A stretch of 64,000 bases of DNA from an uncultured Ruminococcus sp. (GTDB taxonomy: Bacteria; Bacillota; Clostridia; Oscillospirales; Ruminococcaceae): assembly GCF_946415235.1 (NCBI RefSeq), contig NZ_CAMKRR010000005.1, forward strand, positions 46,604-110,603. Direction: 5' to 3'. The stretch's first letter is position 1. Each line of letters opens with the position of its first letter. The translations under genes and the position numbers were made by a program. The notes beneath the pieces are model-generated. The model was not told the DNA's origin, did no database searches, and worked only from the letters and a program-made list of their open reading frames with translations. Below, in pieces: positions 1 to 64,000 of the stretch.

Positions 1-2
1 AA

Positions 3-644
3 ACAGTAACAATTACAGGACGTGATATGACGGTATCCGTCGGTAAGACCTATCCCCTGCGGGATAAGCTCATAAGTGCAGATGCATTTATAATGAAGGA
101 AGAATCCGCTCATAAGCCGGGGATATCAGACAGTCCTTCCGATAACGCGTTTCCGCCAAAAGATAGCGACAATTGCGGCATAAATATAGACATTTCGGAA
201 ATGTATGATAATTCCTGTGCCATAGTACTTGCAAATCTTGATGAAATAGTGTATACTTCTATAGACGGCAAAGCTTACACAGCCGAAAACATCAATGTTA
301 TAAGAGTTTACAAAGGCGATCTTGAACCAAATGACAGGATAACCGTATTTTTCGGCGGCGGCTTCATGCCTGCCGAGGAATATGCTGAGTTATACGGTTT
401 ACCTCCGATAGAAGATCAGGAAGAGTACTCCGTCAGAGTCGAGGGCGACAGCGGCGGCGAACAAAAACAGGGACAGACTTACGTATTCTTCCTGAAAAAC
501 AGCTATTATCCCGTTCCCGACGGAGCATTCGAGCCCACAAGCAGCGGAAATATGTCGGTTTATGAGCTTGAGGACGGAGTATGCACGGCTGTCGGAGACG
601 GACGCTCATACTTCATGATCTCACAGGCAGAAAACGGTTCCTGA
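3..644 (+). CDS. Hypothetical protein, 5' end cut by the window edge
   Basis: The frame stays open upstream of ATG 27 to the window edge (TVTITGRDMTVSVGK...), so the true start is probably outside the window; stop at 642-644. Confidence 0.6.
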   Translation, partial: TVTITGRDMTVSVGKTYPLRDKLISADAFIMKEESAHKPGISDSPSDNAFPPKDSDNCGINIDISEMYDNSCAIVLANLDEIVYTSIDGKAYTAENINVIRVYKGDLEPNDRITVFFGGGFMPAEEYAELYGLPPIEDQEEYSVRVEGDSGGEQKQGQTYVFFLKNSYYPVPDGAFEPTSSGNMSVYELEDGVCTAVGDGRSYFMISQAENGS

Positions 645-764
645 AAAAATACGCCGAAAAAATTTTTCGGAATTCCAAAAAACTTTTTTGATTTTGTGTC
701 ACATTTTTCTTCCCCGATTCGTATATTAATATGGAAACGTTAATAAATGAAAGGAAGTCTTTTT

Positions 765-2156
765 ATGAAACATCACAAGCTTCTGAGCCTTATCCTTGCC
801 GCGGCGATATCGGCAGGATGTATTCTTCCGCTGTCGGCAAGCGCAGCTGTAACAGGTGACATAAACGGCGACGGTTCAGCGGATTCGGCAGACCTTTCCC
901 TGCTGCAGGGCTATGTTCTCGGAAAGGAAAAGCTAACGGAAACTCAGGTAAAGTCCGCCGATCTCAACGGCGACGGAAAGACAGATGTATACGACGTTGT
1001 GAAGCTGAGAAAAACTATCCTCGCTTCCGACAGGAGCATTTCCTTCACAGCTGTCTCCGACAGGCTGACAACAGGCTATACCGACGCTTTCAGAAAGCTC
1101 GGTACAAACGACGGAGGAACTGCGGTCACTTCGGCTGCCGAGCTGAAAAATGCTCTTTCGCCTTACCTGAACGAGACTCTCGTAAATAATTATCTTGTGA
1201 AGTACAACGATACATTCTTCGCAGGATCGGTACTCCTTGTAAAGCCCGTGTATCTTGCTTCTTCCAACTATCAGAAGAAAAAGATATACACCAACGCGGA
1301 CTGCGGTTGCAGCACGAGCTATGCAGGAACCTATACCACGAAAAATGTTACTTCCTACCTTAATATAAGAGCAGAACACTCCTACACCTCGGAATCCATC
1401 GGAAGGATCCCGCCCAATGCCATAATCCCCGTAAGCCACGGAAACGGTCAGTGGGCGCACGTCACCTATGACGGAGTTTCGGGATATGCAAATATGGACT
1501 ATATGCAGAAGGTCTCCGAACCTGCTCCGTCCTATGAATTCATTCCCGATATAAAAGTCGATGCAGTAAAGTATTCCGACGGTAAGCTAAGTATCACGGC
1601 AAGCGAGTACAAGTCCACCACAACAACGGATTTCGCACCCGCAATACTGATACAGACAACTATTTCCAGAAAGGACTACTATGCAGGCGGAACGGAATGG
1701 TCTGTTACGGTAACACAGCCCCCCGAGCTGAAATACGATTATCCCCTTGCCAAGGCCCGTCTTGACGCCGTAGGCTGGGATCTCCAGTCAGCATTCAAGT
1801 CGGCAGCTGCGACCACATATTACGGTCAGAAGCCGGATATGCCGCAGACCACAGACTACTCGCTCGAATGGTACGCTGATTACGGCTTCAAAAACGGCAA
1901 GGGCAACTGCTACGTTATGGCAGCAATGTTCTGTGAAATGGGAAGGCTTCTCGGATATGACATACATCTTATCTCAGGAAAAGTACCGCTCAAGGACGGC
2001 ACTATGGGTCCCCACTCATGGACTGAGGTAATAATAGGCGATACGACCTATATTTGTGATCCTGATTTCGCACATGAAACGGGTCAGAACGGATATATGA
2101 TAACATATGGTCAGTCAGGCACATGGAGATATGTAAAAGAACTCGTTATGGACTGA
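765..2156 (+). CDS. Secreted protein with N-terminal dockerin type I repeats, SH3-like domain and transglutaminase-like C-terminus
   Basis: Signal peptide MKHHKLLSLILAAAISAGCILPLSASA; duplicated Ca-binding repeats GDINGDGSADSADLSLLQGYVLG / ADLNGDGKTDVYDVVKLRKTIL; SH3-like YLNIRAEHSYTSESIGRIP...GYANMDYM; transglutaminase-like GKGNCYVMAAMFCEMGRLLGYD...HSWTEVIIGDTTYICDPDF. AAAGGAAG RBS before ATG 765. Confidence 0.8.
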   Translation: MKHHKLLSLILAAAISAGCILPLSASAAVTGDINGDGSADSADLSLLQGYVLGKEKLTETQVKSADLNGDGKTDVYDVVKLRKTILASDRSISFTAVSDRLTTGYTDAFRKLGTNDGGTAVTSAAELKNALSPYLNETLVNNYLVKYNDTFFAGSVLLVKPVYLASSNYQKKKIYTNADCGCSTSYAGTYTTKNVTSYLNIRAEHSYTSESIGRIPPNAIIPVSHGNGQWAHVTYDGVSGYANMDYMQKVSEPAPSYEFIPDIKVDAVKYSDGKLSITASEYKSTTTTDFAPAILIQTTISRKDYYAGGTEWSVTVTQPPELKYDYPLAKARLDAVGWDLQSAFKSAAATTYYGQKPDMPQTTDYSLEWYADYGFKNGKGNCYVMAAMFCEMGRLLGYDIHLISGKVPLKDGTMGPHSWTEVIIGDTTYICDPDFAHETGQNGYMITYGQSGTWRYVKELVMD

Positions 2157-2172
2157 TCAAGGAGGATAAAAT

Positions 2173-3000
2173 ATGAAAAAAGCAATCGCAACTCTCACTT
2201 TCATCGCAGCCCTCACTCTTGCAGGCTGCGGAAAAGTAACCCCTGCCGCTGATGTTGAACCTGCAACAACAGCTACCAAGGCAGCAAGCATCAAAATAGA
2301 GGATACTACCTCGGCAGACAAAATGAAGCTCATAGGTGACAAAGCCACAGGAACTTCTGTATTTGCAATAACTGTTGACAACAAAACAGGCAAATCCATC
2401 AAGGGCTTTACCGTAAAATCGGGCTCTGAGGAAAAGTTCCCGAAAAATATGCTTCAGAACGACGATACGTTCCTGAAGAACGAAAGACGTATGCTCTACT
2501 ATGTTCCCGTAAACAGCGAGGGCTACGCCATCGGCAGCAGCGACGCCATCGCCAATGAGGAATACCTCATAAAAATAGATTTCAGTGATGATAAATCGGC
2601 AGTTCTTCACCAGTTCCCCTTCGGTGACCTTGAAGGCTGCGAGCTGCACCTTGACAAGGATATCGCCTATATCGAGTATACATCGAAGTCCGACCAGAAG
2701 GTCAGCACAAAGGAAGCCGAGACAATGATAGCTTCCGTGGAAGCTGAAAATCAGGCTGCAACAGAGGCTGACAAGGATGACGAGCCTGTATACACTCAGC
2801 CCGTTTACGATGAGCCCATATATACTCAGCCCGCAACAACTCAGTATATCGCTCCCGCAACAGCGTATATCGAGCCTACAACAGTCTACATAGAGCCTGC
2901 CACAGAAGCTCCCGCACTTACGGAAGCTCCGACCGAAGCTCCATCAAGTCCCGACGGCGGATGTATAGCAGGTCAGGGCGGCGGAGCACTCACATGGTAA
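2173..3000 (+). CDS. Putative lipoprotein with Pro/Thr-rich repetitive C-terminus
   Basis: Lipobox LTLAGCGK; C-terminal YTQP/YIEP repeats; RBS AAGGAGG. Confidence 0.7.
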   Translation: MKKAIATLTFIAALTLAGCGKVTPAADVEPATTATKAASIKIEDTTSADKMKLIGDKATGTSVFAITVDNKTGKSIKGFTVKSGSEEKFPKNMLQNDDTFLKNERRMLYYVPVNSEGYAIGSSDAIANEEYLIKIDFSDDKSAVLHQFPFGDLEGCELHLDKDIAYIEYTSKSDQKVSTKEAETMIASVEAENQAATEADKDDEPVYTQPVYDEPIYTQPATTQYIAPATAYIEPTTVYIEPATEAPALTEAPTEAPSSPDGGCIAGQGGGALTW

Positions 3001-4043
3001 ACAATCGTGTGCTCTATCTGAGCCGTATAAAAGCACTTGCCTGTGCAGCCGTTGTTGTACTGCATACATTTTTCACAGCCGCAAATTATGCGGCTGTTCC
3101 GTATCAGCTCAATACCATGTCCGCCGTAAGGAACTGCATGATGTGGGCTGTACCGTGCTTTGTCATGGCTTCGGGAGCACTTCTCCTAAACAGTAAAAGA
3201 ATACTGACATCGAAGAAGCTGTTCGGAAAATATATTCCGCGAATGGTGTTCGCACTCCTGATATTTTCGGTGATATTCTCGGTATTCGACGCCTTTACCA
3301 CGGCACATTATACTCCCGCACAGACCCTCGGGGACATTCTGAGCGATATATTCCTCGGCACAGGCTGGCCGCATATGTGGTACATATACCTCATGCTGTC
3401 AATATATCTGCTGCTGCCGTTTTACAAGATGATATGCGACCATGCGTCCTCGGCACAGATAAAATACCTGCTGCTCCTATACACGATATTCCTCTCACTG
3501 ATACCATTTATCGAGACCATATCGGGAAAAAAGCTTCCTTTCTATATATGCGTATTCAGCATATATCCCCTTTATCTTTTCCTGGGTCATGCACTCCATA
3601 CAGGTATCATAAAGCTGCCCAAGAACGCCTGCGGTATCATGTTCCTCATATGCACGGGTATCACAGCAATGCTTACAGTATACGGAATGTCCGTCGCAAA
3701 AAGCTCACCCGAGACAAGCAGCAAGATAATATCTCTTCTCGGAGTATACTCCTTCCCCTTATATATAGCGGCTTCGGTAGGAGCATTCGGATATATACGC
3801 AAGACAAGAAATACTCCCGTGCCTGTTCTTGATACAATAGCCGCAGAGCTTGACAGCTGCTCATTCGGCATCTACCTTCTTCATATGGCAGTACTGAAGC
3901 TCATATTTGCGGTCATAAAGTTCGATCCGTTCAAACACGGCGGAACTATAACCATAATAGGCATATGTATCATCGCACTTATTATTTCATATGCGCTGAC
4001 AAAGCTGCTCAAGCTCGTCCCATATTTTAATAAGATAATATGA
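2994..4043 (+). CDS. Acyltransferase 3 family integral membrane protein
   Basis: MVNNRVLYLSRIKALACAAVVVLHTFF, multiple hydrophobic segments; start overlaps upstream stop (ATGGTAA). Confidence 0.75.
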   Translation: MVNNRVLYLSRIKALACAAVVVLHTFFTAANYAAVPYQLNTMSAVRNCMMWAVPCFVMASGALLLNSKRILTSKKLFGKYIPRMVFALLIFSVIFSVFDAFTTAHYTPAQTLGDILSDIFLGTGWPHMWYIYLMLSIYLLLPFYKMICDHASSAQIKYLLLLYTIFLSLIPFIETISGKKLPFYICVFSIYPLYLFLGHALHTGIIKLPKNACGIMFLICTGITAMLTVYGMSVAKSSPETSSKIISLLGVYSFPLYIAASVGAFGYIRKTRNTPVPVLDTIAAELDSCSFGIYLLHMAVLKLIFAVIKFDPFKHGGTITIIGICIIALIISYALTKLLKLVPYFNKII

Positions 4044-4047
4044 CAAG

Positions 4048-4071
4048 AAGCTCCCTTTCGGGAGCTTTTTA
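4048..4071 (+). terminator. Intrinsic terminator
   Basis: aagctccc-tttc-gggagctt followed by a T run. Confidence 0.75.
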
Positions 4072-4089
4072 ATACACAGAGGTGCAGCA

Positions 4090-4827
4090 ATGAAAATCAT
4101 AAACAGTAACGATCACGGTAAGTTTATAAAATATGCGGAGGAAATTGATATTTGCAGGGTGTTTCCTCTTTCCATAGTACAGAGATTCCAGAGCGGAAGC
4201 ATATACACATCTGAAAACTGCGTTCTTTTCCGTCACAGGAACAACTTCACATTTCTCTCGGGAACTCCCGATGAAAATGAGCTCAGTGAGATACATGAGC
4301 TTATCCTCTCCGAAAACCTGAAATTCATCTGCAGCGATCCCTCACTGAGCGAAAGTATTTCTCAACTGGGCGCAGTTGAGCTAATTCCCCGTGATTTCTA
4401 CAGCTACCCTGCGGAGACCGCTCCCGAACTCCAAATACCCGACGGGTTTATAATCAGAAGTATTGACAGGGAACTTTTTGACAGCATCACGGGCAGAGTT
4501 CCGCCGTCGCTCTACTGGGACAGCTGCGAACAATTCAGCAAAAACGGTACAGGCTTCTGCATAATGCAAGGAAATGAAGCCGCTTCATGGGCTTTCACCT
4601 CGGCTGTCAGCAGCGAAGAAGCCGATATAGGCATTGAAACAGCCGAAAAATACCGTCACCGCGGGCTTGCTCTTGCGGCAGCTGCCGCTGTGATAAGGGA
4701 AGTTCTCCCCGACCGCCGTCCCACATGGACCTGTCAGCGCTCTAACCGCGGCTCTGCACGTATAGCCGAAAAGCTCGGATTTGTCAGATCGTCGGAGTGT
4801 GTGCTGATAAGAAAGCCTCTTCCGTAA
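4090..4827 (+). CDS. GNAT-family N-acetyltransferase
   Basis: C-terminal EADIGIETAEKYRHRGLALAAAAAVIREVL...NRGSARIAEKLGFV. Confidence 0.7.
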   Translation: MKIINSNDHGKFIKYAEEIDICRVFPLSIVQRFQSGSIYTSENCVLFRHRNNFTFLSGTPDENELSEIHELILSENLKFICSDPSLSESISQLGAVELIPRDFYSYPAETAPELQIPDGFIIRSIDRELFDSITGRVPPSLYWDSCEQFSKNGTGFCIMQGNEAASWAFTSAVSSEEADIGIETAEKYRHRGLALAAAAAVIREVLPDRRPTWTCQRSNRGSARIAEKLGFVRSSECVLIRKPLP

Positions 4828-4873
4828 CAGCTCAGCCTTTATCCGCATATAATAATGCGAAAGGAGTGGTTTT

Positions 4874-5218
4874 ATGGAAACCGCCGAGATAATTGCCGTT
4901 TCAGTTGCTGCACTTCTGATACTCACCGAGATATTATGCCTTTACCTCTGCTCAAAGCTGAAAAGCAAAAACTGTCCCATGTGCATTATCATTCCCATAC
5001 ACAGGAATGACAGCAAATTCACCGAGCGCCTTGACTGTATAGGCTCACACATTGAGGAGGGCGACCCGCTCATAGGCAATGTGCTGCTCATGGACATTGA
5101 CGCAGACGAGAAACAGATACAGCACTGCATGGAGTTCTGTCAGCGCTATCATGCCGCAGAGATAATACTCCCGAAGGATATCGAAGCCTCAGTGAAAAAA
5201 CATTTGCATTTTGAATGA
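4874..5218 (+). CDS. Hypothetical protein with N-terminal TM segment
   Basis: AAAGGAG RBS upstream; hydrophobic N-terminus IIAVSVAALLILTEILCLYLC. Confidence 0.55.
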   Translation: METAEIIAVSVAALLILTEILCLYLCSKLKSKNCPMCIIIPIHRNDSKFTERLDCIGSHIEEGDPLIGNVLLMDIDADEKQIQHCMEFCQRYHAAEIILPKDIEASVKKHLHFE

Positions 5219-5257
5219 ATTTATAGTATAATATAAGTTGAATGTTTATGTGCAGAG

Positions 5258-7489
5258 GTGAAAACGGTGGAGCATGAGTTTCTTCATATCGAAGGTACTG
5301 TGGAAAATGTGCTATACAAAAACGAAAATAATGGCTATATCGTTCTCGACCTTGACGCAGGAGGAGAGCTCATCACCGTTGTGGGAGAGCTCGGCGACAT
5401 TGAGGAGGGCGAGGGTCTTATCCTCGAAGGCAGCTATATCACCCACCCCCGCTTCGGCACACAGTTCAGCGCGGTATACTGCGAAAGAAAGCTCCCCGAA
5501 AGTGTGGTAAACATAGAAAAGTATCTCGCCTCGGGAGCTGTCAAGGGCATAGGTCCCGGACTTGCAAAGAAGATAGTTGAGGTTTTCGGCGACCGCACTC
5601 TCGATATCATGGAGAACGCACCCTTCAGACTTGCTGAGATAAAGGGTATATCTCCAAAGAAGTGTGACGAGATAGCGGCAGAAGCGCAGAAGCTGTTCTG
5701 CCTGCGTAACCTTATGTCGTTTCTGTCACAGTACGAGGTCAAATCCCGATTTGCCATGAACACCTACAGAAAGTACGGCTCAGACGCCATGACGCTGCTT
5801 CGGGTAAATCCCTATCTGCTCTGCGGAGAGTACATAGACCTTGAATTCGCAAAGGCTGACACCATAGCCCACGATATGCACATCGCCCGCAACGACAGCA
5901 AGCGCATCATTGCGGGAGTTCAGTACATACTCCGCGCAAACGGCGGCATAGGCCACACCTGTCTCCCCCTCGAAGTGCTTGCAAAGAAAACTCAGGACAC
6001 TCTCGGAGTATCGGAAAGCGATTTCTACAGCGCATACAACGCTGCACTTGACGATGACGAGCTCTTTGAGTATATCAAGGGCGATATCGAGTTCGTGTAT
6101 CTCCCCGATTATTTCTACGCCGAGAGCTTCATTGCTGACAGGATACATATACTGAAGGACTTCTCCTCTCCCGAGGACTTCGATTATGGCACCCTCATAG
6201 ATATCGAGGAAGAGGAGCATAACATAAAATACGAAAAGCTCCAGCGGCAGGCAATAACCACCGCTGTCTCACGGGGACTTATGGTGCTTACGGGCGGTCC
6301 CGGTACAGGAAAGACCACGACCCTTAACGCTATCATTTCCATATTTGAGAAGCGGGGCATGAAGGTGCTCCTTGCAGCTCCCACAGGCAGAGCCGCAAAG
6401 CGTATGTCGGACCTGGCTGGCTGTGAAGCCAAAACGATACACCGTCTGCTCGAAGTCGTATACGACTCGGGCGACAGGCTCACATTTGCTCATAACGAGA
6501 ATAATCCCCTTGACTGCGACGTACTTATCATAGACGAGATGTCAATGGTTGACGTTGTGCTCTTTGAGAAGCTGCTCCGTGCCGTAAGGCTTGGGTGCAG
6601 GCTCATAATGGTGGGCGACAGCGACCAGCTGCCCTCAGTAGGCGCAGGAAATCTGCTTGGCGATATCATCGACAGCGGCATAGTTCCCGTTACCGAGCTG
6701 AAAGAGATATTCCGACAGGCTCAGCAGAGCTGCATAGTCACAAACGCACATAAGATAGTCGCAGGAGAATATCCCGACCTTACCCGCAAGGACAGCGACT
6801 TTTTCTTTTTCAAACGCAGCGACTATCAGCAGGCTTTGCAGCTCATAACTGACCTTGCAAAGACAAGGCTTCCCAAAGCGTATAACTACTCCCCCACCGA
6901 GGATATACAGGTGCTCACACCGTCAAGGAAGGGCGTTACAGGAACGGTAGAGCTCAACAAGCTCTTACAGGCGGAGCTCAATCCTCCCGCTAAAAACAAG
7001 CAGGAGAAAAAGGGCTACGTATACACCTACCGCGAGGGCGACAAGGTCATGCAGACGCGGAACAACTACGACATAACGTGGTCAAAGGACGGCGAACAGG
7101 GCGCAGGGATATTCAACGGAGATATCGGCCGTATCATAAGCATTGACAACAGAAGCTCCCTTGCAGTCATAGACTTTGACGGCAGAAAGGCTACCTACAC
7201 CTTCGACCTTCTGTCTCAGGTAGACCTTGCCTACGCAGTGACCGTACATAAAAGTCAGGGCTGCGAATTTGAAGCGGTCATACTCCCCATAATGGGCGGC
7301 TTTGATAAGCTGTGCTACAGAAATCTCCTGTACACGGCAGTTACAAGAGCAAAAAAGCTCCTCATAATCATCGGAAGTGAGGAGAATATATATAAAATGG
7401 TAGACAACAACAAGCGCACGCGGCGTTATACCTGCCTGCGCCATATGCTCACAGGGCCTGCAAAGACAAGCTCCCCCTTTGAGCAGTGA
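5258..7489 (+). CDS. recD2: ATP-dependent RecD2-like DNA helicase
   Basis: Walker A LTGGPGTGKTTTLNAI, Walker B DVLIIDEMSMVD, motif GDSDQLPSVGAGNLL, C-terminal AYAVTVHKSQGCEFEAVILP; N-terminal OB-like/HhH region. GTG start. Confidence 0.92.
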   Translation: MKTVEHEFLHIEGTVENVLYKNENNGYIVLDLDAGGELITVVGELGDIEEGEGLILEGSYITHPRFGTQFSAVYCERKLPESVVNIEKYLASGAVKGIGPGLAKKIVEVFGDRTLDIMENAPFRLAEIKGISPKKCDEIAAEAQKLFCLRNLMSFLSQYEVKSRFAMNTYRKYGSDAMTLLRVNPYLLCGEYIDLEFAKADTIAHDMHIARNDSKRIIAGVQYILRANGGIGHTCLPLEVLAKKTQDTLGVSESDFYSAYNAALDDDELFEYIKGDIEFVYLPDYFYAESFIADRIHILKDFSSPEDFDYGTLIDIEEEEHNIKYEKLQRQAITTAVSRGLMVLTGGPGTGKTTTLNAIISIFEKRGMKVLLAAPTGRAAKRMSDLAGCEAKTIHRLLEVVYDSGDRLTFAHNENNPLDCDVLIIDEMSMVDVVLFEKLLRAVRLGCRLIMVGDSDQLPSVGAGNLLGDIIDSGIVPVTELKEIFRQAQQSCIVTNAHKIVAGEYPDLTRKDSDFFFFKRSDYQQALQLITDLAKTRLPKAYNYSPTEDIQVLTPSRKGVTGTVELNKLLQAELNPPAKNKQEKKGYVYTYREGDKVMQTRNNYDITWSKDGEQGAGIFNGDIGRIISIDNRSSLAVIDFDGRKATYTFDLLSQVDLAYAVTVHKSQGCEFEAVILPIMGGFDKLCYRNLLYTAVTRAKKLLIIIGSEENIYKMVDNNKRTRRYTCLRHMLTGPAKTSSPFEQ

Positions 7490-7504
7490 GAAAGGAAAAT
7501 AAAA

Positions 7505-8524
7505 ATGGCAAATACTGATATCGGAATCGACCTCGGTACTTCAAATATCGTTATGACTATGGGAAACAAGGGCGTTGTCCTCAGCGAACCCTCAGTCATA
7601 GCCTACAACACAAGAACCGAAAGAGTCCTTGCAGTCGGAAAGGAAGCCTATGAGATGATAGGAAGAAATCCCGACTATATCGCAGTAAGACGTCCCATAA
7701 GCGAGGGAGTCATCTCCGACGACGACCTTACCCACAGCATGATACGCGAGTTCATCATAAAGGTAACGGGGAAGCAGCTCATGAAGCCCCGTATCGTTAT
7801 CTGTATCCCCTCATTCATTACGGATATAGAGAGCCGTGCTGTTGTTGAAGCCGCAAAGAGCGCAGGTTCAAGGCAGGTATACCTCATACAGGAGCCCATT
7901 GCGGCAATGATAGGCGCAGGAGTGAACATAACAAAGGCAAAGGGACACATGATAGTTGATATCGGCGGCGGCACCACAGACGTAGCTATCGTTTCCATGA
8001 ACGGAGTTGTAAGGTCTCATACGGTCAAGGTGGCAGGCAATGCCATTGACCGTTCCATAATCAAGTATATGCAGAACAAGTACAAGCTACTCATCGGTGA
8101 AAGGACTGCCGAAAAGGTAAAGATAGAGCTGTGCAACCTCTACGACCCCAGCGACGAGGTGACCTATATCGTCAAGGGCAGAAGTCTTCTCAAGGGACTT
8201 CCCGCACAGGTGCTTCTCAGCGAAACAGAGCTTTTTGAGGCTATAGAGGACGATACCTTTGCTATCATGGAGGCTATCAGAAAGGTACTGGAGGAAGCTC
8301 CTCCCGAGCTGGTGGGCGATATCTACGACAACGGACTTCTCCTTACGGGCGGCGGAGCGCTTCTCGGCGGACTCACTCAGCTCATAAAGCGTACTCTCGG
8401 CATTAACTGCAATATCGCCAAGGACTCCATTAACTGCGTGGCAAAGGGCACAGGCATGGCATTCGGAAGAATGACCACTCTCCTTGACGGCTTTGAAGCT
8501 GCTACGGTATATAAATACAGATAA
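7505..8524 (+). CDS. MreB/Mbl-family rod-shape-determining actin homologue
   Basis: DIGIDLGTSNIVMTMGNKGVVLSEPSVIAYN; MIVDIGGGTTDVAIVSMNGVV; LLLTGGGALLGGL. Confidence 0.92.
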   Translation: MANTDIGIDLGTSNIVMTMGNKGVVLSEPSVIAYNTRTERVLAVGKEAYEMIGRNPDYIAVRRPISEGVISDDDLTHSMIREFIIKVTGKQLMKPRIVICIPSFITDIESRAVVEAAKSAGSRQVYLIQEPIAAMIGAGVNITKAKGHMIVDIGGGTTDVAIVSMNGVVRSHTVKVAGNAIDRSIIKYMQNKYKLLIGERTAEKVKIELCNLYDPSDEVTYIVKGRSLLKGLPAQVLLSETELFEAIEDDTFAIMEAIRKVLEEAPPELVGDIYDNGLLLTGGGALLGGLTQLIKRTLGINCNIAKDSINCVAKGTGMAFGRMTTLLDGFEAATVYKYR

Positions 8525-8532
8525 GCAATCGC

Positions 8533-8551
8533 GGGCGCACAGTGTGCGCCC
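8533..8551. repeat. Perfect short palindrome gggcgcac-agt-gtgcgccc
   Basis: Direct reading of 8533-8551 in the mreB/mrp convergent intergenic region. Confidence 0.7.
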
Positions 8552-8564
8552 CTACAAATATCAA

Positions 8565-8587
8565 AAGGGCGGAAAAAATCCGCCCTT
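8565..8587. terminator. Bidirectional terminator-like hairpin between convergent genes
   Basis: aagggcgga-aaaaa-tccgccctt between the mreB-like (+) and mrp (-) stop codons. Confidence 0.6.
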
Positions 8588-8606
8588 GTTAATTACTATG
8601 CACTTA

Positions 8607-9446
8607 TCACTTTTCAAGCGAAACTATCTTCTCGGCAGCCTCTGTGAGCCACTCGCCCTCGAAGAGCTCTATCGTACCCTGATCGCAGAGCTTTGCAAGC
8701 TGAGGGTCAATGGGGAGCTTTGCAAGCACGGGGATATCGTACTGAGCAGCTATATCCTCGATATGGCTCTCGCCGTAGATGCTGTGGCGCTTGCCGCAGT
8801 CGGGACATTCAAAATAGCTCATATTCTCGATTATACCGAGTATGGGGATATTCATGAGCTTAGCCATTTTTACTGCCTTCTCCACTATCATGGAAACAAG
8901 CTCCTGCGGTGAAGTTACGATAACGATACCGTCAACGGGCAGGGACTGGAAAACAGTAAGCGGAACATCACCTGTTCCCGGAGGCATATCAACAACGAGG
9001 CAGTCAATGTCCTTCCATATAACGTCTGTCCAGAACTGCTTTACAACTCCTGCGATAACAGGACCTCTCCATACAACAGGGTCGGACTCGTTCTCAAGGA
9101 GAAGATTTATAGACATGATGTCAAGTCCCATTTTTGTTTTTGCGGGTATTATACCGAACTCGCAGGCATCAGCCTTCTGATGTATGCCGAAAGCCTTGGG
9201 TATTGAAGGACCTGTGATATCAGCGTCCATTATTCCGACATTTTTGCCAAGTCTCTGCATTGAGACCGCAAGCAGTGACGATACGAGGGTCTTGCCGACG
9301 CCGCCCTTTCCGCTGACAACTCCTATCACCTTGCCGATACTGCTCATGGCATTGGGCTTTTCGAGCAGGCTCTGAGGCTCTGTTCTGCTGCCGCAGTCGC
9401 TTCCGCAGCTTGAGCAGTCATGTGTACATTCGCTCATTAAAAACAC
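8607..9446 (-). CDS. Mrp/NBP35-type P-loop ATPase (Fe-S carrier family)
   Basis: VIGVVSGKGGVGKTLVSSLLAVSMQRLGKNVGIMDADITGPSIPK; DCLVVDMPPGTGDVPLTV; N-terminal CTHDCSSCGSDCGS. Confidence 0.9.
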   Translation of the reverse strand: MFLMSECTHDCSSCGSDCGSRTEPQSLLEKPNAMSSIGKVIGVVSGKGGVGKTLVSSLLAVSMQRLGKNVGIMDADITGPSIPKAFGIHQKADACEFGIIPAKTKMGLDIMSINLLLENESDPVVWRGPVIAGVVKQFWTDVIWKDIDCLVVDMPPGTGDVPLTVFQSLPVDGIVIVTSPQELVSMIVEKAVKMAKLMNIPILGIIENMSYFECPDCGKRHSIYGESHIEDIAAQYDIPVLAKLPIDPQLAKLCDQGTIELFEGEWLTEAAEKIVSLEK

Positions 9447-9503
9447 TCCTTATGATATAATGATAATATTATACCACACAATTCAGAAAATAGCAATAGG
9501 ATA

Positions 9504-9532
9504 TTGACAAATGAATAACACAGTGATATAAT
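9504..9532 (+). promoter_or_regulatory. Sigma70-type promoter TTGACA-N17-TATAAT for rib operon
   Basis: ttgaca 9504-9509, tataat 9527-9532, 17-bp spacer, just upstream of the FMN riboswitch. Confidence 0.8.
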
Positions 9533-9544
9533 TATTTAGAGCTT

Positions 9545-9571
9545 AGAACTTAGATCTGAGATCTTAGTTCT
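9545..9571 (+). repeat. Imperfect inverted repeat at the 5' end of the rib leader
   Basis: agaacttagatc-tga-gatcttagttct: 11 of 12 arm positions pair. Confidence 0.6.
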
Positions 9572-9578
9572 TAGTTCT

Positions 9579-9690
9579 GTATCTTCGGGGTTAGGTGAAA
9601 GTCCTGACCGGCAGTATAGCCTGCGAGCCTTATGGGTTGATTCGGTGAGATTCCGAAGCCGACGGTAAAGTCCGGATGAAAGAAGATGAG
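9579..9690 (+). promoter_or_regulatory. FMN riboswitch (RFN element)
   Basis: Conserved blocks: gtatcttcggggttaggtgaaagtcctgaccggcagta, agcctgcgagcc, gattcggtgagattccgaagccgacggtaaagtccggatgaaagaagatga; located before ribD. Confidence 0.96.
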
Positions 9691-9717
9691 CCGCACTAAG
9701 TGCAGTATATGACTTCA

Positions 9718-9742
9718 TGCCCCGGATTACGGGGCTTTTTCT
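9718..9742 (+). terminator. Riboswitch-associated intrinsic terminator
   Basis: gccccg-gatta-cggggc followed by ttttt. Confidence 0.85.
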
Positions 9743-9796
9743 CTTTTCGCCCATACAATTATCACTAATTAATATACACTACTATCAGGAGGAACT

Positions 9797-10906
9797 ATGA
9801 CTCAGGAAGAATTTATGCACGAAGCTGTACTGCTTGCCCGCAAGGGTATGGGCTTCACATCTCCCAATCCCCTCGTCGGCGCTGTCATCGTCAGAAAGGG
9901 CGAGATAATCGGCAGCGGCTACCACAAAAAATACGGTGACCTCCACGCAGAGCGCAATGCCTTCGCTGACTGCGAAGCACGGGGTATCGACTGCAAGGGT
10001 GCGGATATGTACGTGACCCTCGAACCCTGCTGCCATCACGGCAAGCAGCCCCCATGTACGGAAGCTATACTCTCACACGGCATAAAGCGTGTGTTCATAG
10101 GCTCGTCAGACCCCAACCCACTCGTTGCGGGAAAGGGCACTCAGATGCTCAGGGACAGCGGCATAGACGTTACTGAGGGAGTATTGAAGGACGAATGTGA
10201 CGCTCTCAACGATATTTTCTTCCACTACATCACAACGGGCCTCCCCTTTGTGACAATGAAGTACGCAATGACTCTCGACGGTAAGATCGCCTGCTATACG
10301 GGCGACTCCAAATGGATAACAGGTGAAGCCGCACGTGCTTACGTACAGCAGGAAAGACTGCGCCACAGCGCCATAATGGTCGGTGTGGGAACTGTCCTCG
10401 CAGACGATCCCATGCTCACCTGCAGGCTTGAAAACGGCAGAGACCCCATACGCATAATCTGCGACAGTATGCTAAGAACTCCCCTTGACTGCAATATAGT
10501 AAAGACCGCAAGAGAAGTCCCCACTATAATCGCAACAGTCTCTGAGGACAGAGAAGCTGCCATGCGCTTTGAAGAGGCAGGCTGCCGTATTATAAAAACA
10601 TCTCAGAAGAACGGCCGCGTTGACCTTAACGAGCTCATGAAGCTCCTCGGAAGCGAAAGACTGGACAGCATACTCCTTGAAGGCGGCAGCGAGCTGAACT
10701 GGTCGGCTCTCGAATCGGGTATAGTCTGCAGAGTACAGGCATACATAGCCCCGAAACTCTTCGGCGGCAGCGGAAAGACACCTGTAGGCGGCATCGGTGT
10801 CCCCTCTCCCTCGGAAGCTGTCATGCTCGAAAACACAAGGCTCATCAATATCGGCGACGATATACTCATAGAAAGCAGGGTGAAGAATGTTCACGGGAAT
10901 AATTGA
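9797..10906 (+). CDS. ribD: Bifunctional riboflavin biosynthesis deaminase/reductase RibD
   Basis: HAERNAFADC...TLEPCCHHGKQPPCTEAIL deaminase motif; C-terminal reductase domain; downstream of FMN riboswitch. Confidence 0.95.
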   Translation: MTQEEFMHEAVLLARKGMGFTSPNPLVGAVIVRKGEIIGSGYHKKYGDLHAERNAFADCEARGIDCKGADMYVTLEPCCHHGKQPPCTEAILSHGIKRVFIGSSDPNPLVAGKGTQMLRDSGIDVTEGVLKDECDALNDIFFHYITTGLPFVTMKYAMTLDGKIACYTGDSKWITGEAARAYVQQERLRHSAIMVGVGTVLADDPMLTCRLENGRDPIRIICDSMLRTPLDCNIVKTAREVPTIIATVSEDREAAMRFEEAGCRIIKTSQKNGRVDLNELMKLLGSERLDSILLEGGSELNWSALESGIVCRVQAYIAPKLFGGSGKTPVGGIGVPSPSEAVMLENTRLINIGDDILIESRVKNVHGNN

Positions 10907-11531
10907 AGAGGTAGGCACTGTAAAAGCGGTTAAACGCTCGGGGACTTCCTCTTTTATTGAGATACAGGCGAAAAAGGTCCTTGAGGACGTTCATCTCGGT
11001 GACAGCATTGCCGTAAACGGCGTGTGCCTTACGGTAACTCACTGCGACGGAAGCATATTCCGCGCAGACGTTATGAATGAAACTCTCAGCCGTTCATCGC
11101 TTGGCAGCCTCACCACGGGAAGCCTTGTCAATCTTGAACGCGCAATGGCTGCAGACGGACGCTTTGGCGGACATATAGTTTCGGGACACATCGACGGCAC
11201 GGGAACCGTCTCGGATATAAGGAACGACGGTATAGCCGTATGGTATACCATAACCGCTCCCCACGAGCTTCTTCGTTACATCGTTGAAAAGGGCTCTGTC
11301 GCCATAGACGGCATAAGCCTTACCGTTGCAAAGGTCACGGAGACTTCATTCAGCGTTTCCATAATCCCGCATACAGCTGCACAGACTATACTCGGAACTA
11401 AAAAGACGGGCGATATGGTCAATCTCGAAAACGATATAATAGGCAAATACGTGGAAAAGCTCATGAAGCCCGCGGAAGCTGCTCCCCAAAGCGGCATAAC
11501 AATGGAATTCCTTGCAAAAAACGGTTTTTAA
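10887..11531 (+). CDS. ribE: Riboflavin synthase alpha subunit
   Basis: MFTGIIEEVGTVKAV... duplicated lumazine-binding repeat; overlaps the end of ribD. Confidence 0.95.
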   Translation: MFTGIIEEVGTVKAVKRSGTSSFIEIQAKKVLEDVHLGDSIAVNGVCLTVTHCDGSIFRADVMNETLSRSSLGSLTTGSLVNLERAMAADGRFGGHIVSGHIDGTGTVSDIRNDGIAVWYTITAPHELLRYIVEKGSVAIDGISLTVAKVTETSFSVSIIPHTAAQTILGTKKTGDMVNLENDIIGKYVEKLMKPAEAAPQSGITMEFLAKNGF

Positions 11532-11546
11532 AAGGAGATAACTGAT

Positions 11547-12461
11547 ATGAAAGCATTAAAAGCAGCCCTTTTGTCAATGCTTGCAGCTGCGGCTCTTATG
11601 ACAGGATGCAGCGACAGCAAGACAGACACCGATGTAGAAGTAGATATCGGGGATATAAAAGCCGATACAGATGTCAGCGTTGACATAAGTGACATAGAAA
11701 AAGATTACAAGACGAATCAGTTAACACAGATGGATTTCGTTTTCGATACGGACAAGAATGTTTCCGAGTTCGGTGTAAGCATAGACACGGGAAATATCAC
11801 CATTGAATACTCCCGCGACAACAAGACGGGATTGTCCCTTGAATATACTGTTTATGCCGACACCGAAGAGGTCTGTAAGGAGGTAAAGAGCCATCTTAAC
11901 GCCATTGCCGAGACCAATGGCAGCAGACTTGATATAAGGCTCATTGAGGACAAGACACAGGAAGATATCTCTTCATGGCTCAGAAAAAACATCCCCGACT
12001 GCCGCGTTGAGTACGACCTTTACATTACCGTTCCCGAGTTCGTCAGCAGCTTCGAGGCAAAAGAAAATGTGGGAAATCTCACCTTCGGCGATATCTGCGG
12101 AAAATTCAGCGGCATTGTCGGAGTAGGAAACATAACCTGTACGGGCTCGCAGTTCACGGAAAGCTCAGTTATAAAATGCGATACGGGCAATATAGCCATG
12201 TCAGACTGCATCTACAAGGCTGACACGGATATTACGGCAGATACGGGAAACATCACCTTCTGCCTGCCTCTTAACGGCTCGGGAGGAGCTGATATCAGCG
12301 TCAAGGCCGATACAGGCAATATCAAGATGACAGGCATAAAGAACTACGATGTCAAGAGCGAGAATAAGAAGGATACTTCCCACAGCCTGAGCATCGAGGT
12401 CGAAAACTGCAATATCGGCTTTGCAGCAAATACAGGCAAGATAATAATTGATAAGGAGTAA
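11547..12461 (+). CDS. Putative lipoprotein with DUF4097-like (beta-repeat) domain
   Basis: Lipobox ALMTGCSDS; repeated DTGNI/VGNL motifs ([41 protein letters not shown]). Confidence 0.65.
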
Positions 12462-12466
12462 TCTTA

Positions 12467-13666
12467 ATGTTCCAGTACAACACTGTTGAGGAAGCCTGCG
12501 AGGCTCTCCGAAAGGGTGAGATAATCCTCGTTACAGACGATGAGGCAAGAGAAAACGAGGGAGACATGATATGCGCCGCACAGTTTGCGACTACCGAAAA
12601 CGTAAACTTCATGGCGGCTCATGCAAAGGGCCTCATATGTATGCCCATGAGCGCAAAGCTCTGCGACAGGCTTCATCTGCCGCAGATGGTGGACTACAAC
12701 ACCGATAACCACTGCACGGCTTTCACGGTATCTATCGACCATACTGATACGACTACAGGCATCTCCGCCGAGGAGCGCGGATATACAGCCCGTATGTGCG
12801 TATCTCCCGATTCAAAGCCCGAGGACTTCCGCCGCCCGGGGCATATGTTCCCACTTGCGGCAAAGAATAACGGCGTTCTCGAACGCGAGGGGCACACGGA
12901 AGCAACTGTTGACCTTATGCGTATCGCAGGGCTTGAGGAATGTGGTCTCTGCTGCGAGATAATGCGTGACGACGGCACTATGATGCGAACTGAAGAGCTT
13001 CAGCAGAAGGCGCAGGAGTGGGGTATGAAGTTCATAACTATCAAGACGCTAAAGGAGTACAGAAAGGTCAACGATATTCTTGTGGAATGTGTGGCGAATA
13101 CGAAGCTCCCCACAAAATACGGTGAGTTCAGAGCTCTCGGATATGTGAACAAGCTCAACGGCGAGCACCATGTAGCTCTCGTAAAGGGCGATATCGGCGA
13201 CGGACAGGATATACTCTGCCGTGTACATTCCGAGTGTCTCACAGGCGACGCCTTCGGCTCACTTAAATGCGACTGCGGACAGCAGTTCGCAGCGGCTATG
13301 TCGCAGATAGAAAAAGAGGGGCGCGGAATACTCCTCTATATGCGTCAGGAAGGACGAGGCATAGGTCTTATCAACAAGCTCCGCGCCTATGAATTGCAGG
13401 ACAAGGGCATGGACACCCTCGAAGCGAACCTGGCTCTGGGATTTCCGGGAGATATGCGCGAATACTACATCGGAGCGCAGATACTCCGCGACCTCGGCTG
13501 CAAAACACTGAGACTGCTGACAAACAACCCCGACAAGGTGTACGGACTCAGCGGCTTCGGACTGGAAATAAAGGAGCGTGTGCCAATACAGGTGGACGCT
13601 ACCGCCTACGACCTGTTCTATCTAAAAACGAAACGCGACAAGATGGGACATATTCTTAATTACTGA
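12467..13666 (+). CDS. ribBA: Bifunctional DHBP synthase / GTP cyclohydrolase II
   Basis: [79 protein letters not shown]. Confidence 0.96.
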
Positions 13667-13667
13667 G

Positions 13668-14144
13668 GTGTTTATCATGAGTACTTTTTTTACAGTCGTT
13701 CTTATCATTCTCTGTGCAGTTGTTCTTGTATATGATATATGCTGTTTCATTTCATGGTCAAGATCAAAGGAAAAGGCGTTCATAAGCAATATCTGGCCGT
13801 TCGCTGTCATTCTCATTATCGCTGCCTGCGGTCTGCTTTTAAAAAATTCCCTCCATTCCATTCTGCTGACATCAATTGCGGTACTTCTTATCCCACTCAA
13901 TATCACCTGTCTTTCACCCGAAGGGATCAGAACTGCAATTTTTTCAAACAAGGGTATTTCTCCAGTACAGAACCTGAGCTATGAATACGGCAAGGGACTC
14001 TTCGGTATGGAGAAGCTTGATCTTTTCCTGAATGACAAGAAGTTAGCACAAAGCTTCAATCTCGGCATAAAAAAGATGAAGACAGTAAAGATGCTGGCTG
14101 ACTGGTACGGCAAGCACGGCTACGAAAACCCGCTCACAAAGTAA
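13668..14144 (+). CDS. Hypothetical membrane protein within rib operon
   Basis: Several hydrophobic segments; the ATG used by the translation lies directly after the ribBA stop. Confidence 0.6.
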   Translation: MFIMSTFFTVVLIILCAVVLVYDICCFISWSRSKEKAFISNIWPFAVILIIAACGLLLKNSLHSILLTSIAVLLIPLNITCLSPEGIRTAIFSNKGISPVQNLSYEYGKGLFGMEKLDLFLNDKKLAQSFNLGIKKMKTVKMLADWYGKHGYENPLTK

Positions 14145-14156
14145 AGGAGCTGTATC

Positions 14157-14687
14157 ATGACTACATCGAGGATCATCTCAATAGTGATACTGTGTGTTGT
14201 GAGTGCAGTATTCGTTTTCGGCATTATCGGCTACTTTATATTCAGAAGCCGCGTAAGCTCCAAAAAAACTGCCATAAAAATAAAAAGGCAGCTCAAAAAG
14301 AACGCTGTGTGGTGGGCTTCCTGCTGGGCAGCATGGCTCGTTATCGGCTTCCTCTACTGGAACGCTGCAAGAGCAGCTCAGGCTCACGAAAAAATGACGG
14401 ATTATGCCATACTTTTCGCGGCAGGCATACTAATCACCATACTTCTGCTGCTTGACTTTTTCATCGGCAAATATTCATACATCACTTCTCAGAGAGTGTA
14501 TTTTCCCGATAATTTCGGACTTGCACGGCAGAAGAAAAAGATAATGTACAAGCTCACGGGAAGCACCCTTAAGCTCTGGTTCAACAACGGCATCATGCCG
14601 AAGGTATTTGATGTCGTTGAAAAGCGTGAAGAGCTCGAAAAGCTTCTCAGAGACAACTATAAGATAAACAAGGTCTCAAAGGATTAA
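14157..14687 (+). CDS. Hypothetical membrane protein within rib operon
   Basis: AAAGGAG RBS; hydrophobic segments; 12 nt after previous stop. Confidence 0.65.
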   Translation: MTTSRIISIVILCVVSAVFVFGIIGYFIFRSRVSSKKTAIKIKRQLKKNAVWWASCWAAWLVIGFLYWNAARAAQAHEKMTDYAILFAAGILITILLLLDFFIGKYSYITSQRVYFPDNFGLARQKKKIMYKLTGSTLKLWFNNGIMPKVFDVVEKREELEKLLRDNYKINKVSKD

Positions 14688-14704
14688 TGAAAGGATGAAT
14701 ATTT

Positions 14705-15172
14705 ATGAAAACTTATGAAGGAAAACTTGTCTCAAAGGACGTAAGGATCGGTATCGTTGTAGCTCGTTTCAACGAGTTCATCACATCAAAGCTCCTCGGC
14801 GGCGCAGTTGATACTCTCAAGCGCCACGATGTAAACGAGGGAGCTATAGACATTGCATGGGTACCCGGAGCATTCGAGATACCGCTGATAGCTTCAAAAA
14901 TGGCAAATTCGGGCAAATACGATGCTGTAATCTGCCTCGGCGCCATCATAAGAGGAAGCACCTCTCACTATGACCTTGTCTGCAATGAAGCTGCAAAGGG
15001 CATAGCTCAGATATCCCTCCAGACAGGCATCCCCGTTATGTTCGGAGTCATTACAACCGAGAATATCGAACAGGCTATCGAACGTGCAGGCTCAAAGGCA
15101 GGCAACAAGGGCAGCGAGTGCGCTGAGGGAGCTATTGAAATGATAAACCTCATAAAAGAGATCGAGGCATAA
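14705..15172 (+). CDS. ribH: 6,7-dimethyl-8-ribityllumazine synthase
   Basis: [54 protein letters not shown]. Confidence 0.96.
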
Positions 15173-15828
15173 TGACAAATCTTATATTCGACTACGACGG
15201 AACAATACACAACTCCATGCTCACCTATGCTCCCGCATTCCGGGACACTATGAAATGGCTCTCGGATAATGGCTATATCGCCGAAAAGGAGTATACCGAC
15301 CATGAGATAAGCTGCTGGCTGGGCTTCAACTCAACCGATATGTGGAACGCCTTTCATCCCGAGCTTGATCCCGAAATACGCGAAAAAGCTCGTCTCATGC
15401 TGGGAAAGGATATGGCAGAGCGTGTTGACAGCGGCGAGGGAGCCCTTTACGACGGAGCTGAGGAAGTCCTTTCGGAGCTGAAAAAAAGCGGCTATACTCT
15501 GATATTCATGAGTAACTGCCGCTTTCACTATCTTGAACGCCATAAGCGTGTATTCGGGCTCGACCGATTTTTTGACTTTTTCTACTGCTGCGAGGCCTTT
15601 GATTTTATCCCGAAGTATGAGATATTCCGTAAAATAGCTCCTTCTCACTCAGGAAGCTTCACAGTTATCGGAGACCGCTTCCACGATATAGAAACTGCCG
15701 CCCGCAACGGACTTTCGTCCATAGGCTGCGCCTACGGCTTCGGCTCACGTGAGGAACTCTCACAGGCTGATATCATCGTCGATCATATAAAAGATATACC
15801 CTATGCTGTAAAACAGCTCACCGACTGA
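15172..15828 (+). CDS. HAD-superfamily hydrolase
   Basis: Motif I FDYDGTIHNS, motif II FMSNC, C-terminal VIGDRFHDIETAARNG; TAATG overlap with ribH. Confidence 0.85.
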   Translation: MTNLIFDYDGTIHNSMLTYAPAFRDTMKWLSDNGYIAEKEYTDHEISCWLGFNSTDMWNAFHPELDPEIREKARLMLGKDMAERVDSGEGALYDGAEEVLSELKKSGYTLIFMSNCRFHYLERHKRVFGLDRFFDFFYCCEAFDFIPKYEIFRKIAPSHSGSFTVIGDRFHDIETAARNGLSSIGCAYGFGSREELSQADIIVDHIKDIPYAVKQLTD

Positions 15829-15843
15829 AAGGAAGTTCCCGAA

Positions 15844-17505
15844 ATGACATTTTCACGCTGTATCTCCTGTGCAATCGCTTCGGCAATAGTGTTATCATGC
15901 TGTTCCTGCTCGGATATGAACGACTACACATCACGCTCCTCACGCATCACAGACAGCGAGACGGAATACACGACTGTACAGCCCGTGGACGAGAGCAAGG
16001 ACAGCTCCGATGCTGACGGTACAGGTTATGAAATGCTCGAAGCAGTAAGCGCAGATGTTGAACAGCTTATAAACGACCTTGCAAAGCCCCATAACAAAGA
16101 CACCGTACAGTCTGATATTGACAAGCTCCTTGATATGTTCGATATCATTTACGAAAAGCGAACTTTTGCCTCGGTGGATTTCTACAGCGATTATCAGAAC
16201 AGTGAGGCAAAAGCTGCATTTCAAAGCACAGAGCATCTCTTCTCAATTGCCGAAGCCCTCATTTCCTACGGCTTTTTCTGCGGAACGGAAAGTCAGTACA
16301 ATGACCTGTTCAAGGACATAACTCCCCCCGAAGCAGCAGCGCTCTACGGCGGCGGGGATTATGATCTCGAAACAGCCCGTGCGGAAGCCGAATCGGCATA
16401 CCTCGATGACGAAGAGAATATGAACCGATACTATGACATCGTTGATGATGACACTCTCAGTATGGACGAAAAGGACCTCCGATGTGCGGAAATACTCATT
16501 GATATGCTTGCTGACGAAACTCCCGAATCATTTTACGATGATTACTACAGGGATTACACAGGCGATGAGATATTTGCGCTCAGGGAAACGGTGACAAGCA
16601 ATATCATTCCCGCATATTTTGACCTCAGAGACAAGTATCTGGATACATGGCCTTTAACTCGATATGCTCATGAAGAGCTTTCGGAAACTCCATTTGACGT
16701 TATCCAAAAGTATGCAGGCAGTCTTTCCCCCGATATAAGGGAAAGTGCAGACCGCCTTGTAAACGAGAAGCTCTTTAAGATATGCAGCAGCGAAAAAGCT
16801 TTTGACATTTCCTTTATGGACGATCTTCCCGCGCAGAACAGCGCTTATATATTCATAGGTCAGCAAAGCGATGAAGATATTTTTTCTGCCGCGGTACATG
16901 AATTCGGTCATTTCCACGCCTCATTCTATGATGATACTCATGCTTTCCTTATGAAGGACAATTTTGACATTGCAGAGACACAGTCGCAGGGCATGGAAAT
17001 ACTTTTCACGCAGTTCTACGATGATATCTACGGTGATAATGGCCGCATGAACGGCGACCACATGAGACTATCCACTCTTTCTGATATATGCTACTGCGTA
17101 TTCAGTGCCTTTTGTATAGGCTCATTTGAATACGAACTTGTATCGCGGATCAATGATATAACTTCCGAAGAAGTCGTCAGGCTTTTCAACAGCGCCTGTG
17201 ACGATTCCCCTGTGGGATATCATCTTTCAGATATAGCGCATCTCTATGAGTGTCCGGGATATTATATAAGCTACGCGACTTCCGCACTTGCAAGTCTCGA
17301 GCTCTTTTTCGACCTTGCGGAGGATAAGGACAGGGCCATAGAAAAATATGAAAAAATGGCTGAAATATCCTGTTATTCGGGAGAATACACCTTCCGCGAA
17401 GCGCTGGACATATGCGGCTTTGAGGACGTAATTACCGAAAAGTTCATAACCGATATCTCAAAAAAGCTCAGCGATTATGCGCTGAACGTAAAAGCTCATT
17501 TATAA
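15844..17505 (+). CDS. Putative lipoprotein metallopeptidase with HExxH motif (gluzincin-like, M3-reminiscent)
   Basis: Lipobox-like VLSCCSCSD; AAVHEFGHFHASFYDD...DIAETQSQGMEILFTQFY. Confidence 0.6.
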   Translation: MTFSRCISCAIASAIVLSCCSCSDMNDYTSRSSRITDSETEYTTVQPVDESKDSSDADGTGYEMLEAVSADVEQLINDLAKPHNKDTVQSDIDKLLDMFDIIYEKRTFASVDFYSDYQNSEAKAAFQSTEHLFSIAEALISYGFFCGTESQYNDLFKDITPPEAAALYGGGDYDLETARAEAESAYLDDEENMNRYYDIVDDDTLSMDEKDLRCAEILIDMLADETPESFYDDYYRDYTGDEIFALRETVTSNIIPAYFDLRDKYLDTWPLTRYAHEELSETPFDVIQKYAGSLSPDIRESADRLVNEKLFKICSSEKAFDISFMDDLPAQNSAYIFIGQQSDEDIFSAAVHEFGHFHASFYDDTHAFLMKDNFDIAETQSQGMEILFTQFYDDIYGDNGRMNGDHMRLSTLSDICYCVFSAFCIGSFEYELVSRINDITSEEVVRLFNSACDDSPVGYHLSDIAHLYECPGYYISYATSALASLELFFDLAEDKDRAIEKYEKMAEISCYSGEYTFREALDICGFEDVITEKFITDISKKLSDYALNVKAHL

Positions 17506-17689
17506 AAAAATGTATCAGTATAATGCTTATATAAAAGATTATAGTTATTTGTCGGGGAAAAACTTTCTGAGGAAAGGTTCCTCATCAATAGCCTCCAGTA
17601 ACGCTTCTCTATAGGTGTCCCCCATAAAACAGTGCCCTTTTAATTTGTGAAAATTACGTTAATACGCTGTTAACTTATTACATGGCTGA

Positions 17690-17718
17690 TTGACAATTAT
17701 TCGTCAAAGTGGTATAAT
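17690..17718 (+). promoter_or_regulatory. Consensus promoter TTGACA-N17-TATAAT
   Basis: ttgaca 17690-17695, tataat 17713-17718, spacer exactly 17. Confidence 0.85.
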
Positions 17719-17730
17719 TAATGTGTACTA

Positions 17731-17773
17731 AATAACCGCCGTAAGGCGGTTATTTACCCGAACAAGGTTCGGG
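17731..17773 (+). other. Two tandem perfect hairpins in a 5' leader
   Basis: aataaccgcc-gtaa-ggcggttatt (17731-17754) and cccgaac-aag-gttcggg (17757-17773). Confidence 0.75.
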
Positions 17774-17937
17774 GAGCGCATATTCTTTATGTCAGGCTCA
17801 TTTTTCACCTAAGGGAAAAACAAGGTGCAGGAAAAGCGGGATATCGTTTTTTTGTTGAGCAGACATTTATTACTTGCGTGACATTTTATCACAGACAACA
17901 TGATAGGGTTAAAAAATCAAAGAAAGCAGGGGATATT

Positions 17938-20900
17938 ATGCTTCAGTTAAAGGACATCGTTAAGGAGTACGGAAGCGGTGAAAATGTTGTTTCTGCCTTG
18001 CAGGGCGTAAGCCTTACCTTCCGTGAAAGTGAGTTCGTGGCGATACTCGGTCATTCGGGCTGCGGAAAAACTACGCTCCTAAACATTATCGGAGGGCTTG
18101 ACCACTATACCTCGGGCGACCTCATAATCAACGGCGTTTCCACAAAGGAGTACAAGGACAGGGACTGGGACGCTTACAGAAATCACTCCATAGGCTTTAT
18201 ATTTCAGAGCTATAACCTGATACCCCATCAGTCGGTGCTCTCAAATGTTGAGCTTGCGCTGACTATTTCGGGCATATCAAAGTCCGAGCGCCGCAAACGC
18301 GCAAAGGAAGCTCTCGAAAAAGTCGGGCTCGGAGATCAGCTCCACAAAAAGCCGAACCAGATGTCGGGCGGTCAGATGCAGCGTGTTGCTATTGCACGAG
18401 CTCTTATAAACGATCCTGATATACTTCTTGCCGACGAGCCTACGGGTGCTCTCGATTCCGAGACATCATTGCAGGTAATGGAGCTCCTCAAGGAGATAGC
18501 AAGCGACAGGCTGGTAATTATGGTAACTCATAACCCCGAGCTTGCGGATAAGTACGCAACCCGTATCGTTAAGATAAAGGACGGCAGGATCACAGGTGAC
18601 AGTGACCCGTACAGCGGTGAAAAGTCCGAAAAGGGCAAAAAGAAAAAGGAAAAAACTGTAAAGTCCAAGGAAAAGACCGATAAAAAGAAAAAGCGGGTAT
18701 CAATGTCCTTCGGTACTGCGGTATCGCTTTCTCTCAATAATCTGCTTACCAAAAAGGGAAGGACTGTTCTTACGGCTTTTGCAGGCTCTATCGGTATCAT
18801 CGGAATTGCTCTGATACTTGCGCTTTCTACGGGTATAAACGAGCTTATCGACAGCATACAGGAAGAGACCCTTTCCTCTTATCCTCTGGAGATATTGCGT
18901 GAGAATACGGATACCTCAGGTATGATAGAAGCTCTTATGAACAAGCAGGAGGAGTACGACAGCCGCGAGTTCAGAGATGATACGGTTTATGCCAATACTC
19001 AGGTCTATGATATGTTCAATTCCTTCAATGCTTCCGCGAAGCAGATAAACAATATGAAGGATTTCAAGACCTTTCTTGATAATGACAGTGTTATCAAAGA
19101 GAAGTCAAATGCCGTAAGCTACGGATATGACCTTAAAATGCCCGTATTTACAAAGTCTCCCTCGGGTGAGATCATAAAAGTCGATTTTATGGATATGTAC
19201 AGCAAGGCTCTCGGAATGGGCGAGTCCGATATAATGACAGCTTCCATGAACAATCCTATGGCTGGCATGGAAATGCAGGCTTTCGGTCTCAACGTCATGG
19301 AGCAGCTGCTCCCTGGAGAAAACGGCGAGCCTGTAAACGATATAGTCAAGGAGCAGTATGAGCTCGTAGACGGCAGCTGGCCCGAGAACTACGATGAGAC
19401 TGTTGTAGTTCTCACGCGGAACAACGAGATACCCGATATCATAGTGTACGCACTCGGTCTGAAGGATCAGGAAGGCTTCAATGAAAAGCTCAAGGCTATC
19501 ATGAGCAATCAGGAAATAACCGATTACGGTCAGCTCGAATGGAGCCTTGATGAGATAAAAGAGAAGAAGTTCAAGATGATACTTCCCTGTGAGTACTATC
19601 AGAAAGAGATCGTCGGAAACGGTTACAACGATCTTACCTCAACTCAGACAGGTCTCGATTATCTGTTCAGTTCGGATGATATCGGATCGGATATAAAGAT
19701 AGTCGGATTTATCCGTCCGCGCGAAGGTGTAAAGGCTCCGATGCTGAAAAGCTATGTAGCTTATACGCATCTGCTTACGGATCATGTTATAGAAAAGACA
19801 AACAGCAGCGATATCGTCAGGGCGCAGCTGAAAGATCACGAGAATGATATAGTTTCGGGAAAAAAGTTCATGACAGATGACTATGCTGAGCCTACTCCCG
19901 AGGAAAAAGCCGAGACGGCAAAATCTTTTATCAAAAATGCCGATACCGATACCAAGGCTGATATCTTCAGGCTTGTGGCGGCTCAGCCCGACCCGAAGCA
20001 GGCCGATGCTCAGGTGGCAGAGGCTTTGAAGGACTTCGACAGAAATGAATTCATAAAGCAGATAACGGAAATGTATTCCGCCGAGCTGGGAGTAGACGCT
20101 TCTCAGGTCACCGCCTTTGTAAGTCAGATGAGCGACGAGGAGATAAAGAGCTACGCGGAACAGGCTATAAGGGAGCAGATAGCAGAGCAGTATGCGAAAA
20201 TGTCACAGGAGCAGCTGGGCTCCCTCGGCAATGCCGAGCTTGCCGCAATGCTGGATAACACTGAAATAAGCCTTGACAATTACGGAGTGATATTTGAGAA
20301 ATATACTCCCGAGGAGATATCCTCTTCATCTTATGATGACGTTTTAAAGCTTCTCGGAGTTGCGGATGAAGACGATCCGTCAATGGTGCATATCTATGCA
20401 AGCAGCTTTGAGGACAAGGACGATATAGCAGCTGCTATACAGCGCTATAATGACGGAGCAAAGGAAGCGGACGTCATACATTATACAGATGTGGTCGCTC
20501 TTCTTATGTCGTCTGTCACGGGTATTATAAGCGGTATCTCATATCTGCTCATAGCCTTTGTGGGTATCTCTCTTGTAGTATCGTCGATAATGATAGGTAT
20601 AATCACCTATATATCAGTCCTTGAGCGTACACGTGAGATAGGAATACTCAGAGCTATAGGTGCTTCAAAGAGAAATGTACGTACTGTATTCAATGCGGAG
20701 ACCCTTCTTGTGGGACTTGCTGCCGGACTTATCGGCATAGGCGTTTCGGTACTGCTTACGATACCGATAAATGCTATAATACACAATGTAACGTCACTTG
20801 ATAATCTCAATGCTCATGTACCTGTGGCAGGTGCGGTGATACTTGTTATAATCAGCATGGTGCTTACACTTATCGCAGGACTTATCCCTGCGGGCGTTGC

Positions 20901-20940
20901 CGCAAGAAAAGACCCCGTTGTTGCACTCAGAACAGAATGA
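17938..20940 (+). CDS. ABC transporter, fused ATPase-permease (MacB-like, FtsX-type permease)
   Basis: Walker A LGHSGCGKTTLLNIIGG; signature MSGGQMQRVAIARAL; Walker B ILLADEPTGALDSET; C-terminal FtsX-like TREIGILRAIGASKRNVRTVFNAE. Start chosen at 17938 (RBS gcagggga); the ORF track uses GTG 17878. Confidence 0.9.
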   Translation: MLQLKDIVKEYGSGENVVSALQGVSLTFRESEFVAILGHSGCGKTTLLNIIGGLDHYTSGDLIINGVSTKEYKDRDWDAYRNHSIGFIFQSYNLIPHQSVLSNVELALTISGISKSERRKRAKEALEKVGLGDQLHKKPNQMSGGQMQRVAIARALINDPDILLADEPTGALDSETSLQVMELLKEIASDRLVIMVTHNPELADKYATRIVKIKDGRITGDSDPYSGEKSEKGKKKKEKTVKSKEKTDKKKKRVSMSFGTAVSLSLNNLLTKKGRTVLTAFAGSIGIIGIALILALSTGINELIDSIQEETLSSYPLEILRENTDTSGMIEALMNKQEEYDSREFRDDTVYANTQVYDMFNSFNASAKQINNMKDFKTFLDNDSVIKEKSNAVSYGYDLKMPVFTKSPSGEIIKVDFMDMYSKALGMGESDIMTASMNNPMAGMEMQAFGLNVMEQLLPGENGEPVNDIVKEQYELVDGSWPENYDETVVVLTRNNEIPDIIVYALGLKDQEGFNEKLKAIMSNQEITDYGQLEWSLDEIKEKKFKMILPCEYYQKEIVGNGYNDLTSTQTGLDYLFSSDDIGSDIKIVGFIRPREGVKAPMLKSYVAYTHLLTDHVIEKTNSSDIVRAQLKDHENDIVSGKKFMTDDYAEPTPEEKAETAKSFIKNADTDTKADIFRLVAAQPDPKQADAQVAEALKDFDRNEFIKQITEMYSAELGVDASQVTAFVSQMSDEEIKSYAEQAIREQIAEQYAKMSQEQLGSLGNAELAAMLDNTEISLDNYGVIFEKYTPEEISSSSYDDVLKLLGVADEDDPSMVHIYASSFEDKDDIAAAIQRYNDGAKEADVIHYTDVVALLMSSVTGIISGISYLLIAFVGISLVVSSIMIGIITYISVLERTREIGILRAIGASKRNVRTVFNAETLLVGLAAGLIGIGVSVLLTIPINAIIHNVTSLDNLNAHVPVAGAVILVIISMVLTLIAGLIPAGVAARKDPVVALRTE

Positions 20941-20991
20941 TAAAAAAGGAATGTATATAGACGGCACACATAAAGCAGTTTATATGATTTA

Positions 20992-21032
20992 AAAATCAAA
21001 ACCACCCGTTCAACGCGGGTGGTTTTGATTTT
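20992..21032. terminator. Bidirectional intrinsic terminator
   Basis: aaaatcaaaaccacccg...cgggtggttttgatttt between convergent genes. Confidence 0.85.
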
Positions 21033-21067
21033 GTAAAATTCGGATTAAAAGTCTTTGGAAATAGGTT

Positions 21068-21099
21068 CGGGGAAAACTTTCCTCAGAAAGTTTTCCCCG
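21068..21099. repeat. Perfect inverted repeat cggggaaaactttc...gaaagttttccccg
   Basis: 14-nt arms, 4-nt loop; similar half-site at 17553. Confidence 0.8.
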
Positions 21100-21160
21100 A
21101 TAAATAACTTTAAACTTCTATAAAAGTGCCAAACTTATAGCAGCGTCCAATTTAAATTTA

Positions 21161-22306
21161 TTACTTCATGCCGTATTTTTTGAGAAGAGTTTCGATCTTA
21201 ATATGAGGATCGATTATCTTGCTGATAGATACATCATGATTGATAGCTTCAATGAAATAAGCGATATATTTGGAAACATCGACCTCGTGGAACCACTGTC
21301 TGCTGAGCAGCTCGGGAGTTCTGTATGTGAGGTTCGTACCGAATACACCGTCGATAGTGCCCTCCTCATACGCCTTGTCGAACTTTTCAAGGCCGTTTGT
21401 GAAGATAGCGTAAGTAGCGTAAGCGAAGATCCTTCCCGCATTCTTTTTCTTGAGAGCGGAAGCAACGTCGAGCATGGACTCACCCGATGAGATGATATCG
21501 TCCGAAACGAATATATCCTTGCCCTCAACGGGATTTCCGAGGTACTCATGAGCTACGATAGGATTGCGTCCGTTTACAATGGTGGAGTAGTCTCTTCTCT
21601 TGTAGAACATACCCATTTCAACGCCGAGAACGGAAGCATAGTACATATTTCTGTTGAGAGCGCCCTCATCGGGGCTTACGACCATGAACTTCTCCTTATT
21701 GAAGCTGATATCCTTTATGTCCTTGAGCATAGCCTTGAGGACCTGATAGGTAGGCATTACGTTATCAAAGCCCATAAGGGGTATAGCATTCTGAACTCTC
21801 GGGTCATGAGCATCGAAAGTAACGATATTGGATACGCCCATAGCTTCAAGCTCCTGGAGAGCGCAGGCACAGTCAAGTGATTCACGGTAGCTTCTTCTGT
21901 GCTGGCGTCCGCCGTAAAGAGTAGGCATAATGACAGTTATGCGGTGAGCCTTTCCGCTTGCCGCCTGGATTATTCTTTTAAGGTCCTGAAAATGGTCATC
22001 GGGAGACATAGCATTCTGCATTCCGAAATAATCATACTTTATGCTGTAGTTTCCCACGTCAACGATGATAAAAAGGTCCTTGCCGCGAATAGTAGACTTG
22101 ATAAATCCCTTTCCGTCGCCGGAAGAAAATCTCGGGCATTCGCTCTCAACGAGGAAAGTATCCACATTGATGCCGCCTTTTCCTGCCCAGTCAACGAGAT
22201 AATCGTCGATCTTCTTTCCCAGCTCTGTAACGCTGTTCATAGCGATAATGCCAATAGGTGCAACGTTGGAATCACTGCCGAATAAAATTTCACTTGAAGC
22301 TGTCAT
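21161..22306 (-). CDS. Ribose-phosphate pyrophosphokinase-like protein (divergent, 381 aa)
   Basis: VVSPDEGALNRNMYYASVLGVEMGMFYKRRDYS; VSDDIISSGESMLDVASALKKKNAGRIFAYATYAIF. Confidence 0.8.
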   Translation of the reverse strand: MTASSEILFGSDSNVAPIGIIAMNSVTELGKKIDDYLVDWAGKGGINVDTFLVESECPRFSSGDGKGFIKSTIRGKDLFIIVDVGNYSIKYDYFGMQNAMSPDDHFQDLKRIIQAASGKAHRITVIMPTLYGGRQHRRSYRESLDCACALQELEAMGVSNIVTFDAHDPRVQNAIPLMGFDNVMPTYQVLKAMLKDIKDISFNKEKFMVVSPDEGALNRNMYYASVLGVEMGMFYKRRDYSTIVNGRNPIVAHEYLGNPVEGKDIFVSDDIISSGESMLDVASALKKKNAGRIFAYATYAIFTNGLEKFDKAYEEGTIDGVFGTNLTYRTPELLSRQWFHEVDVSKYIAYFIEAINHDVSISKIIDPHIKIETLLKKYGMK

Positions 22307-22377
22307 AATACTGTTTTCGCACGTAAATACGCACGATACTCCTTTCGCTTTTTAGTCATTTTCGGTCAAAGCTCAGC

Positions 22378-22908
22378 TTACTTGCAGAAATACTCGATAT
22401 AGCGGTCAATATCCCCGCTGATTATCTCTTTCGCAATGTCTGCATGATCGACCTCGTTAACGGCTGTTGTTTTGTTTTCAAGTTCCTTGTAAACCTTGAA
22501 GAAATGTGTCATTTCATCAAAAATATGCTTTGGGAGCTCCTCGATATCCTTGTACATATTGTAATTCGGATCCTCAAACGGTATGGCAATGATCTTTTCA
22601 TCGCGGTGACCGTTATCGAGCATTCTGATAACTCCGATGGGATAGCATCTTACCAGAGTGAGCGGCATGAGCTGTTCCGAACAGAGCACCAGTACATCAA
22701 GGGGGTCATTGTCGTCTGAATAAGTCCTTGGGATAAACCCGTAATTTGCAGGGTAATGAGTGGAAGTATAGAGGATACGGTCCATTTTTATAAGACCTGT
22801 TTCCTTGTCAAGCTCATACTTGATCTTGCTTCCCTTGCCGATCTCTATCACCGCTATAAAATCATCGGGAGTTATTCTCTTTGGACTGATCTTGTGCCAG
22901 ATATTCAT
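22378..22908 (-). CDS. ppa: Inorganic pyrophosphatase (family I)
   Basis: [55 protein letters not shown]; start chosen at MNIWHK. Confidence 0.92.
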
Positions 22909-23275
22909 AAATTCCCTCCAAAGGAAACTGACCGTACACATCGGTACGGACACAGAAATATTGATAAAGCCATTAAGTATGACGTTATCCCCTACTAATT
23001 AGTATACCATTTTTTTGAGATTTGTCAATATACGCTTTCATTTTCAGCATTTATTATAAATTATCAGAAAATCATGAAGTTTTTTCGTCTTTTAGCCTTT
23101 GCACCGAGAAAATTCGGATATTTAACAATATTCCTAAAAAAAGCCGTTTTATTAATAAAACGTGAATATTGCTAATGAATATTATATTATATTTCTCTTG
23201 CTTTTTGTGTAAAAATATAGTAAAATATATTTGTATTATTTCGTTTAGGATACTTTGAGGGGGATGAAATTCTTT

Positions 23276-25207
23276 ATGATTGGTTCAAGGATCGCAGTAA
23301 TAATCGAAGAGATCGGTCAAAGCTATCAAAGCACCATTTTAAGCGGAATAAATCAGGGTGCAAAGGAATTTGGCTTAAACATCGCAGCTTTCACCTCTTT
23401 CAGCGGCGATATGGATAATCCTCGCCATGACATGGGCGAATTCAATATTTTCAGCCTTTCCGACTTCAAGGACTTTGACGGCGCGATACTTCTCACAAAC
23501 ACTCTTTCATACAAGCCCGTTGTCAATGACATTATCGAAAGGATAAAAAGGGCGGGTATACCGACAGTCAGCATCGACAACGATATAAAGGGCTTTTATT
23601 ACATCGGAAGCGACAACTTCTCGGCAATGCGGAGCATCACCGAGCATATGATAAATGTCCACGGATTTACAAGATTTGCATATATCTCAGGTCCCGGAGG
23701 CAACCCCGAAAGCTCCGAAAGGCTTGCGGGCTTCTGCACAGCCCTTGAGGAAAAGGGGCTTGAAATATCCGACGGCGCCATATTCTACGGAGATTTCCGT
23801 CCTCCCTCGGGAAAGATCGCTGTTGAGCACTTCCTTGAGGAGCTTCCCGAGCTTCCGCAGGCAATAATATGTGCCAACGATGTGATGGCTGCTTCCGCCA
23901 TAGCGGCGCTCAGAGCCAACGGCTACAGCGTCCCTGACGATATAGCCGTAACAGGCTTCGACAACACATACAACACCCATAACTACCTTGTAGAGCTCAC
24001 GTCCGTTGACCGTCCTCTTGAGCTTTCGGGACTTCTCGCCTGCCAGATGCTGTACAATCATCTCAACAAGATCCCGCAGGACAGAAAGCTCCTGCTGAAT
24101 ATGACTCCGCATTTTACCGAGAGCTGCGGCTGCTCACACAATGCGCTTTCCGATGTCACCGAGCTCAAGGAGCTCAATTTCAGAAATTATACCAATTTCG
24201 AGAACGTACAGATATATATGGCAGTCCTTAACCGTATGTCCACGCAGCTTCTTGCCTGCAACAGCTTTGACGACTATATATGCACACTGAAAAAAGCCGC
24301 ATCGGAAATACGTCCCGATGAGTTTTACTTCTGTCTGTGCGACAACTGGAACATCGAATCGGCTATAGACACTTCCATGACACTCGACGGAGTTGACAAC
24401 TCAGTACCCATGGCGTACACAGATGAAGTCACGATACCCATAGCCTATGTCAACGGTCACTTTATCCACTGTGACAAGCTGAAATCGAAGAAGGTCTTTC
24501 CGCCGCCTGCGAAAAACGGCAAAGCGGGAAAGCTTTACTACATCACTCCCCTTCATTTCGGCGAACGCTGTCTCGGATACATGATAATCCGAAGCTCGCG
24601 GCTTGAGCTCCAGAACATAATGTTTGAGACATTCGTAATAAACGTATGCAACTCTCTCGAAAACATGAGAAAGCTGATGTGCCTTGAATACGCCGTAAAA
24701 CGCCTCGGCAACCTGTACGTGCAGGATACCTTCTCGGGTATTTACAACCGCAACGGCTTTGTCCACGCTACAAACGACATCTATCACGAATGTATCGAAA
24801 AGCAGCATGAGATCATGCTTATGTTCATTGACCTTGACGGGCTGAAAAACATAAACGACACTTTCGGTCACAGCACAGGCGACAAGGCAATATGCTGCAT
24901 CGCGGATGTGCTCAGGGAGTCCTGCTGCAGCGGAGAGATTTTCTGCCGTTTCGGCGGTGACGAGTTCATAGTGTTCGGTGCAGACTATACACAGGAAATG
25001 GCTGACGACCTTAATGCCGTAATACAGAACAATATCAAGCACATCAACGACAGTGCCATATACCCGTTCACTCTGAGTGCAAGTGCAGGCTTTGTTATCG
25101 CGACCCCAAAGGTCGGAAAAGATATCTTCTACTTTGTGACCGAAGCCGACAAGAAGATGTACAACGAAAAACGCAAGAAAAAGCACTCACAATACCTGAA
25201 ATCATAG
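23276..25207 (+). CDS. LacI-type periplasmic-binding-like sensor domain fused to GGDEF diguanylate cyclase
   Basis: N-terminal IAVIIEEIGQSYQSTILSGINQGAKEFG ... AIICANDVMAASAIAALRANGYSVPDDIAVTGFDNT; C-terminal LMFIDLDGLKNINDTFGHSTGDKAI ... FCRFGGDEFIVFG. The start could also be 23264. Confidence 0.85.
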   Translation: MIGSRIAVIIEEIGQSYQSTILSGINQGAKEFGLNIAAFTSFSGDMDNPRHDMGEFNIFSLSDFKDFDGAILLTNTLSYKPVVNDIIERIKRAGIPTVSIDNDIKGFYYIGSDNFSAMRSITEHMINVHGFTRFAYISGPGGNPESSERLAGFCTALEEKGLEISDGAIFYGDFRPPSGKIAVEHFLEELPELPQAIICANDVMAASAIAALRANGYSVPDDIAVTGFDNTYNTHNYLVELTSVDRPLELSGLLACQMLYNHLNKIPQDRKLLLNMTPHFTESCGCSHNALSDVTELKELNFRNYTNFENVQIYMAVLNRMSTQLLACNSFDDYICTLKKAASEIRPDEFYFCLCDNWNIESAIDTSMTLDGVDNSVPMAYTDEVTIPIAYVNGHFIHCDKLKSKKVFPPPAKNGKAGKLYYITPLHFGERCLGYMIIRSSRLELQNIMFETFVINVCNSLENMRKLMCLEYAVKRLGNLYVQDTFSGIYNRNGFVHATNDIYHECIEKQHEIMLMFIDLDGLKNINDTFGHSTGDKAICCIADVLRESCCSGEIFCRFGGDEFIVFGADYTQEMADDLNAVIQNNIKHINDSAIYPFTLSASAGFVIATPKVGKDIFYFVTEADKKMYNEKRKKKHSQYLKS

Positions 25208-25328
25208 CATAAGCCGCTGTCATTAAAGGCAGCGGCTAAAAAAAGCTTTGATTATGAACAAATTGTAAACTTTCGCTGCCTGTGATAGACTTGCTTTTGA
25301 TTACATGATATAATTAGAAAGTACTCAC

Positions 25329-25401
25329 GGGCCCGTAGCTCAGTTGGGAGAGCGCTGCGTTCGCAACGCAGAGGCCGAGGGTTCGATCCCCTTCGGGTCC
25401 A
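25329..25401 (+). tRNA. tRNA-Ala (anticodon CGC)
   Basis: Full 73-nt cloverleaf; anticodon loop TTCGCAA; T-loop GGTTCGATCCC; CCA not encoded. Confidence 0.95.
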
Positions 25402-25413
25402 TTCCGTATTTTT

Positions 25414-25441
25414 AAATGCTCCGTTATACCGGAGCATTTTT
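25414..25441 (+). terminator. Intrinsic terminator after tRNA-Ala
   Basis: aaatgctccg-ttatac-cggagcattt then T run. Confidence 0.8.
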
Positions 25442-25484
25442 ATGTGAGGGGGCTAAGCAGCATATCACTTTTGTGCCGGTCAGC

Positions 25485-25513
25485 TTGACACTAATACTAT
25501 GCTGTGATATAAT
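25485..25513 (+). promoter_or_regulatory. Promoter TTGACA-N17-TATAAT for AraC-family gene
   Basis: ttgaca 25485-25490, tataat 25508-25513. Confidence 0.8.
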
Positions 25514-25554
25514 AATGCTGTAATTCTTATCATGGATGGTGAACTTGCTTGAAA

Positions 25555-26340
25555 ATGGACGAGATAGGCTACAATCACAGACACAGCCGCGATTTCTGCG
25601 TAAACAGACCATATGGCACAAAAAGTTGGCTTCTGCTGATCGTAAAAACGCCTGCACACTTCCGTATTGCCAACAAAGATATCAAGACCTCTGCACATTC
25701 GATAATGATATACAGACCGTTCACTCCGCAGTATTACTATCCTGCCACAGATGAATACTTCGATGACTGGATGCACTTTTTCCCCAACGAAAAAGAGCAG
25801 CAGATGATGAACGATCTGAATATACCCTTCGATCGTCCCGTCAACATAGCGGATATCACTGATATGTCCGAAATGATAAGGAGTATGTGTTTCGAGCATT
25901 ACTCGTCAAGTCCGTATAAGGAGCGTTCCATCGACCTTTATTTCCAGCTCCTCATGCTGAAGATATCGGAAAAGGTCAGAAGAATGGCGAATGTAGCCGA
26001 AAGGAACGAGAGCATCTATTCCGAAAAACTCATATGGATACGTCAGTCCATATATCGCTGGCCGAGCCGTGATTACTCCATTGACGATATGGCAAAGGAG
26101 CTTTCTCTCAGCCGTTCACGCTTTCAGCACCTGTATACCGAGACCTTCGGCGTCAGTGTCAACAAGGACGTTATCACGAGCCGCCTCAACAAGGCAGCAG
26201 AGCTTCTGAAAACCACCGATCTCTCGGTAAAGGACGTCGGTGTGAACGTCGGATACGGAAATACATCATATTTTGTAAAGCTCTTCGGAAGCTTCTTCGG
26301 ACAAACGCCCCTCCAGTACAAACAGACCGAGACAAAATAA
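25555..26340 (+). CDS. AraC-family transcriptional regulator
   Basis: C-terminal double HTH: YSIDDMAKELSLSRSRFQHLYTETFGVSVNKDVITSRLNKAAELLKTTDLSVKDVGVNVGYGNTSYFVKLFGSFFGQTPLQYK. Confidence 0.9.
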   Translation: MDEIGYNHRHSRDFCVNRPYGTKSWLLLIVKTPAHFRIANKDIKTSAHSIMIYRPFTPQYYYPATDEYFDDWMHFFPNEKEQQMMNDLNIPFDRPVNIADITDMSEMIRSMCFEHYSSSPYKERSIDLYFQLLMLKISEKVRRMANVAERNESIYSEKLIWIRQSIYRWPSRDYSIDDMAKELSLSRSRFQHLYTETFGVSVNKDVITSRLNKAAELLKTTDLSVKDVGVNVGYGNTSYFVKLFGSFFGQTPLQYKQTETK

Positions 26341-26344
26341 AGAT

Positions 26345-26409
26345 ACGCCGTCAACAGGAACCTGCGTTCACACGTAATGTATACGTTCCGCTGCATCCTG
26401 TGACGGCGT
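26345..26409. terminator. Long convergent hairpin between AraC gene and TIR gene
   Basis: acgccgtcaacagga ... tcctgtgacggcgt arms. Confidence 0.65.
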
Positions 26410-28008
26410 TTATTTCAGTCTTTTTTCCTTTTTGTTTCCGAGCCCCGCAAGAACTGCAAATGTCAGTATTACAAGAACTGTAATGAGCAGTATCGCCCAC
26501 TTCGCTTTGAATCTTATTGCAGGAAAGAGCAGCAATCCCACTGCAGCTGCAATATAGGTCAGGAAACGGTTGCGTATAAGGACTCTTTTTCTTTCATAAG
26601 CCAGTCTTTCTTCCTTTTCGGACTCATGACGGCGGCGTATCGCATCAAGCTCGTTTTTCTCCTCATCTTCTATCTTTTCCTGCTCCTTTGCAAAGACAGC
26701 GTCGCGCACAGCGCTTACAAAGCGCTCATAAACCGTAGATATCCTGAGCTTATCATCTCCGTCGGCATATCCGACGGCTTTTTTTATGTTTTCGCCGAGC
26801 ATACTTCCGAGCTGTGCTTCAAATACCTCGTCGTCGGTAAAATCAAATCCGTACCGAAGTATATAATCATCAGCGAAGCTGCTAACCACTTCCTCAAGGA
26901 GCAGATCATTTCCGCTGCGGCAGCCGTTGAACGCAAGGAACTTCACAAAATGCGCCTGCCAGCACTCGGGAGCAGCATCAAGTATCATGTCGCTGTACTC
27001 CTCCGCAGCTTCAAAATCCTCGTCCGCAAGGAAAATATTCATTCTCCTTATGAGCTTTTCGGGAGTTGAACGCGCCGCAGCACCATGCTCGATATGATCG
27101 TCCTCCGCAATATCCGTGTTTGTCTTGATATACCTTATAAGCTCGGTAAGGAAGCTCATTTGCGAAACGTCCATTATTTTATGGTCGGACAGCTCCGCGG
27201 GAACATCTCCCGTATCCGTATCCTTTATGCAGGTGATAAGGAGCTTTCCGCTGTCCTTCATGGCAGCTGCCGCACATCTGCTCCATTCGCTCTTGAAGCC
27301 GTGCGCTTTAAAGCTTTCTTTTTCCGCACTTACAACAATGAGCACCGCCGCACAGTTTATGGCGGCACTTATATACGCTTCTGCGTCCTTTGACGCAATT
27401 TCACCTATAGTTTCGGGAGAATAGAAAACTCTCAGCCCCTCTTTGGTGAGCTGTTCATATATCTCACCTGCAATCAAACTGTCATCCGAAGCTTTTCCTT
27501 CATCGTCTGTTAAGCGGCAGCAGATATAAGCGTCATATCGTACTCCCGTACCTACACGCTCCAGCATTTCCTTTCTGAGCATTTCGATGGCGGATACCTC
27601 ACGGCGGTAGAATGCGCTCTGCTCCGAATCCGCAAGGCTCAGCGCCGTACAGCAGTCCTTGTCGTCTCTCAGAGAAGTGCTGTACGCTCTGTGACAGACA
27701 GGCAGCTTCATTCCCGAAACAGCCTCTTCCTCGTAAAGTATGCCGCAGCGGCACAGGACCTTTCCCCAGTAGCCCTCGGGCTCGTCAGGGAACTCCTCAC
27801 AGAGCTGGGAAAACAGCTTCTCGGCGCCCTCGAAATCCGTCTTGAAGCGAAGTCCGCAGGCCCTGTTGTATATCTCCGTGTATTTGTCCCCGTAAAGCTT
27901 CGGAACGGTCTGACGCGAGCCGCAGCACTCACATTCGCATATGCTTTTTTCCTCACATGGCGGAAGGAGCTTTCCGCACATTTTGCATACATATCCCACA
28001 GACTTCAC
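26410..28008 (-). CDS. Zinc-ribbon / TIR domain / C-terminal TM protein
   Basis: N-terminal CKMCGKLLPPCEEKSICECECCGSRQ; TIR-like YDAYICCRLTDDEG...EIYEQLTKEGLRVFYSPETI...DAEAYISAAINCAAVLIVVSAEKESFKAHGFKSEWSRC; C-terminal hydrophobic pair. Confidence 0.8.
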   Translation of the reverse strand: MKSVGYVCKMCGKLLPPCEEKSICECECCGSRQTVPKLYGDKYTEIYNRACGLRFKTDFEGAEKLFSQLCEEFPDEPEGYWGKVLCRCGILYEEEAVSGMKLPVCHRAYSTSLRDDKDCCTALSLADSEQSAFYRREVSAIEMLRKEMLERVGTGVRYDAYICCRLTDDEGKASDDSLIAGEIYEQLTKEGLRVFYSPETIGEIASKDAEAYISAAINCAAVLIVVSAEKESFKAHGFKSEWSRCAAAAMKDSGKLLITCIKDTDTGDVPAELSDHKIMDVSQMSFLTELIRYIKTNTDIAEDDHIEHGAAARSTPEKLIRRMNIFLADEDFEAAEEYSDMILDAAPECWQAHFVKFLAFNGCRSGNDLLLEEVVSSFADDYILRYGFDFTDDEVFEAQLGSMLGENIKKAVGYADGDDKLRISTVYERFVSAVRDAVFAKEQEKIEDEEKNELDAIRRRHESEKEERLAYERKRVLIRNRFLTYIAAAVGLLLFPAIRFKAKWAILLITVLVILTFAVLAGLGNKKEKRLK

Positions 28009-28101
28009 CGCCTTTCATTACATGATATAAGTTTACGTACATATATTCCACATACTGATTATACCACAAAAAAGCCTTTTAAATCAAGCTTTTCCCATAT
28101 T

Positions 28102-28854
28102 TTACAGTCTGTACACATATTCGGCATTGCCGTGCATGAAAAGCTCCCGCTGCTCCTTTGTTATGTGAAGGCTTTCCGCAAAGCGCAGATGCGCTTCCTG
28201 TGAACAGCTGCCGAAATCAGAACCGAAAATAAACCTCTTTGGCATGGCATTGATCGCTTTTTCAATGGAAGCTTTTATTATCGGGCACTTTTCAGCATCA
28301 TCGGCCACGGAGGAAGTATCAAAGAAAACATTCCCACATTCTCCGAGGACCTCAAAGCAGTGCTCCGTTTCAGGGTAAAAGCAGTGGCAGTAAACAAAAG
28401 TGTTTTCCCTGCGTTTATTCGCAAGCTCCCGCATCTTTTCGGGAGCGGCATACTTATTATTATCCCAGCCAGTATGGAAAAGTACGGGAACTCTGAACTC
28501 AGCAGCGAGATCGTACACAGTAAAAAGCGCGCTGTCGGTGCAGTAAAAATGCTCATGTCCCGTATAGACCTTCAGCCCGATGATGTCACCGCTTTCAAGG
28601 AGCTCCCTGCAATACCTCAGCTGCTCCTCAAAGCTTATGAGCGGACTTATTCCTGCAATAACCTTAATAACGCCGTCGCCCTTAAAAAGCTCCGCACAGT
28701 CCCTTACAGAGCCGATAACGCTCTCGGTCTCGGAATCCGCAATAACAATACCTCTGTCAACGCCGTTTCTGCTCATTTCATCAAGCAGAGCCTGCTTTTT
28801 TGCAGGAAAGTCGGAAGGATCGACGGGAAGATGCAAATGTGAATCAATTACCAT
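28102..28854 (-). CDS. Amidohydrolase-family (TIM-barrel) metal-dependent hydrolase
   Basis: MVIDSHLHLP; ...LKVYTGHE...VLFHTGWDN; FIFGSDFGSC. Confidence 0.8.
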   Translation of the reverse strand: MVIDSHLHLPVDPSDFPAKKQALLDEMSRNGVDRGIVIADSETESVIGSVRDCAELFKGDGVIKVIAGISPLISFEEQLRYCRELLESGDIIGLKVYTGHEHFYCTDSALFTVYDLAAEFRVPVLFHTGWDNNKYAAPEKMRELANKRRENTFVYCHCFYPETEHCFEVLGECGNVFFDTSSVADDAEKCPIIKASIEKAINAMPKRFIFGSDFGSCSQEAHLRFAESLHITKEQRELFMHGNAEYVYRL

Positions 28855-28883
28855 AAAGATACTCCTTTCAGTTTCAAGGTGTG

Positions 28884-28910
28884 AAAAAAAAACCGCAGAT
28901 CACTCTGCGG
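28884..28910 (-). terminator. Intrinsic terminator upstream of the amidohydrolase
   Basis: Minus strand ccgcag-agtgat-ctgcgg followed by a T run. Confidence 0.85.
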
Positions 28911-29085
28911 CAGCTTACGATTATATGCAGAGCGATCAATTTTACAGCACAATAAGACCGCTTCCGCAGTCACTGCACATTAAATTCTGATCGTCCGCAC
29001 TTTCCGACACATACGCTTACCGCTCCTGCGGCAGCCGTAACTTCGGGAGTATCACTTCCCTTTCGATTATTCGCCCTATACTTAC

Positions 29086-29114
29086 ATATTACAACAATAT
29101 CCTTCAAAAGTCAA
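29086..29114 (-). promoter_or_regulatory. Promoter TTGACT-N17-TAATAT reading toward amidohydrolase
   Basis: Minus strand ttgact 29114-29109, taatat 29091-29086, spacer 17. Confidence 0.7.
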
Positions 29115-29266
29115 GTTTTTTCTCCATGAACCTTGCTATTTTATTTATTATATGTTATACTTATAAATGGTTTTTCGAGCATATTTGACATAATAAGTGC
29201 AAAAATAAAGTATATCGGCTTATTCCGACATTGGTCAGCCAATTTAAAAGAACGAAAGGTATAAAG

Positions 29267-30568
29267 ATGAAGTTTAAATATTTTTTCCCCATATTAGCAG
29301 CAGCCTGCCTGCTTACAGCCTGCGGCGGCAGGAAAACAGAAACAGACAAAACTGCGGCAACAAACGCAGTGACAACATCGGAGTCCACTTCAAAGGCAAC
29401 AGTTACCACCACCAAGGTCACGACTACCTCCGCGACCACAACAAAAAAGATCGACCCGCCCGCCGATCTTGTACTGAAAGGGCTTGATTCGGTGGAGGTC
29501 TATTCTGAAGTCAGCTTTGACTCGTTCATCACCGAAAAAAATGTTGAACTGAAGGACGGAAGTACACTGCTCAACACCTCAGATACGGGAGTTTACGAGG
29601 TCGATATCCCCTATACCTACAACGGCGGCGAGTTCACCAAGAAGCTCACATATGCCGTTGTTGATACCACAGCACCGACTATCATCAATTCTGGCTGGGA
29701 ACCAAACCACAAGATCGGCACAGACTTTGACCTCAGCAAATATGTCGGTTATGCCGATAATTTCGACAGATACCCCTCTCTTACCTATACGGGAACAGTT
29801 GATCCCGATACAGCAGGCTCATATCCTCTTACCGCTACAGTAACGGACTGCTTCGGAAATTCAACATCATGGGACCTTACGATAAACGTGGTCGAGGAGA
29901 TACCTAAGCCTGTGGACGATAATCCCCGTGTGAACTACAGCGACTTCATACAGACCTATCAGGGAGACGATAAACGTTTCGGAATAGATGTGTCGGTATG
30001 GCAGTCCGACGTGGACTACAACGCTGTGCGCGACGCAGGCTGCAGCTTTGTAATGATACGTGTGGGATATTACTACAGTGAGGTAACTCTTGACGATTAT
30101 TTCAAGGCAAACCTCGAAAAAGCCACTGCCGCAGGACTTGATGTGGGAGTATACTTCTACACAACAGACAATACCATTGACGGAGCCCGCGAACACGCCC
30201 GCTGGATAGCCGAGCAGCTCGGCGGACACAAGCTTCAGATGCCTGTTGCCTTTGACTGGGAGGAGTTCGCAAACTTCCAGAAATACGGCATGAGCATAAA
30301 GGACATCAACGATATATATGAAGCCTTTGCGGACGAGATAAGGAAATGCGGCTACACTCCCATACTCTACAGCAGCAAGAACTTCCTCAACAACATCTGG
30401 AGCGAACATTCAAAATCCATAGCTCCCGTATGGCTGGCGCACTTTGTCGACTCCACGGATTACACAGGAGAGTACGCAATATGGCAGGCGAGCGCCTACG
30501 GGCATATCCCCGGCATCAACGCCGATGTTGATATGGATATCCAGTATATGAACAAGTCCATATCATAA
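29267..30568 (+). CDS. Lipoprotein with GH25 lysozyme-like domain
   Basis: Lipobox CLLTACGG; GIDVSVWQSDVDYNAVRDAGCSFVMIRVGY...LDVGVYFYTTDN...MPVAFDWEEF...PVWLAHF...YAIWQASAYGHIPGINADVDMD. Confidence 0.9.
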   Translation: MKFKYFFPILAAACLLTACGGRKTETDKTAATNAVTTSESTSKATVTTTKVTTTSATTTKKIDPPADLVLKGLDSVEVYSEVSFDSFITEKNVELKDGSTLLNTSDTGVYEVDIPYTYNGGEFTKKLTYAVVDTTAPTIINSGWEPNHKIGTDFDLSKYVGYADNFDRYPSLTYTGTVDPDTAGSYPLTATVTDCFGNSTSWDLTINVVEEIPKPVDDNPRVNYSDFIQTYQGDDKRFGIDVSVWQSDVDYNAVRDAGCSFVMIRVGYYYSEVTLDDYFKANLEKATAAGLDVGVYFYTTDNTIDGAREHARWIAEQLGGHKLQMPVAFDWEEFANFQKYGMSIKDINDIYEAFADEIRKCGYTPILYSSKNFLNNIWSEHSKSIAPVWLAHFVDSTDYTGEYAIWQASAYGHIPGINADVDMDIQYMNKSIS

Positions 30569-30586
30569 TTTAACGCAAAATGAAAC

Positions 30587-30628
30587 ATCCCGAAAGCATA
30601 GCGAATAGTGCTTTCGGGATATTTTTTA
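30587..30628. terminator. Bidirectional intrinsic terminator
   Basis: atcccgaaagca...tgctttcgggat then T run. Confidence 0.8.
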
Positions 30629-31093
30629 TTCACTTGCCTGTTTTATCCATGCATCCAGCTCTTCCATGCTGCTGTCAGGTCTTATTTTTTTCAGGAAGAG
30701 CCCCCTCCACCAGAGACTCCCGATATTGAGATCGGAATAACCGTCGAGCATTTTTATGCTGCCGTTATACAGGTCCCACTGAAATTCCTTCCACTGTGGC
30801 TTTTCACAGTCAAAAAGCTCATAGCATTTCGGTTCGATCGTAAGCTCGGCAAGGCTCTTATTGGTAAAGCGTTCGACAGCCTCTGCCATTTTATCAAATG
30901 ATTCATACCTGAAAACAGCTCTGAAACCGCCTTCCGACTCAGCGTCATCATATGTATCGTCATAGCCGAGAAAAACCTTATTGTTCCTTGTGACCTTGAG
31001 CATACAGCAGATGCCCTCATATCTCTTTTCACAGTATATAACGACAGGAAGTCTGCCTGTCTCAATATTTTTTATCAGTTCCTGTGATCCCAT
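30626..31093 (-). CDS. Hypothetical protein, 155 aa
   Basis: Isolated ORF bounded by a terminator on its 3' side. Confidence 0.55.
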   Translation of the reverse strand: MGSQELIKNIETGRLPVVIYCEKRYEGICCMLKVTRNNKVFLGYDDTYDDAESEGGFRAVFRYESFDKMAEAVERFTNKSLAELTIEPKCYELFDCEKPQWKEFQWDLYNGSIKMLDGYSDLNIGSLWWRGLFLKKIRPDSSMEELDAWIKQASE

Positions 31094-31180
31094 ACCTGTT
31101 TCCGCCTTTCCTGATAATAAGTTCTATATCCAAAACGCCGCAGCAGTCCGATATGTCTTCGTAACTGCTGCGGCTCAAAA

Positions 31181-31930
31181 TTACCTGTAAGCTTCAATAA
31201 TATCCATTATATCGTTTTTGCAGATATTGCCGCCGAGGACTCCGCCGTCAGGCTCAAAGCAAAGCGCACGGATATCATGAGGATCGTCCTCATAGGGATT
31301 TTTCGGCTCCTCCGTGTCTTTAAAGTACTCTGCAAGGAACTTTTTGGCATTGCCCTGCGGAAAAATGACATTTCCCTCATCTGCTCCGAAGCCCATACGC
31401 TCAAACCTCTCAAGGAGCTCCCTTGTTCTGAGGTTATAGGGATTGTCGCTCTCGGCGCTTACGAGCCATGCAGGGTGAACTTCAATAGGAACACCGCTTT
31501 CTCTTACACATTCCGCAAAGTATTCCACAGGCTCCAACGGGATAGTTTCCTGATGAAAGGCGTCCACCGAAAGCATAATGCGGTTAACCCCGCTGTCGGA
31601 CAGCATTTCCGCTGCTTCCCTTATCCTTTTCTTATCCCTGCTGAAAAAGCCGTTGGTTATGAGCTCACGCCGCGGAATACCCGCAAGAGCCGCAGCCCTG
31701 TGTATGCAGCAGACAGCTTCGGGATACAGAAGAGGCTCACCTCCGAAGGTCATAAGGGACTTTATATCGTAGTGCCTGCACACTTCCGCAACAGCCCTTG
31801 CCGCTGTTTCACCGTCAATGTGTTCGCCTCCGAAAACATGGCTTCCCTCGCTGCAATGCCTGCACTTTCCCGTGCAGCCCATTGTAACGACAAATTCTAT
31901 TCTTTCAAGATTTCTTGTGTATATGTTCAT
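31181..31930 (-). CDS. Radical SAM protein
   Basis: MGCTGKCRHCSEG (CX3CX2C), MTFGGEPLLYPEAV, RELITNGFFS; C-terminal CFEPDGGVLGGNICKND. Confidence 0.9.
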   Translation of the reverse strand: MNIYTRNLERIEFVVTMGCTGKCRHCSEGSHVFGGEHIDGETAARAVAEVCRHYDIKSLMTFGGEPLLYPEAVCCIHRAAALAGIPRRELITNGFFSRDKKRIREAAEMLSDSGVNRIMLSVDAFHQETIPLEPVEYFAECVRESGVPIEVHPAWLVSAESDNPYNLRTRELLERFERMGFGADEGNVIFPQGNAKKFLAEYFKDTEEPKNPYEDDPHDIRALCFEPDGGVLGGNICKNDIMDIIEAYR

Positions 31931-31967
31931 AAAAACTGCTCCTTTTTAATATTTTATCCCATTCAAA

Positions 31968-32020
31968 GGTGCAGTACGGGAACAATTCTTACTCGGTGTG
32001 CCGTTCCCTCTTACTGCACC
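31968..32020. repeat. Long inverted repeat upstream of radical SAM gene
   Basis: ggtgcagtacgggaac (31968-31983) / gttccctcttactgcacc (32003-32020), about 15 bp of stem with a 2-nt bulge. Confidence 0.8.
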
Positions 32021-32046
32021 GAGCAGTTAATTCGTTTTATCACCAT
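32011..32046 (-). CDS. Candidate 11-aa uORF/leader peptide MVIKRINCSVQ
   Basis: gaggtgag RBS 4-5 nt upstream of ATG; stop lies inside the inverted repeat. Confidence 0.35.
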   Translation of the reverse strand: MVIKRINCSVQ

Positions 32047-32056
32047 TTTTCTCACC

Positions 32057-32548
32057 TCATACAGAAAGAACTATATCCTTGCCGCTGGGGATATACTCCA
32101 CGGTCTCGACACCGCATTTGTCAAAGAGTATACACGAAGCCTTTACAGCTTCCGTACCTGCGTACTTGTTGTTATAGTAAACCACCCGCTTTATCCCCGA
32201 CTGGATAATAGCCTTTGCACACTCGTTGCAGGGGAAAAGTGTAACATAAAGAGTACAGCCGCTGAGACTTCCGAAGCTGCTGTTGAGTATGGCATTGAGC
32301 TCCGCATGGCAGACAAATGGGTACTTTGTATCGAGGCTCGTCTCGCCGCTGCGCTCCCATGGCATATCGTCGTCGCTGCAGCCTGTTGGCATACCGTTAT
32401 AGCCCACGGAAACTATCTTATGCTGGTCGTTTACGATGCAAGCTCCCACCTGAGTGGAGTTGTCCTTGCTTCTCTGCGCCGAGAGCATGGCGATACCCAT
32501 GAAGTACTCGTCCCAGCTTATGTAATCGGTCCTTTTCATTTTATTCAC
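32057..32548 (-). CDS. dCMP deaminase / ComEB-like deaminase
   Basis: VCHAELNAILNS ... TLFPCNECAKAIIQSGIKRVVYY zinc deaminase motif. Confidence 0.9.
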   Translation of the reverse strand: MNKMKRTDYISWDEYFMGIAMLSAQRSKDNSTQVGACIVNDQHKIVSVGYNGMPTGCSDDDMPWERSGETSLDTKYPFVCHAELNAILNSSFGSLSGCTLYVTLFPCNECAKAIIQSGIKRVVYYNNKYAGTEAVKASCILFDKCGVETVEYIPSGKDIVLSV

Positions 32549-32644
32549 CTCTGAACTGATATTATCACGTTATTTGATAATTTATAATAGCATATCTGCG
32601 GAGAAATGTCAATCTTTGGTAATTGAGTGATTAATGAGTAGTGA

Positions 32645-32842
32645 TTAGTTTAAGAGACGCAAAAACATCTTTAAACTGCGCCCGATACAGGGGGAGAGAG
32701 GGTGCGGAAATTTAAGCTTGAAGTCAACTCGCTTTCCGCAGATACCGCAGACCGTCTGTGTTGCGTATATCTTTTTCTTGTTGCTGTTGAACTGTGCCCT
32801 CTGTGTACCGTTATGGTCGGGGCGTACATTAGGTTTTGCCAC
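32645..32842 (-). pseudogene. Truncated phage-type HNH endonuclease
   Basis: MAKPNVRPDHNGTQRAQFNSNKKKIYATQTVCGICGKRVDFKLKFPHPLSPCI then the frame ends where the DHI/HNH core is expected. Confidence 0.6.
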
Positions 32843-32898
32843 ACATCATCACCTCTTTCAAGCAGGTATAAGAAAACCGCCCTCAGCTGAGAACGGTT

Positions 32899-33225
32899 TT
32901 ATAATCCGGGTATAAAGTCTTTGATGTCCTTCATTACTTCTTTGGCTTTCTTCATCATACTGTTGTCTTCAAGGTATTCAAGTCCTTTTAAAGTTATTGT
33001 TGAAGCAGGGGAGAAAATAATATCAGGGGTATCTTCGTCAACATACTTTTTTATTTCAACATTTTCGATGTAGCCGTTTTTTATAAGCTGAATTAAAAGC
33101 TTTCTTCTGCGATTTTCGGAAATCTTTAAGCGCTCCGCTGTTATCATGTCGGAGTTAAAAGAGTCTTCGTCCATTGCTTTTTGAAATGCATTGAGAATTC
33201 TATAAATAACTGTAAAATCATTCAT
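32899..33225 (-). CDS. YjcQ-like phage-associated protein
   Basis: MNDFTVIYRILNAFQKAMDED...ISENRRRKLLIQLIKNGYIENVEI...ITLKGLEYLEDNSMMKKA. Confidence 0.65.
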   Translation of the reverse strand: MNDFTVIYRILNAFQKAMDEDSFNSDMITAERLKISENRRRKLLIQLIKNGYIENVEIKKYVDEDTPDIIFSPASTITLKGLEYLEDNSMMKKAKEVMKDIKDFIPGL

Positions 33226-33255
33226 TATATTTTCCTCATATAAGTAAATCGCCTA

Positions 33256-33456
33256 TTACTGAGCGGTTAATCTTTGAACTTCTTCTTTAGTGAGAGCATT
33301 TTTGTATCTTGGGTCACTGGAAAAGACTACTTCAAATGGGTCGAGTAGAAATTTAGGAAAATTATCGACCAATTCAAAAGTTTCATCTTCTGGATAATCG
33401 TCAATATTCTTGTTTTCAGGTATCCTGCTTATATCCATAACTATTTCCCCTCCCAC
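33256..33456 (-). CDS. Small hypothetical protein (possible partner of the gp7-like fusion)
   Basis: The start in the ORF track overlaps the end of 33441..34289; an ATG at residue 7 (MDISRIPE...) is also possible. Confidence 0.5.
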   Translation of the reverse strand: MGGEIVMDISRIPENKNIDDYPEDETFELVDNFPKFLLDPFEVVFSSDPRYKNALTKEEVQRLTAQ

Positions 33457-34289
33457 AAATAAGTTAATCCGTATTTCTCACAAAAAAGTTCCATGGATTC
33501 GTTTTCTGCCTTTTCGTAATATACAAAGAAATTTTTTCCTTCTCTCGCAGCTTTATCTTTATATTTGCTGAAAACTTCTTCAAAAGTTTTTTCATAGTTG
33601 CTATCAAGTGAATCAAAAGTCGAAATATCCTTATGCCATCTTGTCGGAGGTTGAAGAACAAATGTACCTTCTTGTGTGCAAGCTCTTATTTCAGCAAGTT
33701 TTCCTCTCCTTAACATATTGATGTCTTTGGTTGAAAAAGTTGAGTCGTTTGGGTGATTGTGCGTCAGTACACACCCCTTCATGCTTTTGATTTCTTTTGC
33801 CGTAAATGTAACGCTATCGGAAGTACCTTTTTTCTTGAAAAGAATTTTGCCTTCGTTATCATAGATAATAGCTGTTTCGTATTTATTACCAACTATTATT
33901 CTTTCGTCTTCATAAAGTTTTTGTTTTGCCTTATCGTTAAATAAAGAACTTCCGCTTTTAACAGGCGTACTCTTTGGTTTTATTTTACCACTATTTCTGT
34001 CACTTGTCAACCCTCTGATTTGTGCAAGATTACGCTGTTCTATAGCTCTGCCCTGCTCCTCGGAAAGTGACGGCGCTGTGTAGTCTGCGGCATTAGCGTT
34101 CGGCAGCTCCTCCCACGTCTTGGAACGCGAGCCGTCAGCGTTCTGCTTGCCACGCAGCACCTGTCCGTCGTAGATGATAGTGCAGTCACAGTTGTCGTGC
34201 CTGCGGAAGATGCCGTCGGGCTGTTCTCCGAATTTATATTTGCCTGCGACCTCGGTGCACCAATCACAGCATTTCGTACCAATACACAC
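33441..34289 (-). pseudogene. 5'-truncated SPP1 gp7-like head morphogenesis protein fused to a JAB/MPN-like domain
   Basis: KCCDWCTEVAGKYKFGEQPDGIFRRHDNCDCTIIYD; C-terminal CVLTHNHPNDSTFSTKDI; only the C-terminal part of the gp7-like domain is present. Confidence 0.55.
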
Positions 34290-34382
34290 TATGCAGTATT
34301 TCAGCTGAAGAGAAAGGTTAGATCAATTCTTATAAACTAAGCACTAATAACTAACCACCACTCACTATTCACTAAAAACTGA

Positions 34383-34406
34383 GCCCCTCGGTTAAACCGA
34401 GGGGCG
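34383..34406 (-). terminator. Intrinsic terminator after tRNA-Gln
   Basis: gcccctcggtttaaccgaggggc hairpin downstream of the tRNA on the minus strand. Confidence 0.8.
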
Positions 34407-34412
34407 TTTGGA

Positions 34413-34484
34413 TTGGGGCAGCGGGATTTGAACCCACGAATGCAGGAGTCAAAGTCCTGTGCCTTACCGCTTGGCTATACCCCA
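34413..34484 (-). tRNA. tRNA-Gln (anticodon TTG)
   Basis: Reverse complement tggggtatagccaagcggtaaggcacaggactttgactcctgcattcgtgggttcaaatcccgctgccccaa folds as a 72-nt cloverleaf. Confidence 0.95.
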
Positions 34485-34604
34485 ACACTTACCAAAATAT
34501 TATAACAAAAATCCTGCAATAAATCAATACCGCAGGATTTTTATTTATATTTTAACTTAACTTTTCTTTTGTCCGATATTTCTTTTTGGCGTTATTTCCA
34601 CATA

Positions 34605-36152
34605 TCAGTACCATTCGAGGTCCTTCATGTTCCTGAACTCAAATACAGCCATAACGATAGCAACCACAGCCGAAAGCCCGTCCGCAACAGGACCCGTATA
34701 GGTTATTCCGTCTATGCCGAACATCATGGGAAGTACTATAAGCAGCGGCAGGAAAAAGAGTATCTGCCTTGTCAGTGAAAGAAATATACCCTTTATGGAC
34801 TTTCCTATTGATGTAAAAAACGTGGAGGTTATGGGCTGGAGGCAGTTGAGCCATGTGAAGAACAGGAATGTACGGAAGAACTTTGCACCGAATTCGTAAT
34901 ATTCCTCGCTTGCCTGTCTGTTTGCGAATACGCTGAGTATCTGTCTCGGGAAGAGCTGGAACATAATGAAAGCGATTATCGAAATGACAAGACCAGCTTT
35001 AAGAGCCATCCAGAAAGCGCTTCTAACTCTGTCATAATTCTTTGCGCCGTAGTTGAAGCTCTCAATAGGCTGTGTACCCTGAGCAAGTCCGATAACTATT
35101 GAGAATACTATCATATTGACCTTCATGACTATTCCCGCAACAGCTATAGGGTCATCAGCGCCGTACTCCGAAAGGGTGCCATAGTGCTTGAGCGAGTTGT
35201 TGAGAACTATCTGAACGATGGCGATAGCGAGCTGATTGAAGCATGAAGCCATACCTATGGAGCAGATCCTTCTTACGATCCTGAATGACGGGATAAGATG
35301 TTTGCCGAAAAGGTATACGGTCTTGAAGTGCATACAGTAGATAACAACTATCACGGCAGAAATAAACTGTCCGATAACTGTAGCGACAGCTGCTCCCTTC
35401 ATACCCCAGCCGAGACCGAGAACGAATACCGCGTCAAGTATGGTATTTATAACAGCTCCCGTGACATTGCATATCATTGTCATTTTCGGACTTCCGTCCG
35501 CTCTGACGATATGTCCGCCGCCGGTGGTAAGTATCAGGAACGGGAAACCAAAAGCCGTATAGCTGACGTATTCCTTTGCATAAGGCATGACCGCGTCCGT
35601 AGCTCCGAAGCGTTTCAGCAGCGGCGTCAGGAAAATGAGCGTAACAGCCGAGAGTATAACACCGCCTGCCACTAAGAGTGAAAGCGCATTTCCCGCAAAA
35701 TACGGAGCTTTTTTCTTGTCGCCCATACCCATTGTAAGGTTGAAGCACGAAGCACCGCCTATACCGAGGAGGAGCGCCAGTGCCATACACGCAGTAGTAA
35801 ACGGGAAAGCAATAGAAGTTGCAGTATTTCCGAGAGTTCCCACAGCTTTACCGATAAAGAGCTGATCCACCATATTGTAAAGCGCACTTACGAGCATACC
35901 AACGATACTCGGTATTGCGAACTTGAGCATAAGCGACCTTACAGGCGCATTGCCGAGAGGATTTCCTATGCCAGCAGGCGGTCCTCCTACACCCGGAGGC
36001 GGTCCTCCCACTCCCGGAGGCGGTCCTCCTACTCCCGGAGGCGGTCCTCCCACTCCCGGAGGCGGTCCTCCCACTCCCGGAGGCGGTCCTCCCACTCCCG
36101 GAGGCGGAGCTCCTGCACCGCTCGGTGGTCCATCGTATATTCGTCCATTCAT
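34605..36152 (-). CDS. MATE-family efflux protein with GGPPPGV-repeat N-terminal extension
   Basis: NAPVRSLMLKFAIPSIVGMLVSALYNMVDQLFIGKAVG...; 12-TM-like hydrophobic pattern; repeated PPPGVGG tail before the core. Confidence 0.9.
   Translation of the reverse strand: MNGRIYDGPPSGAGAPPPGVGGPPPGVGGPPPGVGGPPPGVGGPPPGVGGPPPGVGGPPAGIGNPLGNAPVRSLMLKFAIPSIVGMLVSALYNMVDQLFIGKAVGTLGNTATSIAFPFTTACMALALLLGIGGASCFNLTMGMGDKKKAPYFAGNALSLLVAGGVILSAVTLIFLTPLLKRFGATDAVMPYAKEYVSYTAFGFPFLILTTGGGHIVRADGSPKMTMICNVTGAVINTILDAVFVLGLGWGMKGAAVATVIGQFISAVIVVIYCMHFKTVYLFGKHLIPSFRIVRRICSIGMASCFNQLAIAIVQIVLNNSLKHYGTLSEYGADDPIAVAGIVMKVNMIVFSIVIGLAQGTQPIESFNYGAKNYDRVRSAFWMALKAGLVISIIAFIMFQLFPRQILSVFANRQASEEYYEFGAKFFRTFLFFTWLNCLQPITSTFFTSIGKSIKGIFLSLTRQILFFLPLLIVLPMMFGIDGITYTGPVADGLSAVVAIVMAVFEFRNMKDLEWY
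35976..36115. repeat. 18-bp in-frame tandem repeat (cctcc[c/t]ac[t/a]cccggaggcggt)
   Basis: About 7 near-identical copies read directly; encodes GGPPPGV. Confidence 0.9.
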
Positions 36153-36310
36153 ATTTTTACCCTTCTTTTTCTTATAACATCAAATACTTTTTAATTATAC
36201 ATCATTCGGGAAGAAAAAACAATAGCGGTATAAAAAAATGATATGCCAATTTTTATTGATACTTTCCGTTAAACATAATGCAATTTCAACAAATAGGATA
36301 ACACAAGTCC

Positions 36311-36339
36311 TTGACAGTATGCCCTGTGTGTGGTAAAAT
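36311..36339 (+). promoter_or_regulatory. Promoter TTGACA-N17-TAAAAT for maf
   Basis: ttgaca 36311-36316, taaaat 36334-36339. Confidence 0.7.
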
Positions 36340-36377
36340 ATTTTTTAGTACACATTTATATCTTACGGAGTAACAAT

Positions 36378-36959
36378 ATGAAAATAATACTTGCTTCGGC
36401 TTCCCCGAGACGTCGGGAGCTGATGAGATACATAACCGAGGATTTCGAGGCTGTCTCAACTGACTGCGATGAGACTCTCCCCGATGGTATTGAGCCGACA
36501 GCGGCTTCCGAGTACCTTGCCGTACTCAAAGCAAAGGCTGCCGCGGAGAAATACCCAGACTGTACGGTCATCGGCTGTGATACCACGGTCATACTGGGCA
36601 GCGAGATACTGGGCAAGCCCCGTGACAGAGCACAGTGCATAGCCGATATATCCAAGCTCTCGGGCAGAACACATCAGGTCATCACGGGCTGCTGTATAAT
36701 CAGCGGCGGCAGGGTAAGCTCATTTTCGGAAGTCACCGATGTGACCTTCAGAGAGCTGACAACTGCCGAGATAGAAGCCTACGCCGACACCGATGAACCT
36801 TACGACAAGGCAGGCGGCTACGGCATACAGGGGCTGGGCTCAGCGCTTATCTCCTATATCGACGGAGACTTTTTCAACGTGGTGGGACTTCCAGTGGCAA
36901 GGCTCTTTAACGAATTAAAAAATGCAGGGGCGGGCGTCCCCGACCGCCCAGCGGATTAA
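36378..36959 (+). CDS. maf: Maf-family nucleotide pyrophosphatase
   Basis: MKIILASASPRRRELMRYI; VIGCDTTVILGSEILGKPRD; KAGGYGIQGLGSALISYIDGDFFNVVGLP. Confidence 0.93.
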   Translation: MKIILASASPRRRELMRYITEDFEAVSTDCDETLPDGIEPTAASEYLAVLKAKAAAEKYPDCTVIGCDTTVILGSEILGKPRDRAQCIADISKLSGRTHQVITGCCIISGGRVSSFSEVTDVTFRELTTAEIEAYADTDEPYDKAGGYGIQGLGSALISYIDGDFFNVVGLPVARLFNELKNAGAGVPDRPAD

Positions 36960-37040
36960 ATATTCGGGACACCTACCTACAGTGTAGGAAGATGTCCGTA
37001 GGACAGAGGGTACGTTCAGCCGTCAGCTGAACCGTACTCT

Positions 37041-37073
37041 ACTAAGCACTAAGCACTAAAAACTAATAACTAT
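37041..37073. repeat. actaagcact-type intergenic direct repeats
   Basis: actaagcactaagcactaaaaactaataact; actaagcactaa also at 34336-34347. Confidence 0.7.
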
Positions 37074-37088
37074 AAAGGAGTATTTACC

Positions 37089-38357
37089 ATGAACTCAACC
37101 GCATTTCATTCTGCCGACATTCTTTTACCCAAGGACTGCGATATGCACAAGTGGTCCGTTATCGCCTGCGACCAGTACACCAGCGAGCCTGAGTACTGGG
37201 ACGAGGTAAGCGCTGCAGTTGGCAGCGCTCCCTCAACGCTTAACCTTATCCTCCCCGAGCTCTACCTCGAGCAGGACGGAGTCGCAGAGCGCATCGACAA
37301 TATCCACACAGCTATGGACAAGTACGTATCCGATGGTATCTTCACCGAGTACAAGGACGCTATGGTTTACGTTGAGCGCACTCAGAGCAACGGCATACTC
37401 CGTCAGGGCATCGTTGGCGCTATCGACCTTGAAAAGTACGACTTCTCAAAGGGCAGCACCTCAGAGGTAAGAGCTACCGAGGCTACCGTCATCGAGCGTA
37501 TACCTCCCCGTATCAAGGTAAGACAGGGAGCTCCCCTTGAGCTTCCCCACATTATGATACTCATTGACGATCCCGAGAATACAGTTATCGAACCCCTTGC
37601 AAAGAATGTTTCCGACGACAGCAAGCTCTATGACTTTGAGCTCATGCAGAACGGCGGCAGCATCAAGGGCTGGCTGGTTGACAAGTCCGCTCAGGAAGCA
37701 GTTGACAAGGCACTCTGCGCTCTTGCGGATCCCGATACATTCTGCAAAAAATACAGACTTTCAAACACTCCCGTACTCCTCTACGCTATGGGTGATGGAA
37801 ACCACTCCCTCGCTACAGCAAAGGAGTTCTACGAACAGCTGAAAAAGGCTGAGCCCGATAAGGACTTCTCCGACCACCCTGCTCGCTATGCTCTCGCCGA
37901 GATAGTGAACCTCCACAGTGAAGCCCTCAAATTCGAGGCTATACACCGCCTTGTATACGATGTTGACTGCGACAAGCTCATTGGCGGGCTCACAGCCGCA
38001 CTGGAACTCTCCGAGACAAAGACCTCAGACCAGTACGTTATCTGCACCTGCAAGGGCGTTGAAAAGAAGCTCTATATCAATAAAAAATCCTCAAATCTGT
38101 CTGTCGGCTCGCTCCAGAACTTCCTTGACGGATATATAAAGGCAAACGGCGGAAAGATCGACTATATCCACGGAGCCGATACAGTTAAGTCTCTCGCCGA
38201 CAAGCACAACGGCATCGCATTCATACTCCCCGATATGGACAAGTCTCAACTCTTCCCCACCGTTATCAAGGACGGAGCACTCCCGAGAAAGACCTTCTCC
38301 ATGGGACACGCCGAGGACAAGAGATTTTACATTGAAGCCCGCAGGATCACAGAATAA
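37089..38357 (+). CDS. DUF1015-family protein
   Basis: ADILLPKDCDMHKWSVIACDQYTSEPEYW; VLLYAMGDGNHSLATAKEFYE. Confidence 0.85.
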   Translation: MNSTAFHSADILLPKDCDMHKWSVIACDQYTSEPEYWDEVSAAVGSAPSTLNLILPELYLEQDGVAERIDNIHTAMDKYVSDGIFTEYKDAMVYVERTQSNGILRQGIVGAIDLEKYDFSKGSTSEVRATEATVIERIPPRIKVRQGAPLELPHIMILIDDPENTVIEPLAKNVSDDSKLYDFELMQNGGSIKGWLVDKSAQEAVDKALCALADPDTFCKKYRLSNTPVLLYAMGDGNHSLATAKEFYEQLKKAEPDKDFSDHPARYALAEIVNLHSEALKFEAIHRLVYDVDCDKLIGGLTAALELSETKTSDQYVICTCKGVEKKLYINKKSSNLSVGSLQNFLDGYIKANGGKIDYIHGADTVKSLADKHNGIAFILPDMDKSQLFPTVIKDGALPRKTFSMGHAEDKRFYIEARRITE

Positions 38358-38602
38358 TGGAATTACTGAACAATCTCGCCAAGCTCCACACCACGGAGCT
38401 TGGCGCAATTCGTATAAAGAGAAACCTGTCCCTTGACTGCACTGATACCGTTGAATGGTGCAGGGAGCAGATAAACGCTCCAGAAGCTGTTACAGAGCGC
38501 AAGGGCAAGAACTGGTACATAACCGTAAACGGCTGTATCATCACCGTGAACGCATACAGCTATACCATAATCACCGCACATAAGCTCAGAAAGGAGCGAT
38601 AA
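38357..38602 (+). CDS. DUF3781-like small protein
   Basis: ATAATGG junction with the upstream stop; RIKRNLSLDCTDTVEWCREQI...WYITVNGCIITVNAYSYTIITAHK. Confidence 0.7.
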   Translation: MELLNNLAKLHTTELGAIRIKRNLSLDCTDTVEWCREQINAPEAVTERKGKNWYITVNGCIITVNAYSYTIITAHKLRKER

Positions 38603-38603
38603 T

Positions 38604-39077
38604 ATGAACATCAGAAGATTTAAAGAAGCCGATGCAGAAGCAGTTTCGGCTGTTGTTATAAAAACTATAAGAATATCCAACGTTAAGGACTACCCTGCCG
38701 AGTCCATGGAAGAGTGGGTCAAAATCATGCAGCCTCAGAATATCCTCGAACGCGCCGGCTGGACGCACTTCTATGTAGTAGAGGATAACGATACTATCAT
38801 CGGCTGCGGCTCTATCGGTCCGTTCTGGGGCAAGGAGGACGAGAGCGGTCTGTTCACTATATTCGTGCTTCCCGAGTATCAGGGAAGAGGCGTAGGCAGG
38901 CTCATTATGGAAACTCTCGAAAAGGACGAGTACTTCCTCCGTGCAAAACGTATAGAGATACCCTCATCAATTACAGGCTGCCAGTTCTATCGAAAGTTCG
39001 GCTACGACTACAAGAACGGCATAGCGGAGCTTGACGAGGAGAGGCTCTACCGCCTTGAAAAGTTCAGAGAAGTATAA
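38604..39077 (+). CDS. GNAT-family N-acetyltransferase
   Basis: LFTIFVLPEYQGRGVGRLIMETLE. Confidence 0.85.
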   Translation: MNIRRFKEADAEAVSAVVIKTIRISNVKDYPAESMEEWVKIMQPQNILERAGWTHFYVVEDNDTIIGCGSIGPFWGKEDESGLFTIFVLPEYQGRGVGRLIMETLEKDEYFLRAKRIEIPSSITGCQFYRKFGYDYKNGIAELDEERLYRLEKFREV

Positions 39078-39087
39078 GGAGAAAACT

Positions 39088-39837
39088 ATGTCCGACCGTT
39101 TTTCAAGAACCGGGCTTCTTTTCGGAGAAGAAGCCATGAAAGTACTTGCCAATTCCCGCGTTGCCGTATTCGGCGTAGGAGGCGTGGGCGGCTATGCTGT
39201 TGAAGCTCTTGCCCGCTCGGGCGTTGGCGCACTTGACCTCATCGACGACGACAAGGTCTGCGTTACCAATATAAACCGTCAGATCATCGCCCTCGGCAGC
39301 ACCGTGGGTATGTACAAGGTGGACGCGGCGGCAGAGCGTATCCGCGACATAAATCCCGACTGCAAAGTGACCTGCCACAAAATGTTCTATATGCCCGAGA
39401 CTGCCGATAAACTTGACTTTTCACAGTACGACTACGTTATCGACGCCATTGACACCGTAACGGGCAAGTTAGAGATAATCATGCAGGCCAAAAGTGCGGG
39501 AGTTCCCGTTATAAGCTCAATGGGCGCAGGTAACAAGCTCGACCCCACCGCCTTTGAAGTCTCCGACATATACAAGACCTCCGTATGCCCCCTTGCAAAA
39601 GTCATGCGCTATCAGCTGAAACGCCGCGGAGTAAAGAAGCTTAAAGTCGTCTATTCCAAAGAGCAGCCCTTAGTGCCTCAAGGTATTGCTGCTGAGGACG
39701 GCTCGGGCAATACCGATATGCGAACAGGCGCAGCAAGGCGCTCAACTCCCGGTTCTACAGCATTTGTCCCCTCAGTCGTGGGACTTATCATCGCAGGCGA
39801 GGTCATAAAAGACCTGACAGGAACCGGCGAAAAGTAA
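39088..39837 (+). CDS. tcdA: tRNA threonylcarbamoyladenosine dehydratase-like (ThiF/E1 family)
   Basis: RVAVFGVGGVGGYAVEALARSGVGALDLIDDDKVCVTNINRQIIAL; YDYVIDAIDTVTGKLEI. Confidence 0.88.
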   Translation: MSDRFSRTGLLFGEEAMKVLANSRVAVFGVGGVGGYAVEALARSGVGALDLIDDDKVCVTNINRQIIALGSTVGMYKVDAAAERIRDINPDCKVTCHKMFYMPETADKLDFSQYDYVIDAIDTVTGKLEIIMQAKSAGVPVISSMGAGNKLDPTAFEVSDIYKTSVCPLAKVMRYQLKRRGVKKLKVVYSKEQPLVPQGIAAEDGSGNTDMRTGAARRSTPGSTAFVPSVVGLIIAGEVIKDLTGTGEK

Positions 39838-39849
39838 AGGTGTAATATT

Positions 39850-40605
39850 ATGTCAAACTCCGAAGAAATTATCTCCGCCGCAAAGCAGGGATTTGAAGCT
39901 GCTTTTTCCGAGAAGAGCTTCTACAACAGGCAGACGCAGGACATTTCTCATATTGAAGCTATACTCGGTATCCTTCCGGTAAAAAGCGGCATGAGGATAC
40001 TTGACCTGGGAACAGGCAGCGGCTATCTCATATTTGCCCTTGCAAAAAAGTATCCTGAGGCATCCTTTGTCGGACTTGACATTGTCGAAAATGCTCTCAT
40101 GCATAACAGACAAAGGGCGGCTCAGGAGGGGCTGGACAATATCAGCTTCGTAAGCTATGACGGCAGCACTATCCCATTTGAAAGCCGCAGCTTCGACATG
40201 GTCGTTACAAGGTATGCCCTCCACCATTTTCCAGATATAAACAGCAGTCTTTCAGAGGTGAGCCGTATTCTGTCCGATAAAGGCTGCTTTTTCATTTCAG
40301 ACCCCGCCCCCAATGAGGGTGATGAAAACGGCTTTGCCGACGAGTATATGCAGGTAAAGCCCGACGGACATATAAAATTCCGCAGCCTTGACGAGTGGAA
40401 GTCTCTTTGTGGGAACTGCGGCTTTCAGCTTGCAGATTCATTCGTCAGCAGCATTCGTTTTCCGCGAAAATACGAGAAAATATACGAAACTATAATGAAA
40501 CGTCACCCGAAAGGGACTGTCAGCAGCTACGGTATCGAAGTCACGGACGGAGAGATATTCATCACCGAACAGGTCAATAATATGCTTTTTTGCAGGGAAA
40601 TCTGA
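39850..40605 (+). CDS. Class I SAM-dependent methyltransferase
   Basis: MRILDLGTGSGYLIFALAKKYPEASFVGLDIVENAL; FDMVVTRYALHHFPD. Confidence 0.85.
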   Translation: MSNSEEIISAAKQGFEAAFSEKSFYNRQTQDISHIEAILGILPVKSGMRILDLGTGSGYLIFALAKKYPEASFVGLDIVENALMHNRQRAAQEGLDNISFVSYDGSTIPFESRSFDMVVTRYALHHFPDINSSLSEVSRILSDKGCFFISDPAPNEGDENGFADEYMQVKPDGHIKFRSLDEWKSLCGNCGFQLADSFVSSIRFPRKYEKIYETIMKRHPKGTVSSYGIEVTDGEIFITEQVNNMLFCREI

Positions 40606-40624
40606 CATTTACTGTTAAATCCCC

Positions 40625-40653
40625 TTGACCTTTTCGGCTTTTTGTGCTATGAT
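40625..40653 (+). promoter_or_regulatory. Promoter TTGACC-N17-TATGAT for DEAD-box helicase
   Basis: ttgacc 40625-40630, tatgat 40648-40653. Confidence 0.65.
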
Positions 40654-40691
40654 ATTTTGTATTGGAACATTGATGGAAGAAAGGTAACAAA

Positions 40692-42413
40692 ATGCATTTT
40701 AACGAACTGAATTTATCGGACGAGCTTCTCCGTGCCGTTGAAGAGCTCGGATACACGGAGATGACCGAGATACAGCAGCAGAGCATTCCCCTTCTCCTTG
40801 AGGGGCGCGACGTTGTTGGACGCTCGAATACAGGTACGGGCAAGACCGCCGCTTTCGGTATACCTGCTGTCGAGAGCATAACAGAAGCCGACAGGAGATC
40901 GACTGTAGTCCTTATCCTCTGCCCCACAAGGGAGCTTGCAATGCAGGCAAACGAGGAGATACGCAAGTTTGCCAAGTTCAAGGAGGGAGTAAAATCCTCT
41001 GCCATTTACGGCGGCGCAAGCATGGAAAAGCAGATACACGAGCTCAAACGCGGAGCAAATATCGTAATCGGCACTCCGGGACGAGTAATGGATCATATCC
41101 GCCGAAGAACGCTGAAGCTCGACTCTGTCCGCACGGTCATACTTGACGAAGCGGACGAAATGCTGAATATGGGCTTCCGCGAGGATATCGAGTCCATACT
41201 TGCAGACGTTCCCGAGGACAGACAGACCGTTCTCTTCTCTGCAACAATGCCTAAGGAGATAATGGCAATAACGGAAAAGTATCAGACCGATCCCGTTCAC
41301 ATAAAGATAAAGACCGCACAGAAGACTGTAGAGCTCATAGAGCAGTTCTACTTTGAAACAGCCATGGGTCGCAAGACCGATGCGTTAAAGCTTCTTCTTG
41401 CCGCATACAAGCCTTCATCTGCTATGGTATTCTGCAACACAAAGGTCATGGTGGACCAGCTCACCGAGGAGCTCGTAAAAAGCGGCTTCCGCGCAGCAGG
41501 GCTCCACGGCGATATGAAGCAGATACAGCGCACACAGGTCATGAACAGCTTCAAGAACAGAGCCGCTGAGATACTCGTTGCTACGGACGTAGCCGCAAGA
41601 GGCATCGACGTAAGCGGAGTTGACGCGGTATTCAACTATGATCTCCCTCAGGACAACGAATACTACATACACCGCATAGGCAGAACAGGCAGAGCGGGAA
41701 GAACGGGCACAGCCTATACTCTCATAAGCGGAAGAAAGCAGCTCTACGACCTCAGAGCCATTGAGAAATATACCCATGCCGAGATACGCGAAATGCCCCT
41801 GCCCGAAAAGTCGGACATCATCGCCATGAAGAAGGAGTCTCTCGTAAGTGAGATAGCCGAAGCTCAGGCAGGTCACAATGCATATGACATACTCGACAGA
41901 CTTGCCGCACAGGGTATCGACTACCGCGAAGCCGCTGCAAGAGTGATCGAGAAACAGCTCAAAGCCGAAACGGAGGCTCTCCCGGACCTTGAAAGCGCAC
42001 GTCCGCTTAAAAAGGGCAGGAACAGCGGTGCAAAGACTGTAAAGATAGTGATAAATGTCGGCAGGAACAGGCGTATAGCTCCGAATTTCATACTCGGCGC
42101 CCTTGTTGACGCGACAGGCATGACAGGCAGAGATTTCGGCAAGATAGATATTTTTGACGAGCACACCACCGTTGAGGTTCCCGAAGCCGAATCCGAATAC
42201 ATCATAGACAGTACCGACTCAATGAAGATCAACGGCAACAAGGTGGAGGTCAAGCTCTACAAGGGCAGCAGCCACGACAAGCCAAAGAGCCGCCGCACAG
42301 GTGAAAAGCCGCGTTTCGACCGAAAAAAGACAGCATACGGCAATAAAAAAAGATCGGAGATTTTCTCAGACTATATCCCCGACCGTAAAAAGCGCATGAA
42401 AAAAAGACATTAA
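40692..42413 (+). CDS. DEAD-box RNA helicase with DbpA-like RNA-binding C-terminus
   Basis: NTGTGKTAAFGIP, VILDEADEMLNMGF, SATMP, HRIGRTGRAGRTG; C-terminal RIAPNFILGALVDATGMTGRDFGKIDIFDEHTTVEVP. Confidence 0.94.
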   Translation: MHFNELNLSDELLRAVEELGYTEMTEIQQQSIPLLLEGRDVVGRSNTGTGKTAAFGIPAVESITEADRRSTVVLILCPTRELAMQANEEIRKFAKFKEGVKSSAIYGGASMEKQIHELKRGANIVIGTPGRVMDHIRRRTLKLDSVRTVILDEADEMLNMGFREDIESILADVPEDRQTVLFSATMPKEIMAITEKYQTDPVHIKIKTAQKTVELIEQFYFETAMGRKTDALKLLLAAYKPSSAMVFCNTKVMVDQLTEELVKSGFRAAGLHGDMKQIQRTQVMNSFKNRAAEILVATDVAARGIDVSGVDAVFNYDLPQDNEYYIHRIGRTGRAGRTGTAYTLISGRKQLYDLRAIEKYTHAEIREMPLPEKSDIIAMKKESLVSEIAEAQAGHNAYDILDRLAAQGIDYREAAARVIEKQLKAETEALPDLESARPLKKGRNSGAKTVKIVINVGRNRRIAPNFILGALVDATGMTGRDFGKIDIFDEHTTVEVPEAESEYIIDSTDSMKINGNKVEVKLYKGSSHDKPKSRRTGEKPRFDRKKTAYGNKKRSEIFSDYIPDRKKRMKKRH

Positions 42414-42425
42414 GGAGTGATACAG

Positions 42426-42521
42426 ATGAGAAGAAATATGAAGCCATGGATGAGAGTAATAATCCTTATGCTTGCAGGAGTTATGATACTCGCAGCGGTA
42501 ATACTCCCGTTCCTGAGATAA
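42426..42521 (+). CDS. 31-aa single-TM microprotein MRRNMKPWMRVIILMLAGVMILAAVILPFLR
   Basis: AAGGAGTG RBS upstream; short basic N-terminus followed by a hydrophobic helix; not listed in the ORF track. Confidence 0.5.
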   Translation: MRRNMKPWMRVIILMLAGVMILAAVILPFLR

Positions 42522-42527
42522 ATCCCG

Positions 42528-43175
42528 ATGAAAGCTCTGAAAAGGATACTTATATTTTGCGGCGCTGCACTGCTGACTGCCGCACTGTCGCTATGTATTT
42601 ACAATATAATGCAGGACAGAACGGCTGACAAGCGCTCCCGTGAGATACTTTCCGGGCTCAGGGAGCTCATTCCCGTGACCTCAGCCGAAGCTGATACCGA
42701 GAGCACAGAAAATCCCGCCGATGATATCTATGCAGCTTATCAGCAGGAGATGCAGTCAGACCAAAAACGTCATGAGATCATAGAACTCGACGGAAAAAAG
42801 TACTGCGGAGTGATCTCAATACCGACTATCGGCATCGAGCTTCCCGTATGCGACAGCTGTACCTATGATGACCTGAACGCTTCGCCATGCCGTTTCAGCG
42901 GCAGCGCAGAGGATAATGACCTTATAATCGCAGCCCACAATTTCAGCAGTCACTTTGGTTATTTGGACAAGCTGAACACAGGCGACGAGATATTTTTCAC
43001 CGATATAAGCGGAACTGTCCACAGCTATCGGGTCGACGAGATAAGAGCCATCGACGGCTCGGATTCGGAGGGAATGATATACGGAAAAGGCACTGACTGG
43101 GATATTACACTTTTCACCTGCAACCTGAGCGGACAGGCAAGGATAACAGTAAGAGCCTGCAAAATACAGAAATAA
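42528..43175 (+). CDS. Sortase (class B-like)
   Basis: YCGVISIPTIGIELPVCDS; NDLIIAAHNFSSHFGYLDKL; catalytic ITLFTCNLSGQARITVRA. Confidence 0.8.
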   Translation: MKALKRILIFCGAALLTAALSLCIYNIMQDRTADKRSREILSGLRELIPVTSAEADTESTENPADDIYAAYQQEMQSDQKRHEIIELDGKKYCGVISIPTIGIELPVCDSCTYDDLNASPCRFSGSAEDNDLIIAAHNFSSHFGYLDKLNTGDEIFFTDISGTVHSYRVDEIRAIDGSDSEGMIYGKGTDWDITLFTCNLSGQARITVRACKIQK

Positions 43176-43215
43176 AAAAACATCTTCAGTTATTCAATAC
43201 TGAAGATGTTTTTTT
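43174..43215. terminator. Bidirectional intrinsic terminator
   Basis: aaaaaaacatcttcagt...actgaagatgttttttt. Confidence 0.88.
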
Positions 43216-43216
43216 G

Positions 43217-44278
43217 TTATTCCTTATCCTCTTTTTTTGTCCTGATAAGCGCACCGAGGGATATCAGCAGTATACCTCCTGCGCCAAGGGGCACTATCGG
43301 CCACCAGAGCTGTCCTGTCTGCGTGAGCGGCGGCAGCTTGACCGTAGTTGTCGGCGGACTTGTGACATTGGTATACGTACCTGTAGCCGTTGTGTACGTT
43401 AAAGTAGTCTGATCTGTAGCGGAGGAAGTCGTAGTTGTCGTGCCCGAAGTAAGAGTAGTTGTCGTTGTAGTCGTATCCTTCGGATTATAGCTGTTTTTTA
43501 TGAGATACTGTGTGCTGTTGAAATCAATTATAACATTGTAGCCGACAGGTATCTCACGCTCGACAACGTACCAGTCGTTGATAGGTTCAAGGTCTCTCCA
43601 GCGATGCTCCCAGTTGTTCTCCTCGTTCAGTACCACTGTATCGTAGAGTTCATCGTTCCTGAAAAGGTCAACTGTTACATATGAGGGACGAGCTGTGTTT
43701 TCAGCCGAATCGTTTATCCATACCTTTCTTACGGTATACGAACCGACACTTCCGCCAAGAGTAGCATAGGCAAATTTCGGATATGCGTCATAGCTGAATG
43801 AAATATCGGAATCATCAGCCTCAAGCAGGAGAGATGAGGGAACATAGTAGGTATTGCCGACTTGCAGCGTTCTTCCCACAGCAAGATATATGCCCTTGCT
43901 CAAGCCGCTGAATTTCAGCTCGCCGTTTTCATCGGTCTCACCGCTGCCGACGGGAGCAATACCGTCCGCAACTGCGTAGCTTTCGAGGGTTTTTGCTTTC
44001 TCGGATACGTTTTCCTCGTTGATCTCATTGATATCTATAGGATATCCCGCAAAATCTCCCGTAAGCGCAAAGCCGCTTCCCGAGCGCACTCCAACTCTGT
44101 AGAGCTTCCATTTCATACCTGTAAGGATGGTGTTATCCTTTCTGCATATCAGGGTTACGGAGCGGTCGTTCCCGGCGCCGACAGCGCCTGACAGCGGTAT
44201 AAACATAAGCATAAGGGAAAATGTTAAGAAAACGCATGAGAAAAATCTCATGAATGATTTACCGTACCTTTGCATCAT
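43217..44278 (-). CDS. Cell-wall-anchored pilin-like protein with CnaB-like region and LTQTG sorting signal
   Basis: AYPKFAYATLGGSVGSYTVRKVW pilin-motif-like; Thr-rich stalk; LPPLTQTGQLWWPIVPLGAGGILLISLGALIRTKKEDKE. Confidence 0.75.
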   Translation of the reverse strand: MMQRYGKSFMRFFSCVFLTFSLMLMFIPLSGAVGAGNDRSVTLICRKDNTILTGMKWKLYRVGVRSGSGFALTGDFAGYPIDINEINEENVSEKAKTLESYAVADGIAPVGSGETDENGELKFSGLSKGIYLAVGRTLQVGNTYYVPSSLLLEADDSDISFSYDAYPKFAYATLGGSVGSYTVRKVWINDSAENTARPSYVTVDLFRNDELYDTVVLNEENNWEHRWRDLEPINDWYVVEREIPVGYNVIIDFNSTQYLIKNSYNPKDTTTTTTTLTSGTTTTTSSATDQTTLTYTTATGTYTNVTSPPTTTVKLPPLTQTGQLWWPIVPLGAGGILLISLGALIRTKKEDKE

Positions 44279-44279
44279 A

Positions 44280-45113
44280 TCACCTCTTATTTTTTGATCT
44301 TATCCTGCCCGAAACTGCCCAGAAGATCATCAGGATCACAATGACAGGAGCAACTATAAACGGCAGAACCTTTATATCGTCAACGGGGACAGCATCGGCA
44401 GTTACCTTAATGATGTGAGGCTGTCCGCTCTCGATCCTGTGAGCTCTCACAAGCAGACGGTGCGTATTTATACCGTATGGAGTGCAGGTCATAAGAGTAA
44501 CGCAGTCCATATCGGGTATCGGCACAAGCTTGTCCATTTGATACGGCAGGACCGTATTTATCTCATCGACCTCATATTCCATTACTTCGTCAAGCACGGT
44601 GATACTGAAAGTATCATTTTCCGTGAGCTTGTCGATATCAGTGAAGAGCCTTGCAGACGGAAGTCCGCGGTGTGCGGATATTACCGCATGATTTCCAATG
44701 CCGCCGATGGGGAGTGAAGTCCCCTGAAGGTGACCCACGGCGATATTGAGCACCTCGCTGCTGGTTCCGTGGTATATGGGGAGATAAGCGTTTATCTTAG
44801 GTATATCAATATATCCCATTATACCCGTACCTGTTATGTCAAGAGCCTGTTCATAGCCCTTTACATTCTTATAATCACTGAGAGGAGACTCCAGCTTTGC
44901 AAGCTCGCTGTTATACTTCTCCGCTCTTTCAAAGAACTTTTTCTTTACCGAATCGTCCATTTCGCTGACCGTCTGATCGTATACCGCGATAGCTCTTGAG
45001 AGCTTGCCAGCGTTCCACCAGTTGCTGAACGAAGGGTAGAGCATAATGCAGATACCTGCAACCAGAGCAGCAAAAAGAACGATGTTAAATATCAGACTGC
45101 GCTTGTTTTTCAT
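44280..45113 (-). CDS. Class C (pilus) sortase
   Basis: TGTGIMGYIDIPKINAYLPIYHGTS; VISAHRGLPSARLFTDIDKL; VTLMTCTPYGINTHRLLVRAHR; C-terminal TM. Confidence 0.92.
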   Translation of the reverse strand: MKNKRSLIFNIVLFAALVAGICIMLYPSFSNWWNAGKLSRAIAVYDQTVSEMDDSVKKKFFERAEKYNSELAKLESPLSDYKNVKGYEQALDITGTGIMGYIDIPKINAYLPIYHGTSSEVLNIAVGHLQGTSLPIGGIGNHAVISAHRGLPSARLFTDIDKLTENDTFSITVLDEVMEYEVDEINTVLPYQMDKLVPIPDMDCVTLMTCTPYGINTHRLLVRAHRIESGQPHIIKVTADAVPVDDIKVLPFIVAPVIVILMIFWAVSGRIRSKNKR

Positions 45114-45670
45114 TTTATCCTACCAAATGAGCCAAAAGGCGTGACCCTGAAATAAACTTTTCCGATTATGTTTTCCTCAGCGACACATCCAACGGAGGTC
45201 GTGCGGCTGTCCACCGAGACCTCTCTTTCATCGCCCATTACGAAGTATCTATCCTCGGAAACTGTCATCGGGAACGTGATATCACATTCTCCCGACGAGA
45301 CTTTGCTGATATATGGTTCGTCAAGCTTTTTTCCGTTCAGCTCCACCGTACCGTCGTCAAGGATATTTATAGTATCGCCCGATGCGGCGATAACACGTTT
45401 TATAAGGACTTTTTTGTTATGGTAGAAGGCGATAATGTCGCCTTTTTTTATATCCCCGGACTTATTGCACAGCACAGTCTGTCCCTTTGATAAAGTAGGC
45501 TCCATGCTGCTGCCGGTAACTCTGAAAAGCGGGAAAACGAAATTGCAGATCAGAACGATAACGGCTGCGGCGGTGATAAGAGACGAAACAGTGCTGAAAA
45601 GAGCTTTCGCAAAGGCTTTTCTGTAGCTTTTCGGCTCAATATTGTTTTCATTGGTATCTTTTTCGTTCAT
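45110..45670 (-). CDS. Signal peptidase I
   Basis: RVTGSSMEPTLSKGQTVLC; VLIKRVIAASGDTI; VMGDEREVSVDSRT. Confidence 0.92.
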   Translation of the reverse strand: MNEKDTNENNIEPKSYRKAFAKALFSTVSSLITAAAVIVLICNFVFPLFRVTGSSMEPTLSKGQTVLCNKSGDIKKGDIIAFYHNKKVLIKRVIAASGDTINILDDGTVELNGKKLDEPYISKVSSGECDITFPMTVSEDRYFVMGDEREVSVDSRTTSVGCVAEENIIGKVYFRVTPFGSFGRIK

Positions 45671-46123
45671 TTCACGACACAGCCCTTCGGTTTATACATA
45701 ATGTAATGCAAGCGTAAATTAATACAATAAATTTATCTCTGTTTTTAAGTGAGCATAATATTAATTGATATAAGTATTGATTAAGCAAATATTTCAATGC
45801 ACAGTTCTATGTACATATTATACTTTCCTGTCAGGAGAAAAGTCAATAATAAAGTGTGAACAAACTTTATAAACATCAAAAATTCGGCGTTAGTCACAAC
45901 GTATTTGTTTTAATTTAGGCAAATCGCCAAATAGTTTCCTAATTAAAAACAAAGGATTAATAATATGTTAACACGAATTCTGGCAGTATAATATTACATT
46001 TTCAATCCTGACCGTACATTTTTTGACTCAATTTTCTATGGTAAAAGCGTACAAATCAGGTAAAAAATATTAGACTTTTGTCACAAAAATTAATTACTTA
46101 ATGTTAATAATATATGAATGTGG

Positions 46124-46153
46124 TTGACGTCTTATCATAACAAGTGGTATAAT
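46124..46153 (+). promoter_or_regulatory. Promoter TTGACG-N18-TATAAT for the + pilus wing
   Basis: ttgacg 46124-46129, tataat 46148-46153. Confidence 0.7.
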
Positions 46154-46201
46154 ATCATTACACAGAACAATGTTATAAATTTGTTCACACGGAGATAATT
46201 T

Positions 46202-46558
46202 ATGACTGATAAAGAATTCAAACGCTTAAAAAGAAGCGACCTGATATATATAATATATGAATATCAAAAAAAGCAGGAGGAGCTCCTCAGAGAAAACAGT
46301 GAACTCCGCGAAAAGCTCAGTGAAAAAGAGCTTAAGATCGAGAATGCAGGCTCTCTTGCCGAAATAGCCGCAAAGCTCAGCGGACTTTTTGAGGCAGCTC
46401 AGCAGACGGCCGATGATTACATGAGCCAGCTTGAGTTTGCCGCTTCCGCCGAAGCCCGTAAAAAGGCCGACGCTATCATAAAGGAAGCCGAGGAAAAGGC
46501 CCAGAAGATAATAGAAGAAGCAAAAATGAACGCTCCTGCACAGAAAAACGACGAATAA
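46202..46558 (+). CDS. Small coiled-coil protein in pilus operon
   Basis: EKELKIENAGSLAEIAAKLSG...; AEARKKADAIIKEAEEKAQKIIEEAK heptad-like region. Confidence 0.7.
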   Translation: MTDKEFKRLKRSDLIYIIYEYQKKQEELLRENSELREKLSEKELKIENAGSLAEIAAKLSGLFEAAQQTADDYMSQLEFAASAEARKKADAIIKEAEEKAQKIIEEAKMNAPAQKNDE

Positions 46559-46572
46559 AAGGATAGGATACC

Positions 46573-47145
46573 ATGTCAGCAAACAAGAAAACTCCCCAGA
46601 CTATGCCTTCTGTCCAACAGGTAGAGGCAGAGCTGAAAAATATAAATCATAAAAAGAGATTCAGAAGCACCCTGTTCAGCACAGTTTCGATACTCATTGT
46701 CGTTGCAGCAGTCGCGGTGCTCATCTCCACACTCTTCTTCCCCGTCGTTCAGGTCGTGGGAAGCAGTATGGAACCGTCACTGAATGACGGTGATATTCTT
46801 TTGCTTGTTAAATCGGATAAGGTAACATATGGAGAGCTGTGCTGCGTTTCATGGCAGAACAAATCGCTGCTGAAGCGCGTTATCGGCCTTTCGGGGGATG
46901 TTATCGAAATAGACGGCAGCGGAAATGTCTCGGTCAACGGTGAGCTCCTCGACGAGCCCTACGTTGAAGAGAAGGAACTCGGCAGATGCGAGATCGAATT
47001 TCCGTATCAGGTGCCTGAGGACAAGATCTTTATCCTCGGAGACCAGCGCGGGACCTCTGTGGACAGCAGAAGCTCTGCCATCGGCTGCGTAGGAAAGGAC
47101 CAGATAATAGGAAAGGTCATATTTAAAGTATGGTCTAAAAAATAA
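46573..47145 (+). CDS. Signal peptidase I
   Basis: QVVGSSMEPSLNDGDILLL; SLLKRVIGLSGDVIEI; ILGDQRGTSVDSRSS. Confidence 0.92.
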   Translation: MSANKKTPQTMPSVQQVEAELKNINHKKRFRSTLFSTVSILIVVAAVAVLISTLFFPVVQVVGSSMEPSLNDGDILLLVKSDKVTYGELCCVSWQNKSLLKRVIGLSGDVIEIDGSGNVSVNGELLDEPYVEEKELGRCEIEFPYQVPEDKIFILGDQRGTSVDSRSSAIGCVGKDQIIGKVIFKVWSKK

Positions 47146-47170
47146 TCGAGAAAGGGGGACGGCGAAATAA

Positions 47171-50100
47171 ATGAAAAATTATTTTGACAGTTTTTATGAG
47201 ATAATTCATAAAAACAGCGTTAAGCGACGGCGAATGGTATCGCTGCTGCTTGTATTGTCAATATTTGTTTCATCAGGCGTCCTCTGGGAGCTTCGCGATA
47301 CCGTTGTCACTCTTGTAAACGAGCCTCTGTGCGGATTTGAAGAACACGCTCATTCCGACGAGTGTTACGAAACAAGACTGATATGCGGTCTGGAAGAAAA
47401 TGAGGAGCATACTCATACGGACGAATGCTATGAGAAGGTCCTTGTATGCGGATATGAAGAGCATTTGCACACAACGCTCTGCTATACCGATGAGGAGCTT
47501 CCCGAAAACAGCATACAGTCTGATGATGAGGAAAACAATATCGTTTCCATATCTCTTCCCGAGGATGAGAATGAGGAACTGTTCATATCACAGGATGATG
47601 ATGCAGAAGCGGCAGCGCTTCGGCTCGGAAATTCAATGAGAGCATCTCTTGCAGATAATCCTACAGAGCTTGTTTCACCCGCCGGAGTATCTACCATAGA
47701 TAATATAGCACGCGGTATTAATATCACGCTGTTTGATTATCATGATCCGGAGGATGAGCTTGAATCACAGCTCAACAACTATGATATCTCATGGGACAGC
47801 GACAGTCATACATGGGTGCATAATCATATAAAGTATGCCGGTGTGAACTATGGAAGAAATCCCACCGATGATATCATGTTCTTTGCTTACGGTACACCTG
47901 ATTTTGTTGGTACAAACTCCGATAAAGACGATACAAATGCATATAATATCTATACCCGTACTGATATAAACAATATCAGCAAGAATAACTACTCTGGCGA
48001 TTATAATACCAATAACATATATTCTTCTCAGGTATCGGGCAACCGACCTGTACAGGGCATAGTAAAGGATCAGCTTTCAGGCGGTTATCCCGTGATGAAC
48101 AATACCGCGGCACACAGCCTCGATTATCTGTTCAGTATAACACCGAGCGCTTATAAAACAGTCTATACCGATGTAAATCATTTCTTGCAGGACAAGAACG
48201 GTCACCTTGTTTATAACAGCGATGAGAATTACGCTTATTATAATCAGGATACCCACGAATTTACGGTCTATGAAAGCACCTATCATATCATAAACAAAGA
48301 TCACCACAGAGACAAGGACTATAACGCGCTCACTGATACGGTATATGACGGAGCTAACGGCGGTGAGTTCAAGATAGGCTTCTTCCCCTTCGATCAGTAC
48401 GACCTGAGCAGGAAAGATCCTAACTTCAACGGTAACGGCTTCAATCACCATTTCGGAATGAAAATGGACGCCAGGTTCAAAAATCTCGGCGCTCCGACGG
48501 AACCGATAGTATTCAAGTACAGCGGCGATGATGATATGTGGGTTTTCGTTGATGATGTTCTTATTCTTGATATCGGCGGTATCCATGAGCCTGCCGCAGG
48601 AATGATAGACTTTACGAACGGTCTTGTATGGACACAGGACAATGAACTCGGCAGTGTTGCTGAGACTGCATATAACGATTTAAGGAGAAGCAATCAGAGC
48701 CTTCCTGTATACGCTGATATCCCGAAGCCTGACAACGGTGTAAATACCGACGGTGCATCGGAATCTAAGTGGAAGGTAGAGACTCTGGCAAGCAAATTTG
48801 CAGGCATTGAAGGCAAGAGCTGTGGCGCAGCTGACAACAAGGCTCATACTATCGAGATGTTCTATCTTGAGCGAGGCGGCTGTTATTCAAACCTCGCCAT
48901 AGATATGAACCTCCCGACTGTAAGACCTTTGACAGTAAAGAAAAACGTTGATTTCGGCAGTCATTATTCAAAGGATTATGACAGGAACGACGTAACAGAC
49001 TTTCCTAAGTATCAGTTCGCAGTATATGTCGAAGATCCTGAGAATCCAGACAATTATGTTCTTGCCGATCTCGGGGTTGACGAAAACAATCCGTTCTATC
49101 TCAAGGACGGAGAACGTAAGGATTTCTATTTAGCCGATGAGACAAGAAAATATTATGTTGTCGAAAACGGCATAGATACGAATATTTATTCAAATGTACT
49201 GGTCAATGCAGCTGCTCGGCCGATAGAAAGCGGCAATGCAAGCAGCGGTACACCTGCGGCACTTAATGTTACTGACAGCTACAATTTCACAAATGTTGTC
49301 CGTGAGGAAACGGGCACGATCGGCGTTACAAAATCATGGCTGGGCAATGACGGAGAGCCAATGGCAAACCCACCGACTTCTCCCATAAAATTCAAGCTGT
49401 ACCGCTCGGATAACGGCGGAGAACCTCAGCCCGTGGAGATAGGCGGAAAGATGACGTTCACTCTGAACTCTCCAAGCTGGTCATGGACCTCACCTGTAGT
49501 TCTTCCCAAGAGGTACGGTACTCATGTTTATACATACTCGGTCGAGGAGCTCAACGTACCTGACGGCTACAAGGCATCATACAGCAAAAATGCTGACGGC
49601 GGTCTTGAAATAACCAATAAGGATGTCACTAACGCCGATATCTACCTAAAAAAAGAATGGTCCAACGCTATAGAAGAGGATCAGAAGCCCGTAACGCTTA
49701 CTCTTAAGAGGAAAAAAGCTGTGTATGAAGAGAGCCAGCCTACAAGTCTCAGGATAAATCTTCTTGATGCAGGCGGAAATCTTCTTTCAACGTATGAAGT
49801 TCCCTCAAGCGATAATATGGTATATGCAGGAGGCAGCGTTGAATTTTCATTTAATGCCCCCAATGGTGTTGATTATTATACAGTGGATACCAATTATCCT
49901 CAGTTGACGCCGAATACAATACATCTGCAGCAGATAAATGACAGAACATTTGAAATATCAGATCTTGCGGCTGCAAGCGGTTCAGGCTTTGCCAACGAAG
50001 TCAGTATCAAGGTATATACCGACGAAGAAGAAGACAGTCTGCTGCTCCTGCACCATTCGTTTACAAAATATACAGACGGCTGGATACAGAACGGCGGTTC

Positions 50101-51571
50101 AGAGATACTGACGAGTTCTTACAATGCTTACGCCAAGGGTGACGGAATGCTTATAAGAGGTCCTGGTGATACCAACAGAACGGCTTCAAATCAGGGCGCA
50201 CGTCTTGATCTTGATCCTCTGATGTTCAAGGTAAATCATACATATACCTTCAGTACCTATGTACGATATGATGAAGATGTAGGCGTTACGGACGAAAACG
50301 GTCAATACGTTATTTTCAAGTTTACATTGTATGACGGACTTGGAAATGAGGAGTCAAACTATCATGTTATAGAGCAGACAAAGGTTTATAAAAAACAATG
50401 GACTCATCTTATGGGAACGCTCACTCTGCCAGAAGATATCAACCCTTACGGTATGTATCTGATAGTTGAATCCTTTGACCCTCCCGGTCAGCCTTTTATC
50501 GGTCCGAGTAAATTCCGAATGGACGAATTTACTGCTATCGAAGGAAATCATGCCATGAATGTTGAAGAAACAACAGGAAAGGTAACCGTAGGAAGCGGTG
50601 AATATTCAGCTGTTACAAACGGAACTGCGGTATACGAATACAATACCATGCAGAATTATGGCAGCAACGGCTGGGGACCTTTTGGCAGCACAAGTCTATC
50701 GCAAAAGAGTTATCAGTCCAATTATGCTGTTGTGGTATCAGGCAGAAATGATAGCTGGGAGGGCGTTGCTAAAAAAGTAAATCTTACACCCGGACAGAAA
50801 TATCATCATATTGCTCAGGTAGCAGGTAATCATACAGGCAATGACAGTACAACGCCACATACTATCAGAGCAACTCTGACATATACCGATACTAATAACA
50901 AGTCTCAGTATTTTCCTCTTGGTTCTGTCGATACAAAAGGCAATCAATGGGGTACGATAGATACTGTATTTGATTTCCCGACTGATGTAGATACATCGAA
51001 GGACATAGTTATATACTATAACACGACAGGAACAGAGGCTTTTGAGGTGTGGAGTTCAAAGCTGTATGAAGCGACTGAAAATACAGATCTTAATAAAGCC
51101 GGCTATACGCTTGTAAACGGCAGTTATGTATCAAACTATGATGAGTACGGCTTGACTATCGACTCCGATTCTGCAACAAATCCGCTTCATCTGCAATCTG
51201 ATTATACAGATGATCCGGACTTCATCAAAACCATAAACCTTAATTCAACTGACGGCTGGGACAAGCATCTCGGCAAGAACGATCTTGACGAGAGTTCAGA
51301 TCATCATATACGCTATATCTATTATGTTGAGGAAACAGGCGTTGACGGAATGGTCAGCGGAGTGGATTACATCGTTTCCTATGAAAACAACAATGTAGCA
51401 ACAAATGATGCGGACACTCCGATAATCGTAAAAAACAAGTGCATTCGCTACAGGCTTCCCGAAACGGGAGGCAGCGGTACAGGTCGGATATACTTTTACG
51501 GCATTGTACTGACAGCGATGGGAATAATAAGCGGATCCGCCTTGTACAGGCGCAAAAGGAGGCGAGTGTGA
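47171..51571 (+). CDS. Large LPXTG-anchored adhesin/pilus tip protein with fibro-slime-like and CnaB domains
   Basis: Cys/His repeats CGFEEHAHSDECY/CGLEENEEHTHTDECY/CGYEEHLHTTLCY; fibro-slime-like FKYSGDDDMWVFVDDVLILDIGGIHEPAAGMIDF; CnaB-like TKSWLGNDGEPMANPPTSPIKFKLYR; RLPETGGSGTGRIYFYGIVLTAMGIISGSALYRRKRRRV. Confidence 0.9.
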   Translation: MKNYFDSFYEIIHKNSVKRRRMVSLLLVLSIFVSSGVLWELRDTVVTLVNEPLCGFEEHAHSDECYETRLICGLEENEEHTHTDECYEKVLVCGYEEHLHTTLCYTDEELPENSIQSDDEENNIVSISLPEDENEELFISQDDDAEAAALRLGNSMRASLADNPTELVSPAGVSTIDNIARGINITLFDYHDPEDELESQLNNYDISWDSDSHTWVHNHIKYAGVNYGRNPTDDIMFFAYGTPDFVGTNSDKDDTNAYNIYTRTDINNISKNNYSGDYNTNNIYSSQVSGNRPVQGIVKDQLSGGYPVMNNTAAHSLDYLFSITPSAYKTVYTDVNHFLQDKNGHLVYNSDENYAYYNQDTHEFTVYESTYHIINKDHHRDKDYNALTDTVYDGANGGEFKIGFFPFDQYDLSRKDPNFNGNGFNHHFGMKMDARFKNLGAPTEPIVFKYSGDDDMWVFVDDVLILDIGGIHEPAAGMIDFTNGLVWTQDNELGSVAETAYNDLRRSNQSLPVYADIPKPDNGVNTDGASESKWKVETLASKFAGIEGKSCGAADNKAHTIEMFYLERGGCYSNLAIDMNLPTVRPLTVKKNVDFGSHYSKDYDRNDVTDFPKYQFAVYVEDPENPDNYVLADLGVDENNPFYLKDGERKDFYLADETRKYYVVENGIDTNIYSNVLVNAAARPIESGNASSGTPAALNVTDSYNFTNVVREETGTIGVTKSWLGNDGEPMANPPTSPIKFKLYRSDNGGEPQPVEIGGKMTFTLNSPSWSWTSPVVLPKRYGTHVYTYSVEELNVPDGYKASYSKNADGGLEITNKDVTNADIYLKKEWSNAIEEDQKPVTLTLKRKKAVYEESQPTSLRINLLDAGGNLLSTYEVPSSDNMVYAGGSVEFSFNAPNGVDYYTVDTNYPQLTPNTIHLQQINDRTFEISDLAAASGSGFANEVSIKVYTDEEEDSLLLLHHSFTKYTDGWIQNGGSEILTSSYNAYAKGDGMLIRGPGDTNRTASNQGARLDLDPLMFKVNHTYTFSTYVRYDEDVGVTDENGQYVIFKFTLYDGLGNEESNYHVIEQTKVYKKQWTHLMGTLTLPEDINPYGMYLIVESFDPPGQPFIGPSKFRMDEFTAIEGNHAMNVEETTGKVTVGSGEYSAVTNGTAVYEYNTMQNYGSNGWGPFGSTSLSQKSYQSNYAVVVSGRNDSWEGVAKKVNLTPGQKYHHIAQVAGNHTGNDSTTPHTIRATLTYTDTNNKSQYFPLGSVDTKGNQWGTIDTVFDFPTDVDTSKDIVIYYNTTGTEAFEVWSSKLYEATENTDLNKAGYTLVNGSYVSNYDEYGLTIDSDSATNPLHLQSDYTDDPDFIKTINLNSTDGWDKHLGKNDLDESSDHHIRYIYYVEETGVDGMVSGVDYIVSYENNNVATNDADTPIIVKNKCIRYRLPETGGSGTGRIYFYGIVLTAMGIISGSALYRRKRRRV

Positions 51572-51617
51572 AATGGCTTCCTGAAAAAGAAAACGGCGGA
51601 TCAAAACGAATAAATTA

Positions 51618-53399
51618 TTGAAAACGGAGGTAAATTATATGAAAACTAATAAGAAAGCTTTAGCTATCCTTACAGCAGGTCTGTTGGCAGTAACACCCAT
51701 GGCAGCCACAGGGCTTACAGCCTTTGCGGCAGATTACGATATCACAGTAAACAATGAAACTGATGGATATACATACAACGCTTATAAAATATTTGCAGGT
51801 ACTTTGAGCGGTAGTGTTCTTTCAAATGTTACATGGGCTACAGGTTTTAATGGTACCCAAATGCTCGCAAACTTAAAGAGTGACTCGCTTTTGGGAACTG
51901 ATTTTGCATCAGCAACCGATGCAGCTTCCGTAGCAGCCAAATTGCCTGATCTTAGCGGCAACAGTGAAAAGCTTGCTCAGTTTGCCAAGCTTGCTTATGC
52001 AAATAAAGGAACAACGGCTTCTGTAGCATCAGGCGCACTGAGCGAAGGAAAATACACTATCCCTGCAACAGAAGCAGGTTATTACCTCATTGAAGAAGCA
52101 AGCGTACCGGCAGGAGCAATAACATCACGTTATTTGCTTAAAGTTGCAGGTCCGACAGATGTAACTCCGAAGAGACCTTCACCTTCTCTTACAAAGGTCA
52201 TATCTTCTCCAAATCCTAAGGATTCAGGAAAGGCAAATGATGTGTGCATAGGCGACTCTGTCAGCTATACATTAACATCTGCTGTTCCTGACATGACAGG
52301 CTATTCAAAGTATTTCTTCGTTATCAACGATGACTTTGACGCAGGTCTTACATTCAATAATGATGTTGCTGTTACTATAGGTGAAACTACATTAACAGCA
52401 GGTACTCATTATGTGGTACAGACTGATGCTGCTGATACAGACGGACATTCATTCCAGATAGTCTTCAAGGATTTCTACGACAACTGGAAAACACATTCAG
52501 GTGATACTATAACAGTTACATATTCCGCTACACTTAACGAGAACGCTAACCGCGGAACGACAGGAAATATCAATACTGCAAACCTTACTTATTCAAACAA
52601 TCCAAATGTTACTTCTGAAGGTGAATCTCCTTCAAATCCTGATGAACCCAAACCACCAACGCCTGATAATCCTGATACACCTGAAGACGAAAGCGAACCG
52701 GGTGATTCCGTGGGCACAACTCCTGATCAGCAGACAAAGACCTATACCGCAAATATAAAACTCACAAAAATCGACGGAGCATCAACATCAACTCCTAAGG
52801 CAGCGCTTACCGGTGCAAAATTCCAAATCAGCGGCGTAACAAATAAAGTAGTGCTTATAAACGGAGAAGCATTTGAGGAGGCAGCTTCAGGAGCATATTA
52901 CAGACTGAAAAACGGTACATTTGCTTTAGTTTCTTCTTCGCCTGATGCAGCTGATATTGATGACAGCTCAAAGAAATATGACAAAGTAACCAACGTTACT
53001 TCTACTACAACTAAAACCAATATCTGCAAAGAGGCATATGTAAAGGCTGACGGTACGTTGGAATTTGGAGGTCTTGGTGCAGGTACATATACAATCACCG
53101 AGATCGTTACTCCTGATGGCTATAACACAATTGAGCCGATAACTATTGTTATTAACGGAGACGGCGCAACATTTGCCGCACCTAACTGGTCAGCAACAAA
53201 GGATGGCGCAGCTATTGCATTGACGTCATCAGGAACAACTGCATCTGTTGATTTTGAAGTTGTAAATAACGTTGGAACAACTCTCCCGTCAACAGGCGGC
53301 ATCGGCACAAAGCTGTTCTATATCATAGGCGGAATGCTCGTAGCAGGTTCAGTAATTCTCCTCGTAACAAAGAAGAGAATGAATTTAAAGGAAGACTGA
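51618..53399 (+). CDS. LPXTG-anchored major pilin
   Basis: Signal peptide; DVTPKRPSPSLTKVI (pilin-motif-like Lys); C-terminal CnaB-like region FGGLGAGTYTITEIVTPDGYN; LPSTGGIGTKLFYIIGGMLVAGSVILLVTKKR. The start may be ATG 51639. Confidence 0.9.
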   Translation: MKTEVNYMKTNKKALAILTAGLLAVTPMAATGLTAFAADYDITVNNETDGYTYNAYKIFAGTLSGSVLSNVTWATGFNGTQMLANLKSDSLLGTDFASATDAASVAAKLPDLSGNSEKLAQFAKLAYANKGTTASVASGALSEGKYTIPATEAGYYLIEEASVPAGAITSRYLLKVAGPTDVTPKRPSPSLTKVISSPNPKDSGKANDVCIGDSVSYTLTSAVPDMTGYSKYFFVINDDFDAGLTFNNDVAVTIGETTLTAGTHYVVQTDAADTDGHSFQIVFKDFYDNWKTHSGDTITVTYSATLNENANRGTTGNINTANLTYSNNPNVTSEGESPSNPDEPKPPTPDNPDTPEDESEPGDSVGTTPDQQTKTYTANIKLTKIDGASTSTPKAALTGAKFQISGVTNKVVLINGEAFEEAASGAYYRLKNGTFALVSSSPDAADIDDSSKKYDKVTNVTSTTTKTNICKEAYVKADGTLEFGGLGAGTYTITEIVTPDGYNTIEPITIVINGDGATFAAPNWSATKDGAAIALTSSGTTASVDFEVVNNVGTTLPSTGGIGTKLFYIIGGMLVAGSVILLVTKKRMNLKED

Positions 53400-53487
53400 G
53401 CATATCTGTAAACACAGCAAATATCTGAAATTTACGTGCAGCGGCGGTATCCCCACCGCTGCACAGCAATTTTGATCCAAGGAGCTT

Positions 53488-54336
53488 TTGATGAAGCGTA
53501 TCATAATAAAGTCACTGCCATTCGCGGCACTGTTCATAGGGATATTCCTGATACTGTATCCCACGGTCAGCGAGCATATAAACGCCATGCACCAGTCAAA
53601 GGCGATACAGTCATACAACGATATAACAGATACTATGAGCAGCGAACAGCATGACAAAATGATAGAGGCGGCAAGGGAGTACAACCACAGGCTCTCTTCA
53701 GCAGAGAACCCTATCATAGAGCCTGACAAGGTCGCAGGATATTACAGCACTCTTGATATTACGGGAACAGGCATCATGGGATATCTGACCATTGAAAAAA
53801 TAAAGGTGGAGCTCCCCATATATCACAGTGTAAACGACAACGTCCTGCAAATAGCCGTAGGTCATCTCCCGGGAACAAGCCTGCCCGTCGGCGGCAAGGG
53901 TACTCATACCGTCATGTCGGGACACCGCGGACTTCCCAGTGCAAGACTTTTCACCGATCTTGACAAGCTTGAGCCGGGTGATATTTTTTATATCACCGTC
54001 CTGTCCGATGTACTTACCTATCAGGTGGATCAGATAAAGACTGTAAAGCCCTATGAGATAGACGATCTGAAAACCGCCCCCGACAAAGACTACTGCACAC
54101 TGTTTACCTGTACTCCATACGGTATCAATTCCCACAGACTCCTTGTAAGAGGAGTCAGGATCGAGACCAAGGAGGAATACAAGGTCTATGTTGCAAACGA
54201 CGTATTCATCGTCTCTCCGTATATCGTAGCACCGATCATCGCAGCTCCCATACTGCTCATTCTTTTGATAATCCTTATGGTTAAGGGCGGAAAAAAGCCG
54301 AAAAAAGACGCTTCTCCGACAAAAGAGCAGGAATGA
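53488..54336 (+). CDS. Class C (pilus) sortase
   Basis: TGTGIMGYLTIEKIKVELPIYHSVN; TVMSGHRGLPSARLFTDLDKL; CTLFTCTPYGINSHRLLVRGVR; C-terminal TM. Confidence 0.93.
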   Translation: MMKRIIIKSLPFAALFIGIFLILYPTVSEHINAMHQSKAIQSYNDITDTMSSEQHDKMIEAAREYNHRLSSAENPIIEPDKVAGYYSTLDITGTGIMGYLTIEKIKVELPIYHSVNDNVLQIAVGHLPGTSLPVGGKGTHTVMSGHRGLPSARLFTDLDKLEPGDIFYITVLSDVLTYQVDQIKTVKPYEIDDLKTAPDKDYCTLFTCTPYGINSHRLLVRGVRIETKEEYKVYVANDVFIVSPYIVAPIIAAPILLILLIILMVKGGKKPKKDASPTKEQE

Positions 54337-54349
54337 ATACAATTACCCC

Positions 54350-54377
54350 AGCGGCAGCCATAAAGGCTGCCGCTTTT
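54350..54377 (+). terminator. Intrinsic terminator after the + pilus wing
   Basis: agcggcagcc-ataaa-ggctgccgct then tttc. Confidence 0.75.
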
Positions 54378-54493
54378 CTGTTCTGCGGCATATTTCGCCA
54401 TACAGCCGCATATATGTCATGACAGCTAATGACATATTCCGCGGACCTGCTGCATTATAATAATACTACAGACAGCAGATCAGGAGGTGTGCC

Positions 54494-55309
54494 GTGCAGA
54501 CTGTATATGTCGATGTGCTGATAGTTCTGAATATCTATGTTAATTTTTTTCTGCTCCGTATAACTGCAGGGATAACACATTCTCCGCTGCGAACGGGAAG
54601 ATGCGTGGCGGCGTCGGTCTATGGGAGCCTTTTCTCTCTGACCATACTCCTCCCCGAGCTCGGGACCTTTATACCGCTTCTGATAAAGCTTGCCGCAGCA
54701 GTGAGCATAATAGCCTTTGCCTTCGGAGTTCACGGGAAAAAGCGGCTTCTGCTGAATACAGCAGCATTTTTTACTGCAAATTTCGTACTTGCGGGTGCGG
54801 TCTACGGCGTATACACCTTTTCCCGCCCCAAGTTCATACATTTCAACAACGCCTGCTTTTACATAGATTTTTCACTTGTTGTTCTCGTCATCACGACTGC
54901 GGCTCTGTACTTTGCCGTGAGGGCAGTACGGATATACACTGACTCAGCCCCCGACGGAGAGTACAGCGTATTCATCCGTGCGGGCGACAAGGTCATATCG
55001 CTCACAGGACTTGCAGATACGGGAAACGCTCTTGTGGACTATTTCACAGGCTCGCCCGTGATAATCTGTTCCGAGGAGAGCTACCCCTTACTCACAGGAA
55101 GAGAACTTGATCTTTCGGTACTTCCGAAGGGCTTCAGGCTTCTCCCCTGCTCTGCCGTCTCGGGCAGCGGACTTATACCTGTATTCCGCCCCGACGAGGT
55201 ACAGATAAGCAGCTGCACGAATGGCAGCAAAAAACCTGTAGACGCTGTCATAGGCTTCGGCAAGTGCGGCGGAAAAGCCGTTTTCAACCCGAAACTGCTA
55301 AAAATATAG
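54494..55309 (+). CDS. spoIIGA: Sigma-E processing peptidase SpoIIGA
   Basis: N-terminal multi-TM VYVDVLIVLNIYVNFFLLRITAGI; aspartyl-protease-like LADTGNALVDYFTGSPVIICSE; immediately upstream of sigE. Confidence 0.88.
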   Translation: MQTVYVDVLIVLNIYVNFFLLRITAGITHSPLRTGRCVAASVYGSLFSLTILLPELGTFIPLLIKLAAAVSIIAFAFGVHGKKRLLLNTAAFFTANFVLAGAVYGVYTFSRPKFIHFNNACFYIDFSLVVLVITTAALYFAVRAVRIYTDSAPDGEYSVFIRAGDKVISLTGLADTGNALVDYFTGSPVIICSEESYPLLTGRELDLSVLPKGFRLLPCSAVSGSGLIPVFRPDEVQISSCTNGSKKPVDAVIGFGKCGGKAVFNPKLLKI

Positions 55310-55325
55310 ATGAAGGAGAAAAGAC

Positions 55326-56024
55326 ATGAACATTATCAGAATTATCAGAGAATACCTGAAAAAACGCTTTACAGGCGAAGTTTTCTACGTAAACGGTTCG
55401 GATACGCTTCCGCCGCCGCTTACAAGGGAGGAAGAGACCGAAGTATTCTCACGGCTCACAGACCACGACACCGAAGCCCGAAACTGCCTTATCGAGCATA
55501 ATCTGCGGCTCGTGGTATACATAGCCAAAAAGTTCGAGTCAACGGGCATAGGCATCGAGGACCTCGTATCAATAGGCACTATAGGGCTCATCAAAGCCGT
55601 AAACACCTTCTGCCCCAACAAAAATATCAAGCTTGCGACCTATGCTTCGCGCTGTATCGAGAACGAGATACTCATGTTCCTGCGTAAGTCCTCACAGTAC
55701 CGCAACGACCTTTCAATAGACGAACCGCTTAATATCGACTATGACGGGAACGAGCTGCTTCTTTCAGATATTCTCGGCACTGACGACGACATAGTGAACA
55801 AGGGCATCGAGACCGAGGCAGAGCGCGATATACTGCGGAATGCAGTTGCGGAGCTCTGCGACCGCGAACGTGAGATAATGGAAATGCGCTTCGGACTTAT
55901 CGACGGAAAGGAGAAAACACAGAAAGAAGTTGCGGACTGTATCGGCATATCCCAGTCTTATATATCAAGGCTTGAAAAGAAAATAATCAAAAAGCTGCGT
56001 ATCAAGATCGAAAGCGTTTCATGA
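55326..56024 (+). CDS. sigE: Sporulation sigma factor SigE
   Basis: [67 protein letters not shown]; region 4 [21 protein letters not shown]. Confidence 0.95.
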
Positions 56025-56039
56025 CGCAGAGCTCTCCAT

Positions 56040-56080
56040 AGCCATAAAGAAGTTTTCCGCTTCTTTATGGCTGTTTTTTG
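56040..56080 (+). terminator. Intrinsic terminator after sigE
   Basis: agccataaagaag-ttttccg-cttctttatggct then T run. Confidence 0.88.
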
Positions 56081-56193
56081 TTCGGTAAGCTTTTCAGGTT
56101 ACAATTCGGTTTTTTTGACGGTACGGTATTGTAAAACGGGCGCATTTGTGATATAATATTAATATCTATATCTTTCTCATCAGGAGTCATTGT

Positions 56194-58251
56194 ATGAAAA
56201 AATGGAGCGTCGGAGTTCCCGACAGAAAAATCGTTTCTGCTCTTATGATCAACTGCGGCATAAGTTCTCTTGCAGCGGCTGCACTTGCCGCCAAGGGCTA
56301 CTCTTCCGCAGAATCGGTCATGGAAAGCCTTAATGCGGACGAGCTTTCCGACCCGTTTCTCATAAAGGATATGCAGGAAGCGGCAGATACGATAAACAGC
56401 GCTATCGAAAACGGCGAGCGCATATGCATATACGGCGATTATGACTGCGACGGCATAGTTGCAACGGTGATACTTTATTCCTATCTGCTTGAAACAGGCG
56501 CAGATGTAACTTATTATATCCCTGAGCGCTCGGAGGGCTACGGACTTAACACAAAAGCTGCCGATATCATTGCAAAGGACGGAGTTTCTCTCATAGTCAC
56601 CGTAGATAACGGCATATCTGCGATACCCGAAGCCGAATACATATATTCTCTCGGCATGAAGCTCGTGGTGACCGACCACCACCGACAGGGAGAACAGCTC
56701 CCTCGGGCAGAAGCCGTAGTCGATCCTCACAGACACGACTGCTTCTCCCCTTTCAAGGAAATGTGCGGCGCAGGCATAGCTCTAAAGCTTGTGGCAGCCC
56801 TTGACGGCGGCGACTGCACAATGGCTCTCGAACAGTTCGGCGACCTTGCCGCTATCGCAACAGTTGCCGATATAGTAAGCCTTAAAGGCGAAAACCGCTT
56901 TCTTGTCTCATACGGTCTCGGACTTATAAGCAACTCCGACCGCCCTGCCATAATGGCACTGAAGGAAGTCTGCGGACTTAATGAAAAGCCCATAGATACG
57001 CGCTCTGTTGGATTCGGTATAGCTCCGAGGATAAACGCCTCGGGACGTTTCGGCTCACCTAAGACTGCGGCAGAGCTCCTTCTCTGCGAGGACTATGATG
57101 AAGCACTTTCCATGGCACAGGAGCTCAACAGGCTCAATAATATGCGTAAGGACGAGGAAAACTCCATTATTTCCGAAATATGCTCAATGATAGACAAGGC
57201 TCCCGATATCATCAGAAGCAGAGTGATCTTTCTGTGCGGAAAGAACTGGCATCACGGAGTTATAGGCATCGTTGCGTCACGTATCGTTGAAATGTTCGGC
57301 AAGCCCTGCTTCATAGCCTCGGATACCGACGGCGAGATAAGAGGTTCAGCCCGTTCCTTCGGGGAATTCTCCGTATTTGACGCACTCAGTGCCGCTTCGG
57401 ATGCCCTTGAAAAATTCGGCGGACACCCCGGTGCAGGCGGATTTACCATAAAGGACGGCATGGCGGACACATTCCGTCAGCTCCTTGAAAAATACGCCCT
57501 TGAAAACCACAGGAATATGCCTGCTGCGGAGCTTCACGCCGACAGCCCCGTTTCTCCGCAGGAGCTCACTGTTGAAAACATAAAGGGACTTGATGTACTC
57601 GAGCCCTTCGGAACAGACAACGAAAAGCCCCTTTTCTGCATTGAAAACGCGCAGATCATGGATATCATACCGCTTTCGGATGGAGCGCATACGAAGCTCC
57701 GCATAAAGGCAGGCTTTACTCAGGCAGACGCCCTGATATTCAGGAGATCGCCCTCGGAGCTGCCCGTTGCAAAGGGAGATGTCTGCGACATGATAGTTTC
57801 TCTCGGAGTAAACGAATTCCGCGGAAATGTTTCTCCCAGCATCATTATCAGCGATATACGGCCCCATTTGTTCGAGCAGAGCAGATACTTCGCGGCAAGG
57901 AACGCTTTTGAAGCCTTTCTGCGTAACGAGGAGCTCCCGAAGAACTACTACCCCAGCATGGAGCCGTCCCGTGATGACGTTGTAAAGATATACAAGGCTA
58001 TCCCCGATGACGGTATATGTGCGGATACTCTTTACATAAAGATCAGCGGCAGGAACATAAACTACTGTAAATTCTGCGTTTCCGTCGAAGCCCTGAGACA
58101 GCTGGGTCTTGTAGCTGTTTCCTGCTCCGACTCCAGGATAAAAAAGGTCAGCGTTACTCACAAAGCCGATCTGGACTCGGCTCCCGTCCTCGTTTCTCTC
58201 AGAAGCAGGCTCGGTCAAGCCATAAATAAGGAGAATAGATATGACAGATGA
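56194..58251 (+). CDS. recJ: Single-stranded-DNA-specific exonuclease RecJ
   Basis: ICIYGDYDCDGIVATVILY, VTVDNGISA, VTDHHRQGEQLP, GGHPGAGGFTI. Confidence 0.95.
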   Translation: MKKWSVGVPDRKIVSALMINCGISSLAAAALAAKGYSSAESVMESLNADELSDPFLIKDMQEAADTINSAIENGERICIYGDYDCDGIVATVILYSYLLETGADVTYYIPERSEGYGLNTKAADIIAKDGVSLIVTVDNGISAIPEAEYIYSLGMKLVVTDHHRQGEQLPRAEAVVDPHRHDCFSPFKEMCGAGIALKLVAALDGGDCTMALEQFGDLAAIATVADIVSLKGENRFLVSYGLGLISNSDRPAIMALKEVCGLNEKPIDTRSVGFGIAPRINASGRFGSPKTAAELLLCEDYDEALSMAQELNRLNNMRKDEENSIISEICSMIDKAPDIIRSRVIFLCGKNWHHGVIGIVASRIVEMFGKPCFIASDTDGEIRGSARSFGEFSVFDALSAASDALEKFGGHPGAGGFTIKDGMADTFRQLLEKYALENHRNMPAAELHADSPVSPQELTVENIKGLDVLEPFGTDNEKPLFCIENAQIMDIIPLSDGAHTKLRIKAGFTQADALIFRRSPSELPVAKGDVCDMIVSLGVNEFRGNVSPSIIISDIRPHLFEQSRYFAARNAFEAFLRNEELPKNYYPSMEPSRDDVVKIYKAIPDDGICADTLYIKISGRNINYCKFCVSVEALRQLGLVAVSCSDSRIKKVSVTHKADLDSAPVLVSLRSRLGQAINKENRYDR

Positions 58252-60538
58252 CATGAATGTATCAAATCTCAAACGTCAGGAAGTGGAGGTCCCCATACCC
58301 GAATCGGCACTCCCCAAGGACCCGACCGATTTTCTCAATGATATCCCCGATTTCAAGGACGATTACACCATTGAGAAGATAATACAGAAGATACTCACCG
58401 ACGATAAGCAGTACGACCTGAGCAAGATCATTTCCGCTTATGAGTTCGCAGCAAAGGCTCACGAGGGACAGACACGCTCCTCGGGACAGCCCTATATAAC
58501 TCACCCCCTTGCGGTATCCTACACTCTTCTTGAGCTTGGAATGGACACGGATACTATCTGTGCAGCCCTGCTACACGATGTCGTCGAGGATACGGACGCA
58601 ACTCTCGACGATATAAAAAAGCGCTTCGGACAGGACGTTGCACTCCTTGTTGACGGAGTAACAAAGCTGAGCAAGATACCCACTTCAAGCAAGGAAGAGC
58701 AGCAGGCCGAGAATATCCGAAAGATACTCCTTGCCATGTCTCAGGATATCCGCGTAATGATAATCAAGCTCAGCGACCGTCTCCACAATATGCGTACCCT
58801 GAAGTACCGTCCTCTTGAAAAACAGAGGAATACCGCTCTCGAGACCATGAATATCTACGCTCCCATAGCGCATCGTCTCGGTATCAGAGCAATGAAGGAG
58901 GAGCTGCAGGACCTTGCATTCCATTTCCTCGACCCATACGCCTATTCGGAGATAGAGAATATCCTCGAAAACAAGAAAGAGGAGCGCGAAGCCTTCATCG
59001 AGATAATCAAGAGCCGTATCGCTCAGCGCTTCAAGTCGGAGGATTTCGCTCAGCCGCCCCAGATAGACGGAAGAGTAAAGAGCATCTACAGCATATACAG
59101 GAAAATATTCATCGGTCACAAGGATATCGACGAAATATACGATAAATATGCAGTCCGTATCATAGTTACGACCATTGCGGAATGCTACAATGTTCTCGGA
59201 CTTATCCACGATATGTTCAAGCCTCTACCCAACCGCTTCAAGGACTATATCTCCACACCTAAAAACAATATGTACCAGTCGCTGCACACGACCGTCCTCG
59301 GAAAAGAGGGTATCCCCTTTGAGGTGCAGATACGTACATGGGATATGCACGAGACCGCGGAATACGGTATCGCCGCCCACTGGAAGTACAAGGAGGGCAT
59401 ACAGGGCAAGGACAAAATGGAGCACCGTCTTGCATGGGTGCGTCAGGTCATCGAAGCACAGCAGACCTCGGACGACGTTGAAGAGATAGTCCGCATAATC
59501 AAGACGGACCTTGACCCCGAGGATATCGTCGTTATGACTCCAAAGGGAATGTCCGTGAGCCTTCCCATAAACTCCACGGTCATCGACTTCGCATACCGTA
59601 TCCACACACAGATAGGTCACAAGACCGTAGGCGCAAAGGTAGACGGAAGGATAGTTCCTCTCGACTATAAGCTCCAGACAGGTCAGATATGCGAGATAAT
59701 CACCAGTAAGGATCCCGAAAAGGGGCCGAACCGTGCATGGCTCAATATCGTACAGACCAACGAAGCCCGTTCAAAGATACGCTCATGGTTCAAAAAGGAG
59801 CGCCGCGATGAAAATATCATAGAGGGAAAAACTCAGCTTGAACGTGAATTCAAGCGCCACAGGATAAACCTCAAGGAAGACCAGTACACCGAGTTCCTGC
59901 AGGACGACTTCAAACGCCACAACTGCGAGAACCTCGATGATTTCTACGCTTCCATAGGCTACGGCGGCATACTCCTTTCAAAGATGATGCCACGTCTTAA
60001 GGACAAGTACGAAAAGCAGTACGAAAACGGCGAAGAACCGCCGACAGTTCCGCTCATAAAGCCAAAGCCCAACGGCAGGAGCAGTATCATACTCGACCAG
60101 ATAGACGATATGCTCATAAAGTTCGCACAGTGCTGCAATCCCCTCCCCGGTGATGATATTATCGGCTTTATAACCCGAGGCTACGGCATTTCCGTACACA
60201 CCACGAGCTGTACCAACTACAAGGCTGCCCTTGCAAGGAACAATCCCGAGGAGCTCGAACGCTGGGTGGAGATACAGTGGACAGACAACAGCGATACACA
60301 GCTCCAGACAAGCTTTGAGGTAACGGCTACTGACCGCGTGGGACTTGTATACGATATTTCCGCCGTGCTCCTTGAATCACGTGTGCCTATCGTTCATTCC
60401 GCTTCGAGAGTCCTCAAGAACGGCAACGCCCTTTTCGAGGGAACTATCGTTATTTCAAGCACGGAGCAGCTCAAGAACCTCTTTGAGAAGCTCAGAAAGA
60501 TAAAGGGCGTTATCTCTGTTGAAAGAGCCGCCATTTAA
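58241..60538 (+). CDS. Bifunctional (p)ppGpp synthetase/hydrolase RelA/SpoT
   Basis: HD domain AALLHDVVEDTDATLDDI; synthetase domain; TGS VIDFAYRIHTQIGHKTVGAKVDG; ACT C-terminus. Confidence 0.96.
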   Translation: MTDDMNVSNLKRQEVEVPIPESALPKDPTDFLNDIPDFKDDYTIEKIIQKILTDDKQYDLSKIISAYEFAAKAHEGQTRSSGQPYITHPLAVSYTLLELGMDTDTICAALLHDVVEDTDATLDDIKKRFGQDVALLVDGVTKLSKIPTSSKEEQQAENIRKILLAMSQDIRVMIIKLSDRLHNMRTLKYRPLEKQRNTALETMNIYAPIAHRLGIRAMKEELQDLAFHFLDPYAYSEIENILENKKEEREAFIEIIKSRIAQRFKSEDFAQPPQIDGRVKSIYSIYRKIFIGHKDIDEIYDKYAVRIIVTTIAECYNVLGLIHDMFKPLPNRFKDYISTPKNNMYQSLHTTVLGKEGIPFEVQIRTWDMHETAEYGIAAHWKYKEGIQGKDKMEHRLAWVRQVIEAQQTSDDVEEIVRIIKTDLDPEDIVVMTPKGMSVSLPINSTVIDFAYRIHTQIGHKTVGAKVDGRIVPLDYKLQTGQICEIITSKDPEKGPNRAWLNIVQTNEARSKIRSWFKKERRDENIIEGKTQLEREFKRHRINLKEDQYTEFLQDDFKRHNCENLDDFYASIGYGGILLSKMMPRLKDKYEKQYENGEEPPTVPLIKPKPNGRSSIILDQIDDMLIKFAQCCNPLPGDDIIGFITRGYGISVHTTSCTNYKAALARNNPEELERWVEIQWTDNSDTQLQTSFEVTATDRVGLVYDISAVLLESRVPIVHSASRVLKNGNALFEGTIVISSTEQLKNLFEKLRKIKGVISVERAAI

Positions 60539-60549
60539 GGAGAATACAC

Positions 60550-61191
60550 ATGAAGATACACCATTTGCAGCTGGGTCCCCTGCGCTCCAACTGCTATATA
60601 GTCGAGACTGCCCCGGGACGCTGTGTTGCAGTAGATATCGGCGGAGACAGCAGGCTCCTGCTGGAATTTCTGAAAATGAAGAAGCTGAGGCTGGGAAAGA
60701 TACTCCTCACCCACGGTCATTTCGACCACATAGGCGGTGCAGAGGAGGTACATCAGGCAACAGGTGCGGAGGTGTACATCCATGAGCTTGACGCTCATAT
60801 GCTCACCAGCGAATCCGCTTCCCTTGCTTCAAATATGTCCTTTATAAACTTCGTCCCCCTCACGGATTGGACCTGCATTTACGGCGACTGCTATATAAAC
60901 GACGGCGACTGCTCGTTCAGAGTTATCCACACTCCGGGACATTCCCGCGGAAGCGTCTGCTATGTCTGCGAGGACGTTATATTCTCGGGCGATACACTGT
61001 TCTGCTGCTCTGTGGGAAGAACGGATTTCCCCGACAGCAGTGCAGCGGCTATGTCCTACTCACTGAATATACTATATCACCTTGAGGGCGATTATAAGGT
61101 ACTTCCCGGTCATAACGAGAGCACCACTCTTGACTACGAGCGTGAAGCAAATCCATATATGAAACAGTTCAGAGGCAAAAATGACGACTGA
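60550..61191 (+). CDS. Metallo-beta-lactamase-fold hydrolase (glyoxalase II-like)
   Basis: ILLTHGHFDHIGGAEEV; HTPGHSRGSVCYV; FSGDTLF. Confidence 0.92.
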   Translation: MKIHHLQLGPLRSNCYIVETAPGRCVAVDIGGDSRLLLEFLKMKKLRLGKILLTHGHFDHIGGAEEVHQATGAEVYIHELDAHMLTSESASLASNMSFINFVPLTDWTCIYGDCYINDGDCSFRVIHTPGHSRGSVCYVCEDVIFSGDTLFCCSVGRTDFPDSSAAAMSYSLNILYHLEGDYKVLPGHNESTTLDYEREANPYMKQFRGKNDD

Positions 61192-62665
61192 TAATACGAA
61201 AATGCCCGTGATCCTCATGGGCAACTCCTTCAAATACGAGATAGAAGCCACAATGAAGCTCTTTTTCAGTACGGCTCATTACTCCTTCGGCAGCTCCCGT
61301 GAGGATATAACAGGCGATGAATACGTTATAGCCGAGGTATCGGAGGACGGAAAAGCTGTCACCGCCGAGGTAAAGCTCAGAGGTGAAGAGCCCGTTATAA
61401 GAAGTGTCCGTACCGATGATGCGTCACTGAACGAGCAGGAGCTTTGCAGGCTAATCTTCCATATCCTCTCCGAAAAGACAGGCATCAGACCGCCGTGGGG
61501 ACTTATGACAGGCATACGACCCGTGAAAAAAGTCCTTGAACTTATGGACATGGGGCTTTCAAAGGAAGAGATATTCAAAAGGCTGTCGGATAAATACGAG
61601 GTGACGGAGAAAAAGCTTCAGCTTGCCTATGATACGGCAGTAAACCAGCTCCCTATCGTCGAAAAAATAGACAGCACAGCGGTAAGCCTGTATGTTTCCA
61701 TACCATTCTGTCCCACAAGATGCAGCTACTGCTCTTTCGTTTCTCATTCCATGGACTCCGCAGTAAAGCTAATGCCCGAGTACGTTTCGGCTCTTTGCAG
61801 AGAGCTTGAGATACTCGGAAATATCGTAAAGGAGACCGATACAAAGGTAGATACCATATACTTCGGCGGAGGTACTCCCACTTCCCTGACCACTCGGGAC
61901 CTGAAAACCATCATGGAAGCCGTTGCGAGAAACTTCGATATCGACAAGGTGCGCGAATACAGCGTGGAAGCAGGACGCCCCGATACCATAACCGAGGAAA
62001 AGCTCCATGTTATCAGGGAGCTCGGCGCAGGGCGCATCTCAGTGAACCCTCAGACGCTCAATGATGAAGTGCTGAAGGTCATCGGCAGAAAGCACTCGGG
62101 CGAGGACGCAATAAAAGCCTTTGAGCTTGCTCGAAAGGTCGGCTTCGGTAATATAAATACCGATCTTATTGCGGGACTTCCCACGGAAACTGCCGAGAGC
62201 TTCCGCAATACCCTTGACAAGATGATAGAGCTCGATCCCGAGAGCATAACCGTGCATACACTTACCATAAAACGCTCGGCTGCGCTCTTTGCGGACGGAA
62301 ATATGAACTGCTCTAATCCTGCGGCGGAAATGGTGGATCACAGCATCCCCGCACTTATGTCTCACGGCTATCTTCCGTACTATATGTACCGTCAGAAAAA
62401 CACCGTGGACAACCTCGAAAACGTGGGCTACGCCAAAAAAGGCTTTGAAAGCTATTACAACATCTTCATCATGGACGAGACACAGACTATCCTCGGCGCT
62501 GGCTGCGCGGCTTCCACAAAGCTCTTATACGAAAATAACAGGATAGAACGAATACATAATTACAAATTCCCCTATGAGTACATACGAAGCTTCGATAAGC
62601 TCATGGAAAAGAAACAGGAGGTCAGGGAATGCCTGAAAAAAATCAAATATTTAAAGCTGAGATAA
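61181..62665 (+). CDS. hemZ: HemZ-like radical SAM coproporphyrinogen III oxidase/dehydrogenase
   Basis: YVSIPFCPTRCSYCSFVSH (CX3CX2C); IYFGGGTPTSLT; RISVNPQTLNDEVLKVIGRKHS. Confidence 0.9.
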   Translation: MTTDNTKMPVILMGNSFKYEIEATMKLFFSTAHYSFGSSREDITGDEYVIAEVSEDGKAVTAEVKLRGEEPVIRSVRTDDASLNEQELCRLIFHILSEKTGIRPPWGLMTGIRPVKKVLELMDMGLSKEEIFKRLSDKYEVTEKKLQLAYDTAVNQLPIVEKIDSTAVSLYVSIPFCPTRCSYCSFVSHSMDSAVKLMPEYVSALCRELEILGNIVKETDTKVDTIYFGGGTPTSLTTRDLKTIMEAVARNFDIDKVREYSVEAGRPDTITEEKLHVIRELGAGRISVNPQTLNDEVLKVIGRKHSGEDAIKAFELARKVGFGNINTDLIAGLPTETAESFRNTLDKMIELDPESITVHTLTIKRSAALFADGNMNCSNPAAEMVDHSIPALMSHGYLPYYMYRQKNTVDNLENVGYAKKGFESYYNIFIMDETQTILGAGCAASTKLLYENNRIERIHNYKFPYEYIRSFDKLMEKKQEVRECLKKIKYLKLR

Positions 62666-63984
62666 CAGACCTGACCGCCGAGGGAAACGGCGTATGCCGA
62701 TTTGACGGCATGGCTGTCTTCGTTCCCGGAACAGCTGTGGGAGATATTGCCGAGATAAGGACAGTAAAGGTGCTGAAAAGCTACGCTTTCGGCATTGTTG
62801 AAAGGCTTGTCTCTCCTTCTCCCGACCGTGTTGAAAACTCATGTCCCGTATATAAACAGTGCGGAGGCTGCCTTTTCAGACATATTTCCTATGATGCCGA
62901 ATGCCGCACCAAAAACGGTATAGTACGCGGTGCCTTTACGCGCATAGGCGGTCTTTCTCCCGAGTTTGAAAGCTTCCTCGCCGCAGAAGAGACCGAACGA
63001 TACCGCAATAAAGCTCAGTACCCCCTTGCCGTTGCTGACGGAAAGGCTGTATGCGGTTTTTACGCTCCGAGAAGTCACAGGGTCATACCTGTTTCGGACT
63101 GCGTATTGCAGCCCCATATATTCAGCGGAATACTTGAAGCTGTCCTTGATTATATAAGCGAAAAGAAGCTTTCCGTGTACGATGAAGAGTCAAATACAGG
63201 CATTATCAGACACATCTACCTCCGAAGAGGAGCTCATTCAGGCGAGATAATGGTCTGTATCGTTGTGCGAAAGGACATATCACGTCAGCTTTCCGCACTT
63301 TGCAGGGTACTTACGGAAAGGTTCGCGGATATAAAGAGCATTGTTATGAACATCAATCCGCAGAAGACCAATGTTATCCTCGGTGAAAAGTGTGTTACCC
63401 TGTGGGGAAGCGATACTATCTCCGATACCATGTGCGGAAACCGGATAAATATATCTCCCCTTTCATTCTATCAGGTCAATACATTGCAGGCGGAAAGGCT
63501 TTACGCCAAGGCGCTGGAATTCGCCGCTCCGCAGAAAAGCGATACTATAGCCGATCTTTACTGCGGCGCAGGTACTATCGGACTTTCAATGGCAAAGTAT
63601 GCCGCAAAAATAGTCGGCGTGGAGATAGTTCCTCAGGCTGTGGAGAACGCCAAGGAAAACGCCGCTCTGAACAGTATTTCCAATGCAGAGTTTTACTGCG
63701 GCGACGCAGGCGAGGTATTCGGAAAGCTCCGAAAACAGGGCTGCAAGCCTGATATTATCGTTATAGACCCGCCGCGGAAAGGCTGCTCGGCAGAAACTAT
63801 CGACGTTATCGCGGAGGCTGCTCCGAGGAAAATAGTCATGATCTCCTGCAATCCCGCAACTGCCGCCCGTGATGCAAAGCTGCTCGCGGAAAAGGGCTAC
63901 AGCACGGATAAGGTATGCGGAGTAGATATGTTCCCGAGGACCGGTCACGTTGAGTGCGTAGTTTTGATGTCACGTAAAAAATAA
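62629..63984 (+). CDS. 23S rRNA (uracil-5-)-methyltransferase RumA/RlmD-like
   Basis: TRAM-like N-terminus; CPVYKQCGGCLFRHISYDAE Fe-S motif; IADLYCGAGTIGLSMA; VIDPPRKGCSAETID; MISCNPATAARD. Confidence 0.93.
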   Translation: MPEKNQIFKAEITDLTAEGNGVCRFDGMAVFVPGTAVGDIAEIRTVKVLKSYAFGIVERLVSPSPDRVENSCPVYKQCGGCLFRHISYDAECRTKNGIVRGAFTRIGGLSPEFESFLAAEETERYRNKAQYPLAVADGKAVCGFYAPRSHRVIPVSDCVLQPHIFSGILEAVLDYISEKKLSVYDEESNTGIIRHIYLRRGAHSGEIMVCIVVRKDISRQLSALCRVLTERFADIKSIVMNINPQKTNVILGEKCVTLWGSDTISDTMCGNRINISPLSFYQVNTLQAERLYAKALEFAAPQKSDTIADLYCGAGTIGLSMAKYAAKIVGVEIVPQAVENAKENAALNSISNAEFYCGDAGEVFGKLRKQGCKPDIIVIDPPRKGCSAETIDVIAEAAPRKIVMISCNPATAARDAKLLAEKGYSTDKVCGVDMFPRTGHVECVVLMSRKK

Positions 63985-64000
63985 ATAGCATAAGAAAAGT

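Follow-up and report, generated by a model that had tools for sequence, protein, structure and literature searches.

A conserved structured leader RNA upstream of amidohydrolase and GNAT acetyltransferase genes in Ruminococcus, a candidate riboswitch-like transcription attenuator

The window analysed here, a stretch of 64,000 nucleotides from an uncultured gut Ruminococcus sp. of the R. flavefaciens type, carries on its minus strand an Amidohydro_2 (PF04909) gene encoding 250 aa (28102-28854, with its ATG at 28854), preceded by a Shine-Dalgarno sequence, GAAAGGAG, at 28862-28869. Further upstream on the same strand lies a sigma-70-type promoter, TTGACT-N17-TAATAT (29114-29086), recognised by its sequence and by same-place matches in other leaders. 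A leader of about 190-200 nt with no convincing ORF separates this promoter from an intrinsic terminator, GCCGCAGA-GUGA-UCUGCGGU, whose stem (28911-28892) runs into a tract of nine T (U9 in the RNA) ahead of the amidohydrolase ATG. This layout bears out the original prediction, which had also described four alternating complementary segments; they are present where it placed them, CCGCAG at 29031-29026, CTGCGG at 28969-28964, CCGCAG at 28910-28905 and CTGCGG at 28898-28893. The whole structured element to the U-tract (28885-29080, minus strand) matches a covariance model with 210.6 bits and is homologous in 12 genomes. Diverging from the leader is a GH25 (lysozyme-type) gene (29231-30568, plus strand), a homologue of which flanks the leader in each of the relatives examined on that side (L002, L003 and L004), and the AT-rich spacer beside it is conserved in several relatives. 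Downstream of the amidohydrolase, a 532-aa protein (26410-28008, minus strand) has apparent C-terminal membrane segments and a weak TIR_2 match below the cut-off; its homologues follow the amidohydrolase in relatives.

This AT-rich region has many promoter-like sites (14, against 7.4 expected) and terminator-like sites (13, against 5.7), so a promoter and a terminator alone are not striking. Judged by sequence comparison, the leader stands above chance through its conservation, with eight orthologous leaders keeping promoter, core and terminator.

A plain DNA search found the leader in genomes of the same genus only, with just short chance matches beyond it. A first covariance model, built from three copies, was run on 125 genomes of the genus and detected 11 full-length leaders together with two shortened ones, L035 and L081, both of them real. 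The Ruminococcus copies come mostly from R. flavefaciens strains. A second model, of 11 sequences, added a full-length copy (L108) in genome G635, from another genus of the family, at 115.8 bits; this copy played no part in building the model, and it is the only one among 20 genomes of its genus. No further copy emerged from 345 genomes across the order in a coarse search that scored seven candidates per genome and that weak homologues may escape. Likewise, when 84,980 species were scanned with a pattern and the matches scored by model, Ruminococcus copies alone were confirmed; the pattern had been fitted to those copies and would miss ones like that of G635. The 12 full-length copies, at most one per genome, comprise eight of the amidohydrolase type, three of the GNAT type and the one in the other genus, a narrow distribution over Ruminococcus and one related genus. 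An apparent second copy in the genome of the window, L026, scored 10.6 bits, as expected by chance; covariance-model matches at about 20-30 bits (L036, L037, L047, L082, L083 and L109-L117) were terminator matches or chance, and pattern matches on viral contigs or outside Ruminococcus were not homologues by the covariance model. Unrelated loci of the genus (L082, L036, L047, L037 and others) carry a near-identical terminator, of the CCGCAGAGNGATCTGCGG type.

Eight copies, all in Ruminococcus, precede orthologues of the window amidohydrolase. Three others (L078-L080) lie after spoVG and before the gene for a 160-aa GNAT acetyltransferase, and the leader-type TTGACTT promoter was not found in front of them. 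Extra non-homologous DNA sits between spoVG and the RNA in L079 (1331-1500, genome G362) and is absent from L078 and L080. The copy in G635 has its own promoter, TTGACA-N17-TATTCT, and is followed by a GNAT gene, an overlapping amidohydrolase orthologue whose product is 49% identical to the window protein, and a gene for a 484-aa protein. By eye, several GNAT-like domains are apparent in this last protein (L148:7446-8900), directly after the operon. All full-length copies are co-directional with, and about 30-65 nt before, an amidohydrolase and/or a GNAT gene, in three contexts and two genera. The GNAT-clade genomes hold no amidohydrolase orthologue, the amidohydrolase-clade genomes hold distant GNATs only (identity at most about 38%), and the RNA was not found with other GNAT homologues of the family. 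In G032 (G032:C23:46995-48214), the amidohydrolase and GNAT genes are also adjacent, here without the RNA, which argues that they form a functional pair and speaks for a shared pathway. The RNA tracks two linked genes, together or apart, and therefore shows the pattern expected of a cis-regulator.

Over positions 29079-28875, the RNA is predicted to be more stable than all 200 of its dinucleotide shuffles (z = -4.74). The consensus fold comprises, in order, P1, P2, P3, P4 and the terminator, all on the minus strand, and begins after a conserved single-stranded 5' segment, GGAAGUGAU (29059-29051), whose GUG is invariant in 12 of 12 copies. In P1, the 5' strand ACU-c-CCGA (29050-29043) pairs with UCGG-aa-AGU (29007-28999), with covariation of the outer pairs from A-U to U-A and from U-A to G-C. 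Nested inside P1 is the P2 hairpin, UACGGCUGCCGC-AGGA-GCGGUAAGCGUA (29039-29012), with both-side changes at three pairs. P3 joins GCGGACGAUCA (28998-28988) to UGAUCGCUCUGC (28938-28927), with the consensus GCGGA-c-GAUCA/UGAUC-g-CUCUGC, and the P4 hairpin, UGACUGC-GGAA-GCGGUCU (28972-28955), also contains covarying pairs. The terminator is kept in all 12 copies. A closing helix, P0, in which ACAAGGCG pairs with CGCCUUGU downstream of the terminator, reaches significance in 10 of the 12 copies; it is lost in G337 and in the window copy, where the position of its 3' half (28883-28875) has decayed to ACACCUUG. The P0 halves covary as a helix would, with ACAAGGCG/CGCCUUGU replaced by ACAAGGCA/UGCCUUGU or GCAAGGCG/CGCCUUGC. 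Across clades, the near-invariant unpaired nucleotides include the GUG, the P1-internal AA and a bulged A, and the P1/P2 core is likewise kept.

Between 95.4 and 96.3% of the cells in helices are paired across the alignment (96.3% with 11 sequences), and the covariation score of the 11-sequence alignment was reached by no shuffle. In the 12-sequence alignment, both-side changes occur in 12 pairs and 32 cells, counts that were reached neither in 500 tree-simulated alignments nor in 400 simulations that started from a paired root and kept the observed number of changes per column; the covariation rests on 12 full-length sequences from about four lineages. Covariation in homologues, for which the original prediction had proposed looking, is therefore present beyond both phylogeny-aware nulls. 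Among the eight amidohydrolase leaders, the core is about 95.5% identical and the whole leader 84%, and across the same eight loci the amidohydrolase gene is 43% identical at fourfold-degenerate sites and 69% in its protein. By these comparisons, the leader belongs to a real structured RNA family under purifying selection on its fold.

The four complementary segments had been read as an attenuator in which pairing 1:2 would leave the terminator (3:4) intact and pairing 2:3 would prevent it. Perfect complementarity in the window copy speaks for such a scheme; however, segments 1 and 2 sit in the separate, covarying hairpins P2 and P4, and pairings 1:2 and 2:3, kept in 71% and 86% of cells, show neither covariation nor an excess over shuffles. 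The full 6-bp 2:3 pairing is available in four of the 12 copies, and its 4-bp CUGC:GCAG nucleus is possible in 11 of 11 aligned copies. Hence the structured, terminator-ending leader stands and its four-segment architecture does not; we consider the latter highly improbable as the switching mechanism.

A better switch candidate than these pairings, by sequence conservation, is CUCUGC at the end of P3 (28932-28927) with the complementary GCAGAG inside the terminator (28908-28903). The former is invariant in 12 of 12 copies, the pairing is possible in all 12, and the two proposed antiterminator halves lie 11-21 nt apart. Neither half changes on the tree; the P3 5' partner strand and the linker do. 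Because it is invariant, the pairing draws no support from covariation, and its case is weakened by 6-nt complementarity not being rare and by the recurrence of the terminator sequence elsewhere in the genus. The terminated state is better by about 3-11 kcal/mol, with a computed antiterminator probability of about 0 in clade 1; in a nascent-chain ensemble, this probability reaches about 0.2-0.5 in two GNAT-clade copies only. Since the energies favour the terminated state, read-through would have to depend on an effector or on kinetic folding.

Of 19 amidohydrolase orthologues that share at least 65% identity, eight have the leader at full length, two have it cut by deletion and nine lack it, the upstream region of G342 having been judged by covariance model only. 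The other clade-1 leaders have TTGACTT and a -10 element at the matching place, as do several orthologues that lack the leader, and at several leaderless loci this promoter feeds the RBS directly. In the cut leaders (L004/L035 in G006 and L081 in G360), P2-P4 are deleted between two GCTGCCGCAG direct repeats. The promoter and terminator hairpin are retained there and the U-tract is interrupted (TCTTTG), as expected after loss of a switch, although this is suggestive only. On the protein tree, in which G635 is a deep branch, several leader changes are needed and several forks are weakly supported; an old leader, repeatedly lost, appears to fit this tree.

The metal-site residues of the amidohydrolase, H6 and H8 (HxH), K95, H127, H157 and D213, are invariant in 16 homologues. 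Its AlphaFold model (pLDDT 93) is closest to LigJ hydratase, to amidohydrolases of the ACMSD/aromatic decarboxylase type and to uncharacterised relatives. The nearest solved chain to the GNAT protein is YsnE of B. subtilis. The amidohydrolase is thus of ACMSD/LigJ fold and the acetyltransferase YsnE-like, and neither likeness gives a substrate.

A search of Rfam 15 (4227 families) returned no match at gathering score and nothing plausible over the window element up to E = 10, and an Rfam E-value scan of the divergent homologues L075, L077-L080 and L108 likewise gave no plausible match over the element. The earlier impression that the leader belongs to no known riboswitch class agrees with the Rfam search, which had been suggested along with it. 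The open-access papers searched yielded no description of the leader RNA, nor of an RNA regulator of such kind in Ruminococcus; absence from both sources falls short of proof of novelty. Of the RNAs described in those papers, the closest in function, with what may be a similar way of working, is Gd4v, an orphan variant of the validated guanidine-IV riboswitch that precedes GNAT genes, among others, in gut bacteria (PMC9788692). Both are riboswitch-type leaders with a Rho-independent terminator at their end and GNAT among the downstream genes; in guanidine-IV and Gd4v, two hairpins are joined by a pseudoknot and the 3' hairpin is the terminator (PMC9788692). In contrast, the leader described here is about 200 nt long, with a P1/P2 domain, a P3/P4 rod and a separate terminator, and falls outside that definition; it also has an amidohydrolase partner gene, which is not mentioned in PMC9788692. 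Since the Gd4v pseudoknot architecture is lacking, the leader would represent a new class within a known kind, the terminator-controlling leader RNA. The window itself holds a member of one terminator-controlling riboswitch class, an FMN riboswitch (RF00050, 113 bits) at 9577-9691 on the plus strand. Like terminator-controlling riboswitches in general, the new leader opens an operon with a conserved core and then an intrinsic terminator, but it is unrelated to them in sequence and has so far turned up only in Ruminococcus and a single related genus.

Elsewhere, attenuators often control GNAT genes. This background favours control of the leader terminator by a protein or by the ribosome, that is, by an RNA-binding regulator or by antibiotic- or translation-dependent attenuation of a resistance-like GNAT operon. 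The leader resembles leader-peptide and antibiotic-responsive attenuators in preceding, with its terminator, a possible resistance-type acetyltransferase gene; in addition, an unpaired GGA(N)GUGAU is Shine-Dalgarno-like and can pair with the 16S tail, and short GTG-initiated frames begin at a matching place. However, the Shine-Dalgarno-like run touches the GTG, and the pairing of GGANGUGAU with the 16S tail is no better than in shuffled leaders. In a leader-peptide test, no reading frame kept its start, stop and sequence from clade to clade, nor is any short ORF conserved in start, length and sequence. Conservation lies instead in the RNA structure, with selection on a fold that includes invariant unpaired bases, and we regard control by a protein or ribosome as unlikely. 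An antisense role towards 23S rRNA was also considered for CUCCCGAAGUUACGGC, which we take to be complementary to a conserved part of domain IV; it was rejected, the sequence not being kept in the GNAT-clade or G635 copies and the window genome offering no 23S gene for comparison.

The original prediction had allowed for a stand-alone sRNA of about 190 nt, with the gene transcribed only by read-through or from elsewhere. A promoter and a terminator do bracket the RNA, the energies favour the terminated state, and nine orthologous loci have lost the RNA and kept the gene. Yet the constant place of every full-length copy 5' of its partner genes points to cis-control, the GNAT-clade RNA follows spoVG without the leader-type promoter, and in leaderless orthologues the matching promoter drives the gene directly, such that gene context disfavours the sRNA and makes it a somewhat poorer prospect than control by a protein or ribosome. 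The inverted repeats ACAAGGCG...CGCCUUGU, which bound the element in 10 of 12 copies, and its presence or absence at one position among orthologues would also suit a MITE-like mobile or repeat-derived element carrying the RNA. We consider such an origin very improbable: no genome carries more than one copy, the copies keep to the same two partner genes, the fold is under strong purifying selection and the repeats covary as a helix. The second-genus copy, ahead of the operon that joins both genes, is consistent with descent and later losses.

The conserved RNA fold, the conserved terminator and the fixed linkage to two linked genes are supported by comparison. On this sequence evidence, we favour the reading that the leader is an orphan riboswitch-like transcription attenuator, a new cis-regulatory RNA class, with a probability of roughly 0.55; it most likely decides whether transcription stops or continues into the gene, and riboswitch function is probable. 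Transcription control, the antiterminator, the sensing of a ligand and the direction of the response are inferred along the following lines. A transcript starting near 29079 would fold into P1/P2, the P3/P4 rod and the terminator. By default, CUCUGC would be held in P3, the terminator would form and transcription would stop before the gene. Alternatively, the outer five pairs of P3 would open and CUCUGC would pair with GCAGAG of the terminator 5' half, a blocked terminator then allowing transcription of the amidohydrolase gene (of the GNAT gene, or of both, in relatives). An effector would be needed for read-through, this direction of control being our proposal. The conserved P1/P2 core, with its unpaired GUGAU and AA, may act as the sensor; its likeliest target would be a small molecule connected with the GNAT/amidohydrolase pathway. 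More tentatively, and at somewhat less than even odds, we suggest a new riboswitch class for a gut metabolite of a GNAT-amidohydrolase pathway, switching by strand exchange between P3 and the terminator. New riboswitch classes are seldom found, and every one of them points to a metabolite and a pathway that had gone unrecognised; if the leader is such a class, the partner genes and the covariation alignment would allow ligands to be screened straight away, in a gut genus that degrades fibre.
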